DNA from: Malus domestica
Lineage: Eukaryota > Streptophyta > Magnoliopsida > Rosales > Rosaceae
Assembly: GCF_042453785.1 (NCBI RefSeq)
Contig: NC_091668.1
Span: forward strand, 9,010,001-9,074,000
DNA length: 64,000 nt
Reading direction: 5' to 3'
Positions 1 through 64,000 of this stretch are shown here, piece by piece. A model generated the notes under the pieces. It had not been told where the DNA came from. It saw only the letters and a program-made list of their open reading frames with translations, and did not search any database. Position numbers and translations under genes: made by a program. Each line of letters starts with the position of its first letter. The first letter of the stretch is position 1.

Positions 1-134
1 AAATAAACAAACATGGCTTGGGGATACACGAAAACATGCATCAACAGTATACAGTAGTTTATTAGAGAGAAAAAAAAAAGATTAATAACAATCCCAATTG
101 CATGTACAAGGAAACATTCGAAGTGAATACGTAC

Positions 135-1069
135 GTATGTGCTCCAATTGCAGCAAGATACGGATGTTGAAATGTCTTATCCTGCATGATCACCAAAGAC
201 TCATTGAGGAATCAAAGAAATGAGCTGGTAGTGATGACATAAGGGAAGTAATTGTTATGCCTAACTGAGATAAAGAAAAGCAACAAAGCTATAAGGCAAT
301 CAAATGGAAGGCATATTTCTGAAAAGAAAAATCAATGAGAATCAATGAGAATCAATGGATGCACAAGAATGAGTGTGAATTCTTGTGTGTGTCTGTGTTT
401 GTATGTCTATGTAGAGTTGTAGACTGAATGAGGTGGTGGGAATATCTACGCACTTGAAGCACATGATCAATCCGGCCTTCTTTACTTCCTGTTACTCTTT
501 CCATCATAAGAGAACCGTATGATCTCACTTCCTTTTCTTGGGTTGTTTCTGATTCTTCTGCTATATAACCAAAACAAAAAAGCGAGATCACTACAGAGGG
601 CCACTTTTATTAAAAATTTATTCTTTGATGTCAATATCATTAAAAAGAGGAGGATATAGATTGAAGAAGCAAATAAAAAATAAATAAATCTGCTACCTTC
701 TAGGTTGTCCGAGCTTCTTGACTGGCAAACTGTCAGCACTTTAACCTGTGTTCAAACATACAGAACCTTGATTTTATAACAACTTCTAACATAGTATAGG
801 AACCAAATCATAGATGTAAATCGAATAACACAATTTTGTTAAAAAAAAAAGGACTGATTAAACCCTAAGTCCCAATATGTTTTACTAGCAGAATCTCATA
901 TAAAGAAATCATTATATTTTGGTCGCATGATTAATCTATTAAGAACCAATGCAAGGATGAGTAGTTTTAGACTGGTGCTGGCACCTATATGTTGGCAGTA
1001 GGCACGCAACCTTGAAACTTAGTTTATGTACACTTAAGTTAGCCATACTATATTGTGTAAACTAATTTG

Positions 1070-1127
<58 letters not shown>

Positions 1128-4100
1128 ATTCAAAGTCCAAAACCCTAGTTTACTGAGACTATCATAACATATATACAATTACTATACATACGGCTGATGT
1201 ATGACCATAACAGATTAGAAGTTATATCAATTTCTAGAAGTCTAACCACGCCTACCTTTACGAAGTTTAGACGATCCATTATTGCTTGAGAACGAGCAGC
1301 TAAATCTTCAGTAAATTCCTACATCACAAAGCAGTGTGCGAGTGAGAGAGAGAGAGAGAGAGAGAACGCGTGGGGAAGGGGGAAGTTAAGGTGGGCGATC
1401 CAAAATCATGCATATGTTAAAAATTATTTACCTGAAATCCAATATGCATCCGCTTTCCACCTTTGTGATAGGGTATGATAACAGGCCGCTTGCCGATGTA
1501 TTCTTTACATACAAGTGGTTCTATTCTGCATTTCAATATGAGAAAAGTTCTATCATGTGCTCCTAGATCAACATGTACAATTAAACAAGAGAACCCAAAA
1601 TAATAAAATAAATAAGTGATAAACATAAAGTTGTTTTATGCGTATACAAGAACTTCCTGATGATATCATCAGATTTTTTGCACTGTCAGCAAACTAAGTG
1701 GAATCTATTCAATAAAAGGTTCATGTCATGCACTGCAAACCATATCCCTAAGAGAAACGACATCTGGTACTGGTTCAACTTAAATTGGATTTCATATTAA
1801 TAAATACAAACATCATGAGAGCTGGATTGTAACAGACCTATATGCAACAGGATCAAAGGGGTGAAATATATTGAATATTTGCCGACAAGCTGGCATCTCC
1901 TCACTTATATTTTCCTCTTCCCAATATTCTTTCCCCTTTCCTGAAATGAAATGATACAGTATATTAAATCTCAGATTCAGGTCTCAAATCAAAAGCAGAC
2001 AAGCATATCCGAAGTTATATCTCCTGGCAGATCTTCAATTTATTAAGTAAAGATATACAAGGGGAATAAGCCAATGCACAAAGCAACAAAACAACCTTAA
2101 ACACGGGTTACCACCATCCCACCATTATACATCATGAAAATAGCATGCACCATTTCAATCACAGAAAAAACCCCACTCAGTAGAAGCAACACAGATGTCA
2201 CCAAATATCTGAATTTCTACCATTGAGAAGTTAAAGTTGTTTGTACCATACTTGACCAATCCCGAAACTACCAAGCACTGGTCAACTTTATACCTTCAAG
2301 GATCCACTAAGGGGTTCATGTTGAGGCACCCTTGCCAAAGCACAAGAGTTTCCCTCCAACCAGGAGGCCAATCACAGCACGACACATGTCAACGTCAGAA
2401 TAAAGCTCATAGAGTCCCACATCTACCACGAACAAAAGCTGGAGACTCTCCTCAACTACAAAAGAAGACCATTCTCCTACAATGAATCCCTAAAGTCATT
2501 ATTGTACTTAAACTAGTCATTAGAACTCACTAATGATGATTATGTTTGAACCTATGTATTTGTGTAAACCCTTCACTATTAATGAGAACTCCTCTATATG
2601 GCCAAACTTAGGGTGAACCCCGTACATCTTGTGTTTGCTTCCCTTTCTCTATCTCTTTACATATTTATCCTCACTAGTGACCAGAGCAACCGAGCGAAGG
2701 TCACAAACTTGACACTTTACGTTGTTCCAAAGTCTTCACTGATTTTGTGCATTAACAAAAGCACCAATAGATACAGTAACAAAAATAAAATATTCTTGAA
2801 AGAAGCCCAATATAACTAGACACAGCACACACGTAATGCATATAAGAGCATCAAAACATCCTTCACAGAAAGAAATCAAGAATTTGGGTAAGCAAAGCAC
2901 CAACATGTAAAGCATATTAAGACATAATCATTGACCATTACCAATCCCAATACGAATATTACGAAGGGCAAGAAAAACCCCAAGGGGTGATCCAACTGCA
3001 AAGAATGTATCAACCTGAAATGTGAAGAGTTACAGTTAATGAGTGGTGAAATTCAAAATTTAAATTTTGTACATGCTACTATCAAAATGGAAGAGGGATA
3101 TACAATAAATGGACAATTTTCTTGCACCTTGAATTCAAGTTTTGTATATGTGATATAAGGGGTATGATTCTTGGGTGAGCCATCTGGCACAACAGGCAAT
3201 TCCTCATAAATGGGTTGCTTTGCCACAGTTGCAAGAACCTCTTCATTTTCTGTTCAGATTATGTATATGAACACTAAGAGCTCCTTTCATACACTAGAAG
3301 CAAAAATTAAATGAAAAATGAACAATAAGAAATCCAAATATCATAGAGCACCTTGATGCAATCCTGGACTATGACCTCTATCACGGCATTTGGCTTCCAA
3401 TTCTGCTATTTTGGATTTGTGTGCATCAATCTGGAAAATAGAGAATTCATTGAATATATGCATTGTATATAAATGGTGCCCACAAAAGGCTAGGCAGAAT
3501 AACCTATCCAATTATATAATCTCACCTCTTCCCTCAGCAATTTGACTACTTCATCTTTATTGTTTGTTTCTTTGCATACTTCTTCAACCACATCCTCAGG
3601 ACCAACAACCGGGACTCCACAGTTTATGCTTTTGGTTTCATCCAACCCATCCCATTTAAGCATGTCGCTTGCTTGGCAAACTGATTCATTGACAAATGTA
3701 TCACCATGTGGTTGTTTCGAGTCCATAGACCGTGCAATGACCTCATTAGAATCTGATGTGTTGCAACCAACAACAGTCGAGGCATCTTCAGCATTTCCAT
3801 CCTCATGTATCAATAGAGGTGGTTGTGCATTCATACTTCCATCATCAATTGAACCCATAATGTCATCAGTTTGATTATTTACAAAAGTGATTGCATCTCC
3901 CAAATTACTCGGAGTGTTGTACGTAGATTGATTGTCGATATCAGGAGAAGGTTCTCTGTCTCTAGCATGTTCTTTGAACATCGAATCCATTGGAAACAGG
4001 GAGGAAAAATTCTCCTGATGACAAAGGATATCATAGGAGAGGACACTTCCCAAAGAATGGCCAAATATGGAAACCTATGTGGATGTGAGACGAAAGCACT

Positions 4101-7100
4101 TAATTTAAATCCAAACTTATATAGACAAACCATGATTAAAGAATATAGTGATATGTTTTTTAACTGCCTACCTTTCCATCATAACCTGAATTTCTCCGAA
4201 GAAATTTTAAATATAACCGATTTAATTGGTTGGATACCTGGTGGGAAAAAAGTGTGCAATTAAGATGCCATTCACATCCAAAAATTCAGGCAAAAGTATT
4301 AGAAAAGTGAAACATGATATCATCCCAACAATATCAAACCATTGAAATTAAACGATCAAGTATGCACTACCGCGTCGATGATGTCCTGACAATAGATGGG
4401 ACTCATGTAGTATAACACATCATGAACAGTTGCACTCAGCATGACACGCAAACCCTTAACACCATCTAAAGTACATTTTTCGACTGCAGTTTCACCACTT
4501 AGCTTCAAACCCTTTCTCCACTGAAATAAAAAGATCAATCAGCTAGAGTATTGAAAAAACAATGAAACAAAAAAACAGGAAACTAAGGTGAGGACATAAA
4601 AGGCACAAACGAAAAATAAGGAATAAAAATGAGAAAATGAAGAAGAAACTAAACCAGATTAGAAGTTTGAAAAGGTACCATATAAATCCAAAATGACATT
4701 AGACAGAGGCATGCAACATATCAGAACAGGTTGCAGCTTATACCACAACAAATCAGCCACCTTAAATAATTTTCATCTTCCAGTATAGAAATATTGTCAT
4801 ATCATGGTACCAAAGAGTGATAGCCAAATTCAAATTCATGATTCTAAAATCTCCAAGATGTTTTAAAATATACTTTCCAGGGGTGTCAGGAGACTAACAA
4901 GCTTCAATGTCAGAAGATTTTACATTATTTTATTTCAGTTTTATTTTTATTTTTTACGAAACAATTTTTATAAACAACAGAAGGATTACAAAAAGTGGAT
5001 AAGGAATCCACCAACTAAGAACAAACCTAAAGTACCAGACCAGACCTCTTAAATAGAACTCATTTATATAGACCAGACCGTTTCTGCAGGGAGATTATTA
5101 ATAATTCATATTTAAGGAGAAGAATAATGACCATCAAATGTTCTTACTTTGGGAAACGAATATTCACTCATTTTTAAGGAGAAGAATGATGATCAACATT
5201 ATGATAGACAACCATATACAACACCATGGGTGCTCTCTTACCTCCCTGTTTATATATACTATAAAAACACAACTAGTTTCACGAGTATCACTGAAGTGGT
5301 GATTCACTTTATTTCATATAGTACAAAACAGGAGTTTTGTGATAATTAAAAAGAAATTAAGTAGAAAGAAAATGGGCTGAATAGCATACAAAATAGATTG
5401 CTTACCTGGCATGGGATAAAAAGAACCCTTTGGGAGTCACGTTGGTGTGAAGTAAGATGTGTTTCAGCAAGACTTGCTGTTATACGGTGAAAACTAGCTA
5501 CATCATCAACTAAATTGGATTTCTCCAATCTTTGACCAATTCCATGAACCATGAAAACAAGGTGTCGAACAGGAACCTAATAAAATATGCAACATCAACC
5601 TTATTACTTTCAAAAAAACCAAGAAAACTTAAATGAAATGAAAGCTTACTGCTGCAAATAGCTGGTTAATGAAAAACAAAAATTATTGAATAAGAAACAA
5701 AGACCGCAACAGACTCAATGAAGGAGCACCTTTCTTTTTAGGCAAATTAAATTTAAAGTTCCAGTTATGCCAGTTATATATCAGAGCAACCCACCTTCAC
5801 TTTCCTAGCAAAATTATTATCATACACTTGTCACCTTGAAACTAAGTATCAACCAAACTAAGTATCTTCTGGTTCGTCAATGGCTCAAATTGTTCAGGGA
5901 CATTATAAAGAACTTGTTACCAACTAGTCAACTAAACTATTTCCCGGCCTGACAATTTCCTTGGACAGGGATTTTGGTAGATAGCTTCAGTACCACAACT
6001 TACCCAGGATTTCACAGTAAACAAAACAACAAAAAACACTCGAATCCATAACAAGAATCCAAGTCAGGCAGGCAAGATATCCATTCTTCCCAGCTGTGTA
6101 ACTATAGATCACTAAGAAGTGTATGAAGACATTGGTCAGGGAAGAACACGCATATATTATTGGTACAAGTTGTATGAAGGAAAGAATATATGAAAAGAAT
6201 AAGACCAAACCTAACAACAACATTATTATTTGATATGTGAAAATGCATACCTGTGAGCAATAATCATCCCTTTCCTCCTCCTTCTGCTGGCGCAATTCAT
6301 CCTATAATGGAAAGTTTGTGAGAAAAATGATAAGTTTTTTATTTTTATTTTTTTAAAGCACAAAGAAGATTTTCTTTTGCTGGAAATGGTTGAAATCCTC
6401 ATTTCAAAAATCAGAACTGAACAAGATAAATAAGACAACGCTGGGGCAAAGCAAACATACAGTTAAGAAACAATGGCAATTGTTCATGTGCTACCACTAG
6501 AGATTTGAATGTAACTGCCTGACCAAACCCTTACCATCACGAAATGCAATGACACATAAAACCTATTATCATGGTAGCAACTAATTTTTCCTGTTGTTTT
6601 GTTGTCTTTTCCTTTTCCTCTTGTTATCATTATTACAATTTGCACCTAAAATATATAGACAGGCTTTGGAACACTGGCTGTTTTTTATAAAAGTTAAAGA
6701 TGACTGCTTCATTCTTGGAGCAAAAATACTATGATAAAATCTAGGAGCAAATACCATGCATGCCTTGCTTAAATAGTTTCAGTAAATCTGAGAAGCAATT
6801 TTCATTTTCTGTTTAAAAGTTTTAAGGATTATCTGAAATTTTATAAATACACCAGCTACTGAATAGAATGCCAGACTTCCAACAAAATTCAGATCAGATT
6901 TTTCCAACTTCAAACGTCCATTAGAATCCAAAGCATAGACACCATAAGATTAAGATGATATAACAGAAAAGTTCACACAGCAATAAGTGTAATTACACAA
7001 GTACCAAAAAGAAACAACAAATCTGGCATCAATTACAAAATTGCTCAAACAAATTCAAGAATTTGACTCATATAAATATCCCAAAAAGATAAAACATTGA

Positions 7101-8953
7101 AAAAAAATATTGAAGGCAGTGTCGGAACTTATCCTATCAAAGAATTTATCAGGGGCAAAATAGACACCTGGGTGGATTTCGAAGAGTGAGATGCTGAATA
7201 TCCACGCCTTAACTTCATTCCATTTCCACCTAAAGAAATGACACTAGAAAAACCAGAAGCGTGTATATTTAGCCAAGCCTCCCAAGTGTTATCTTCTCCT
7301 GTGAAAAGCGCATGGAGTCCCTAAAAGTGCATCCCCAGGATGTGTTTAAGAATACAACAATAAAATAATAAAATGTCTTTTCCAAATAGCAATACACTTA
7401 CAGGTGTAGAGCCTTGCAATTCAACTCGAGCTGCAAAAAGTCCAGAGGGCTGAAACGTTCTCCGGTGCCAAACCTGGAGATGAAAAGTTCCAACTTATAC
7501 CGCGTATACCAAATGAGATTCAGAACATGAGTCTAAAAATGGAAGAGCACATTGTACAAGGGGCCGACTGAAACAGTCTTAAAATCATTCCATAATTTTT
7601 TTATGTTTTGAACTTAAAATAATACCCTGAATCAAATTAAATTAAGGGAGTATCAAACTTTCTGACACATAGAATCTGGATAAAAGTTACCAAATAGACA
7701 ATGAGAAGAACATGTAAATGTTTAAATTCACCCAAATTAATGCGGCTAACCTGACTACGATATGCAACCTCTAACTGTTCAGAAACATCTTCACGCAATG
7801 GGAGCCAATCAGCCCCTTTACGAGCAAACCAGTGACCTCTTAAGACACGCCGGTTTTCTCCATCCCAGTAAACAGGGAAAGAATGTCGCTTCACTAAATC
7901 TACCTGCAGCAATTACATGACTATGTCAACTCAATCAATCACACCTTCATCCAGAATATAGTTGGAGTCGGTTCATTTCACTCAACACACTTCAGACTAA
8001 GAAACCAATGTATATCTAATCATGCAAACAACATCATGAGAGTTTTGCTGAAAATCATACAAAACTTTCCCCGCATCAACTCAACTGGATTCATGAACAA
8101 CTACTACTTAAGAGAACACCACGAAAGACTTGCCAGAGCATGCAAATGAGTTGATTGGTACTGGATAGCTACATTTTCAGGTCCACAGGCATTTCTCTAC
8201 TCTTTACACTGACACAGAAAACCTTGGAAATAGAAGGCTGACCTCATAAAGCCCTCCCTTAACAGGGACACCAACTCTCTCTTCTTCCACTTGATTTAAC
8301 TCAACTGACCGTCCTCTTTCTAAAGAAAATGAACTCTGCCGCTGAGCCACCTTCTTACTTGAACTAGGCTGCTCTTTCGGGCCTTCGCTACATTCTGCAT
8401 ACTCCTTCCACCAACAAGAAAGCAACTCTTCCTCCCTCTACATACATGCAAATCCAACCCTCAAGTAATTAGACTAATTCAAACACAAAAACATCACAAA
8501 AACGCAAATTTATACATAACAAACCAAACGTACCTGCAAAAACGATACCTCGATTGCCAGAGAGTCCCTCATACCGAACCGAAAATATTCGCCTTTCCCC
8601 ACCATCTCACTCTTTGGGACTGAAGCAGCCACATCTGCACAATCCCAGAAGCAGAATATTACCAATTGTGAGTCAAATGTGAATTGAGAAGTAGAAACAC
8701 ACACTAAAACTTGGAATTTGAATTTAGTGAGATTCGAATTACCATTCTCCGCCAATGGAACTTTGCAAAAGTACCACCGGACATCGCTGCCGTCGGACGG
8801 GCTTCTAGTCTGAGCTAAGTACTTCTGGTGGCCCTTACACTTACCAATCTCATCTTCCAATTTCGCGATATTACTCGGCGAGTTCTTCAGCAAATCCGGA
8901 AACATTTCTTCCGCTTGCGCCGCACGCTTCGCCTCCGAATCCGCCATGCCCAT
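135..8953 (-). CDS. SGR2: SGR2-like DDHD-domain phospholipase A1 (3' end outside window)
   Basis: Exons seen (minus): 8743-8953, 8534-8634, 8243-8437, 7751-7903, 7402-7473, 7168-7320, 6251-6301, 5406-5576, 4371-4520, 4172-4237, 3526-4074, 3352-3430, 3128-3249, 2942-3014, 1838-1940, 1432-1525, 1256-1318, 697-745, 454-560, 135-181. They join in frame to about 869 residues; the last exon or exons lie left of base 1. The N-terminus (LLKNSPSNIAKLEDEI, then TRSPSDGSDVRWYFCKVPLAEN) matches Arabidopsis SHOOT GRAVITROPISM 2 as I remember it, as does the order of later segments. The lipase elbow GHSLGS is near residue 446-451 (exon 11) and a DDHD-type region follows (exons 14-17, HPFDPVAYR). Known role of the family: vacuolar-membrane phospholipase A1-like protein needed for amyloplast movement in endodermal gravity sensing. 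ATG 8953 is the first ATG; a second lies at 8947. Very sure of the family. Confidence 0.93.
1074..1119. repeat. (AG)n microsatellite in SGR2 intron
   Basis: About 23 uninterrupted AG units, inside the intron between exons 17 and 18 of SGR2. A second, shorter AG tract lies at 1344-1365 in the intron just before exon 17. Both are ordinary simple repeats and likely length-polymorphic. Confidence 0.95.
2238..2757 (+). mobile_element. Probable solo LTR in SGR2 intron 14
   Basis: A 520-bp block begins TGTTTGTACC and ends ATTAACA, i.e. TG...CA. It is flanked by AAAGT on the left (2233-2237) and AAAGC on the right (2758-2762), which fits a 5-bp target duplication with one change. Its right part (a stretch around 2680-2757 ending in a GTTGTTCCAAAG-type run before the CA end) resembles plant LTR 3' ends. 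It lies in the roughly 1-kb intron between SGR2 exons 14 and 15, in opposite sense to the gene. No internal region, primer site or coding sequence is seen, so a solo LTR is the simplest reading. The family is not identified. Confidence 0.5.
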
Positions 8954-9879
8954 ACTCCAGTTCCTTCCCCCCCCCCCCCTTTTCAAATCCCCAACTCAAA
9001 AGCTCCTCCTTTTCAATTCATCCCAAAACACTAATCGCCGGCGCCGGAAACACTATCAGAAACAATGGAATTGGGTCGGGATTTTATAGTGGAACTCGGA
9101 ATTTGAGAATTTGTGAGAGGAGCGCCAGGAAGTGGAATGCAAAACCCAAATGGTTGCGGAATTTGCGGAGAGTGAATCTGGAAAAATCATGACTGAGAAG
9201 GAAGAGATGAGAAGGAAATGCGAGGGACTTGTTGTTCGGAAGAAGAATGACAGCTCTGTCGGTGTTGAATGGAAGGTGGATTGCAACGTCGGCACGCACT
9301 TACCGTCGCAATTGGCCGTTGCGACCCCTTTCTTTTTCTTTCTTGTACTTTTTTCATTTTTTAAATAGTTTCCTATGGGCACTTGTACGTTGGTGTGGTA
9401 TCGAACTTCATTTATTCGTAAATAATTTAATAAAATTTATCGTTTGAAAAAATAAAATTATTTTCTTTTGCGACAACAAAGTCCAAGTAAAACAGGACAA
9501 ACTTCACGTGGATAAGTATTGAAGTAGGGCCAATAGACGCTACCTGTAAAATAGAATCGCACTAACATTGTAGTACCAAGTGGCCATGTTTAGTTTGATT
9601 TTAGTCCCAGTTATAGTTGCAACTTGCAAGCCTTCTCTATTTCTCTCAAAATTTCCATCAACAAAAAGATAAGGAAAACGTTATTTACACCAATTTTTAC
9701 CCCTCACATAACTTTGTTAATTTTTCTTAATTAATTTTCATCAATTTATTTAATTTAATAGCTGAAAATTAAAAAAAAAGTTTGAGAATTAAGAATAAAT
9801 GCGTAGGTAGCATTATCCTATTATCTGGTGCCGATTTTAGTTTGAAGGAAGCAAGCTGAACTGGACCGTACTCACCCTA
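8954..9879. other. SGR2 upstream region
   Basis: 5' flank of SGR2. It has a C/G homopolymer just upstream of the start (8970-8979) and AT-rich sequence. Short open frames occur here but none has a recognisable product. A short MITE-like element is at 9680-9818. Confidence 0.6.
9680..9818. repeat. Short MITE-like inverted-repeat element
   Basis: The left end (GTTATTTACACC) and the right end read in reverse (ATAATGCTACCTACGC) are loosely complementary, with an AT-rich interior. The ends resemble the element at 46243-46406, which shows the family more clearly. Family unknown; weak on its own. Confidence 0.35.
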
Positions 9880-10151
9880 AGCAATGCAGCCCACCGGCCC
9901 ATTGAAGAAAAATTCAAAATGGCCCGTTGGCCCAATACAGGCTAACCCTAGAAATTGATTTGGGTGGGTCACATTAAATTAACTAAGGGCCCCACTGTAT
10001 ATAAAGCCTTAAACCCTCACATATCACACACGCAGAGTCGTATCCGTTCTGATCAACTCCCTCCATAGCTCCCACCCACTCAAAAACTCCAACCCTCACA
10101 TTCATCCAAACCCTAGATTCGCCAAGGCCCACCGGCCTAAATAAGTGCTAT
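9880..10151 (+). promoter_or_regulatory. Promoter and leader of the KH-domain gene
   Basis: A clear TATA box, TATATAAAG, lies at 9998-10006, about 150 bp before the ATG. Upstream (9888-9990) are several GGCCCA/TGGGCC elements, the class II (TCP-type) sites common in plant housekeeping promoters. A telo-box, AAACCCTAG, sits in the leader at 10108-10116. The combination is typical of genes for RNA-processing and translation proteins expressed in dividing cells. Confidence 0.7.
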
Positions 10152-13100
10152 ATGGCGGAGGAGGAGGTTGTGGCGGCCGCGGAAAGCCCTGGGCCGTCGG
10201 ATCACAAGCGGAAGCTCGAGGATTTGGAGCCTAAAGCAGCACCGGAAATACTTGAGCTCGATTCCGACGGGCAGGATGATGCGAATGCGGAGCCTGGTTG
10301 TGCTGAAGAAGTTGATGTGCCGCCTTCTGATGAATCGGAGGCGAAGAGGCCCCGCCTTGTTGACAAGCCCCACGGAATAGGTAATTTTGCTTGAATTCTA
10401 GGGTTTTTCTCATCCTTTTGGTTGTGAACTAGTCGCAGGTTCTCTTGTTTTTAGCCGCCGCGAGTAGTTTTTTTCGGTTTTATTTGCTAGAATCTTGTAA
10501 ATGTGTTTGAAGTGATTTCCTGTAATTGTTTGAATTGATTAGCATTATGAAGTAATTCTTGATTAGGAGTACTTAAATTTGTTATAAAAGAAATATTTTT
10601 TGTGCCCTTTTTGTAAAGGATTAGGTAATTTACTAGTTCTTAAGAACTGGTTTGCATGAAAAAAAAAATAAGGGATTTTTTTTTTTGTTTTATTTATCTA
10701 TTTTAATGTGGCATCTTCTTTGATGGTAACAGCTAGTGAGAATGGCCACCAAGAGGAGGAGGTAGATGAGCCTGAAAAAGAGAATGGGGATCAACCAAAT
10801 GTTGATAGCGGTGACCCAGAGGTCCCCCAGCCCACATCTGTGGAAGTTACTGAAGCAGTGACCGACGAGCAAAAGTCTGAAGTTAACGAACAACATAATG
10901 ACATGAATGGTGAGCCGAGTGACACCCAAAAGCCTGCTGAGAATTCTGTGGCGGAAAAAGCTGAGGAACCCCCTCAAGGGGAGTGTCAAGCACACCACGC
11001 AGAGGAACCTCAGCAAGGTGGAGCTTACTTTGTGCAACAAGAGCAGCCTTCTGCAAATGAGATTTTGACACACAAAATGGAGGTTCCTAATAATAAGGTC
11101 TGCTGCTTACATTCATATTATGTAACTGGGAGCTCTTAGCTCCAATTGGTTCAAATTCCACGTATAACTTCTTCGGAATTCATTTGTAAATATTAGCTGG
11201 AAAGAAAAAAATGTGGCCTAAAGTATAAATATATGTGCAGGTTGGGGTTTTAATTGGCAAGTCGGGGGATACTATACGGTACTTGCAATACAATTCTGGA
11301 GCAAAGATTCAAATCACAAGGGATTCCGATGCAGACCCATATTCTGCAACCAGGCCTGTGGAGATAATAGGAACTTTGGATAGTATAAGCAAGGCAGAGA
11401 AACTGATTAATGCTGTTATTGCAGAGGTCTCTGACTCTGTTTTGTTCTGATTTCCAAGAATCTTGTTCCTCCTATGTAAACTCAATTGGAGATCTGTAGT
11501 TTTTTCATGCTGAATATGGTGTACACTTTTTTTCAGGCTGATGCAGGGGGTTCTCCTTCTTTGGTTGCTAGAGGTGTTGCTACTGCACAGGCTGTTGCAG
11601 CTGCAGAACAAATTCAGATTCAAGTTCCGAATGAGAAGGTGATTGATTTTCTTCCATGTGTACATGTTCTGTGCCTTTACATTCCATAATACTTTATAAA
11701 ATTCTAAAAGTTTCTTCTGTAGGTCGGTTTGATAATTGGCAGAGGTGGGGAGACCATTAAAGGTCTGCAGACCACATCAGGGGCACGCATCCAGGTAGTT
11801 GATATTGTATGCCTTGCCTTTATGCATGGGAATAGAATGTTGCTCTTTTTTCTTACTGCAACGTGTCCTTACTGCCCTAGTCTTTTTCCTGTCATTTAGT
11901 TGATACCCCAACATCTTCCGGAGGGGGATGAATCTAAAGAAAGGACTGTCCGAGTTACTGGCGATAAGAAGCAGATTGAAGTTGCTAAAGAATTGATAAA
12001 GGAGGTTATGAATCAGGTTACTATTTGACCTACTCCTCAAAAAAAAAATTTTTTTTTTTGGATTTTTAATTTGTGATTGCCTATACAGAGGTTGTTACGT
12101 TTGTGGTGTTTTATTTTCTGTGAGCGGTATTGTGGTTGCTAGTGTGGTTTCTTCTGCCTTGAACCATTGTCACTGTATGGTGGTTGATTTCTTTTGTTTC
12201 CTGTACCTATTTCTGATCTCATACACCTGATAGGCATGTTCTACGCTACAAATGGTTGGATACTGTGTAAAAGCATGAGCTTTATGTGTAGCATTGTGCT
12301 TTTCTATTTTAATTCTATTTGAAGTGTGCCTGCATAATGGCTTTCCTGCTTAGTTGAAATGCGGTCAACCATATCCTATGCTCATCAAGATTTAAGATAG
12401 AGATGGTCAAGTGTTGTTATTTAGATATTGAGTAAAAATGAACTGAGGTATTTGGATGTTTTGATTCCTGTCAATTGTTTTTGGAGACACCGATAAACAA
12501 GTACACTTATATAGTATGGTATGATTGGATGTCCAAGAACTGTATTTGCATGCCTGTGACAACTTTTGGTCCATTTGAGGAAAGAATTGTTACCATATTT
12601 TGCCATGGGAATGAGAGCATGACCTTTTGCCCCTAAGAGTTTGCAATATTGATGAATGAACCATGCCAACGTCGCTTAATTGCTGTTAGGAAGATCATGT
12701 ATTCAATCAAAGATGCCGGTTGCCATGATTTTTTTGTGTTGAAGGTGCCAATTTCGAATTGGTTGGCTTTAAAAATGCAGATTTGGCTACTGCATTTTGC
12801 ATGGGGTCAGCATTGCCTAGACAACCACTATTCACTCTCATCCACCGAAGAAAGGTATCAGGCATTTAATCTCGCAATTGCAGGATGTTAATAGTTGGTA
12901 AGATTGCTTTGAGACCTGAAGTTGAAAATCCTAATTTAGTAAGACTATATTTCATTAGCCTTAGTGCTCATAAGCACTTCCAGTATTCTATGCATGACAC
13001 GTCCGTGGAAAAAATTGATATTCCTGGTGACTTGATGATTCAAAAGAATTTGTATGAAACCATTAGTCTAAGTGTTTGTGTATGATGATATGCTGATGTT

Positions 13101-15384
13101 CTCAAACTATGTGTACATGTCTTCTGATATGTATCAATGAAGGTACCGGCATTTCTTTGGCTAGGGTCAATTCTAGAATATAACAGTATCTTACGTCTAT
13201 TACTTGTGACCCATTTGAATCAACTTGAACTAATGCTGAAGAATGTCCCACACACACGTCAAGCAGAATTATCATAGTCCTCAAAGAGTTGAAATCAACA
13301 TGTGATGTTTCTTGCTTGATACTTTGAAATCCTGACGTGCTTGTGATTCAATGTTGTGGCTTTGCTAGAAATTCTTCGTAACATTTGAGATGATGCCAGT
13401 CAAAGTTGGAGTCATTAACATCAACTAATTTTCCTTACTGCATGTTGACTTAAGAGAAAGAAAAAAAGAAAGGGCAATTATTACTCTAGTGTGGTAGTGA
13501 TAGAATTTTAGCAGCACCTGGCTATCTCTGCTATTTGAGTTTGGAAGGATCTTTATAGGGTAAACTCAAGCATGTAAAACCAGATCTGTGACTTTTGCAT
13601 TAGAAATCAACTTTGCATTGTATCTTAGTAGTTTACTTTTTGACTGTGAAATGATACATGGATGACTTTGCTGAAAGGGTTATAGTGGGTTTGAACTTAT
13701 TAGACATTTACAGAGGCACCTGTCAACATATTATCATTTTTTTGTTTGTTTGATAAGACGGGGACTGTGATAGCCAGACAATATAGAACTACCCTGAGTA
13801 TACATTTTGTTGAACATACTTCTACAATGAATTGTTTGATGGCTTACTATTTGTTTTAGCAACCTTTTAAACTAGTTTGTTTCTATTTAAACAGTTGTCT
13901 GCTATGTGTGGTCTCAGACATTATTTTCTTGTATGGTTTGTTGATTGCAATTTCACATTGTATCTTTTGCTATAGTAACTCTTGTTCCTTGTATCCATTC
14001 ATCACATTCAGTCAAGATAATACACAGGAGCCCTCAAGTTTTAAGAACGCAAGATGTGGCTAGAGCAGCAACTTCTGTATTTAGTTTCTCATTTATTTGT
14101 GGCTTTGTTGTTTATATGTACTAATTATTTCATTTTGTGATTTTCTTTGAATAGACTGTGAGGCCATCACCTCTCTCCAGTGGTTTTAATCATCAGGGTT
14201 ATCGTCCCCATGGACCAGGTGGTCCTCAATGGGGTCCGCGAGGACCTCATCTACCTCAGCCATATTCGTATGATTATCCACAACGAGGACCTTATCCATC
14301 CCATAATCCTCAGTACCCTCCTGCGTATGGGGGTTATCCTCAACATATGGGTCCAAGAAGTGGCTATGGTTCTGGTTGGGGGCAAAGGCCACCTTCCAGC
14401 ATGCCACATGGTGGTGGATATGATTACTATGGTGGACAAGGAGCAGATGCCCCAGTATCTGCCCAACATTCTGCTCCCGTTCCTTCTCATGCTCCTGGCC
14501 CATCTCCTAACCCTGCAATGGGTGCACCCTCCCAAGCAAATTACAATTATGGTCATCCGGCAACTTATTCCCAGGCTGCACCTCCTCAGCATAACTATGG
14601 GCATGGATACGAAGAACCAAAATATGATAATCATGCTCCAATGCAGTATCCCTACGGAGGACAAGCACCTTCTCAGCAATATCCACAAACTGGAGCTCAT
14701 CCAGGTTATGGTCCACAGCAGACTTACAGCAAGCCACCACCATATGGCATGCCATCACAAGCTCCAAATCCTCAGTCTTATGGCCCTCCTAGGGCTAGTC
14801 AACCAGGAGAAGCGGTTTACCAGGGTTCTGCACAACCTCATTCATATGGTCCAAATGTCCCAGCTCAACAGCCATATCCATATGCATCCAGTGGACCTGC
14901 TCAGCAGACCTATCCTGCGTATGGTTCTGCACCAGCTGCTGATGGGTACAGTCAGCCACCACCCGCTTCTGGCTCGGGTTATCCACAACAAGGAGGACAA
15001 CCTGTTAGTTATGGCCAGCCTGGTGCACAGCAGGCACCCGGCTATGGACAGGCAGCTCCCACTGCAGGGTACGCACAATACCCATCTTCTCAGCAAGGTT
15101 ACGCTGAGCAGGCTGCTCCAAATGCAGCAGGTTATGGGTACCAGGGGTCTCAAGACCCTGGATATGGAGGAGCCTCTGCAGCAGCATATGGTGCACCAGC
15201 AGCTGCGCAGCCAGGCTATGCACAACCAGCAGCTCAACAAACTTATGATCAGTCGATCCCCCAGTCTGCTGGTTATGGAGCTGCACCACCAGCTGCATCA
15301 GCTGGTTATGGAAAGACGGTGTCCCCCCAGCCTGGTTATCCCCAGTATGACTCGAGCCAAATGTATGCTGCTGCACCTCGCTGA
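10152..15384 (+). CDS. KH-domain RNA-binding protein, FUBP-like, with Gly/Pro/Tyr/Gln-rich tail
   Basis: Exons: 10152-10380, 10733-11097, 11241-11426, 11537-11638, 11723-11794, 11900-12016, 14155-15384; joined in frame this gives about 766 residues. Residues 1-198 are acidic and Glu-rich, with a basic RKLEDLEP/KRPR stretch that could be a nuclear signal. KH1 starts at the exon 2/3 border with the loop GKSGD (about 204-208); KH2 spans exons 5-6 with GRGGE (about 300-304). Residues 358-766 are one exon of low complexity built from GYG, YPQ, PQQ and SYG units, prion-like in composition. Family knowledge: FUBP/KSRP-like proteins bind single-stranded RNA or DNA; the length fits the Arabidopsis At1g33680/At4g10070 group from memory. 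Intron 6 is 2.1 kb with no recognisable gene inside. Function in splicing or mRNA stability is inference. Confidence 0.9.
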
Positions 15385-16118
15385 ATATTAGACTAATCTA
15401 GTTTCGTCTTTCAGAGTTTCATGTTGTTGTTTGATGCCAGATTCATTTTCCTACTAGTTGTTAGGCCCAATCTGACCGGTTCGCCGAACATTCGCACTTA
15501 CTGTGTTTTTATATCCATGTAATGCAAGCCCTACCGCTGTATTAAATTGTGAACCTTAACAAGGAATGACATAAAATTTCTGATATATGTGAATTTCTTT
15601 TGTCATTATATTTTCAGTCCTATGATTTCTCCAGCAGAGGCATAGGGGATGATATGTTGGGGCAGCTCTTATTTATTTTTCATGTAGTTGTATAGTGTGT
15701 AATCATCTCATATTCTGCTTGTGGAGATATTGTGTCATACAACACCCCGTTGCGATCAGGAATTCCCCTTGCTTGGGAGCGCTTTTAGGGCTTCTTTGAG
15801 ATTGCTCTTGTTAAAAGCACTAGTTCATAAGCCATTTTGATACAAGCCCGGAAACGCTTTCAAGTGCTTCTTGATGACGCATCTCGTAGGTGTATTTTCG
15901 TTACACAATCAAAAGATTATTAAGTGGTTGAGAATTAATTTTAGGTATTCCAGAAACAATTTCAAACAAGATGGATGCTTTTGACGTCTCCTAAATACTG
16001 ATAATTATTTTATGATTGGCAGACTAATTAATCATGACCTTGTGAATGTTTTGAGGGTTTCAGGTTTTTGCAACGGATCGAAATCGACAGTCGACGCAAC
16101 ATGTACCGAGCCATTAAG
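15385..16118 (+). other. 3' flank of the KH gene
   Basis: Probable 3' UTR followed by unique-looking spacer. I see no open frame, RNA gene or repeat of note. The exact poly(A) site is not determined. Confidence 0.5.
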
Positions 16119-16492
16119 GTCCCGTTTGGGATTGAGGTGATTTTAAAAAAAGCTACTGTGAAAAAAAGTTGAGGGTCATTTTTGTGTTTGGTAAACTGAA
16201 AAAAATGGCTTATTTTGGAAGTTGCTGTGAGAATAAACTGAAAATCAAAGGAAAAGCTGAAGCTGCTATTTCCTGCTTTGAAAAAAAGCCAGTTTTTTCA
16301 AAACACACGGAGCTACCGTGCTCCTTTAATGAGAAGACACACTATCATCCTGATTTTTTTTCCAAAAGCACTTTCACAAAAAATTTTACCAAACACTCTA
16401 CTGGCTTTATTTCACGGCCGCTTATTCTCACAGCACAGCCGCTTATTCTCACAGCAGCTTTTTTTCAAAGCACAGCAATACCAAATCAGCCC
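16119..16492. mobile_element. MITE with imperfect terminal inverted repeats
   Basis: The left end (AAGGTCCCGTTTGGGATTG) and the right end read in reverse (AAGGGCTGATTTGGTATTG) are partly complementary, and both are followed by poly-A/AGCT runs of the type AAAAAAAGCTACTGTGA / AAAAAAAGCTGCTGTGA. TTAA flanks both ends, so the target duplication cannot be fixed. The interior has no real coding content; a 119-codon open frame across it is chance. A related element is at 34257-34457. Confidence 0.6.
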
Positions 16493-17130
16493 TTAAGTCT
16501 TATGGATTACATAATCACCCTAATTTAGAGAGCGCCTTAAACAGTACGGATGCACCATTAGCTTTTCTTTCTTATTGGTGTGACGTCGTGTGTATAAAAA
16601 TATATTTTATTAGTGTAGGATATTACAGTAGCAGTGTACCTAATTAATTTTAGAAAAATATATATAATAATATAATAAGAGAAATACTAAGGAGACTCAC
16701 TTACAATGAAACTCCGTCACCTTATATTTTTAGCATAATATTTTATTATATTGATATAAAAATTATATCAAAAAATAAAATGACGGATAATTCATAAAAA
16801 GTCAAACTTTTGAGAGTTTTTAACATTTCTCAAAAGTAAATATGAGATGAGATTATGTGATGGAGAAATTTTTAGTTGTGATGGAAATATAGATAGTACA
16901 CCGAGTGTTTTTATGTAAATGGTGAAAATTTTTAATTTTTAAATTATTAATTTTTTAATACACATATCTCACCATTTATATAGAAACTTATAATATACCG
17001 TCTCATGTGAGTCCGATGTGGTGGTGGGTAGAAAAGAAAAGGGCGTAGGTAGGGTTTAAATGTTTATCGATTCGAGGTGGCGGTGGGTGGGCTGTGTGAC
17101 TCTGTCTATTGTCTAACAAATGGCAGAGGC

Positions 17131-17141
17131 CTTCAGCTTTC

Positions 17142-17183
<42 letters not shown>

Positions 17184-17520
17184 AAACTGTAATGTCTCTC
17201 TCTTCTCCCACCCTCTTTAAAGTGTAATGTCTCTCTCTCTCTCTCTCTTCTCCCACCCTCTTTAAAGTGTAATGTCTCTCTCTCTCTCTCTCTTCTCCCA
17301 CCCTCTTTAAAGTGTAATGTCTCTCTCTCTCTCTCTCTTCTCCCACCCTCTTTAAAGTGTAATGTCTCTCTCTCTCTCTCTCTTCTCCCACCCTCTTTAA
17401 AGTGTAATGTCTCTCTCTCTCTCTCTCTTCTCCCACCCTCTTTAAAGTGTAATGTCTCTCTCTCTCTCTCTTCTCCCACCCCTCTCTAAACTGTAATGTC
17501 TCTCCTTCTCTCTTCTCCCT
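17131..17520. repeat. CT microsatellite and 45-bp minisatellite
   Basis: A CT tract (17141-17181) leads into a tandem array with a 45-bp period. Six copies are near-perfect, with phase points at 17221, 17266, 17311, 17356, 17401 and 17446, and diverged copies lie on both sides. Each unit is a CT run followed by a CCCACCCTCTTTAAAGTGTAATG-like segment. The array keeps all frames open in places, which produces fake repetitive proteins on the minus strand. No spacer variability, so it is not CRISPR-like. Confidence 0.95.
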
Positions 17521-17690
17521 CCCTCTCTCTCTAAACCGTAATCTGCAATGCAAGCAAGCAAGAGAAAGCAAATGGGGCAAAGAAAAAGAGAGAGAGAGAG
17601 TATCTTGTAGGATACGCAACAGAAGGTGCAGAAGTAGCCTGAATCCTGAGAGCAGACTGACACCTCGCCATCTTCTTCTAACTCTTTTAT

Positions 17691-17910
17691 GGAGGAGGAT
17701 TGTCTGCCCTCCAAGTTTCGGTGCCCTTCCATGCCCTCCTGTTTTGTGTGGTCACGGTTAAGCCACGTTAATATTTTATATTATTTTTTTATAGAGATAA
17801 TAAGACAAAAATGAATAATAATATAAAATATTAACGTGGCTTAACCGTGACCACACAATCAGAAGGGCATGGGAGGGCACGGGAACTTGGAGGGCAGAGA
17901 ATCCTCCTCC
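17691..17910. mobile_element. Mutator-like foldback MITE (9-bp target duplication)
   Basis: About 100-bp inverted arms (17691-17790 and 17818-17910) are separated by only about 28 bp. The ends read GGAGGAGGAT... and ...ATCCTCCTCC. The perfect 9-bp direct repeat CTCTTTTAT flanks the element at 17682-17690 and 17911-17919. Long terminal inverted repeats plus a 9-bp duplication are the signature of Mutator-like elements. It has no coding capacity. Arms match for long stretches around TTAAGCCACGTTAATATTT and differ at scattered positions. Confidence 0.85.
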
Positions 17911-18429
17911 CTCTTTTATTATCTTACTCCATGTCGTCACTTGACACCCTCCGTTCCCATTTCCAATTTCACATTCCTTCCTTCCTCCCTTCCTTCCCTC
18001 CCTACCAAATTCCCACCAAAAAATTAAATAAAATCGAATATATAAATTCATGTATTTATTTTGTGAGACTGAGATACCATTATTTTTACTTATTTTTTGT
18101 ATCACTTACTAAGAAGAAGGAGGATATTCTTCCAAATACGACTGGTTTTAGTATTATTGTTATTCAGTCTTATTTCTTTCAAATTTATTTTGTTAATTAC
18201 AGTCTCACCATTTGCAGAGTTTTAAGCTAAATTATGATTTACGTTCATGTAGTTTTGAGGGAATTCTCTAGTTTTGTTTCTTTTTAATATTTAGGCGTGT
18301 AAGTTTATTAATTGTTCAAGTTAAATGACAATAGCTTACTTTGGTGAAATATTTTACGATAAAATTAACATGTGGATCACAAATTAAAATGTTAGAGTGA
18401 ATTAAAAACACCTTACATGTGCCCAAACG

Positions 18430-20016
18430 TGTTTATCGTGGTAGTTGTTTGTGGCGGAAATTTCCGTGGGGGATGCTTCCTGTCCGACGAGCACACAGCT
18501 TCCCGAGAGGTTGGCGCCGGTTGATACTTTTATGTCGGGCTCCTGCTTTACTGGCGGGCTTGTCGGGCAAGGCTGAAAGAGAAAGACAGAGTTAACTTTG
18601 AAATGTGCCTTTGTGAGGCCTTAGGTGTAGGCCTTGAGGCTCACAATCAAGATTAACTTTTAAGTGTTCAGGCGTGCCACTGCCATCTTCAGTATGGCAG
18701 ATGTAGAACGGATGTTTGAGTTTAATTATATATTCGAAAGACTACGTTAGTTATTGACAGGTGTCTTTGTGGGGCCTTAGGTATAGGCCTTAAGGCTTCC
18801 CATAAATAACTAACTTAGTACTCGAACATATAAGGTTCCTTTTCTTAGTTATGTAGGTCTTATAACCGTCATACTTCTGATTACCTGGACTCAAAGAGCA
18901 GAATGGATCCAAATAGGTGCCTTTGTGGGGCCTTGAATAGGCCTTAAGGCTTCCCATCAGAACCCCTTCCATTCTCAATGTTCTTGCCAGAGAAACAGGA
19001 TGAATCCAAATACGTGCCTTTGTTAGGCCTTAGGTGTAGGCCTTGAGGCTTCCAATCAGAATTCATCCCGTCCCCGAACGTTATATGGTAATCATAATAT
19101 AACAGCAATAAAACTAAGTGACAGGTTGATTACTTGCACACCAAGTAACTTCGGACTTCTTGTTATCAAAGCTTGTAGTGGATGGGTTAAGTCCACATCA
19201 TGTTCTTTTTTATGCCTTGAGGCCAAGGACTTTTAAGGTGATCAAATCTTATATACCCGAAGGCTTAGAACTTAGATCTGGTTTGAACTGTGAGGACATA
19301 TTCAAATCGGATCTAAGCACTGAGAGAATCTTTTAATAGCCATATTACTAGAAATAACTTGGATATAACTTGTAGTATACAACATATTGCTAGGCTAATG
19401 AATGAAAAGACAAAAACAAAGAGGATCGAGCAAGGTTTAACCTTGTCGGGCAAGGCTGATCGTCTTGCAAGAGGTTTGAAAGCTTAGAAAAAGGGTTGGG
19501 AGGTGAGTTTACAAAAGAAATCGATACTACAGCAAGAGTTGAACAGGGTAGCAGAGCTATTACAAGAGGTTTATCCCGAAAGGGATGAAGGCTTGGGCTG
19601 ACTACAGCTTCGTTTTGAAGGCAAATCTGGCTTTTGAGCAGAGTTTGTGCTTGTATTTGTTTGTTTGAGTGTCCTTGATTCTAACCTCTCTTTCTCCTTT
19701 TATAGACACCTTGGTTTGGCCTCCTGTAGCAGCAACCTTGCCCGAATGCAGCTTGAAGGGTAGTGACTCATCAGCTATTTTACTTGTACTGCCATTTAAA
19801 AGTACTTTTTGGGCTGTATAGCTGGCTGGTCTATACCACTTGGCCTTTGGGTAGGTGAGCAAATGGTCTGCATGGCCTGCACCTAATCAGAAACGGGCTT
19901 CTCCTATCTTCTGGACTTCGGCTGGGTTTTTACTGGGCCTCCGAGTACCTTTCCCCTTTAGGCTGCTCTTTGGGCTAACTTCCCCCGAGCCCAAAGTTTA
20001 AGTTTTGATCCAAACA
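18430..20016 (-). mobile_element. Large LTR (1.59 kb) of a truncated retrotransposon
   Basis: Read on the minus strand the block starts TGTTTGGATC (20016) and ends ATAAACA (18430), i.e. TG...CA. A TATA box, TATAAAA, sits at 19698-19704, as expected for an LTR promoter. Just past the end is CGTTTGGGCACA, which resembles the start of an internal primer-site region in some plant LTR elements. The flanks show no matching 5-bp duplication, so this is likely one LTR of an element that has lost the rest. No gag or pol remains. It carries the hairpin array described separately. Confidence 0.5.
18590..19317 (-). repeat. Array of hairpin modules with a shared core and locus-specific stems
   Basis: Four modules at about 18590-18660, 18728-18832, 18893-18982 and 18996-19070 share a core of about 40 bp (minus sense: AAGCCT.AAGGCCTA.ACCTAAGGCC.CACAAAGGCAC). 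In each the core is flanked by inverted arms that differ between modules yet pair within each module, the longest (module 2) over about 30 positions. Inside the core, GCCT pairs with AGGC and the self-complementary AGGCCT occurs twice around a short loop. A fifth hairpin with another loop lies at 19271-19317 (arms CTTAGATCTGGTTTGAA and TTCAAATCGGATCTAAG). All lie downstream of the TATA box at 19698, so they would be in the leader of an LTR transcript. Confidence 0.75.
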
Positions 20017-20212
20017 GTAGTACTTTTTCTATCATTTTTCTTCCTATTGTACGTTTGTGGTTTTATGAAGTATTTATATTGTTCGAGAGTATCTTATGCT
20101 TTGAGGTTTATATTCGTTAGATTTTGCTTATTATAACTTTAATAAGACTTTGAATTACATTATTTCTAGTCCATTAGGCGAACTCCAACCCTAGGCTATA
20201 ACCATGCTATAA

Positions 20213-20994
20213 GGCCATCTCCAACCGATGGCTGGCCAAAAGGCTCGTTTTAGCCCTTTGGCCCTCCAAGATTCTCCAATATATTAATATTTTAATGAAC
20301 AGTACATGGCCATATTTTCCTCCGTCTCCAACCGAGGGCCAAAGGGTCATAGGGCCAAACATAATTTATTATTTAAAAACTACAACTTAAATTCAAATCC
20401 AACGGCTAGAAGTTATAGGAAAAAAAATGGAATTTAAAAAAAATATGAAACAAATTTTGTGAAATAGAAGTTATAGGAAAAAAATGGAATTTAAAAAAAA
20501 ATGAATCAAATTTTGTGAAATAGAAGTTATAGGAAAAAATGGAATTTAAAAAAAATATGAAACAAATTTTGTAAAATAGAAGTTATACGAAAAAAAATAT
20601 GAACCAAACTTTGTAAAATATAAGTTATAGAAAAAAAGTTATAGGAAGTTATAGAAGAAAAAAAGGTTTAAATTCATAAAAACAAAAAACAAAAAAAAAA
20701 TTGAATACAACAGTTAGTGACTGGCTAGCCGTTGGAATTCAAATTCAAATTAGTGTCGGTTTTAACCGACACTGTTCAAACTGATATTATATTAACATTG
20801 CTATTAGTGTCGGTTATAACCGACACTAATAATATAGTGTATATTATTTCTGCATGCAGCCAGCCCTCCAGCCCTCTCCGATTCCCTGGGGCCCTCCCAG
20901 ATTCCTGAGCCCTCTGGCCTAACCCTCGGTCGGATACGGTTTTTGGGCTAATTTCGACCCTCCGACCCTCTGGACCCTTCAGTTGGAGATGGCC
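20213..20994. mobile_element. Nested Harbinger-like MITE (TAA duplication)
   Basis: Starts GGCCATCTCCAACC and ends GTTGGAGATGGCC, with TAA on both sides (20210-20212 and 20995-20997). It is inserted near the left end of the element at 20177-22037. The interior has four to five tandem copies of a roughly 58-bp unit (20410-20640, GAAATAGAAGTTATAGGAAA) and a palindromic pair around TAGTGTCGGTT/AACCGACACTA (20751-20830). No coding capacity. Confidence 0.8.
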
Positions 20995-21571
20995 TAACCT
21001 ATTTTTCCCTTCTATTCCCCCCCCCCCCCCCAAATCCAACCCAACCCAACCCAACCCAAGTTTAAAATTGGACCTAAAACCTAAAACAAAGCCAAATACC
21101 AACCAAGATTTAGCCCAAAAGTACTGATGGAGCCTAGCTATGCGCATGGACTCTTTAGAAACAAGCCCAGTCTTAGCCCACCAACGCGCCCCACTTTCCA
21201 CACACGGTTTGAAGCCTTCAACGCCCGGCATGAGGGGGCCCACTATCAAGGCAGCTGTCAGCCACCATCACAAGCCCAACGACTCTATTTGTAATTCAAC
21301 GGCTAATTTCTTTGGACCGTTGGTTGATTCAACGGTCCAGATTCAATTTTTTTTTTAAATCTAATTTTAAAATACATTGAATTCAACTGCAAAGATCGAA
21401 TATAATCAAATGTAACGATAAAAAAAAAGATCTAACAGCTCAAATTTAAATCCAACAACTAAAATAATTTGTTTTTAAAATTATTTAACTCAAAATTCAT
21501 CAAAAAACTCTCTAAATACCTATCTATTTGTTCAAACATCCACACAAAAGAGGATCGAATGTAATTTCTTG

Positions 21572-21739
21572 ATGGAGGACCTCAACAAATACACTTGAAA
21601 GAGGAAGAAGTTCTTACGTGCTAAGCAAAAGGAAATTTTGCGAAGGCATGCTACAAGAAGTATATTTCAAGATGATGATTCATCTCAAGGCTATATCCCA
21701 AGTCCACCACCAAGTCAAAATGGTGGATATCATTATTAA
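21572..21739 (+). pseudogene. Fossil C-terminus of a transposon-associated protein
   Basis: From ATG 21572 the frame runs eight codons (MEDLNKYT), meets a TGA at 21596, and continues in the same frame KRKKFLRAKQKEILRR...DDDSSQGYIPSPPPSQNGGYHY to TAA at 21737-21739. The basic RKKFLRAKQKEILRR helix and the Pro/Ser/Gly tail are like the C-termini of the Myb/NAM-like second proteins of plant Harbinger elements. Its position inside a Harbinger-like element supports that, but the family assignment is inference. Confidence 0.4.
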
Positions 21740-22675
21740 GTTTATGTAGTTTATGAATTTTCGATTGTATTAAGTTTATGTGGTTTATTATTAAATTTTA
21801 TATCATGATTTTCATATTCTTCTATAGTGTTTCATGAGTTTCATGTATCGAATTAGTGATTTTTCAATGTTTATCGAAATTTAAATATTTTTAGATTAAA
21901 ATGTTCATAAAATTAATTTACCATAGTGTACACAATTTTTTTAAGTTAATTTTTTAAAAAAAAATATTAGCCTAAATTTATTTTTTAATAACATGGGGCT
22001 AAAATTTTAGGTTTTAGGGCAAATGTTGGAGATGGTCTTATGAGTCTAAATTCATCCCCTCTTCTTTAATATAAATAACATCATTTGTTTAAATAACTTC
22101 AATAAGACTATAAGAGGTAAAACTTTCGAAATATTCTATACTCTAGGGCATTAAGAAAAATTCTCCTAATTCTATTAATTAGATGATACTAATGACAATA
22201 AAGATGAAGTCAGTGGGTATTTAGCTATTACATCATTCCATAATGTCGGTGGGTATTTAGTAATTACATCACTCCCTTTTAAAATATATTTTCTTCTTTA
22301 GATTCATAACTAAAAAATGTCAGCCATGCAAAAAGAAGATATTTTTTAGTGTGCAGAAAACACAATCAAGTATATCAAGTGTTATAATATAATTAGTTGT
22401 ATATTTAAACAAATTTTAACCTTCTATTATATTATGACACTTCAGGTACCGTACGTGTTCACGTCACACTGAAAATGAGTCTGCAAAAAGGGAAAAAATA
22501 AACAATTGTTACTGTTGCACAGACCGCATTCATGCCAAAAATACCAAAATACAATAAAATTATAAAAAATAAAAAAACATTGAGAACGACAGAGTGTACA
22601 AATAAGAGTTTTCTTTTCATTTCTTTTTTTTTTTAATTAGTAATTACAAAATAATGGGAAAATTGATCAAAATAT

Positions 22676-23238
22676 TCAAGGATTGAAGAGCAAATTCCCA
22701 CACTTGCATTTCCAGCTCATTGGCTTATAATTTGTAATGTCATCTCCTCTGGAGTAAGCTACATTCATGGGAGAAGTAGAGGAGCTGCCGCCATGGCTTC
22801 TCATTTTATTGCCTTGAGGAGCAACTGGAACCTGAACCGCCACGCAACGCCCGCAAGCGCTGCAAATCCGCTCGCACAGCGGCGGCACTGATCCTATTTG
22901 ACGTGCGTTGACCGCCACTCCTGCTCTATTTTCGTCTATAACTCTCGCCGGAGCAGCCTCAGTTTGCTTGCCTGAAATTGTTTTACCACCTGAAAAATCA
23001 AAACCCATAAATTAATTAAAAAAAAAACAAACAGAACCCATGTGAGCTTTTCTTTTTCTTTGGAAGAAAGAGGTCTTTTTTCTTCTTTTTTTTTCAATAA
23101 ATTTAAAAAAAGGAGTAGAATTTACTGACCTTCAGCCAGGAATATCAGATGGGCCGAGCTCGAAACCAAGAACAGGAGGATGGAAACGCAAAGAATTCTA
23201 TTTCTGTGGCAAAAGATGAAATCTTGAGAGCTGCCCAT
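22676..23238 (-). CDS. EPFL2: EPIDERMAL PATTERNING FACTOR-like secreted peptide, EPFL2-like
   Basis: Two exons: 23130-23238 and 22676-22989, joined in frame (AGG|GTCAGT donor, TTTTCAG acceptor), about 140 residues. Residues 1-36 form a signal peptide with a hydrophobic run ILCVSILLFLVSSSAHLIFL. The mature C-terminus begins IGSVPPLC and has the EPF-family cysteine pattern C-x3-C-x2-C-x2-C, then a loop with YSRGDDITNYKPMSW and the closing KCKCG, ending FNP. Six cysteines make three disulphides in this family. EPFL peptides are extracellular ligands of ERECTA-family receptor kinases, often with TMM, and control growth and patterning. The RGDD.xNYKPMSWKCKCG loop is what I remember of EPFL2 (leaf-margin and ovule patterning); other EPFL members are possible. 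Confidence 0.88.
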
Positions 23239-26154
23239 TTCTCAGAAGAGGATTGGAAAATGATTATATGAACAAGTTGAAGAAAAACAAGATCAGATTT
23301 TTGCAGAGAGTGAAAGTTTCAGAATGTAAATAATAAAAACCTTGATGGGAAGAGACAAGTGGGATGTAATTAAAAGTTGAAAGTTCAGAGAGAAAGAGGG
23401 AGATAGGGTGTTTCGGAACAGACATATCTATATAGTTACGTATGTGTACAGTGTATATAGTGGACGTGGAGGACAGAGGAGGCAGAGGAGGAAAATGGTG
23501 AGATCAAAGCGAGAAGGGAAGGACATCAGCCTCGTTTGATGGGCCACCAAAAAACCAGGTAATTACTAATTAGTACAATTTATGAATTATGATTCTAAAG
23601 CAAAACAGAAACATTTATGAGTTTTGCATGCAGAAAAGAAAAACATGGACAGCTTAGGGAGCAGCAAGCCCACAATGTTCTGTGTATAATAGATATAGTT
23701 CCTGTAGTTTATTCAAGTTTTCATTTTCGTCTCTGTAAGAACTACTTTTCATTTTCGTCTTTAAGGTTTCGTGATCTAATATTTTAGTGAATAAGATATT
23801 AGGTTTCACTCATTCGTTCTGACTTCGAAACTCTCTTCTCTCTTAAAGTATCCTAGTGAATAGTATGTTGAGTTTTCTCATCAGTCCAGCCCAATGCAGA
23901 AATGGTGAAGGAATTTAAACCAATTCGGACCTAAAATAGCCGAGTTTGGTATGTCTCTATTCTATTCAGTTTTGGTGTTGCGTGTCCTTTTCAAATTGCA
24001 CTAATAATCCATGTAGTTTATTAGAGTTTTCATTTTCCTATCTGAAAGGTTTTTTTTGCATTTTCGTCCTTATTGTCTCAATTTGTTTTCGCTTCAACTA
24101 ATGTAATATTTTAATCCATTTTAGTGCACATCTTCTCATGATCACATTTGATCATAGAAAAGATGTAAACGAAATCTAAGCTCCTCATCAGTTTGGTCAG
24201 GTTTCGCTAAAAGCAAAACTAGTCCAGGAAACCAAACCAATCAACTTTGGTTAGCCTGGTCTTATTCGGTTTTGGACCTTAACCATTTTAAGGCAAAAAT
24301 TAAGAATTAAATTGGTCAAAACCGCTTCAGTTCAACTTTTAAACCAAAATTAACTTTTGTTCAACACAATTTTTTAGTTTGGTCTATCGATTCAACAGTC
24401 TTAGACCCGCCCCTCCACCCCTTTTGGAAAACTCAACTTTGAATGAACTTGCCTCATTTGTCGAATTTGACTAAGAGTGAAAACAAAATGAAATTACAAG
24501 GATGAAAATGCAAGAAAAAAAACTAAGAAACACGAAATCGAAATCCAAGTAACCTATGAGGACTATAACTTTATTTAGTCTTTTTTTTTTCTTTTTCTTT
24601 TTTTAATGGATTGTGAGAATCTGGGGTGCTCCATCTCAACACGCTAGAGTGCTCTGTTTGTTTCTTTATTTCTCGAAAAGAGTACCATGGACGTTGGATT
24701 CCATAGATTTCCCCAGAAAGATACTATTTCTGGGCGTGCATAGAGGAAACTGGATTTTGGGGACACCCAAAAATTGCTTAGACAAGTTTCTTTCCTTCCA
24801 TCAGATTCTGACAACACTTGTCCTTGATCGAATCTGAGCCGTCGGTTTGGAATTGGATTTGTACCTCGTGCGCAATAGTAACGGGATTAGTTATTCATCA
24901 AGTTCCCAAATAACCGTGTATGGAAAAGAAGCCCTGCGTCATCAAATCAGACGGTTGCTTGTTTTTAGCCAAAAATCAAAGGGACAGAGTTGGAGTTGGA
25001 AAACTCTGGTCCTGATCGGACCCTTAAAAAGCTGTCATCTTTCAAGACAATCAATCAATGCTTTTCCAAGTTTTCACCACATCTTTGCTACGACATTGCT
25101 CAGTTCACATCATGCATCGCATGGAATCAACTCATACCAAGCTCCATCCCAAAACCAATTTTCGTCAACGGTTTAGGATTACAAAGTAGGCTAAAAAATA
25201 AAAGGTGAAGATTGATTTTAAGAAATTCAACGGTTATAATTGTTTAAAAGTCTACTATTTGATAGGCAGGATTACTGAAAACAAATCATTCTAAAAATAT
25301 GAGTGAAAAAGGGGTTTACATTAAAGTTTGTACGCGCTCTGATTTGATTTGATTTATTTTACTTTAAGTTAATGAACAAACTAAACAACTGTTAAGTGAT
25401 ATGTTTTGGTTCGTTTAGGAAAATTCAGGCTATGTTCGATTCAAGTGGTTTATAGGGTTGAGCTCAATAATCCTCTATTGTTTTTTTAAGTGATTTAGCC
25501 TAAATACAATACAGGACTATAGGAAATCCTTTTTGCACACTAATTTTTTCACCTCAAACACATTTCTCACTCTGTTCTTTTTCTAACTATTGAAATGAAA
25601 GGAGAATCAACGGTTAAAACTAAAAGGAGTGGGTAGAAAATGAAAAAGTACTTGCAGAAATTTCTTCCCTTACAACTCATCGATTTAACTGTGCATGGTA
25701 TTGTTTTTCAAAGCATAACTTGCATGCGCGCGCTTCACGTTTGGTTTCACAACCCTTTCATATATGTGTCAAATTAATAAGATTCTCGATCCGTTCATTA
25801 TATACATGACTAAAAATCTTAACGTAATCAAGAATCTTACTAACTCGACACAGTAAACACATAATGTGTACAAATAAAAAGGACTCTTATAATGTATATC
25901 TGAAACAATGAAAGAATACACTGAATAGTAGTTTGCCAAAAAAAAAAATACACTGAATAGTAACAAACTTTTAGTCACAGGTGAAGAAGTCTGAAGGAAA
26001 TTGTGGCAAAAGTGCTAAACAAACTGTAACGCCGTGAAAACTGGCAGGTTCCAAAATCCAACAGTGATGACGATGAGCTCATTCTATATATGTCTTTTTC
26101 CGTTCTTTGTCTGCACAAGAACTATTACTAATCACCTTCTCATATATATGGCCT
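23239..26154. other. Intergenic spacer upstream of EPFL2-like gene
   Basis: AT-rich spacer. A TATATA-type motif on the minus strand near 23430-23460 could serve the EPFL gene. Two diverged copies of a segment (TGTAGTTTATT...GTTTTCATTTTC at about 23700 and 24010) suggest an old duplicated or transposon-derived block. Open frames of 60-110 codons around 24613-25208 have no recognisable product. Confidence 0.5.
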
Positions 26155-26346
26155 TTTAAGGAAACGGATCTTCATTTTTCAAAAAAAAATAAGAACACCT
26201 TCTTGACCGTTAGATTTGGCTTTAATGAAATTTTGTGGTTCAGATTAAATCACAAGCCACATAATTTCATTAAAGCTAAATCTAACGATCAAGAGGGTGT
26301 CTTTATTTATTTATTTATTTTTTTAAATGGAGATCTCTTCCCTTAA
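26155..26346. repeat. Foldback (long inverted repeat) element
   Basis: Arms of about 85-90 bp (26155-26237 and 26256-26346) pair around a roughly 20-bp centre. The inner arms CGTTAGATTTGGCTTTAATG and CATTAAAGCTAAATCTAACG are nearly perfect complements; the outer arms around TTAAGGAAACGGATC are looser. Its right end coincides with the target duplication of the next element. Type unassigned. Confidence 0.8.
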
Positions 26347-26877
26347 GAGCAGTTCCAGCGGGAGCTCTTGCTCGAGGGACAGGCTCCGGAACAGGCTTGA
26401 TTGCCCGAGGGAGGAAGTCCAGCGTTGGCTGGCGAGGGAGCCCGAGCACCCCCGAGCGCCAGGCCCGTCGATTCTCGCCTGCCCGAGAGCCTGAGGTGGG
26501 TCTGACGTCAGACGCATTTTTTAATGTTTGTTTTTTCTGTCAGGCCTCCAACTCCTCCAACATCGCGCTGATCTTGTCCACTATCCCCATCCTCTCCAGC
26601 TCCAGCGATGGTCACGGTGGAGGAGGAGAAGGAGCTGACGGAGGATTCGGAGCATGCGATTCCGACGTCTATGATGCTAGAGACGGAGACTGCACAGTGT
26701 AGGACGTGGCGGTGGAGGAGAAGAAGGGGAGGGAAGGATAGGTAGCATAGTAGATCTGATGATGCGATTCCGGCGTCGGCTTCAATGGTGGATCACCCAA
26801 ATTGTGATATGATGATGCATACAAGAGAATGAGAGAGATTAAAGAGAGACGTTTCAGAAATGAGGGGGGTTGCGTCG

Positions 26878-26914
<37 letters not shown>

Positions 26915-27232
26915 AATGAGAGACAGAGGGCTAGAAACATGAAGAGTGTTCTGGAAAAAAATGAGAGAATGGTTGTCGGTTGAGTTTGGAAGAATGAAAT
27001 GGAAAAGGAATAGGAAAAAGGAAAAAGGAAAACAATTAAAAATTATTTTGTATTATTTTATAAATAAAATACTAATATTTTATTACCAATTGCCAGGGCT
27101 ATTCAGTGCAGGGGTGGAGATGCAAAATGCAATTGCCAGGAGAATGCACTATTCATTAAGGACAATTACTGTTCACTGGGTGGATTAAATAGTAAATAGC
27201 CTGGGGGGAGGGCTCCTACACTGGAGTTGCTC
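26347..27232. mobile_element. Harbinger-like MITE (886 bp, TAA duplication)
   Basis: Starts GAGCAGTTCCAGCGGGAGCTC and ends GGAGTTGCTC, flanked by TAA on both sides (26344-26346 and 27233-27235). The ends are imperfect inverted repeats (GAGCA.TTCCAG / CTGGA.TTGCTC). The interior includes a GA microsatellite (26880-26911) and an AT-rich end. A 101-codon open frame (26397-26702) and an 80-codon frame (26946-27188) inside it resemble nothing I know. A TA microsatellite follows outside at 27246-27292. Confidence 0.7.
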
Positions 27233-27241
27233 TAAGAGCTT

Positions 27242-27245
<4 letters not shown>

Positions 27246-27292
<47 letters not shown>
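27246..27292. repeat. (TA)n microsatellite
   Basis: About 23 TA units, just outside the right end of the Harbinger-like MITE. Confidence 0.95.
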
Positions 27293-27296
<4 letters not shown>

Positions 27297-27795
27297 CAGC
27301 CTAGTTACTTCTAGTTCCAAACTTCAAACAAATTTCATATCTCTGAATTGCATCACATCGATCGCATGGATACCATTAATTTGTCCAATGACATTACAAG
27401 AAATTTAATCTTATACCTTCTGTTGATCACAGTAGGATTATAAATCACAGCCAGTTGGGAGGGTGTTTAATCTATTGCCAAAGGAGGGGGAAAAATAACT
27501 TTACAAACTATTGTGCTTAATTCTCTTACAACGATTTATTTCAGTGAAAAACACTTCAACGATCAAACTATAAAAAATTATATTATTTGTCAACTGTTAA
27601 TTTGGATGTAATGATAGTCAAGTACATTGAGTTCGAAAAAATTCTGTGCTCTCCAAAACGGTGTTTTTTAATTAAGTATTTTGACTATGAAAAAGGAGTT
27701 TTGAGGTTTTTTTTTCTTTTCGGTTACAATAGTTTTGAGAACGTACTATATGATAAAAAATAAAAAAAAATATTTAAAAAAGAAAGAAAGAAAAA

Positions 27796-27978
27796 GATAT
27801 TATTAGTTTAAATTAGTTGTCTTGCGAGCCAAGGATTAATCACTTGCTCATTAAGTTTTAAATTACTTTCTTGTTTTAGTCTAGGGTTTGCTTTAGGTTT
27901 TCACTATTTAAAGGACTCTTTGTATTTGGTTTTATTTATCAATCAATAAAACAATGCTTTACCGTATACTGTTTAACA
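27796..27978 (+). repeat. 5' LTR of TR-GAG element (left end eroded)
   Basis: Aligns with 29541-29723 with a few substitutions and small gaps; ends ...GTTTAACA. The terminal TG is missing, replaced by a GAAAGAAAGAAAAAG run. Confidence 0.85.
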
Positions 27979-27991
27979 TGGTATCAAGAGC
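27979..27991 (+). other. Primer binding site (tRNA-iMet type)
   Basis: TGGTATCAAGAGC immediately follows the 5' LTR end. It is complementary to the 3' end of plant initiator methionine tRNA, apart from one extra base, the usual Copia primer. Confidence 0.85.
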
Positions 27992-28374
27992 AGGTTCGCT
28001 GGACCTGTCTCGGTGCCGTCAGCCTGAGTGATTCGTCAACTCGTGAGTCCACCACTAGCACCAGATCGCCCTGCACCAATGCACCTATATGTACGCTTTC
28101 GACTGCAACCTGCCTGCATCGGCTTGAATTTGCACCTGCTTGAATCGCTGCAATCATCGCAGCCAACTGGACCATCGCACACCGCTTCGCTGCCCTGCAC
28201 CTTTGTATTCTCGAGTTCATACTTGCAACTTGACATGCAACCTGTCATCCCTCGTGCTCATAAGCCTTGAAACCCTCGCACCCACACCCTTTGAATCTGC
28301 ATCTTTGCACTTGCATCAGTCTGCACCAGTAAGTCACCTGCTTGCTATCAAGTATCTTTTTCCTTAGTGTTGTC

Positions 28375-29259
28375 ATGGCATCTGCAAAGGATGATTCCCT
28401 ACAAGCCATTGGTGTGAAATTAAATGGAAATAATTATGTGTATTGGGCGTATGTGATGAAGAATTTTTTGATTGGAAAAGGAGTGTGGGGCTATGTTTCT
28501 GGAATGGTTTCTATTCCGAATAACCCTAAAGATGAGAAACATGTTGAATTGTTTGTTGCATGGGAGATGAATAATTCAAAGATTATTACTTGGATTAATA
28601 ATTCTGTTGATTTGACTATTGGAATGCAACTTGCTAAGTTCTCAACGTGTAAGGAAATTTGGGATCACTTAGCAAAGTTGTATACCAAGGCAAATTTTGC
28701 TAAGAGGTATCAACTAGAAATGGAGATTCGTGCAATTCAGTAGGGTGATAAGAGTATTCAAGTTTTTTATAATGAAAGGACCAATCTTTGGGATCAACTT
28801 GCATTGACTGAACCTAAAGGACTTGGCATCGTCGAGCTTTATTGTCAATATAGAGAAGAACAACGTCTTGTTCAGTTTCTAATGCCTCTTCGGGATGAGT
28901 TTGAGACACTCCGTAGCTCCATTCTACATCGAACTCCTCTTCCATCTGTTGATTCTGTTCTTAATGAGTTACAAGCCAAAAAAGTCAGTGTGCAGTCGCA
29001 TAGGCTCTCTTCATCGTTGTCAAACACTTCAGCATTGGTTGCGACAATTGGGCCGAGACCTCGTAATAAAACTGGTGTTGCTATGGATGAGTGTTCTTAT
29101 TGTAAAGGGAAAGGGCATTGGAAATCCCAATGTCCCGAGTTATCTCAAAAACATGGATTTCCACATAAACCACCACATGTAGCAGCAGTTGTGCCTTCTC
29201 TTTTGCATATTGCAAATGATTCAGAATCTGAATCTAGAAAGGATGATTGGGCATGGTAG
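28375..29259 (+). pseudogene. Copia-type gag with one in-frame stop
   Basis: From ATG 28375 a single frame of 295 codons runs to TAG 29257-29259, broken once by TAG at 28741-28743. The first half has the UBN2/Copia gag signature (LNGNNYVYWAYVMKNFLIG, then EIWDHLAKLYT); the second half ends with a CCHC zinc knuckle CSYCKGKGHWKSQC (C-x2-C-x4-H-x4-C). The frame stops at DDWAW, just where a protease domain would normally begin. Such an element depends on enzymes from other copies. The broken frame suggests this copy no longer makes full-length gag. Confidence 0.85.
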
Positions 29260-29528
29260 CTTGAACTTGGATTGAAAGTTTGCACTAGCATTAGTATTTG
29301 TCTTGCACTGCCACTGACATTGGAATCTTGCACTGGCATTGGAATCTTGCACTGGTACTGGCACTAGCATTGGAATCTTGCACTGGCACTGGCACTGGAA
29401 TTTGGGATCTTGCACTTGCACCAATGGAATTTCGTATTGGAATTGGCATCGGAAGATAGTATAATGGAGCTTGCATCCACATCACTTTAGCAAACCCATG
29501 TCGTGTACCGCCATGAGTTTGACGGGGG

Positions 29529-29723
29529 TGTTGGAATTTAGATTATTAGTTTTTAAATTAGTTGTCTTGCGGGCCAAGGATTAATCACTTGCTCATTAAG
29601 TTTTAAATTACTTTATTGTTTTAGTCTAGGGTTTGCTTTAGGTTTTCACTATTTAAAGGACTCTTTGTATTTGGTTTTATTTATCAATCAATAAAACAAT
29701 GCTTTACCGTATACTATTTAACA
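29529..29723 (+). repeat. 3' LTR of TR-GAG element
   Basis: 195 bp, begins TGTTGGAATTTAG and ends ATTTAACA. Preceded by the purine-rich tract at 29521-29528. Confidence 0.85.
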
Positions 29724-29769
29724 ATATATATGTGTGTGCGCGCGTGTGTGTATTCATCATCAACACTTG

Positions 29770-29893
29770 TGAACACTTGTTCACCGTTGCTTTTGGAACC
29801 AAGATGGAAGATAGACTGGCTTGGGGAGCGTCATGCGGTATGATTGAGTACACGATTCCACCGCACCATGCTATTGCAACAACCATAACTTGT
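29770..29893 (-). pseudogene. Fragment of an F-box gene C-terminus
   Basis: The segment matches the C-terminal part of the F-box gene at 31791-33254 (its bases about 31955-32090) in the same orientation. Shared runs include GATTCCACC.CACCAT on the plus strand and TGGTTCCAAAAGCAACGG-like sequence on the minus strand. In the matching frame it reads LWLLQ, stop, HGAVESCTQS, comparable to LWVMQQYGVVESWTKS of the intact gene, so it carries a stop and is broken. It abuts the 3' LTR of the TR-GAG element. Confidence 0.6.
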
Positions 29894-31790
29894 GATATAT
29901 AACAAGTAAAATACTGGGGTATTACTTGTTACTTAGTCACAAAATCTTTGAGTGGTTTGAGACGTATAGATGATTAAAAAATCTTCAAATTGAATGATTT
30001 TTGCATGTATGATATTTAGATGATTATAAAGAGAATGAACAATTTTGATTATAATATTCGCTTGGTTAAGATACGTTAATCGTAAATGAGAAGACAAGTA
30101 TGTTCCCCAATGAAAGAAACACAAGCAATATTCTTTGCACATTGAATCACCTTTGATCCAAAAGAAAAATTCTTTAACTAGTGTATTTCCCTAACAACCA
30201 TTTATCTTAGTGAAACATCCCGAATCTTTATATTTAGCATCAGTACACTTTCGCATTAGCAAGATTTTAACCTCTCTTTTTTTTTGTCATACTAAGTTAC
30301 ATTCATTGAATAAAAAGATTAATACAAGGAGAAGAAAACCCAAAAGTCAGTTCACAACCTAAATACAAGATTAACATGAAAAAAGAAAATACAATGGAAA
30401 ACACAACAAGACCTAATTTAGAAACAACAAAAAATCCTAAAAATGGAGAGGAAACCAGCAGCCACCACCAAGTCAGCCGATGTGCCTCCATCGCATGGCT
30501 ACCGCCACCAAGAGAATGAACCAAACAAACCAACTAGATCAAAGAAAAATGGGGGTGAGCGAGTCACCCGTGCAATGAGCGCTCCCATAATCCTACTAAA
30601 TAGTGCTAATTCTACTTTAACAGCCACTCAAAACCCAAGGGTGCTGCCGAGGAGAAGCACCCGAGTCGAGTCGCAGCGGTTGGTAGTTGAGGATACACGA
30701 TGGAAAAAACCGTTGGTGAAAGAAAAGTGCATAAAGGCTGAGACAAATTCAAGAAAATTGAGACAAACCTTAGAAATTGAGACAGAGATCGAGGACAATC
30801 AATCCAAAACAGAATAGTTGTATTAAAGTAAAACTCACCATTTACACCGAATCATCACTCAACCGTCTCTCTTTCTCATTCCGTTTCATATTTTTCTCGT
30901 CTGCAATTTTCCGCTTCATTTTTTTTTCCCTGAAATACTGCCCACGGAATTTAAGAAAAAAATCTGCAGTCTGAAAGCTTTTTCAAGTTTATGGGATTTT
31001 ATAATTTCGGAAAAAGAGATAAAGCACACCAAATAAAGTTTTATCTCCATATATAATTTTTGGTGCAAAGAGAGATAATATTAAAAAAAGAGGGTGAGAT
31101 AGATAAACTGAAAAAATAGGAGAAAGACGATCTGATGCCATTATTTATGGGATTATCCATGACTATTCAATGGTTAATATTGGACTATAATCTAATGGAG
31201 GCCATAATTTATTCATAGGTTTATGGGATTTCAGGTTTGATTGTTATAATGAATATGATATTAGGTTTTTTTAGTTAAAATGGTCTTTAAAGATTGACGC
31301 AACTCATTTGGTCCTTGATATTGAAAATCAACAGAATTGGTCCATAAATTTGTCCATTGATTAGATAAAAATACCCTTAATTTAACAGAAATTTTCAAGC
31401 AATGACCAAAGGAAAGACTTATATCGATTTTCAATCTCAATGGAAAAAGTGAGGAGTTATGTCAGTTTCAGAGACTATTTTTTACTAAAAAAAACCTATG
31501 ATATAATGGGAACAATCGCACCTGATGGGAGGGAGAGACGGGTGAGTGATACTGTGTAAATGGTTTAATACAATTATGTTGACGCGGACGGATTGAAATT
31601 CGGTAAATTAATCTAATGGTTGAGATCGTGCTGACGGATTGAAATTCGGTAAATTAATCTAATGGTTGAGATCGTGCTGAATGCGAATAAATGCATCGAT
31701 GTTAAATGTAGAGACTCATGATTCTTTACGGAAAAAAAAAACACTTCAAAAATCAAACTTTAAAAAAAAAAAAAATTCATCATCTATCAT
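29894..31790. other. Intergenic spacer with probable retroelement remnant
   Basis: On the minus strand the region about 30270-30600 ends in TTCATTGAATGTAACTTAG..GACAAAAAAAAA, like the A-tailed 3' end of a LINE; the 30443-30817 plus-strand frame is then chance. A 46-bp tandem duplication (31587-31632 and 31633-31678, GACGGATTGAAATTCGG) lies near the F-box gene 3' end. Nothing else recognised. Confidence 0.4.
31587..31678. repeat. 46-bp tandem duplication
   Basis: Two identical or near-identical copies beginning GACGGATTGAAATTCGG, period 46 bp, about 110 bp downstream of the F-box stop codon. Confidence 0.9.
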
Positions 31791-33254
31791 TTAGTAAGAA
31801 TAAGCATTAAATTGGTCCAGTAAGACAAGACTTTCGACAAAAGCATGCATGGATTCGTATTTTCCCTCTCCTTCTCCAGAATATTTAACTTGTTTGGTCT
31901 TAAAATCCACCGTTACCAGTCTTATACTATTCTTACTACTCATGCGGAAGACTTTTTCTCCATTGCCTTTAGAACCAACATAAGCAACATGGAAGATTAA
32001 AGAGAGTGATTCAGGGCCCTTGGACAGCACCACGCGGGATGATTTAGTCCACGATTCCACCACACCATATTGTTGCATCACCCATAAACTGAGGCAGCAA
32101 GTATTTTCTCCTAATCTCGAGTAATGCCAAGGAAACTGAACCAAGGCGAGGGAATTCTCGTGTGCCGAAAGAACAAAATGAGAGGCACCACGGAGCAACC
32201 TTTTTCTCGTCAATGATTTCGGCAACTCAATCTCGCTGAACGATTCAGTGGCCATATCAAACGACGCAATGACATCATTGTTGCAGTCTCGGTCGTGGCG
32301 TAGGATCCAATGCACGGCACCACGGACGAAAACAGTCTTATGATATAAACGTTGAAGAGAAACAGCAGGAGAAGCTGGTGGAGGAGGACTGAGAGTCTTC
32401 CAGGAGCCCCTGGCTAAGGAGTAAACCTTGACTTCGATTGGGGTGTCCCTGGCAGGACCACTAGAACGATCACGATCATTCCTAAAAATTGTTAGAACCT
32501 TATAGTCATTGGTGCTCGAATCGTAGCCAAACGCATAAGTAGGTCTAACCCGTTTATACGTGTAAGGAGGGGGCAAAGTCACAAACTTTCTAACCGAAGG
32601 GTTCCAAATTATTATGGGGAATTTGGGGATGTCATTAGCAAAGCATATGAGGCCGTTGGAAGTCCCAACCAGACCGTAACTTGAAGGAGTCACTTTGCTT
32701 CTTCCTCCTTTGTAAGCCGGTTGGTAAGTCACGGGAGTTATTTTCTTGGTATTGGTAGCATTAATGCTGAAGGAAGAAGCAGAAGCAGAAGCAGGCTTAT
32801 CCCAATACAACAAATAATCATTAAAGGACCATAATAGATGGAGACGACCAATATCATTGTCGTCGGTATTTGGACTTTGGCTGCGGCGGAGATGGGCGGC
32901 AATGAAGGATGAGCTTTGGATCATATATCTCCATGACTTGCTTACGGCGCAGCATTTAACTAAAGATTTGACGGACGACCTCAACAGGATTTCACGCACG
33001 ATTTCTTCGGGTAAGTCGCAGCAGTACTGAAATTCCCCTTGGAGTTTGATGCAGGTGGTTTTTACATCAGGTGGATATTGAAAGGCGGCGTAGGTGGTGG
33101 TGGTCTTAGGGTTCTCCCCTAGGACAGAGAACCGGCGACGAGGATCACTTGGAGCCTCCTCCACCGAAGAAGATGACGACAACTTCCTCTCCTTCAAGGG
33201 AGGACGTGGTGGTGAATTGATGTTGGTGGCGCTTCCAAGAGAAGAGGTGGACAT
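31791..33254 (-). CDS. F-box protein with F-box-associated (FBA) domain
   Basis: Single exon, 487 residues. The F-box is at about 79-125 (DLPEEIVREILLRSSVKSLVKCCAVSKSWRYMI), preceded by a Ser/Pro-rich N-terminus. The FBA type 1/3 region follows with the hallmark SYGLVGTSNGLICF, IIWNPSVRKFVTLP and FGYDSSTNDYKVL. Such proteins are substrate receptors of SCF ubiquitin ligases; the substrate cannot be told from sequence (the CPR1/At3g06240-like group is the nearest I recall). The ATG at 33254 is preferred: a TATA box (TATATAAA, minus, 33319-33326) lies about 65 bp upstream, and the longer frame upstream has no ATG. A broken relative of the C-terminus lies at 29770-29893. Confidence 0.88.
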   Translation of the reverse strand: MSTSSLGSATNINSPPRPPLKERKLSSSSSVEEAPSDPRRRFSVLGENPKTTTTYAAFQYPPDVKTTCIKLQGEFQYCCDLPEEIVREILLRSSVKSLVKCCAVSKSWRYMIQSSSFIAAHLRRSQSPNTDDNDIGRLHLLWSFNDYLLYWDKPASASASSFSINATNTKKITPVTYQPAYKGGRSKVTPSSYGLVGTSNGLICFANDIPKFPIIIWNPSVRKFVTLPPPYTYKRVRPTYAFGYDSSTNDYKVLTIFRNDRDRSSGPARDTPIEVKVYSLARGSWKTLSPPPPASPAVSLQRLYHKTVFVRGAVHWILRHDRDCNNDVIASFDMATESFSEIELPKSLTRKRLLRGASHFVLSAHENSLALVQFPWHYSRLGENTCCLSLWVMQQYGVVESWTKSSRVVLSKGPESLSLIFHVAYVGSKGNGEKVFRMSSKNSIRLVTVDFKTKQVKYSGEGEGKYESMHAFVESLVLLDQFNAYSY

Positions 33255-33318
33255 GTTTGGTTTGCTGGAACTGAGAGTTGTCGAATGGTATACCAGCAAA
33301 AGTTCCTTCCCCTTGGTG

Positions 33319-33326
33319 TTTATATA
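33319..33326 (-). promoter_or_regulatory. TATA box of the F-box gene
   Basis: TATATAAA on the minus strand, about 65 bp before the ATG at 33254; it decides the start because transcription would begin downstream of any earlier codon in this frame. Confidence 0.6.
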
Positions 33327-34110
33327 TATGTGTGTGTACGTCGACAAGGAGTATTCGACTAGGAATCCAAAACCACAACGATATATTTCTAATCCAAACT
33401 GTAGGACATATCGGACTTCTAAGACTTATCTCCAATTCAATCTAAGCCGGGAAATCCTAAAATTTAGTCTCCTATTTTCAACTATTCATCTACATGTATT
33501 AGGTTTCAGTTTTTTCCTCCAATGACGAGACCTATAATTCACACCTCCTACTTTATAATTTGTTGAATTTTTATTCTATCAATTTTAGAATTAATGTTTG
33601 TATAATCTTGTTTTATTCTTACGAACATTGTGATGTAAAAAAATAAATAAATTAGAGTTGGATCACTGGATTGTATATCACAATATCTATGATTTGCAGA
33701 CAAATAAAATTGACATTACCTAAAATTCCTAACATTACATGAATAACAAAGAGATTACACAAGAATACTCCAAGCATGTTGTTCCAATAAAAATACTAAA
33801 AACAAGAAAGAAGGCAATTGGAATTTCTAACACTCTCTTTGTCTACCAGATTAGCTAAATTTAAAAGGAAAATGGAATGGTCGAAGAAATTGATAGTGAA
33901 ATATAGTGGTAGAGAAAAATACCAAAAAAAAAATCGACACTGACCAAAAAACCGAAATGAAGGAATACCCAATCGAAAATACTGAATTATTCAGTACTCG
34001 AAACCGACACTTTCGGTACGAGAATCAGTACGAAATGTGGGTTCATTTGATAAGACTGACTCAAACCGAATTAAATATAAATAAAATTTTAATTTAAAAT
34101 GCATAATATA

Positions 34111-34180
34111 CAACAATAACAACAACAAAGCATTTTCCCACTAAGTGAGGTCGGCTATATGAATCCTAGAACGCCATTGT
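34111..34180 (-). mobile_element. 3' end of an Au-type SINE
   Basis: On the minus strand: TTCATATAGCCGACCTCACTTAGTGGG..., then TTTGTTGTTGTTATTGTTG. This is the well-known 3' terminus of plant Au SINEs, which end in TTG repeats. The 5' part is missing or unrecognisable. Confidence 0.7.
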
Positions 34181-34256
34181 AAGATTCCAAATTATTAATG
34201 CTGTCGGATTGTTTAAGATTTAATCTTAATTGTGAAATTAAAATCAAGTCACGTTG

Positions 34257-34457
34257 GTTTGGTATTGATGTGTTTTGGAAAAAAACTGATTCTGGTTTGC
34301 TGTGAGAATAAGCTCATTTTTACTGCTTCATGTTTTCAACTTTTTTTACTCAAAACTATGAAAATAAGCTCTTTTTAAGTATTTACCAAACACTTTTTGA
34401 AGTTCAACTTTTTTTTATACTAACTTTTTATAAAAGCATCTCAGTACCAAATCAGTA
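34257..34457. mobile_element. Short MITE related to 16119-16492
   Basis: Left end GGTTTGGTATTGATGTGTTTTGG; right end in reverse ACTGATTTGGTACTGAGATGC; both share TTTGGTA.TGA and the interior CTGTGAGAATAAGCTC motif seen in the 16-kb element. Boundaries approximate. Confidence 0.55.
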
Positions 34458-34791
34458 CTCTCTCGATCAACCTCACCTCACTCAATCTCGACTCAACTCT
34501 CCCAAGTCTCCTCAGGCCTCTCTTCAGTACTTCAGATCTTCAGTCATCTTTCCTGATTTCTGTCACTTTCTCAACTCTGCCCACATGAGCCACAGCCACC
34601 TGATCTTGACTCCGGCAACACTCAATCTCTCTCCGACTTTCCCTCTTGATTGAGTCTTGCTCAAAGCAAGAAATTTTCACTTTTATTCGTCAAGTTTAAT
34701 TAGGGTTTCGATTTGGGATTCTAAAATGGGGATTAGGGTTTCAAATTAGGGTTTTATTGGATTAGACTTTCTGAAATTTGGGTTCTTAGGA

Positions 34792-35204
34792 GGGTGCATT
34801 CAATTGAGAATTTAAGAGATTTTAATGGATATATAAATCCATGGATTTTTATGGAGTTTAATTGATTTGTAGAGATTCCATATAAAATTTTGATTCAATT
34901 CCCTCAAAATTTCATGGGGAGAGGTGAAATTTGTGGATGCTTAAAATACACTACGAAATCTCTCCAATTCCCTCTAATTCCTCAACTTTATCAAATTCTT
35001 TAAAATTAATTTCTAATTGAATACACCTAGAATGTTATAAACTTCTTTAAAACCCTAATTCAATACACTTGGATTTCTAAGGATTTTAATAAACTATCTT
35101 AGAATTCTAATTGAATGCACCTTGAATTTTAGAGAATCACTTAAAATCATGATTAAATACCCCTAGATTCATTAAAAGAATTAAAATCCCAATTGAATAC
35201 ACCC
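34792..35204. mobile_element. MITE with GGGTGCATTCAATTG ends
   Basis: Left end GGGTGCATTCAATTGAGAA and right end in reverse GGGTGTATTCAATTGGGAT are inverted repeats of at least 15 positions with one mismatch. The interior is AT-rich with repeated GAATACACC/AATTGAATGCACC motifs in both orientations. No coding sequence. Confidence 0.65.
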
Positions 35205-36227
35205 CCTTGAATAGGGAATAGGGTTTTGAATTAGGAATTCTGAAATTGAATTAGGGTTTCTGAAATTGGGATTCTTAAATGGTAATTCGCGTTTCAAATT
35301 AGGGTTTCTAAAATTGAAGTTTTTGATATTAGGGTTTTGGGTTTCAAATTAGGTTCTCTGAAATTGGTGTATTTGAAATTGAATTGGTGTATTTGAAATT
35401 GAAATTCAATTGTTTCTCTGTATCTTTTATTGAAATTTGTTTGTCATTACCGATCCCGATCCCAATTCCGAACTAAAAAATAAAAATAATTTTGGTATTA
35501 CCAAATTTTGAGAAAACTTGGATTTGGTATTTACCGGAAAGGGATCCTAGTCCGGGATCCGGGCCGTTGAAATTTGATTTAACGGTTATAAATAGGGGAT
35601 CCTTTTAAAAGTTATAATAAACAGGAGATCATTTTAAAAGATATAATAACTGTAGCTGTTAAATCAAATTTTAACGGTCCGGATCGTGGATTTGGTGGAA
35701 AGGGTATTTACTATTCTTTCTTGAATACTTTGGGTTCGGGATCGAACCGAATCAGCCATAGTTGAAATACGAGAACGTTGATTTTTTTTTTAAATTTTTT
35801 TATTTTTTATGGATTAGTGAACAAATTAATGGGTATTTTTAGGATTTTGGAATAATTTTATTGTTGGATCTGATTTGACTTAATTAATAATATTATTTTG
35901 ATTGTTAAATTCCTATTTGAACCGTTGAATCTTTTTTATTACCGTTAAAATTGATTAAATTGGATTTGAGTTTTTGAATTTAAAAGTTGCCGTTGAAAAA
36001 AAAATTCGAAACCTACCGTTGGACTGCAACGGTCAATAAATCTAAGCCGCACAACATAGTTACTGTTCGAAAGGCTCTAGTTGGGTGCACCTCACTAAAT
36101 CATAACCAAGAGGCGCGACAATCAATGGATGACAATGGCTAGCGCATTGAGTTTTAGAAATGGGGTTGCTGTGAGCCCAGTACTAGCGAATCCATCAGTC
36201 CACTTCCTTCCCTCACACCTGTTGCAT
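35205..36227. other. Spacer with a foldback element
   Basis: A foldback lies at 35554-35690: arms GGGCCGTTGAAATTTGATTT and AAATCAAATTTTAACGGTCC. Before it, short repeats of AATTAGGGTTTCTGAAATT fill 34720-35410. No gene seen. Confidence 0.55.
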
Positions 36228-36425
36228 TGTAGAAACTTATGATTCTGTGAGAGAAAGGGTAAAGGTAGAGAGAGAGAGAGGATTCTAGAAAGAGAAGTGT
36301 ATTGATTGAATGAATTCATCTTACAGTCCGAAAGAATACAATATCATATAAATAGGTACAATTAGCTTAACAGCTAAGTAAAGGAAAACCTTTAATTACA
36401 TATAGGTTCTATTATATTCCTAACA
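36228..36425 (-). repeat. 3' LTR of the Copia element
   Basis: 198 bp. Differs from the other LTR at two sites (plus-strand ACAGTCC versus ACTGTCC, and AAAGGAAAA versus AAAGTAAAA). Contains a GA-rich run and the last codons of the polyprotein frame. Confidence 0.95.
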
Positions 36426-39400
36426 CACCCCCTCAAGGTGAAGGGAGGAGGTCGAACTGAAAGCTTGGAAGCCAATTCGGCAAATCTATCAGAGGGCAAA
36501 GATTTAGTGAAAATATCTGCAATTTGAAGAAGAGAAGCAACATGATGCACACTGACTTTGCCACAGAGAACCTTCTCACGAATATAGTGATAGTCTATTT
36601 CAACATGCTTCGTCCTAGCATGAAATACAGGATTGAAGGCCAGTGCAATTGCACTTTTATTATCACAGAAAATCGCAGGAGTTTTGAGAAGAGGAAAGGA
36701 AAGATCCTGCAATACTTGACAAACCCAACTGAGTTCAGCAGCTGTATGAGCTAGAGACCTGTACTCAGCTTCAGTAGATGATCGAGCAACAATGCATTGC
36801 TTCTTTGCACTCCAGGAAATGAGATTCGGTCCAAGAAAAACACAGTAGCCACTGGTGGATCTTCTGTCAACAGGACAGCCAGCCCAGTCAGCATCAGACC
36901 ACGCAGTGAGGTATTGAGGACCTTTTGTTAGCCAAAGACCGAAATGAAGGGTACCCTTCAAATATCGAAGGATCCGTTTAACTGCCTGTAAGTGGACTGT
37001 CCTAGGAGAATGCATATGTTGACAGACTTGGTTAACAGCAAAAGCCAAATCAGGCCGAGTCCATGTGAGATACTGCAAGGCTCCAACAGTGGAGCGATAA
37101 AAGGAAGGATCAGAAAGAGGAGAACCAGAGTGATCCAGTTTCGCAGAACCAACAGGAGTGGAGCAAGGCTTGACACCAAGCATATCAGATTTCTTCAGCA
37201 AATCAAGAGCATATTTGGACTGATGCAGAAATAAACCTTTGGCAGATCGGTGAACCTCAATACCGAGAAAGTAGTGAATATCACCCAAGTCTTTCACAGG
37301 AAACATAGCTTGTAACTGAGTAATAATGGATTGACAAACCGTGGTAGAACTACCAGTGATGATGATATCATCAACATAGACTAAGATGAAAGTAATGGTA
37401 GAATCCTTTTTGATAAACAGACTGGAGTCAGAATGTGAAGAGGAGAAACCTAAAGAGAGGATAGCCTTGTGAAAAGCATCATACCAGGCACGAGTTGCCT
37501 GTTTTAAACCATAGAGTGACCGTTGGAGTTTGCAGACATGTGTAGGTTTGGACTGATCAACAAAACCAGGAGGCTGAACCATGTAGACATCCTCCTTTAA
37601 TGTACCATGCAAAAAGGCATTACTGACATCAAGCTGATGGACAAACCAGTCATAGGAAACAGCAATGGATAAGAGAATGCGGATAGTAGTAGGCTTTGCA
37701 ACGGGACTGAATGTCTCAGAGAAGTCAAGACCCTCTTGTTGATGGAAACCTTTGGCGACAAGACGAGCCTTATACCGTTCAATAGAGCCATCAGGTTTAT
37801 GTTTGAGTCGAAAGACCCATTTGCAACCAACCAAGTTCAAATGAGACTGAAACGGAACCAATTCCCAAGTGCCTGTGGATTTCAATGCTTGAAACTCATC
37901 CTTCATAGCTTGCATCCAGTTGGGATTTTTGGAAGCTTGTAAAAAGGTTGTAGGTGTGGAAGGAAGACAAGCAATAGAATCAACAGAGGCTGGAAGGGAA
38001 TGTTTGGTTGCTGTGAAGACCTTTGGTTTATGAATTCCAGCCTTAGCTCTCGTAATCATAGGCTGCGAATTAGATAGAGCAGGGGCAGGTACAGTAACAG
38101 ATGGTAAACAGGGAGTAGACTGAGGAGAAGTAGCAGCTGTGGAGGCATTACTGTCAGGTACAGAAGATGCTTGATGTGGATTACTGTCAGGTACAGAAGA
38201 TGCTTGATGTGGTGATAAACCAGCAGGACTAGCAAGCTGTGAAGTACTCAGTGAAGTCCTTGGTGAAGAGGAGACAGTAATAGTGACAGTAATAGGAGAA
38301 GAGCTGAGAGGTGAAGGACGCTGGGGTAAAGGAGAGGCAGAGAACAAGCCTTGCTTAAACGGGAACAGGTGTTCATCAAAAGTAACATGCCGTGAGATAT
38401 ACACTTTGTTAGCCACAGGATCAAAACAACGATAGCCACAATGATTGAGACTATAGCCGAGGAAAACACACAACTTGCTCTTCGGATCAAGTTTAGTTGA
38501 CGAATAGGGCTGCAGCCATGGGTAGCACGCACAGCCAAAGGCTTTGAGAGTGTGATACTGAGGTACAACATTGAAAAGTTTTTCCCAAGGGCTAGTAGGA
38601 GATGCTTGAGGAGGCAGTCTATTTATAATGTAGACAGCAGTCTGAAAAGCCTCAACCCAGAATTTTGGTGCCATTCCACTCTGAAAGAGAAGAGTCCGAC
38701 CCATTTCAACAACATGCCTGTGCTTCCTCTCTGCGCAGCCGTTTTGTTCAGGTGTATGCGGACAACTTAACTGATGTGTAATACCCTGTTCATTGAGAAA
38801 AGACTGAAAATTCTTGCTTAAGAACTCACCCCCTGAATCTGACCTGAGACATTGAATCTTGCAAGAAAAGAAATTTGTAACTTTGAGAACAAAAGTCTTG
38901 AAAGTGGAGTAAACATCAGACTTATAAACCATAGGATAAAACCAGCTGTATTTAGTGTAGTCATCTACCAAAATGAGGTAATACTTGAAACCAGTACATG
39001 AAAGAGTGGGAGAAGGACCCCAAACATCTGTATGCAGTAAGTGAAAATGCCTAGTGGAAGTACAAGGCAAAGTAGAAAATGGTAATCTAGATGCCTTCCC
39101 CATCTTACAATCAGTACAAATGGACCCTGAATTGACAGAACCAATAACAGGTAGCTAATGTTTATGGACAACATTATGTAAAACTAAGCTCGATGGGTGG
39201 CCGAGTCTTTTATGCCAGAGATGAACATCTGCCTTAGCTATCATCAATGCCGTAGGCGAGAGAGCAATGCCTGAGGTTTTATTGGATGCAGTCCAGTAGA
39301 AAGGATATAAGCCACCTTCACAGAGGCCCTGGAAAAGCATCTTCCCAGTTCTTAGGTCCTTGATATAGAACCCAAAAGGATCAAAAGTCAGAGAAGCCCA

Positions 39401-40714
39401 ATTGTCATAGACAAATTTGTAAACGGATAACAGATTATGGGATGCTTTGGGAACCAACAACACATCATTGAGCTTAAATGTAGCATTGGAAGTACGAATT
39501 AAGGCAGATCCAGTATGAGAAATGTACAGACCTTTACCATTACCAACAAACAGCTGATCACTGCCATTGTAGGGAATTGCAGAATTAAGAGAGGATGGAT
39601 CAGGTGTCACATGATGAGAGGCTCCACTATCAGTCAACCAATAGCTCGGTGGAGGAGAAGTCGCAGCCGTCATGCCAACAGGAGGTCCATGAGGTGATCT
39701 TTGAGATGCAAACTGAAGGAGCTTCTCACAGTTGAGAGCTTCATGACCAAATTTAAGACATAATTGGCACTGAAGAGAGCGGCCAGAAAAGGAATTGGTG
39801 AAATTCTGACCAGAGAATGTGGATCTGGAATTAGGACCAGGACCAAGAAGACCTCCAGAAGTGTTGTTGTAATGACGATTTCCTCCAAAATTGCGATTCG
39901 AATTGTAGCGATTTTTGTTCTGAAATCGACCACGGCCTCTGAAATTGTTGGAACCAGGTTGAGCCGTATAAGCATGAAAAGGTGCTGAAGAAGAAGACGG
40001 TTCTCTGGATTTGCGTTTCAGAAGAGAAATCTCTTTACTCAGGAGTAATCCATGCAGCTCATCAGGATTGACAAAGTCAGATCGTGTTTCAATATAATCA
40101 ATAAATGATTCATACTCAGTAGAGAGACCAGAAAGAATGTAGGCCACAAGATCTGAGTCAGAAATTGGTTCGCCAGCCGCGGCAAGTTTATCAGAGATTT
40201 CCTTAAGAGAGTTGAGGTAATCAGTCATTGAAGAGTCTCCTTTTTGGATAGTCTGAATCTTCGAACGAAGGCTGTGAATGTGAGTATGAGATGCACCAGA
40301 AAACCGACGTTCGAGAGATTGCCAGAGAGATCTGGAATCGTCCATGCCAACCGTCAATGGAAGGAGATCTTCAGATAATGTTGAATTAATCCAAATCATC
40401 AGGATTTGATCACGATCACACCAATTCTCAAATGCAGGATTAGAAACTTGAGATCCGGACGAATCAGTCACAAATGGAGGAGGACACACATCAGTTCCAT
40501 TGACAAGCCCTAAAAGCTTGAATCGTTTCAGAACAGGAAGAAAGAGACTACGCCAAGTGATGTAGTTATGGCGAGTGAGCTTCGTTGCAACCATGCCAGT
40601 GATATTTTGAACAGTGATCGAAGAAAGAGACGGATTGGACGCATTGGGCGCGACATTAGAACCAGAAGAACCAGCCGGAGAAGAAAGATCCGCAGAATTC
40701 ACACCAGTCGCCAT
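36392..40714 (-). pseudogene. Copia gag-pol polyprotein with one in-frame TAG
   Basis: One frame of 1,441 codons from ATG 40714 to the stop at 36392, interrupted once by TAG at 39155-39157. In order: UBN2-type gag, CCHC knuckle CQLCLKFGHEALNC, protease DSGASHH, pre-integrase LWHKRLGHPSS, the interruption, integrase core (DSGGEF, then PEQNGCAERKHR), reverse transcriptase with YVDDIIITG, and RNase H (DADWAGCPVDRRSTSGYC, DNKSAIALA). The stop falls in the zinc-binding part of integrase. All other recognisable motifs are intact. Between integrase and RT a short unit (SSVPDSNPHQA) is repeated. No product with pol activity is expected unless the stop is read through. Confidence 0.93.
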
Positions 40715-40859
40715 CAGAGAAGCAAGATTGGAGAAGAAATTGTTAGAAATTGAAGAAGGTCAGGCAGATTAGATCTGTTTGGGAGAAGAGAAAAGGGTGA
40801 GAAAATTCAAGAAGACGGAAGCGGTGGATCGAGGTCGTTAGACATCGGCGAAGATACCA

Positions 40860-41057
40860 TGTAGAAACTTATGATTCTGTGAGAGAAAGGGTAAAGGTAG
40901 AGAGAGAGAGAGGATTCTAGAAAGAGAAGTGTATTGATTGAATGAATTCATCTTACTGTCCGAAAGAATACAATATCATATAAATAGGTACAATTAGCTT
41001 AACAGCTAAGTAAAGTAAAACCTTTAATTACATATAGGTTCTATTATATTCCTAACA
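40860..41057 (-). repeat. 5' LTR of the Copia element
   Basis: 198 bp; on the minus strand begins TGTTAGGAATATAATAG and ends GTTTCTACA. Followed on that strand by the primer site at 40853-40859. Confidence 0.95.
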
Positions 41058-41472
41058 TGCATATGCTTGCCAGGAAGATTTACTAAAACGAATTTGTCTA
41101 CCTTTACTGATGTTAAAAGCACTTAAACATGCTTTTGAGTTTTATGAGGGATGTTGATACACGAAAACAGGTCATACACTCGTAATGTCACATCCACATC
41201 TTACTACCTGCCTCAGGAAGTTCACATTGCCTCTCTTTTCCAGGTACGTACTGTACTTGGTTGTCGAACCGACCGGCTTTATGCATGCTCTCTCAATGTC
41301 CATTTCAGATCCCCACGCTTAAGCTCACCTGAGGCTTGGAATCTTCCAAACACACCCTCCAAGCACGACCCCAGAACCTCAATCCTTGGCTTCTCTTTCC
41401 GAAGCCAATGTTGTTGTAGGGCATGCAATTCCGCTGGCTTTGAGTTTGAGTTGATAACGAATTGGCACATTT

Positions 41473-44400
41473 CACACAAGAAAATTGTCAACCATGTGTT
41501 GGATCACATCAGCCCCATCAGAGTGTAGACAGGTGTTTTTCACCTGCAACACAATAAAAACCGTAACGCATGTCAAACTCGGCCTGCAATGTGAAACGAA
41601 TAAGAAAAATAACGGCAATGGTGAATTTCTGAAGCCTTTTGACTAATCTTTCCAACTACATTACAAGATTTGTTTGTTAAACGCAATGAATTTCAAGGAA
41701 AAGAAAGCATCGACTTGCCTGAATGGTACTGTGTGCAAGGTATCTTTGTTTACTTCTGCTGAAGTTCACATCCACCCGTTCCCAGCTCATCTTGGTCAAG
41801 TTTCTGATCATTTCCTCTGCAATCGTGTTGCGAAATTAGTGAATAAAATGTCAAGGAACTAAGAAGTACAACGTCATAATAAGGCAATCATGGGGTTGAC
41901 ATCATAAAATTGAGTTATCGGATGAATGCGACAACTAGAGATAGAAATACAAACTAGTTTTATTCAAAACAAAACCATGTACAATGGATGCCTCTCGCAA
42001 CATAAACTTATTCTCCCTCCAAATTTATGATTACTACAATTAACATCAATTTAGTCCCATAGAACTACTAATCAGCCTACACATATTTAAAAATAATCTG
42101 CTAAGGTACTCAGAATTTCCAACGTTTTTCTTTCAATTTGTCTACAACTAGTGCATGTCCTATACCCGTATAATCCCATGGGAACATGGAACCCTATGAG
42201 TAGAAATTCCTTCGTGCTAAAGCTGGAATAAGCTTCAGAGAGCAATGAACCACTGGGAATAAGTTTTTAGTCAGACAAGATACACAAATAGAATACCTTC
42301 GAAATCAATTTTCTCGGGCCCACTGGCTATGGCTTCCAACGGTAATTCTTCTTGAGGACTTGGACTTTTAATTGTCTCCACATTTACAATATGTCGATAT
42401 TTGTCATCTCTGGATAAATTTTTAAGCTGACAGAAAAGTTCATGTTAGATTAACTCCAGACACTAACAAAGCACCCATGAGTAGCTTCAGAAATACCTTT
42501 GGCAGCTCCTTCTTACGCCGTAGAGATGATGTACTCCATCCCACAAGGTCTATAAGAGTTGTTAAGTGCTTCACATACATGACGGACATAGTAATAAACA
42601 GACTTGTCAGTGCAAATTGAAAGTTCAACTCACTCAAACTTTTACCTACATTTAAAGACGCCAAATTATCTCCCAACATTTACCCTTCAACAACGCCAAA
42701 TAATAGAAAATAAAAAGAAACACAAAGCACAAATAAATGACAAGGATACGATCAAATCGAACATTTGCATAGGCAACACGGCGCTTGAAGGACTGCAGTG
42801 CAGATCTGTAGAGACAAGAAGATATGATGGCAAGTTCTAGAATTATGAACGACAATAGACGATCATATATTACGAAAAAGAAGAAGCTATAATTATCGAT
42901 GAGGACTCACATGAATTTGAGATCTTCAGTGTCATGGACCATCTGAAGAAGAAGGGGAGGTTTTCCATCATTCCTATCAGTTAAAAACAGATGTCTTCCA
43001 CTTCTACCTAGACACCATGAAGTACGAGCCGCTACTTTTTCAAGGGGTTTTACGCCACAAAACACTGGAACCTGAAATATTAAACCAACAAATAATCAAG
43101 AACTATAGAAATTCTGTACCAATTCACTTGAACCAATTCTCTCCTCATTAAAGAAATTCTGAAGCTTCAAGTTTGCATGTATTGTTTAGATTAAGGCAAT
43201 TCATATAATTCCGCCCTCACATAAGTCTTGGAAGTCCAGAAAAATGTCACGAATTGGGGGAGAAAACCCAATTAATATTCATCATCTATCAAGATGTTGG
43301 TAGATATGTGAATAAATACCTAATTCTTCATTCAACTAAAACAATATCTCATAGTTCTACCATAAAATGGCACCAAAAAAGTAAACTTTAATTTCTAAAC
43401 AAAAATACAGATGATATAACATAGAATAAGCATTATATCATAAGTTCATAACCAAATTGGTTCACCTGATTATGCCCCCAGGAACCGAGGTGCGGAGTTG
43501 CGGACGTTATAAAATTCATGGGCTCCAGTCCAGCAATTTTGCGTTGGACTTTTTGTTTAAGCAAGGGATCCTCAACTCCATCTCTCCTATGTTCTCCATT
43601 TTCTTGAGATAGTTCTCCTGTGATGTTTCGTTCATAAAGCCTTCCAATGGCATATCTTGCTATAAGCCCACCTAACGAATGACCAACAAACGAGATCTTC
43701 TGTACACTCGGGTGACATTTTATCACAGAAATAACCTGAGAAAATAAACAATGACAATAGCCATTAACTCCATAATGCCTTCATATACGAACCAAGCCAA
43801 CGAATACGAGATCAAACACCCATCATTCAAATTCAAATGAAAAATGATAAACAAGTAGGTTCAAACTGAACAAATCCAAAAAAAAGAAAAAACCGACCTC
43901 CTCTGCTAATCTCTCTCCCATCACATCAACACCATCAAATGTTAACATTGAAGAATTGCATTCACTGCCTGCAATGCAAAATTGCAAATTATTTAGCATA
44001 CTCACTTCATTGCTTGGAAATGCCATTCGTATTTCGTACAGTCTAATTTCATGGGTTTATCAAGTATAGTAATTTATTAAAAACCAAAAAACAAAACATA
44101 TTGCCAAAGCAAGCAACTTTGATAAGAAAAGGACTCACAGTGAGCAACAACATCTTCTGGGTATCTCTTCAGAAACTCCTTTGCTGCATATTTCCAATTC
44201 TTAGCACTACACCGTAAATGCACAAAATCAACTCAACCCTCAAGCAACCCACATTCATTTTTTTTCCTTTCTTTCGATGCAAGCAATATTCTAAACTACT
44301 CTAATCTACAGAGAGCAGGATTTGAACTCGGGTGCAAGGCCGAGGGTTCACCACCCTCGCCAACTGGCCTAACCCACATTCAAATTAACGAAACTGAGAC

Positions 44401-44734
44401 TCAGAAAACAGAGTACATTTTTCACTTACCTGCCGATGAGACCATTCACCAAAATAATCAAATGGGTCGGACTCATTTTTTCACCCGTTTGATCCTCCAC
44501 CTCCATATCGAAACCCCCATTCTTATCCGTTTCGGGTTTCGATCTGAAACCCCGAAACTTGGGCATGTAAGAAAACGTTTCTTTTTTTCCGCTCGTCGTC
44601 ATCGTCCCCTTGCTTTTGCTCCTTTTCTTTTTCCCCGCGTTTTTCTTGCTCCCTCTGTGCTTCATCTCGATCGGGGGCGGCTCCTCCTTCCGCACGACTC
44701 CATCGCCGCCGATCTCCACATCCATCGTCGCCAT
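41473..44734 (-). CDS. DUF676 putative lipase / serine esterase
   Basis: Ten exons (minus): 44430-44734, 44139-44206, 43898-43968, 43466-43735, 42911-43071, 42750-42805, 42497-42549, 42297-42426, 41719-41816, 41473-41544; in frame, 427 residues. The N-terminus is basic (KKNAGKKKRSKSK). The alpha/beta-hydrolase begins THLIILVNGLIG and has the nucleophile elbow GHSLGG in exon 4, followed by ITSATPHLGSWG; the C-terminus ends QHMVDNFLV. This is the plant DUF676 (ROG1-like) family, from memory close to At4g25770/At5g51180; substrates are poorly known. Intron 6 looks U12-type and intron 9 has a GC donor. Intron 1 holds a SINE. Start: the longer frame upstream lacks an ATG, so 44734 is used (44725 is also possible). 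Confidence 0.9.
44258..44370 (-). mobile_element. tRNA-derived SINE with 12-bp target duplication
   Basis: On the minus strand a tRNA-like head (GGCCAGTTGGCGAGGGTGG, then B box GAGTTCAAATCC) is followed by a short body and an A-rich end (GAAAGAAAGGAAAAAAAA). The 12-bp direct repeat TGAATGTGGGTT flanks it (44371-44382 and 44246-44257 on the plus strand). About 113 bp in intron 1 of the lipase gene, same sense as the gene. Pol III A and B boxes are recognisable. Confidence 0.8.
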
Positions 44735-45231
44735 GCTCTGCAAATCCGCGGAATCTTCCGTCAATGCGAGAGGTTGTGGACTTTTGGAAGTCGCACGAGC
44801 TCGCGAATCGCAATATGAAATGTGGGTTTTTGTGATCTTTCGCCTTCGATTCGGGACTTTGGCGTCGGGCAGATGGGTCCGTACCGCGAACTGGAGCGAA
44901 CCATTGCTGAAGGGGTTGGTGGTTAATAGCCCTTGGTCTTGAAGTTAATTACGGAAATGTCATATGTTGCGCTGGTAGTGGTTGTTTTTGTATCCAGAAG
45001 CTTTGAAATTTGCATCTACGATTCTACTGGGTAGCAAACGACTTTGACGGTTTGACACGTAATTCTCCTGCATGTGTTACATGATTTATTAAAAAATTAC
45101 GCCCTTTTGTATTATTTAATTTATTTTTGTTTTCGCTTTGTTGCATGTTGGCCAATTGCCACGTTGTATTATCGAATCTTTAGAAAGCTTTTAGGTTAAT
45201 TATGCAACACATACCATAAATAACATAAGGG

Positions 45232-45360
45232 GTGTGATATCCACACATCATTTTTTACTTCTCCCATACTTTTTTGGTTTTAGGCCGTCGGATCGGATGA
45301 ATTGAAGAAGATCAGCTGACATAAATTAACAAGGGTATGTGAGAAGTAAAAAAGGGTGTA
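45232..45360. repeat. Short MITE of the ACACAT..TTTTTTAC family
   Basis: Left GTGATATCCACACATCATTTTT.ACTTCTC and right GAGAAGTAAAAAAGGGTGT are inverted. Similar short elements occur at 46243-46406, 52070-52225 and 54936-55070. Confidence 0.55.
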
Positions 45361-45704
45361 ACATAATAAGAACTTCATATTCTTTTCTTCGAATGAACAC
45401 AAACAGTTCCTGATGAAAATTAGTCGTAACGATGAACGGATACGATTAAAGGATATTAAAATCCTCACAAAGTCAGGAGAGAATCCTGTTCCTTTTATTC
45501 GTTTTTATTTTTTGCACTCTTTTATAACCATTGGACATGGATCACGATGCTTTGGTTTGTACCCAGGATAATATTCTGTCTTGAAACAAATGCATGGCCT
45601 TAGCAACGTTTTGGTTTATTGAATATTTATCACGTATTTAAAAATTACTCTTAGTATTCAATAGATATGTATCATGTGATATCAATGAAGTATTCCTCCT
45701 CTAA

Positions 45705-46097
45705 GACCATCTCCAACCCTTGGGCTAAAAGCCAAATTTTTTAGCCCGGAAAATTTAGCTTTTAGCCCAGAAACATCTTTTCTGCTCCAACCCTTCTACC
45801 CTAAAATTTTAGCCCGGAATTATTAAAGAATGAAATTAGCCTAAATTTTTTTCTTAAATCAATTTTTTTTAAAAAAATAAATATGTAGATTATTGTAAAT
45901 TAATTTTATGAACATTTTAATCTAAAAAAATTTAAATTCCGATAAACATTTCGCATTTAGCCCGGGGGGAAAGCTGGGGGTATTTGGCCCAGAAATAGCA
46001 TTTGGCATTTAGCCTAAAATTTTAGCATGGATTGGAGAGTGTTTGGGGGGTAATTTGGGGGGGTAATTTGGCTTTTAGCCCAGGGTTGGAGATGGTC
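45705..46097. mobile_element. Harbinger-like MITE with near-perfect TIRs (393 bp)
   Basis: Starts GACCATCTCCAACCCTTGGG and ends CCCAGGGTTGGAGATGGTC; the inverted repeats run over about 32 bp (on to GCTAAAAGCCAAA) with one gap. TAA flanks both sides (45702-45704 and 46098-46100). The interior has AGCCCGG/TTTAGCC motifs and shares a segment with 21850-22037. Confidence 0.9.
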
Positions 46098-46242
46098 TAA
46101 GAGTAATTCTTATGTACGTTCAACTGTAATGTGAGATTCTTTCCACGAGGAAGATCAATAATGAGGTTGGGTGATGTCAATTTTAGTTGTGATTGCACAA
46201 ATACGCAATTCATTGGTCGTATACCAGATTTTATATAGAATA

Positions 46243-46406
46243 ATGTTATTTACACGCTCATTTTTACTTTCAATACACTCATTAATCTCCCACACAACCT
46301 TGTTAATTTTTTGTCATTAATTTTCTTCAATTCAGTCGATTCGATGGTCTGAAATTGATAAGGGTGTGCGAATATTAAAAATAAGTGTGCAGATAACACT
46401 ACCCTT
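46243..46406. repeat. Short MITE of the TTATTTACAC family
   Basis: Left AATGTTATTTACACGCTCATTTTTA and right, in reverse, AGTGTTATCTGCACACTTATTTTTA are inverted repeats with few mismatches. Confidence 0.65.
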
Positions 46407-46947
46407 TATATATAGGATTTTATTTTGTATTATTAGTTGAATATTTTAGCAAGAATCGAACCTAAGATTTCTCACTCATATATAAAGAGGAATACCGTTA
46501 GATCGTAGTACTAAGTGACTATTAGTTGAATAATTAATTGCTCAAGGATTACCAAACAATTTTCCTTAATTAGACGGCCACCGGTCCCACAACTTCCCGG
46601 GCTTTTTTCTTTCTTATTCACAAGCTCCTGGGCCTATTGTTTCTTGCAGTCCTCGATCACAGAGTGAGTGAGAAGAAAAGCCCAACAATCGAGAAAGCCC
46701 AAACAAACAAACAGGTGAAAAAACAGAGTTCACCCAAACGTTTAAACAGATGAAGAATCGGTGGTGGACAGCAAGTCAAAAGAAAAAATAGAAAAAAAAA
46801 GAAAGAAATAGTTGGGGAATTTATTACTTGTCGAGGAAACAAAACCCCATGAAGATTTTTTTGGTGGCTGATGAGGAATGAGGATTTAATGGACCCTATT
46901 TCTCTACCACTTTTAGCTGCCAAGAAGAAAGACACCCAAAGGAGGCA

Positions 46948-49900
46948 ATGGGGTTTGGTTTTAGGCTGAACCTCCTCAAGTCCGGCTTCCCACTTCAGCG
47001 TTCTCACTGGCAAACTGCTTCTTCTCCTTCCCAGCTCTCTTCTGCTTCTGGTGAGTTTAATTTTGATTGGCTTTTTTCCCCAGCTGATTTCCTGCTTCTG
47101 CTTCAGAAAAAAAAATCTGTTTCTTAACTTTCTTTTGCTTTCAAATTTTGATCTTTTGGTTTGACATTGTATCTGTTTTTCGCAATTTGAAAACTTTGTA
47201 GCATATTCTAAGTAAAACCCACAAAGAATCATGCTAAAGTGAATTGGAAAGATGATCAAAATGCATGTTTGAGAATTGGGTCTTGAAAGTTTTGAGATTT
47301 TCTTGAATTATGCTGCATTGGATTTTCTTTCTGCTTTTTGCAATCTTAACCTACAAAGAGAAACAAAATAGTAGTAGAGTGAATTTGCAAGATGATCACA
47401 AGGGATATTCAAGAATTGGGTCTTAATGTTTTCAATCAATGTGCTATGATGGCAGACATTGGGCAATTTGGAGTTTAATAAGTTCCCATCTGCAATCTCA
47501 TCCGGCTGAAGTAGTTACGCCAAATAAAGATAAAGAGAGGGGTTCCCGCTTTAAAATTCTATAAAACCACGACTACTCCTTACACAAGTTCTCAAAGAAG
47601 ATCAGGCAACATTTCATTGATTCATTCTTCTTGTTATTTTATTAGATTTTCTGAATTCCTTATTCAGTTTCTGACAGAAAACAAATGAAATGTGAAATTC
47701 TTGAGTAGTCTACTTCCCTTCGAATGATGAATCACCTTACATTAAAGTAAAGGAGTCCTTTAAAATTCATACGGGATTTATATACTTGTCTATGTATCAT
47801 TCCATTCGATCGTTTAGGTCTCTACTTCGCCTGGACGGTTATTTCACAATATTCTTAAAGCCTATATGCGATGGATAGACTCCTGCAACCATGACATATT
47901 TTCTTATTTGGACATAATCATAATTAAATTTCTTTCTAAACCTAAATGAAAGAGAATGTTTAATTCCACAAAAGAAGTATTTTTTTTACGAGGTATTTGC
48001 TAAACCTAAATTGCCTGTTTATCTGTTAACATAAGTGACATTGGTATTTGCTCGATTTTTTTGTCAAATATTTTTGTATTTATGATGTTCAATATAAAAT
48101 GATACAGTTAGAGGCAGGGAGGGCTCTTTCAACTCAGCAAGGCTGTCATTTCTGTCAATTATTTCTGAGGAAGGCGAGACTTCCGGTAAAGATACTCTGA
48201 AAATCTACTCTTGCTCATCTGCTTCCCCACAAATCTTAGAGGATGGCTTCTCAAATTTGGAAGAGGTGATAGTTTGCCTTTTATTGAATTGTTGCATACA
48301 ATTTGCAGAGTGTTAAGGGCACTATGTTTTCCTTGTTTTTAGTAGATGAAAATCTTACCCAGGACTTTCGCCTCTCAGATAAGATTTAGGAGGGTGCCAA
48401 AGAGTAGTTCATCAAATACGACTGGGAATAACCAGATGCCTGACGGTGACTTTAGATCCAGCAAAGGCTTAGAAGCTTGCAGTGCAGCTCATTTTAGTTT
48501 GTTACTGAAAAATCTTGATGCTCTGGAGGAGACTTTTGCTAATTCGGATGTGTTAAAGTTGGAAAATGAGATACTTTCGCAGTTAGGAAGGCTTGGAGCT
48601 CTACAGTTATTCAATGCCTATCTGTCGAGAACTCTTACATCATCAAGTTTTTTCGATTTGTCTGACATACCTACGGTACCCATTGAAGAGTATAAGATGG
48701 ATAAGAAAGTAGATAATGACAGAGGCAAGACTATTGTTTGGTCTGGGAAGAAGGAAGAACGAAGATCAAGGAAAAGAGCATCAGACAATGCTAGAGTTTC
48801 TTCTGAATTATTGTCTCCTAAAACAACTTGGGAAGGTTTTAAGCCGCCTACTGTTTCATCAGCAAAAAGAGCATCAAATTCTCGAAGGAGAAGACTTACA
48901 ATTGTTCTAAATGAGGCAGAACTGTCAACTGGGGTTAAGGTTGTACTTATCTTTCAACATACAGATTAAAATGAAGCTTTCCTTCCTTACTTCAAGGATG
49001 TCTTTACCAGCCTTACTTTTGTATCATAACAGGTGATCGCCAAATTGGAGAGAGTTAAGGCAACTTTGGAAAAGGAAACTGGTACCGTAGCTACCTTAAG
49101 TTGCTGGGCGGAAGCAGCTGGAGTTCACAAGAAGGTGCTGTTACAGAAATTACATTTTGGTTGGTATTGCCAGGATGAGCTTATAAGGAGCACTCGCTCC
49201 TTAGTCCTATACCTAGCTAGAAGCTATAGAGGGCTAGGAGTAGCCATGGATGATTTACTGCAGGTTTGTGAAACCTATAACTATTTTGTGGTTGTTCCGC
49301 TTGTTGCAATATAACATTTAACTGTTTTGTCTAGTTTATAAAAGATACTTCTCAGTAAACTTTTTCGTGAAATAATTTACATATGATTAAGTTCGAGACA
49401 GTTCGTTATTGATCGCTGAAAAAACAGCTTTGGTAGACTCAGACATCAAAACTCAATGCATAAATTCTTTTTTCTTTTTTTCTCGAAACTTACTACTTCT
49501 TGTATTTCCATGATATTTACTCTCAATTTATTAGTCCCTCTCTTGAGTTCCCCCTATTTCACAGGCTGGAAACTTGGGTCTCCTGCAAGGTGCAGAAAGG
49601 TATGATCCCTCGAGGGGTTACAGATTTTCAACCTACGTCCGGTATTGGATAAAGAAATCAATGTCAAGATTGGTGGCACGGCATGCTAGGGGGATCCAAA
49701 TTCCTGTATGTTCCTCCATTATTTTAAATACTCTTCATACATTATCATCTCAGTGAGCGATGGCATTTGATCCTTGAGTTGTTTTTATTTTAGTTCACGC
49801 TAAGCAAGGCAATAAATCAGATACAGAAAGCTCGCAAAGCCACTTACAACAGCCAAATGAAATACCCCGATGATGATGAAATTGCAAAGATTACAGGTCT

Positions 49901-50565
49901 TTCTTTGGCGAGAATCAAATCAGCTAGCACATGCTTGAGAGTTGTGGGTTCGATAGATGAGAAGATGTGGGATAGCTCTGCTGGGACATTTATGGTAACG
50001 ATCTAACTAATCCTCTCCATCTCTCGTGCATTCGCATTAAATACATATTTTTTGTTTATAGGAAGTGCTAAATGAAGATCAATGTCGTTAGTCTCGCTAG
50101 TTTGTACGCTTAAATTATCTTATTCTTTACATGTCAACTTCGAAGCTTTTATAGTTTGGGATGCTAACCTTGTAATACAAGTAAAATCCTGCAAACGTGC
50201 AATAAAATGGAAAATCTCGTCGAAAGTTGTAGTGTAATTAGCTTGTTAATTAGAAAGCCTGTTTTGTGTTAATGATCTAGGAATTTACAGCGGACAAATC
50301 AATAAAGAGCCCTGAAGAAACTGTAACGAGGCAACACATGAAAAAAGACATTCATGATCTGCTCAAGTGCTTGAACTCGAAGGAGAGGCAAGTGTTGGTG
50401 CTGCGATATGGACTAAACAACTACGACCCCAAGTCACTCGAGGAGATTGGAAAGCTTTTCGATGTGAGCAAGGAGTGGATACGGAAGATAGAAAAGAAAG
50501 CTCTCACGAAGCTAAGGGACGATGAAACACACAGAAGTTTAAGCCATTACTTGAATAACTGGTAG
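46948..50565 (+). CDS. SIGC: Plastid RNA polymerase sigma factor, SIG3/SIGC type
   Basis: Seven exons: 46948-47050, 48108-48265, 48346-48939, 49033-49263, 49565-49705, 49794-49994, 50281-50565; in frame, 570 residues. The N-terminus [22 protein letters not shown] is transit-peptide-like; residues to about 285 are poorly conserved and Ser/Lys-rich. Sigma region 2 spans exons 4-5 ([37 protein letters not shown]), region 3 exon 6, and region 4 exon 7 ([15 protein letters not shown], then [30 protein letters not shown], the DNA-binding helix-turn-helix). Nuclear-encoded sigma factors direct the plastid-encoded polymerase. Length and N-terminus fit SIG3 from memory; another SIG member is possible. 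The exon 3 acceptor is a TAGTAG tandem. Confidence 0.88.
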
Positions 50566-52069
50566 ATTCAGAGTAATACGAAAAAGAGCAAGTCATTCTG
50601 AGTTTCTCTATCAGAATCATGGGTGACCTTCGGTTTTGTTCCGCGCCAAAATTTCAGCTCACAACACTACCATGGGAATTTTTCCGTTCTCTCATGTGAA
50701 GATCATATACTGTTGTATTGTATCCTTAGCATTCTTTCATTTCCCTTGGTGGGATTGTATAGTATAGAGGCGGCCGTATGGCGCGTATTGTATATTTGAT
50801 CTAATGGTGGTGTTTATACACAAGGGATTGCTCTAATGACGCGGTTAAACTCCGTTAATCTAGCTTATTTGATGAATGCTAAATTGATTCCCTCCAGATC
50901 ATCTGTGTTTTCTCTCTCAAACTCCTGTCAGCTCACCCTCCACGCAATTTGAAGGCCTTAAGGACAAAGTAGCTTGATATTTTGACTACGGATGTATCGT
51001 GTATCATAGAAAGTGTGGACTTATCTGCCTCACTCGTTATACTTCCAATACCAATTCTTTTGTCTCTAAAACATGAAAACAAGGCATAAAACGACCTGTC
51101 GACCTTGAAAATTTTAGAGTACGCCAATGTATGACACAGTTTTATACAGTCTGATGTACATTGATGACTCTTTAAGATATTTTTCCTACAAAATCCATCC
51201 ATCCGTACCAAGAGATGTCACTTTTCCTTCTGATATTTCATTTGCACCTCTTGCTTTAATAGAGATGCCGCCCCTCCATCTTTTTGGCATATCTTTTACA
51301 CCTCTCGGGGTAGAAGATATTATTCAATAGGGTTGACTCATGCAGTACCACGCGCAAGGACAGGAAGTTCAGCTCCTTGTTATTGAACGATGCATGAGGC
51401 AACCTACTTAAGTCTTTCTCCTTATTGTAAACTTTATTGTTTCTCGTTCCTCCCACGAGCACTAATTTTAAGGAAAGATTAATAGAAAATTAACGAAAAT
51501 GACTTGAAAACTTCGAGTTTTAATGATAAGGACAAAATAAAGGGTAAAGTGAATAGTATCAGGTTTGACTTTTTAGTATAAAAATGTGGTTTTTCATTAA
51601 AGTAAACAGTACAATGAGTTTTTCGTTAAAACTCCCAAATATTAATATCATTCCTTAAGTTTTTGCTGTTTTGGGTTACTCAGTCTTTGTATTACAACTC
51701 AAATTTTACTCAAGTTAATTTTGTTAAGTATAATGCATTTAAAAAGTACGTATGAATCTTGCTCAATCACATAACAATCTAATGCTTTTGTATCTGATGT
51801 AAAATAACACATCTAACTGCATACAATTTTTACAAGTCAACATCCCAAATATTATATTTTTTTATATAACGATTATATTTATCCTAAAAAAATAGAGTAA
51901 TAAATTAGTTGTAAACTCGTTATTTCTAATATCTAAACTTAAGATCTCTGACTTACAAATAAAGAAAAATATCATATCTGAATACTAAATAATAAACTAT
52001 TATAATTTAAAAAGAAGAAAATTCAAAGATAATTATACAGAAACACGGTCTTAATCCATGTTTGCGACA

Positions 52070-52225
52070 AGAGATGTGTTATCCACATATTCTTTTTTAC
52101 TTTCCACACATCCCTCACAATTTTTGGTGCCCAATCAAAGAAATTGAAGAATATCAAAAAATATAAAATAACCAAAAATGTGTAAAAAGTAAAAATGAGT
52201 GTACGGAGTCAACAATCTTTATGAC
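52070..52225. repeat. Short MITE of the ACACAT..TTTTTTAC family
   Basis: Left GTGTTATCCACATATTCTTTTTTAC, right in reverse GTACACTCATTTTTACTTTTTACAC; inverted ends with an AT-rich interior. Confidence 0.55.
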
Positions 52226-52235
52226 TATTGGAATA

Positions 52236-52425
52236 GGATCCTCTTTGTGGGGATTCGGATAATCAATCAATCATGTCTGTTCATCGTATATTGTACGGTC
52301 AGTTTTTATTAGGTACTATTTATAATCAATTTAAAATTTAAAATGATTTCTAACCATATGATATACTATAAACGGACACGATTAATTAATCTTTAGATCC
52401 TTACAAAGGGATCCGGAGAGGATCC
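52236..52425. repeat. Inverted-repeat element with GGATCCTCT ends
   Basis: Left GGATCCTCTTTGTGGGGATTC and right, in reverse, GGATCCTCTCCGGATCCCTTT, with further complementarity (ATCAATCATGTCTGTTCATCG / TTAATCGTGTCCGTTTATAG). A similar right-hand end occurs at about 45430-45495 without a clear partner. Confidence 0.6.
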
Positions 52426-53474
52426 TTGTCCTTGACTACTTATGGCGGTGAGGAGACGTTAACCAAAAAAATCAAACTGACAAACCACCAAACACACTAC
52501 TTTATTGATGAATCCAATCATTCGTCAACAAATCAGAGGTTTTCCAAACTTTCTTCTCACACTCTCAGAGAACCTAGTAATTAAAAACAGCAAGTAATTA
52601 AAAAAGGAAATAAATTAGTTAAAAAAATATCCCAAACCTCCCAACCAACCACGCAAAACCCCGCAACCAAACACGCCCTTAAGTTTGTGCGAGTGAGTAA
52701 GCTTCATTAATCGCTTTCACCCCAATTTGGACACGTGTCTACTTTTAATCCTCCCGAAAGCAACCTAACCCATTCCGTTAAGAAAACGACTTCGTCACCC
52801 TCCTCTCACCTCACCGACGTCACAGACCAATCCATTCCCCGATTCCCGTTGATGGATTAAGTCAAACTTCATGGGAGCGGCCTCGCTGGCAGAACTTCAT
52901 CCATCGGTCACGTAGCTCGCTCACCCGCGGGGAAGTAGCCGTTACTTTTTTGCTGCCAAATTTCTTGCCTCCGCCACGCGCCAACAAACAGTAAACGTCG
53001 TCGTTTTCCCGCTTCTTCATTATCTGTCCCCCTTATCTCGGAGAGTGTCTGAAACGTTCTCTATAGAAGCGTGAGATCCATCTGACTGTGCTATCACCTA
53101 CGCTCAATCCTACGAAACTCTAACCCGGTTCACCAATCCTGGTAGGACGGTCCGACAAGACCCGTACACAATAGCCAATGGTTGCATTGCACGAGTAAGG
53201 TTTTGTGGAACCTGATGCAGGCGATCATTTCCTTTAACCTCCTCAACCTTCCCAAAACTCGATGAAGTTTCTGTGTCCCCTCTCTCTCCGTCATTGTTGC
53301 AGAAGCGATTTCTAGGGTTGCCAGTCGGATTTCTTCAGGCCAATTCACACACCAAAACGCAAAACTTCGCACACTGCATTCTGCGTTTTGATAGTATTCG
53401 AAAATCCCTAATTCCAATTCGCCTTAAAAAATTCCCAATTCAATCTGATGAGTAATGACTCTCGCCACCAGTGA

Positions 53475-56400
53475 ATGGCTCGCTTCCGCACTCCCACTCT
53501 CCTCCTCGCATTCCTCTCCGCCCTTGTTGCCCTAACCGCAAACCCTAGCCACCTCCTCCTCGCGTCCGAAGATGATGACTTTCCGATTAACGATTCCGAT
53601 TCCTATCTCTTCCACCAAGACTACTCGCCGCCGGCTCCGCCACCTCCTCCGCCGCTCCCGCCGTCGGTCTCTTGCACCGATGACCTCGGCGGCGTCGGCT
53701 CTCTGGACGCCACGTGTCAGATAGTCTCCGATTCGAACCTCACCAGCGACGTGTACATAACAGGGAAGGGCAACTTTTATATCCTGCCCGGGGTGAGATT
53801 CGGCTGCGCGATTCCTGGCTGCGCGATAATTATTAACATTACTGGTAACTTTAGCTTAGGCAGCAACGCGTCGCTTTTGGCCGGGGCTTTCGAGCTCACG
53901 GCGTGCAATGCCAGCTTCCTCAACGGCTCGGCGCTGAACACGACGGCTTTGGCTGGGAAGCCGCCTCCGCAGACAAGTGGGACTCCGCAGGGGATAGATG
54001 GGGCGGGTGGGGGACACGGAGGGCGTGGGGCGTGTTGTTTGGTGGACAAGACGAAGCTTCCGGAGGACGTCTGGGGTGGGGATGCATACTCGTGGTCGAC
54101 GCTGCAGAGGCCGGCTAGTTTTGGGAGCCGAGGCGGGTCGACGAGTAAGGAGGTGGATTATGGAGGTTTAGGGGGAGGGAGGGTGAGGCTCCAAGTGAAG
54201 GAATTGCTGGTGGTGGAGGGAAGTGTTTTGGCTGAAGGCGGTGGCGGAGGGAATAGAGGTGGCGGTGGTTCTGGTGGCAGTATCTACATTAAGGCTCATA
54301 AAATGTAATGTTCATCATCAATTCTCCTATTTTTTCCTTAATTTAATTAATAATTAGATGTTCTGTAGTGGTTTTTTTCTGTTAAATGATCTTTTTTGTG
54401 TTTTTGATGCATATGTTGATGATATGTAGGAGAAAGTAGATATAAATTTACCGTTGGTAAGACGGCGAGTTTGAGTTTATTTGTTCAGTAAGAATTTTAC
54501 AGAAATGCTAGGGAACTGAAATGTTGCCATCACAGCCCCCCAATTGAACAGGCACCCCAGATGTTTCTGCACCCCATAGATATATTATATAATATATGTT
54601 TTCTTCAATAGTATATAAATATATAATAGCCTAATAGGGAACATAATATTGGATTATTTCTCTCTCATGAGTCCATAACTCATAATACTGCTCTTAAGTA
54701 AATCCCCAAATACATGAGATCGTTCAATTACTTGGAGTGAAGTGCTAACAATTTGATTCATGTAAGGCATTTAACGTATATTATAATACGATTGTTAATT
54801 GAATGGACATAGGAAATTTAGGTGTTTTATGTTTTTACTACTGTTATGGAATTGACTTGAGTGTTTCTTAATTGATTATGAGTTTTAGTATTATAGTTTG
54901 TGTTAGTTTTGATAATACATTTGTTTATTGGCAAGTGATTTTCACACATCATTTTTAGCTTCTCAGATACTTTTATTTTTGGCGATCGAATTGAATAAAT
55001 CACACAAAAACAACAGACAAGATTAAAAATAGGTGTCAGAGGTTAAAAAGCGTGTGTGTTTATTATCATTTTCCTTGTACAATGTCCAAGACAAAAATTA
55101 GTATGTTAAAAACATATTGGTGTTTTCATAAAAGATTATATTAAGGAGGGCCCCATTTAAAATTTTCGCACATGACCTCAAATTCTCAGAGATGTCCCTG
55201 GATTATAACCCTTCGTTTGGTTGAGTTTTTAGTTTGTTGAGGCAAGTCAAATAGAATGGAACACTGAAAGAACTGACATGACATAAATTTTGATCGGTTG
55301 GAATAAATTCTACAGTGCTACGTTGTGTTCACCCAGATTTTTCTTATAGAATGTCAGAGATGATATTTGTGCGCTGTTTCAATCACAATTGGTTGTACTT
55401 TGAGTCTTGAGATGTGTTCTAAAAACTCTTGTTTAGTTTACATCCACTTACTTGTCTTTTGGAATGGAGTTTTTGTGGATAAGTAAAGTGAATGATTGAT
55501 GTTTGATCTTAAATTTTGATTTTATGTTTGAATTTGTGTCTTCATTGTTGTTTCTACGCCAGTGACAAAAATGATAGAAAGGTAACAACAGGGGTCTGTG
55601 GTAACTCTGTAGTTGTGCATCAAAACATGATCATTTTACTTATTATTCAAATGTTACCTTTCAAAAAAAATTTTTTTTTTTTATTTATTATTCAAATGTG
55701 ATTCTTATGTGTGCATAGTTGTTTGTGAACGTGCCACCGTGCTTCATCTCATTGTTCTCATTTCCCAAGACCATGTGACTGTTGGTACGATTGTGCTTTA
55801 CATCTGCATCAAGTTATATCAACACGGATGTGAATCTTATGCAGGGTGACCTATATGCCTTCTAAAGAATTTTGTTGTTATGAACTGCAGGACTGGTAGT
55901 GGCAGGATAAGTGCCTGTGGTGGTGATGGTTACGCTGGTGGTGGTGGTGGAAGAGTGTCAGTTGATGTCTATAGCAGGCATGATGACCCCAAAATTTTTG
56001 TGCATGGTGAGACACCATGTGTTTGCCTGACATGGCTAATTGTTTGTCATTTCTTATAAAAAAATTTGGACAAATCTTATGTTCAATTCAATGTTTGAGA
56101 TTTTCTTGACCTGTTTTTTAGCGTTTTATAATATTCTCTCAGTAGTTTCTCTTGTTTTGTAATCTGCTGTTCTGATTTCAATATTAAATTTCTTCGAAAA
56201 GTAATTTTAGTGTTCACAATTGTTCCACTGATCTCGTTGTTTACTTGTTAAAGACTGATTCTCTTCAAGTAACTCAATTCATTTTAGCTTTTATTCTTAA
56301 AATGTCATCTATCAGAAGATAAATTATTATTTATCTTTATATATTTAAGTTATGCGATTCTTAAAATTGAAATGTGTCAGCTTTTATGAAAACCCTCTTG

Positions 56401-59400
56401 GTGGAGTTCAAAAAATTGTTTTGGTGGTAATTACTTCTTGATGTGGACTGAGGGGATGTGACATTAATTATCTCATTATCAGGAGGAAATAGCTATTCTT
56501 GTCCAGAAAATGCAGGCGGGGCTGGGACTTTATATGATGCAGTTCCTCGAAGCCTTATTGTTAGCAATCATAACAAGTCAACAGATACAGAATCACTTCT
56601 TATGGAATTTCCTTATCAGCCTCTTTGGACAAATGTTTATATTCAAAATAAGGCGAGGGCGACTGTCCCATTGCTTTGGAGTCGTGTCCAGGTTTGTGGA
56701 ACTCAAAATGTGTAACCTATAGTGTTTCTTCCTTCTCTGTAAATTTTCAGTTTTTTGTATGGTTTATATAAAAACACTTTCTTGTTGGATAAAAGGTGTT
56801 TTCTGTTTATATCCCTTGTCTTACTTTCATATAGATTTTGGTCTAGTTTGAAAAGAGAATACAGGTATCAATACCATAAAGAATTTAAAATTTGAGGAAA
56901 AGGTTGAGTCATCCATTGTTTATGTACTGTATAGGTGCAAGGACAGATAAGCCTTTTGAGTGATGGTGTGTTAAGCTTTGGACTTCAACATTATGCTTCA
57001 TCAGAGTTTGAGTTATTGGCTGAAGAATTGTTGATGAGCGACTCTGTAATCAAAGTAAGTAGCAAATTTTGGATTTCATTGTTTGCAGTTCCTTATTATA
57101 TTAAGATGCAATCTTGTTGACAATTTTTTGTTTCAATTCCTTCAGATAAATAAATTTCACATTGTACGAAGCCATTTATTTATTTTTTCTTTTGATTTTG
57201 AACTTGATATGATGTTATGGTATTCAAAATTTTGAACTTGTCGCCTTTCCTCCCCTCCTTTTCTAATTTCAGGTGTATGGGGCCTTACGCATGACTGTAA
57301 AAATGTTCTTGATGTGGAATTCCAAGATGCTCATTGATGGTGGAGGGGAAGAAGCTGTTGAGACATCCTTACTCGAGTCTAGCAACTTGGTGGTTCTCAG
57401 GGTAAGTTGCTTACTATCTCTTTGCATTATGTGGAGTTTGTCTTCATTTATGCCAAGTAATCTTTGTTTGTAATAGGGATCATCTGTGATACACTCTAAT
57501 GCAAATCTGGGAGTTCATGGACAAGGTTTATTGAACTTATCAGGACCTGGAGATTGGATTCAAGCACAACGTCTGGTTCTATCGCTATTCTACAGTATTC
57601 ATGTGAGTGGTTTTCTTTGATGTCTTAGCCTCAATGTCTAATCTTCTGTTTACACGTATGTCATTAACTGTTTATTCTTTCATTCTGAAAATTTATTAGC
57701 AATTTTGGTCATGCAAGGGCCTATGGATTGTGCTTGTTCTTCTTGTACTGTTTCTGTGTGGACTGTGTTCGTTTTCGATCAATTGGTTGTTTAAAGTTTC
57801 TAACCATGACATTTTGAATTGAAATATATCCAGGGATTTGATAAGCGATCTTCTTGGATAATTTATGTGCTGTATCATGCTAACAAATCCCATTTTCCTC
57901 TGATTCGTCATTATTTATGACTTCTTTTTCTTTATCAAGGTTGGACCGGGATCTGTTTTGCGTGGTCCTTTAGAGAATGCCGCATCTGATTCTGTGTAAG
58001 TTTGACCTGGGGTATTGTTGTTGAATCTCCACAACACCCCCCCCCCCCCAAAAAAAAAAAACAAACCCAAAAAAAAATAAAAATGAATGGGGAAATTTGT
58101 ATGGTCCTTTAGTCACTAAATTTTTCGATTTTCATTTTCCATAGAACACCAAAGCTTTATTGTGAAAACAAAGATTGCCCCTATGAGCTACTTCTTCCAC
58201 CTGAAGATTGCAATGTGAACTCATCCCTGCCCTTTACTCTTCAGGTGCGTATCATTTGAGTGATGCAGTAATGGGGCTCAAAAAAGTTAATTTTTGTATT
58301 CAAGTTTTACAGTTCTGTTACTTTCTTTGTCAGGTATGCCGAGTTGAGGATATCATTATTGAAGGCCTCATAAAAGGATCTGTTGTTAATTTTCACCGGG
58401 CAAGGACCATTGCTATCCATTCTTCTGGAGAAATAAGTGCATCAGGAATGGGTAAGATTTTTGGGATCCCACCTTCCTATCCAAATTCCAACCCCAGAAT
58501 ACATTAAGCAAAGCTTTACTGCTAGGTAATGATAATCTTTCTTGGTTGGATTACATATGCATGCAGGTTGTACTGGTGGTATTGGCAGTGGCAACATTTT
58601 AAGCAATGGAATTAGCAGTGGTGGCGGGCATGGAGGTAAAGGTGGGGTGGCATGTTATAATGGCAGCTGTGTTGAGGGTGGAATCTCATATGGGAATGCA
58701 AAGTTGCCTTGCGAACTTGGTAGTGGAAGTGGATATGACCTTTCAGCTGGCTTAACTGCTGGCGGTGGTATTATCAGTAAGCTTATGTTTGACTTGTATA
58801 TTTTACACTTTAATTGAGTTAACAGTTACCATTTCCAATTCTTTTTCCCCATTCTAATACGTTGTATTTTCCAAACAGTAATGGGTTCTTCAGAACATCC
58901 CTTGTCAAGTTTGTCTGTTGAAGGCGCGATGACAGCTGATGGTGAAAGTTTTGAAGGGACTGTTGTGGAGGAAAAGTATGCCCTTGTTGATAACACAACT
59001 GGAGGGCCTGGGGGTGGGTCTGGTGGAACTATACTTCTGTTCTTGCGAACACTAGCTCTTGGTGAGACTGCTATTCTTTCAAGTGTTGGGGGATATGGTA
59101 GTTCCATCGGTGGTGGTGGAGGTGGTGGTGGAAGGATTCATTTTCATTGGTCAGATATTCCCACTGGAGATGTGTATCAGCCCATTGCAAGTGTGGACGG
59201 AAGCATCCTTGCAGGGTTTGTGTAGTCTAATTTGCTCATATGTGCATAAGGACTATTATGATTAATTCTCCAAGTAAAAAAAAGGGAAAGGAACAAATAA
59301 TTTATTGGTTTATAACTATATTGCAGGGGAGGGGTGGGTAGAGACCAGGGTGGTGCTGGAGAAAATGGAACATTGACAGGTGCAGATTGCCCAAAAGGTC

Positions 59401-62400
59401 TCTATGGGACCTTTTGTGAGGTACTTATTCATTATTTGGACATACTTTGTATTCCTATGTACAATCATCTAGTTATTTTCTAACTTCTAAGATCTCTCTC
59501 TCTTTCACATGAACGTGCACTCATTAAAAGTCTATAAGAAAAAGTGATTCTGTAGGCAGTAATATTATTGCACTTTGAATGTTAATAATTGCTACTCAAA
59601 CTTCTTTTTTTTTTTCCAGGCATGTCCAGCTGGTACTTACAAGAATGCTATTGGGTCTGATAGGGCACTCTGTCATCATTGTCCTGCTACTCAGCTTCCC
59701 CCTCGTGCGATTTATATTCCTGTCCGAGGTTCTTCTCTAACATTAGTAATTTATTGCTTTATTGGGAGCCAGGCCTACTGCCTTTGAGTTTTTAGTGGTA
59801 TTGCATCCTTTGATTTGTAGTTTGTTGTATTTAGTCTCCTGTACCATATTAGTCACTTCTGGTATCTAAACATGAAACCATTTCTTGTTCTCTTATCAGG
59901 TGGTGTTGCTGAGATTCCTTGTCCTTACAAATGCATTTCAGACAGATATCACATGCCAAACTGTTTTACAGCTCTTGAAGAATTGATTTACACATTTGGT
60001 GGGCCTTGGCTATTCGGTCTTCTTCTGATTGGGCTCCTCATCCTGTTGGCTTTGGTACTCAGTGTTGCACGTATGAAATTGGTTGGGGTTGATGAATTAC
60101 CAGGCCCTGCTCCCACTCAACATGGCTCACAAATAGACCACTCTTTCCCTTTCCTAGAGTCATTGAATGAGGTTTGTTCTTGTATAATAGAACCTCTCTA
60201 TCTCCCTCTGTCTCCCTATATATATCTCTCTCTTTCTTCCCCCACTTTTTTTATTAATAGGTGGTATTCATATTGTAGGTTTTAGAAACAAACAGGGCTG
60301 AGGAGTCACAGAGCCATGTGCACCGGATGTATTTTATGGGTCCTAATACTTTTGGTGATCCTTGGCATTTGCCCCACACACCTCCAGAACAAATAAAAGA
60401 GATTGTGTGAGTTAACTTTTATATATCATTTATATTTTCATTTCAATATCCCACTTGGAATTTTAAGGACTTTAAAGTTATGGCGACTTTCCTCATATTA
60501 ATTATCAATCTTAGTCTGCGTATAACTTATAACAAATCTAAAAGATCATAGTTTGAAATATAGCATTCCTTCTGGCAGATATGAGGGGCCATTCAATACA
60601 TTTGTCGATGAGATTAATTCCATAGCCACTTATCAGTGGTGGGAGGGAGCAATGTACATCATTCTTTCTGTTCTTGCATACCCGCTTGCATGGTCATGGC
60701 AGCAGTGCCGCCGAAGATTGAAATTGCAACATCTACGTGAATTTGTTCGATCGGAGTATGATCATGCCTGCTTACGGTCCTGCCGTTCGCGTGCTTTGTA
60801 TGAAGGGATTAAGGTTTGAAATTCATTCTATAGTTCAGCACTGAGGGTCGTGAATTAAATGCATACATTGCCTGTGATTAATTCAATTCATATGATAGTA
60901 GGGTGCTTCAAACTAATTTACGTGCACTATGTGGACTTGGAAAACCATCCTGTAACCTTTTTCTGTAATACCGTCAGGTAGCTGCAACTTCTGATTTAAT
61001 GCTAGCATATATCGACTTCTTCCTTGGTGGTGATGAAAAGAGAACTGATCTTCCCCCCCGTTTACATCAAAGATTTCCTATTTCATTACCCTTTGGAGGT
61101 GATGGAAGTTACATGGCCCCTTTCTCACTTCACAGTGATAACATTCTTACAAGCCTCATGAGTCAGGTTTGTTGATTGATGCTGACGAATCCAAACCCAG
61201 CTCTGATATTTTTATGCTCTAGCTTCTAAAGAACTTCATTAATCTTAATGCTTTTTGCTGTGCAGTCAGTCCCGCCTACCGCATGGTACCGTATGGTTGC
61301 TGGTTTGAATGCACAGTTACGCTTAGTTTGCCGTGGACGGCTAAGAGTTACACTTCAGCCTGTCCTTCGGTGGCTAGAACATTATGCCAATCCTGCCTTG
61401 AAGATTTATGGTGTACGTGTTGATCTTGCCTGGTTTCAGGCTACATCTTTTGGTTATTGTCATTATGGGCTCGTGGTGGATGTTCTTGAAGAAGACAGTG
61501 AACCTGCCTCTGTTAGGAACATTGATGGAGAAATACGAACTGAAGAATCACGGTAATGGCTTCTAACGTTTGTGTTTAGAAATAGTACACCTATTTAGTC
61601 CTTTTCATTTAGACCCCTTCCTTGAGTCTGACTTTGTCTTTCCTTTGACTTTCAGTGCAAGCTACAAAGAAGATTCATCTGGTCATTTGAGAGAATCGCT
61701 CCTAAACCAGTCTCGCAGAAGTGAAAATTTTATGAGGCCAAAAAGAGAATACGGAGGGATTATAGATGCTAACAACTTACAAACGCTTGAAGAAAAGAGA
61801 GACATGTTTTATCTTCTCTCTTTTATACTTCATAATACTAAACCTGTTGGACACCAGGTATCTCTCGTGCTTATATAAATTTGTCTCAGCTTTGGGATCT
61901 CTGATTTCTAAACATATATTTCTATGAACTGCAGGATCTTGTTGGTTTGGTCATCTCAATGCTTCTTTTAGGAGATTTGAGCTTAGTTTTGCTTACATTA
62001 CTCCAGCTGTATTCGATTTCATTGGTGGACGTCTTTCTGGTTCTATTTATTTTACCCCTTGGCATACTTCTCCCGTTTCCTGCTGGTATCAATGCTCTAT
62101 TCAGTCATGGACCTAGACGCTCTGCTGGGCTTGCACGTCTTTATGCTTTGTGGAACCTTACATCCTTGTTTAATGTTGTAAGTTTCTATTTTTGGCCCTC
62201 CGCTTCAAGTCTTCCTTCTCCCAGAAACATCTTTGGCTTTCTAAAGCTTGTTGACTGGTTACTCGTATACGGGTTCACTAATTTGTATCGTATGTTGGTC
62301 ATATGTGTTCTTTTGCCAGGCGGTTGCTTTTGGTTGCGGTTACGTTCATTATAGCACTCAATCATCAAGTAAAAAGCATCCCTTTCAACCGTGGAGTAAC

Positions 62401-62659
62401 ATGTGAGGGGATCTCTCTCTGCCGAAAGCTTCATTAGTTGAGATGGTAAGTTATATTCGACGCAATACTCAACTAACAGGTTGTGTTCGTTTGTCTGGCT
62501 GGTGGGTGCAGGGACGAAAGTGAATGGTGGATTTTTCCCGCCGGTCTGCTGCTTTGTAAAGTTTTTCAATCCCAGCTAGTCAATTGGCACGTTGCGAATC
62601 TGGAGATTCAGGACCGTTCGTTGTACAGCAATGATTTTGAGCTCTTCTGGCAGTCGTGA
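53475..62659 (+). CDS. Large glycine-rich membrane protein (At4g32920/At5g11700 family)
   Basis: Twenty-two exons: 53475-54304, 55891-56006, 56483-56691, 56935-57054, 57273-57401, 57477-57602, 57940-57995, 58145-58244, 58334-58451, 58567-58776, 58879-59215, 59327-59420, 59620-59728, 59900-60171, 60279-60406, 60579-60813, 60978-61166, 61266-61552, 61656-61857, 61935-62177, 62320-62402, 62512-62659; all joins keep frame, about 1,446 residues. Signal peptide at 1-30, a Pro-rich spacer, then repeated Gly-rich GGGGG.GRV/GGSGG blocks with N-glycosylation sites; a Cys-rich ephrin-receptor-like segment CPAGTYKN...CHHCPA; a membrane helix WLFGLLLIGLLILLALVLSVA; and several hydrophobic helices in exon 20. 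The C-terminus ends DFELFWQS. The family is conserved in plants; its function is unknown to me. Confidence 0.9.
54936..55070. repeat. MITE remnant in intron 1 of the glycine-rich gene
   Basis: TGATTTTCACACATCATTTTTAGC at the left and GTGTGTTTATTATC-type sequence at the right; the left end matches the short MITE family at 45232 and 52070. Intron 1 is 1.6 kb and otherwise shows nothing. Confidence 0.45.
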
Positions 62660-64000
62660 TGTGATGATCGTATTTAACAAGAAGATACTAACAAGTTGCT
62701 TCGGTTCTTTTATCGTGATACGTTTCTGTTGTGCGTTATATTTCGGCAGTAGCCGGTAGGCAGTAGGCAGTAGGTGAGTGATTGACAATTTGACAGGACA
62801 TAGGTTAGAAACAATGAAAAGAAAGAGAGTGCTGAAATATGAACCACATTCGTGAAAGTAAAACGAAAGAAATACACTAGAGAGAAGGGCGGGGGAGAGA
62901 GAGAGGGATTGATTTATTCAACCACTTTTGAGTTATGAACAATGTGAAGCAAGTTAATTTGTAAATGGTAATTGGTCACTCAGCCCTAACTTTTAAGTGT
63001 AATCAGGACTGACTGAGTCCGTTTTAATAATAATAGTTATTATTATTGTTGTTGAACGCGAGAGATTTTTATAGTGTGACCGTCAATGGTGGTGTACCAT
63101 TCGTGTTCTCGTCACAACTAAAAATTTCTCGTTCAACACATGAGGTCTAGAACGTCTTTCCAATCAGCATTTGTGTTATTTGGAGAATGTTTCTTTTTTC
63201 ATTATTAATATAAATAAAGGCACAAGGCATGAGAAATATCAATCACTGAATTCTTCAAGCTCCTCTCCTCTCTATTGATCTACATCTCTCCCTCTCCAAA
63301 TTTATGGTATAGCACGTTATTAACACGCTCTTAATGCCAAGTTAAAAGAAGAATTATTTTGGAGTTTTACCACTCTTTATTTTTTCTAAAAGTTTTTTTA
63401 CTATTATTAAGAGATGGGGAAGTTTGAAACTATTACAATAATTTAGACGAGGGGAGCCTTGAATCAGGAACGCATGGGTAAAAACCAAACACCTTATCCA
63501 GTAGAATATTAGAACACATGCAAAGGAGTATTTACTTTTTTTTTTTCTTTCTTTTATTGAATTGATCTACTTGCTATTAATTCAATTTGCTCCTTTCAAT
63601 CTTTACGTTGGACGAGATACAACGAATTTAAGATGAAAATCTAGCATTGGAGGATGAACTTGTACAAATTCGTTCACAATATTCATCACCCAATTCAAAA
63701 CATGGATTCAAGTTTTGATACTCTGTAGATCTATGTATGTATTTGCTTCTTACTCCGGCTCGCTCAGCTAACACATGTATAATTTGAAGGACATTAAAAA
63801 TTGTGGATCCTGTATTTCAGTTGAGGTCCTCTAACAATTAGAAAAAACAAGATAATAATATGGTTTCTGAGGTGCGGTGATGAACCAATGAAGATTTGCA
63901 TCAAAATTCATCACTTGTTAAAACTCAGTAATGGCTTAGACAAGGTCCTGTACACGGGAACCATCACCGGGTGCGCGGGTGCATACTGTTCTTGAATCTC
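62660..64000. other. 3' flank of the glycine-rich gene, possible LTR remnant
   Basis: Probable 3' UTR to about 62800, then AT-rich spacer. The stretch 63050-63340 (GTGACCGTCAATGGTGGTG ... ATTAATATAAATAAAGGC ... CTCTCCCTCTCCAAATTTATGGTATAGCACG) looks like an LTR end running into a TGGTAT primer-like site, but I see no partner LTR. No coding sequence recognised. Confidence 0.4.

Follow-up and report, generated by a model that had tools for sequence, protein, structure and literature searches.

The window analysed here, a 64-kb stretch of the Malus domestica genome, carries a solo long terminal repeat (LTR) of 1571 bp on its minus strand (18446-20016). The LTR has TG...CA ends, similarity to other copies stops at these bounds, the 5-bp target-site duplication GTAGT flanks it on both sides (18441-18445 and 20017-20021), and paired LTR copies occur elsewhere in the genome. 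A sequence-only reading of the window had proposed a 1.6-kb LTR at this place; the LTR is real, with its bounds now corrected and its solo status added. An AT-rich tandem repeat with a unit of ~56 bp lies near it (20407-20664). Elsewhere in the window are a minus-strand Ty1/copia element (36228-41057), with 198-bp end repeats that are 99% alike and two long frames bearing gag, integrase, and RT domains, and a 544-aa minus-strand frame (31794-33425) with F-box and F-box-associated domains. A 182-bp direct repeat (27799-27978 and 29542-29723; 97% alike, 1.7 kb apart) is perhaps a small terminal-repeat element.

Copies were sought across 19 contigs (651 Mb). The hairpin region described below returned 1,884 candidates, the 40 scored being 91-95% alike with the window itself set aside. 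The LTR returned 2,167 candidates, and the main LTR rows among the 40 scored were 86-94% alike, again apart from the window. Several pairs of region matches among the 40 scored were spaced 7.9-10.6 kb apart. Three LTR pairs spanned 9,758, 9,764, and 9,442 bp from LTR to LTR, enclosing internal regions of 6.3-6.6 kb. In one copy, TTTTTGGCACGCCCGATGGGATC follows the LTR end (L059:1-60) and is probably the primer-binding site. Domain searches of two internal pieces from two copies gave the pol order RT, RNase H, integrase (RVT_1 in L059; RT_RNaseH, RVT_3, and integrase in L060) and reported no gag family. The placement of RT and RNase H before integrase identifies the element as Ty3/gypsy.

A second RNase H domain together with the lack of a chromodomain is the hallmark of the Tat-type lineages of Ty3/gypsy (Tat, Ogre, Retand). 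Here the second RNase H, RVT_3, scored 54.9 bits against a cut-off of 21.6, and the 474-aa integrase frame of one copy gave no chromodomain match. Because RT, RNase H, RVT_3, and integrase occur without a chromodomain, the domain content points to a place among the Tat-type lineages. Across the genome, RVT_3 domains are common. A survey confined to recently active elements gives Retand LTRs of 315-1194 bp and internal regions of 7.4-12.9 kb (PMC11963269), ranges that include neither the LTR nor the internal region found here.

Within the LTR lie four hairpin modules on the minus strand, which is the element strand: M1 (18590-18658; core 18605-18641), M2 (18726-18833; core 18761-18797), M3 (18892-18980; core 18917-18951, with a shorter loop), and M4 (18991-19075; core 19014-19050). 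M1, M2, and M3 were delimited by fold and class alignment (A3, A1, and A2, respectively), and M4 by its fold, an arm matrix, the fold energies of its copies, and a single-reference test. The common core of about 40 bp that had been proposed for all four was confirmed as a core of 35-37 nt in each. A 40-nt core probe at ≤3 mismatches recovered three of these cores, with none in shuffles; the core it missed was that of M3, whose loop is shorter. Other details required amendment. Two AGGCCT copies surround the loop in M1 and M4, while in this copy M2 and M3 have GGGCCT on one side, and the enclosing GCCT/AGGC pair is broken in M2, where it reads GTCT. The outer stem of M2, at 27 predicted pairs, exceeds the length that had been listed. 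The array had been drawn as 18590-19317; its last part, a fifth hairpin (19269-19317), has no core, and its better fold is that of the plus strand.

The arms were said to differ between modules while pairing within each, and this holds for 20-nt arms: in a 4x4 element-strand matrix, the own partner was best in every row and column. At 25 and 30 nt it remained best in every row and in three of four columns, the M1 3' arm pairing better with the 5' arms of other modules. At 35 nt, the own partner of M1 was no longer best, even in its row. Among 1349 same-geometry sites in the LTR, the pairing of 30-nt arms was equalled at 5 (M2), 19 (M3), and 0 (M4) sites; the M1 arms were ordinary by this measure (475 of 1349). 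Fold z-scores of the window copy for M1-M4 were -4.2, -6.8, -3.0, and -4.5 on the minus strand and -3.9, -5.5, -2.3, and -1.8 on the plus strand. When 90-nt segments were slid along the LTR (50 tested, either strand), five fell below z -3: one each at M1, M2, and M4, two at the fifth hairpin, and none at M3.

To place these hairpins within the family, 50 copies found through similarity to the hairpin region or the whole LTR were aligned, with 7 duplicates and the window's own loci removed and no partial sequences included. The modules were present in 50 of 50 copies. Foldback or MITE insertions, expected in some copies only and with target duplications of their own, were rejected on this basis, and so was the suggestion that the modules are independent foldback insertions absent from other LTRs. 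Mean fold z-scores (element/other strand) were -3.5/-3.2 for M1, -6.7/-5.2 for M2, -2.3/-1.3 for M3, and -4.2/-1.9 for M4. The coreless fifth hairpin gave -2.5/-3.1, compared with -0.8/-0.9 for a spacer and values between -0.7 and +0.5 for three other stretches. Fold energy favoured the element strand in 43 (M2), 39 (M3), and 49 (M4) of the 50 copies, and M1 folded about equally on both strands.

Substitutions in these close copies carried little structural signal. The family divides 19/30 at many sites. Most changes fall on terminal branches and are probably younger than the insertions. No covarying pair fell below E 0.1 (GT-APC with a tree-based null; best E 0.13), and with helices defined without G-U, changes from Watson-Crick pairs showed no strand bias (G-U 107 vs A-C 96). 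An RNAalifold-derived count of 182 vs 50 was rejected as proof of strand, as the 107 vs 96 obtained from helices without G-U identifies it as bias.

More divergent copies were reached through the core itself. A core pattern at ≤3 mismatches gave 4,292 genome matches (0 for the reversed pattern), and a second core pattern gave 985. Among the latter were two stretches: L111, with two cores, is 79% like the window LTR over 367 bp, and L112, with one core, is 65% like it over 890 bp. Ten arrays on contigs C1 and C2 have at least three to five modules each. Overall, divergent copies carry 1-5 modules, and some of their LTRs are only 65-79% alike over aligned parts. Since it was core patterns that selected these copies, out of the first 100 matches listed, core conservation among them is biased. 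Removal of modules ≥95% alike kept 37 of 93 (M1), 34 of 77 (M2), 14 of 34 (M3), and 14 of 36 (M4). The M2 set formed alignment A1 and the M3 set A2; A3 combined M1 with a second family (55 of 57 candidates), keeping the shortened L082 and leaving out L128 (core call misplaced) and the second L069 call (not a module). Shuffle, slid-partner, and tree-null tests on the class alignments covered M1, M2, and M3, and M4 was covered by the single-reference test only.

In these copies, stem letters change together. Stems of the M3 class, for example, read AAGAATGAACTC/GGGTTCATTCT, AAGAACAAATTC/GGGTTTGTTCT, and AAGGATGAACTC/GTGTTCGTCCT. In this class (n=14), 93.9% of 462 cells pair, compared with 88.9% when shuffled; double changes occur in 11 of 33 pairs (5.7 shuffled) and 31 cells are double-changed (11.5 shuffled), with 0 of 500 shuffles as high for any of the three measures. 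Slid partners pair in at most 60% of cells. In the M2 class (n=34), 96.8% of 881 cells pair, 9 of 26 pairs contain double changes, and double-changed cells number 23 against 7.1 shuffled (0/500). For M1 with the second family (n=55), 91.2% of 1,318 cells pair versus 89.6% shuffled (0/500), and double-changed cells number 32 versus 11.4 (0/500). Pairs with double changes (4 of 24 vs 2.2 shuffled) were matched by 52 of 500 shuffles, pair types were not above shuffles (477/500), and a partner slid by +1 came near the observed count (29 vs 32 double-changed cells). Independent columns simulated on each tree equalled the paired cells in 2 (M2), 0 (M3), and 9 (M1) of 500 runs; for double-changed cells, the runs that did so numbered 4, 0, and 2 of 500, respectively.

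The single-reference test, in which the structure is derived from one reference sequence and compared with 500 nulls, was applied to both strands. Nulls equalled the paired cells in 57, 0, 1, and 49 of 500 cases (M1-M4) on the element strand; the opposite strand gave 132, 37, 61, and 290. Double-changed cells of the element strand were equalled by 14, 98, 8, and 261 nulls; M2 thus showed no clear excess (98/500) and M4 none (14 cells vs 14.9 in the null). Inferred G-U events in divergent copies exceeded A-C events (58 vs 33, p 0.011; helices partly from the same alignments). Summed single-reference counts were 71 G-U vs 44 A-C for the element strand, compared with 56 vs 63 for the opposite strand. 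A further count from reference helices without G-U in divergent copies (181 vs 56 cells) was discarded, as its cells are not independent, no M2 arm pairs were obtained, and the M3 fold was wrong. Because of these flaws, the single-reference and tree-null tests are preferred.

Single-pair covariation is weak, and the signal lies in sums over helices. At a two-set E<0.05, 2 of 105 single pairs stood out (M1 1/15, M2 0/32, M3 1/32, M4 0/26). The covariation check proposed by the sequence-only reading is of this single-pair kind, and in close copies it yielded nothing below the E-value given above. In divergent copies, helix sums of M1, M2, and M3 exceeded their nulls. The claim of selection on RNA structure is supported by those helix sums, in shuffles and tree nulls and, for the paired cells of M2 and M3, in the single-reference test. 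Taken over helices, these comparisons are good evidence for a selected structure in the element-strand RNA, the case being apparently best for M2 and M3, fair for M1, and weak for M4.

The cores vary less than the arms around them. Mean minor-allele frequency was 0.030 in the M1 core versus 0.094 and 0.047 in its arms, 0.030 versus 0.066 and 0.068 in M2, and 0.020 versus 0.029 and 0.041 in M4. The comparison covers these three modules, full-length M3 cores being too few. Its sample consists of copies found by whole-region or LTR similarity, with modules called through a loose core match and some places present under two locus ids. One L111 module that no pattern had chosen keeps 33 of 35 core letters, and a core is retained in both L111 and L112 despite the divergence of their LTRs. 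Modules also recombine: in module 2 of L061, the 5' arm is of M3 type and the 3' arm of M4 type, which indicates that exchange occurs within cores. Modules 2 and 3 of L065 fold poorly. Rfam covariance models (ribozyme, microRNA, and others) gave no match at gathering score in the window, and four related loci gave 4 hits at E 2.1-4.3, far under gathering scores. Viral and prokaryote collections held no exact match to the core pattern, as expected for a plant element. From the comparisons of copies, we conclude that the modules are a putative selected, repeated RNA element.

The position of the array suggests where this RNA element would act. A TATA box, CTATAAAAG, lies at LTR position 312 (19697-19705, minus strand) in a context shared across copies, and the modules lie downstream of it, as had been claimed. 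The exact context was found in 25 loci, which reduce to 21 distinct places, one of them the window; this count takes exact matches only, and many other loci lack this part of the LTR. Transcription would start ~30 bp past the TATA box, and the element-strand RNA would run through the array. With such a start, the array would occupy about +355 to +1080 of the predicted leader (~0.36-1.1 kb), and the LTR would end near +1225. Downstream of the TATA box, the LTR contains 13 ATGs, so unaided scanning to gag would probably be hard.

Two further features border the array. Directly after M1, CTGTCTTTCTCTTTCAG (18573-18589, minus strand) resembles a plant 3' splice site; this site, at LTR position 1444, has the top 3' splice-site-like score in the LTR by a home-made measure. 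The resemblance is kept in L111 (TTCTCTTACAG) and L112 (TCTTCTTGCAG), with another letter before CAG. A leader intron was nevertheless rejected: no donor was convincing, the best one precedes the expected start site, and the donor CAG|GTAATC at LTR position 1133 is absent from some divergent arrays. An exact 18-bp repeat lies on both sides of the array (18559-18576 and 19442-19459). It is probably not an insertion scar, as the unit GCCTTGCCCGACA(A/G) around its 3' copy differs in number between copies.

We propose that the modules would act in cis, as a repeated RNA element within the long genomic-RNA leader (R-U5) of a Ty3/gypsy element that encodes two RNase H domains. Each module would consist of a freely varying stem displaying a nearly fixed core. 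In the predicted core, a GCCU/AGGC helix is followed by an asymmetric internal loop and a GGCC/GGCC helix, which is usually capped by an ACACCUA loop. Selection would hold the core letters and the pairing of the stem while leaving the stem letters free. The nearly fixed core letters, covarying stems, repetition, and leader position suggest a protein-binding site. Gag, or a protein working with Gag, would bind the core, and serial sites would provide avidity, such that full-length RNA is chosen for packaging. A leader site present in several copies and in several related LTR families would fit a packaging signal. We give this reading somewhat less than an even chance. The self-complementary AGGCCU may also aid the pairing of two genomes. 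Dimerisation of this kind is possible, given that a short palindrome close to the 5' end mediates it in Ty3 (PMC11381356); the AGGCCU palindromes here sit inside predicted helices.

The main rival to recognition by Gag is that a host protein would bind the array as an element that helps the long leader RNA in export, stability, or translation, for which the constitutive transport element of simple retroviruses offers a parallel. Fixed internal-loop letters within free stems, in several copies, agree with such an element, and the many leader ATGs, which would make scanning to gag hard, give it a possible role; this structural evidence fits packaging equally, and we consider the host-bound element unlikely. 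Pairing might instead be inherited as a by-product of exchange and duplication, with cores recombining and arms carried along. Module number does differ between copies, and the mixed arms of L061 module 2 are a product of the expected kind. However, exchange within cores would mix arms and weaken pairing, while the arms stay matched and co-change beyond tree-based nulls, which makes this origin improbable.

Selection might also act on the LTR as DNA, through cruciforms or a series of transcription-factor sites. The core letters are kept, M1 folds about equally on both strands, and GTGGGGCC in M2 and M3 resembles what we take to be a TCP site. Yet factor sites leave paired arms of changing sequence unexplained, and cruciforms explain neither the better element-strand folds of M2-M4 nor the excess of G-U over A-C in divergent copies (58 vs 33); we regard selection on DNA as quite improbable. 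Small-RNA precursors or silencing decoys would account for long imperfect stems, above all that of M2 with its 27 outer pairs. The most constant part, however, is the core around the loop and not one arm, and no Rfam microRNA match rose above gathering score, so that a small-RNA origin seems very improbable. On balance, our preferred reading is packaging through recognition by Gag, its principal competitor being host factors for export or translation.

A broader reading, which we hold to be on the doubtful side, is that the modules would represent a new modular RNA family. Its nearly fixed 35-nt predicted protein-binding core, set in freely evolving stems, would be a common tag of several diverged LTR families, with one Gag or host factor serving many. 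Copy number would grow by exchange within cores, and compensatory change would then re-register mismatched arms. Thousands of core copies with covarying stems form a natural variant set, which includes recombined modules like L061 module 2. Should Gag bind the core, the array could reveal how packaging is shared among diverged or defective families; should a host protein bind it, the array would lead to a host pathway on which very abundant plant DNA draws.

To our knowledge, little is known about the signals by which plant LTR retrotransposons have their RNA packaged and exported. We found no description of this hairpin array in the literature searched, where subscription journals were thinly covered. 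In one survey of LTR structure, the LTRs of plant Metaviridae varied too much in length to be modelled (PMC3601003). HODOR (KX869746), a high-copy apple repeat of 9,716 bp (PMC13334179; 9.2 kb in PMC6901071), is reported to be centromere-enriched; two of the LTR-to-LTR distances given above (9,758 and 9,764 bp) come near its length, a likeness of size alone. Retrozymes likewise place structured RNA, in the form of hammerhead ribozymes, in plant LTRs (PMC4918200), while the present array has no ribozyme or other Rfam match at gathering score. BARE, a plant LTR element that must likewise divide its RNA between packaging and translation, draws on a distinct RNA pool for packaging, and little is known of packaged RNA beyond it (PMC3735527). 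It belongs to Ty1/copia, and the accessible portion of that account describes no such hairpin array (PMC3735527).

Repeated palindrome-bearing motifs are also found in the LTRs of Sireviruses (Ty1/copia); these short motifs sit upstream of the TATA box and are read as DNA regulatory motifs (PMC2829016). The modules described here differ in lying downstream of the TATA box of a Ty3/gypsy element and in having covarying arms, which the Sirevirus motifs, as portrayed in the available text, lack. Closer in position are the leader signals of retroviruses, whose packaging signal, psi, lies in the 5' leader. In Ty3, dimerisation depends on PAL6, the short 5' palindrome mentioned above (PMC11381356). 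Like these signals, the array, known here from sequence alone, would place structured RNA with palindromes near the 5' end of the genomic RNA. In contrast to them, it has several near-identical cores on covarying stems, lies inside the LTR, and has its palindromes paired within predicted helices.
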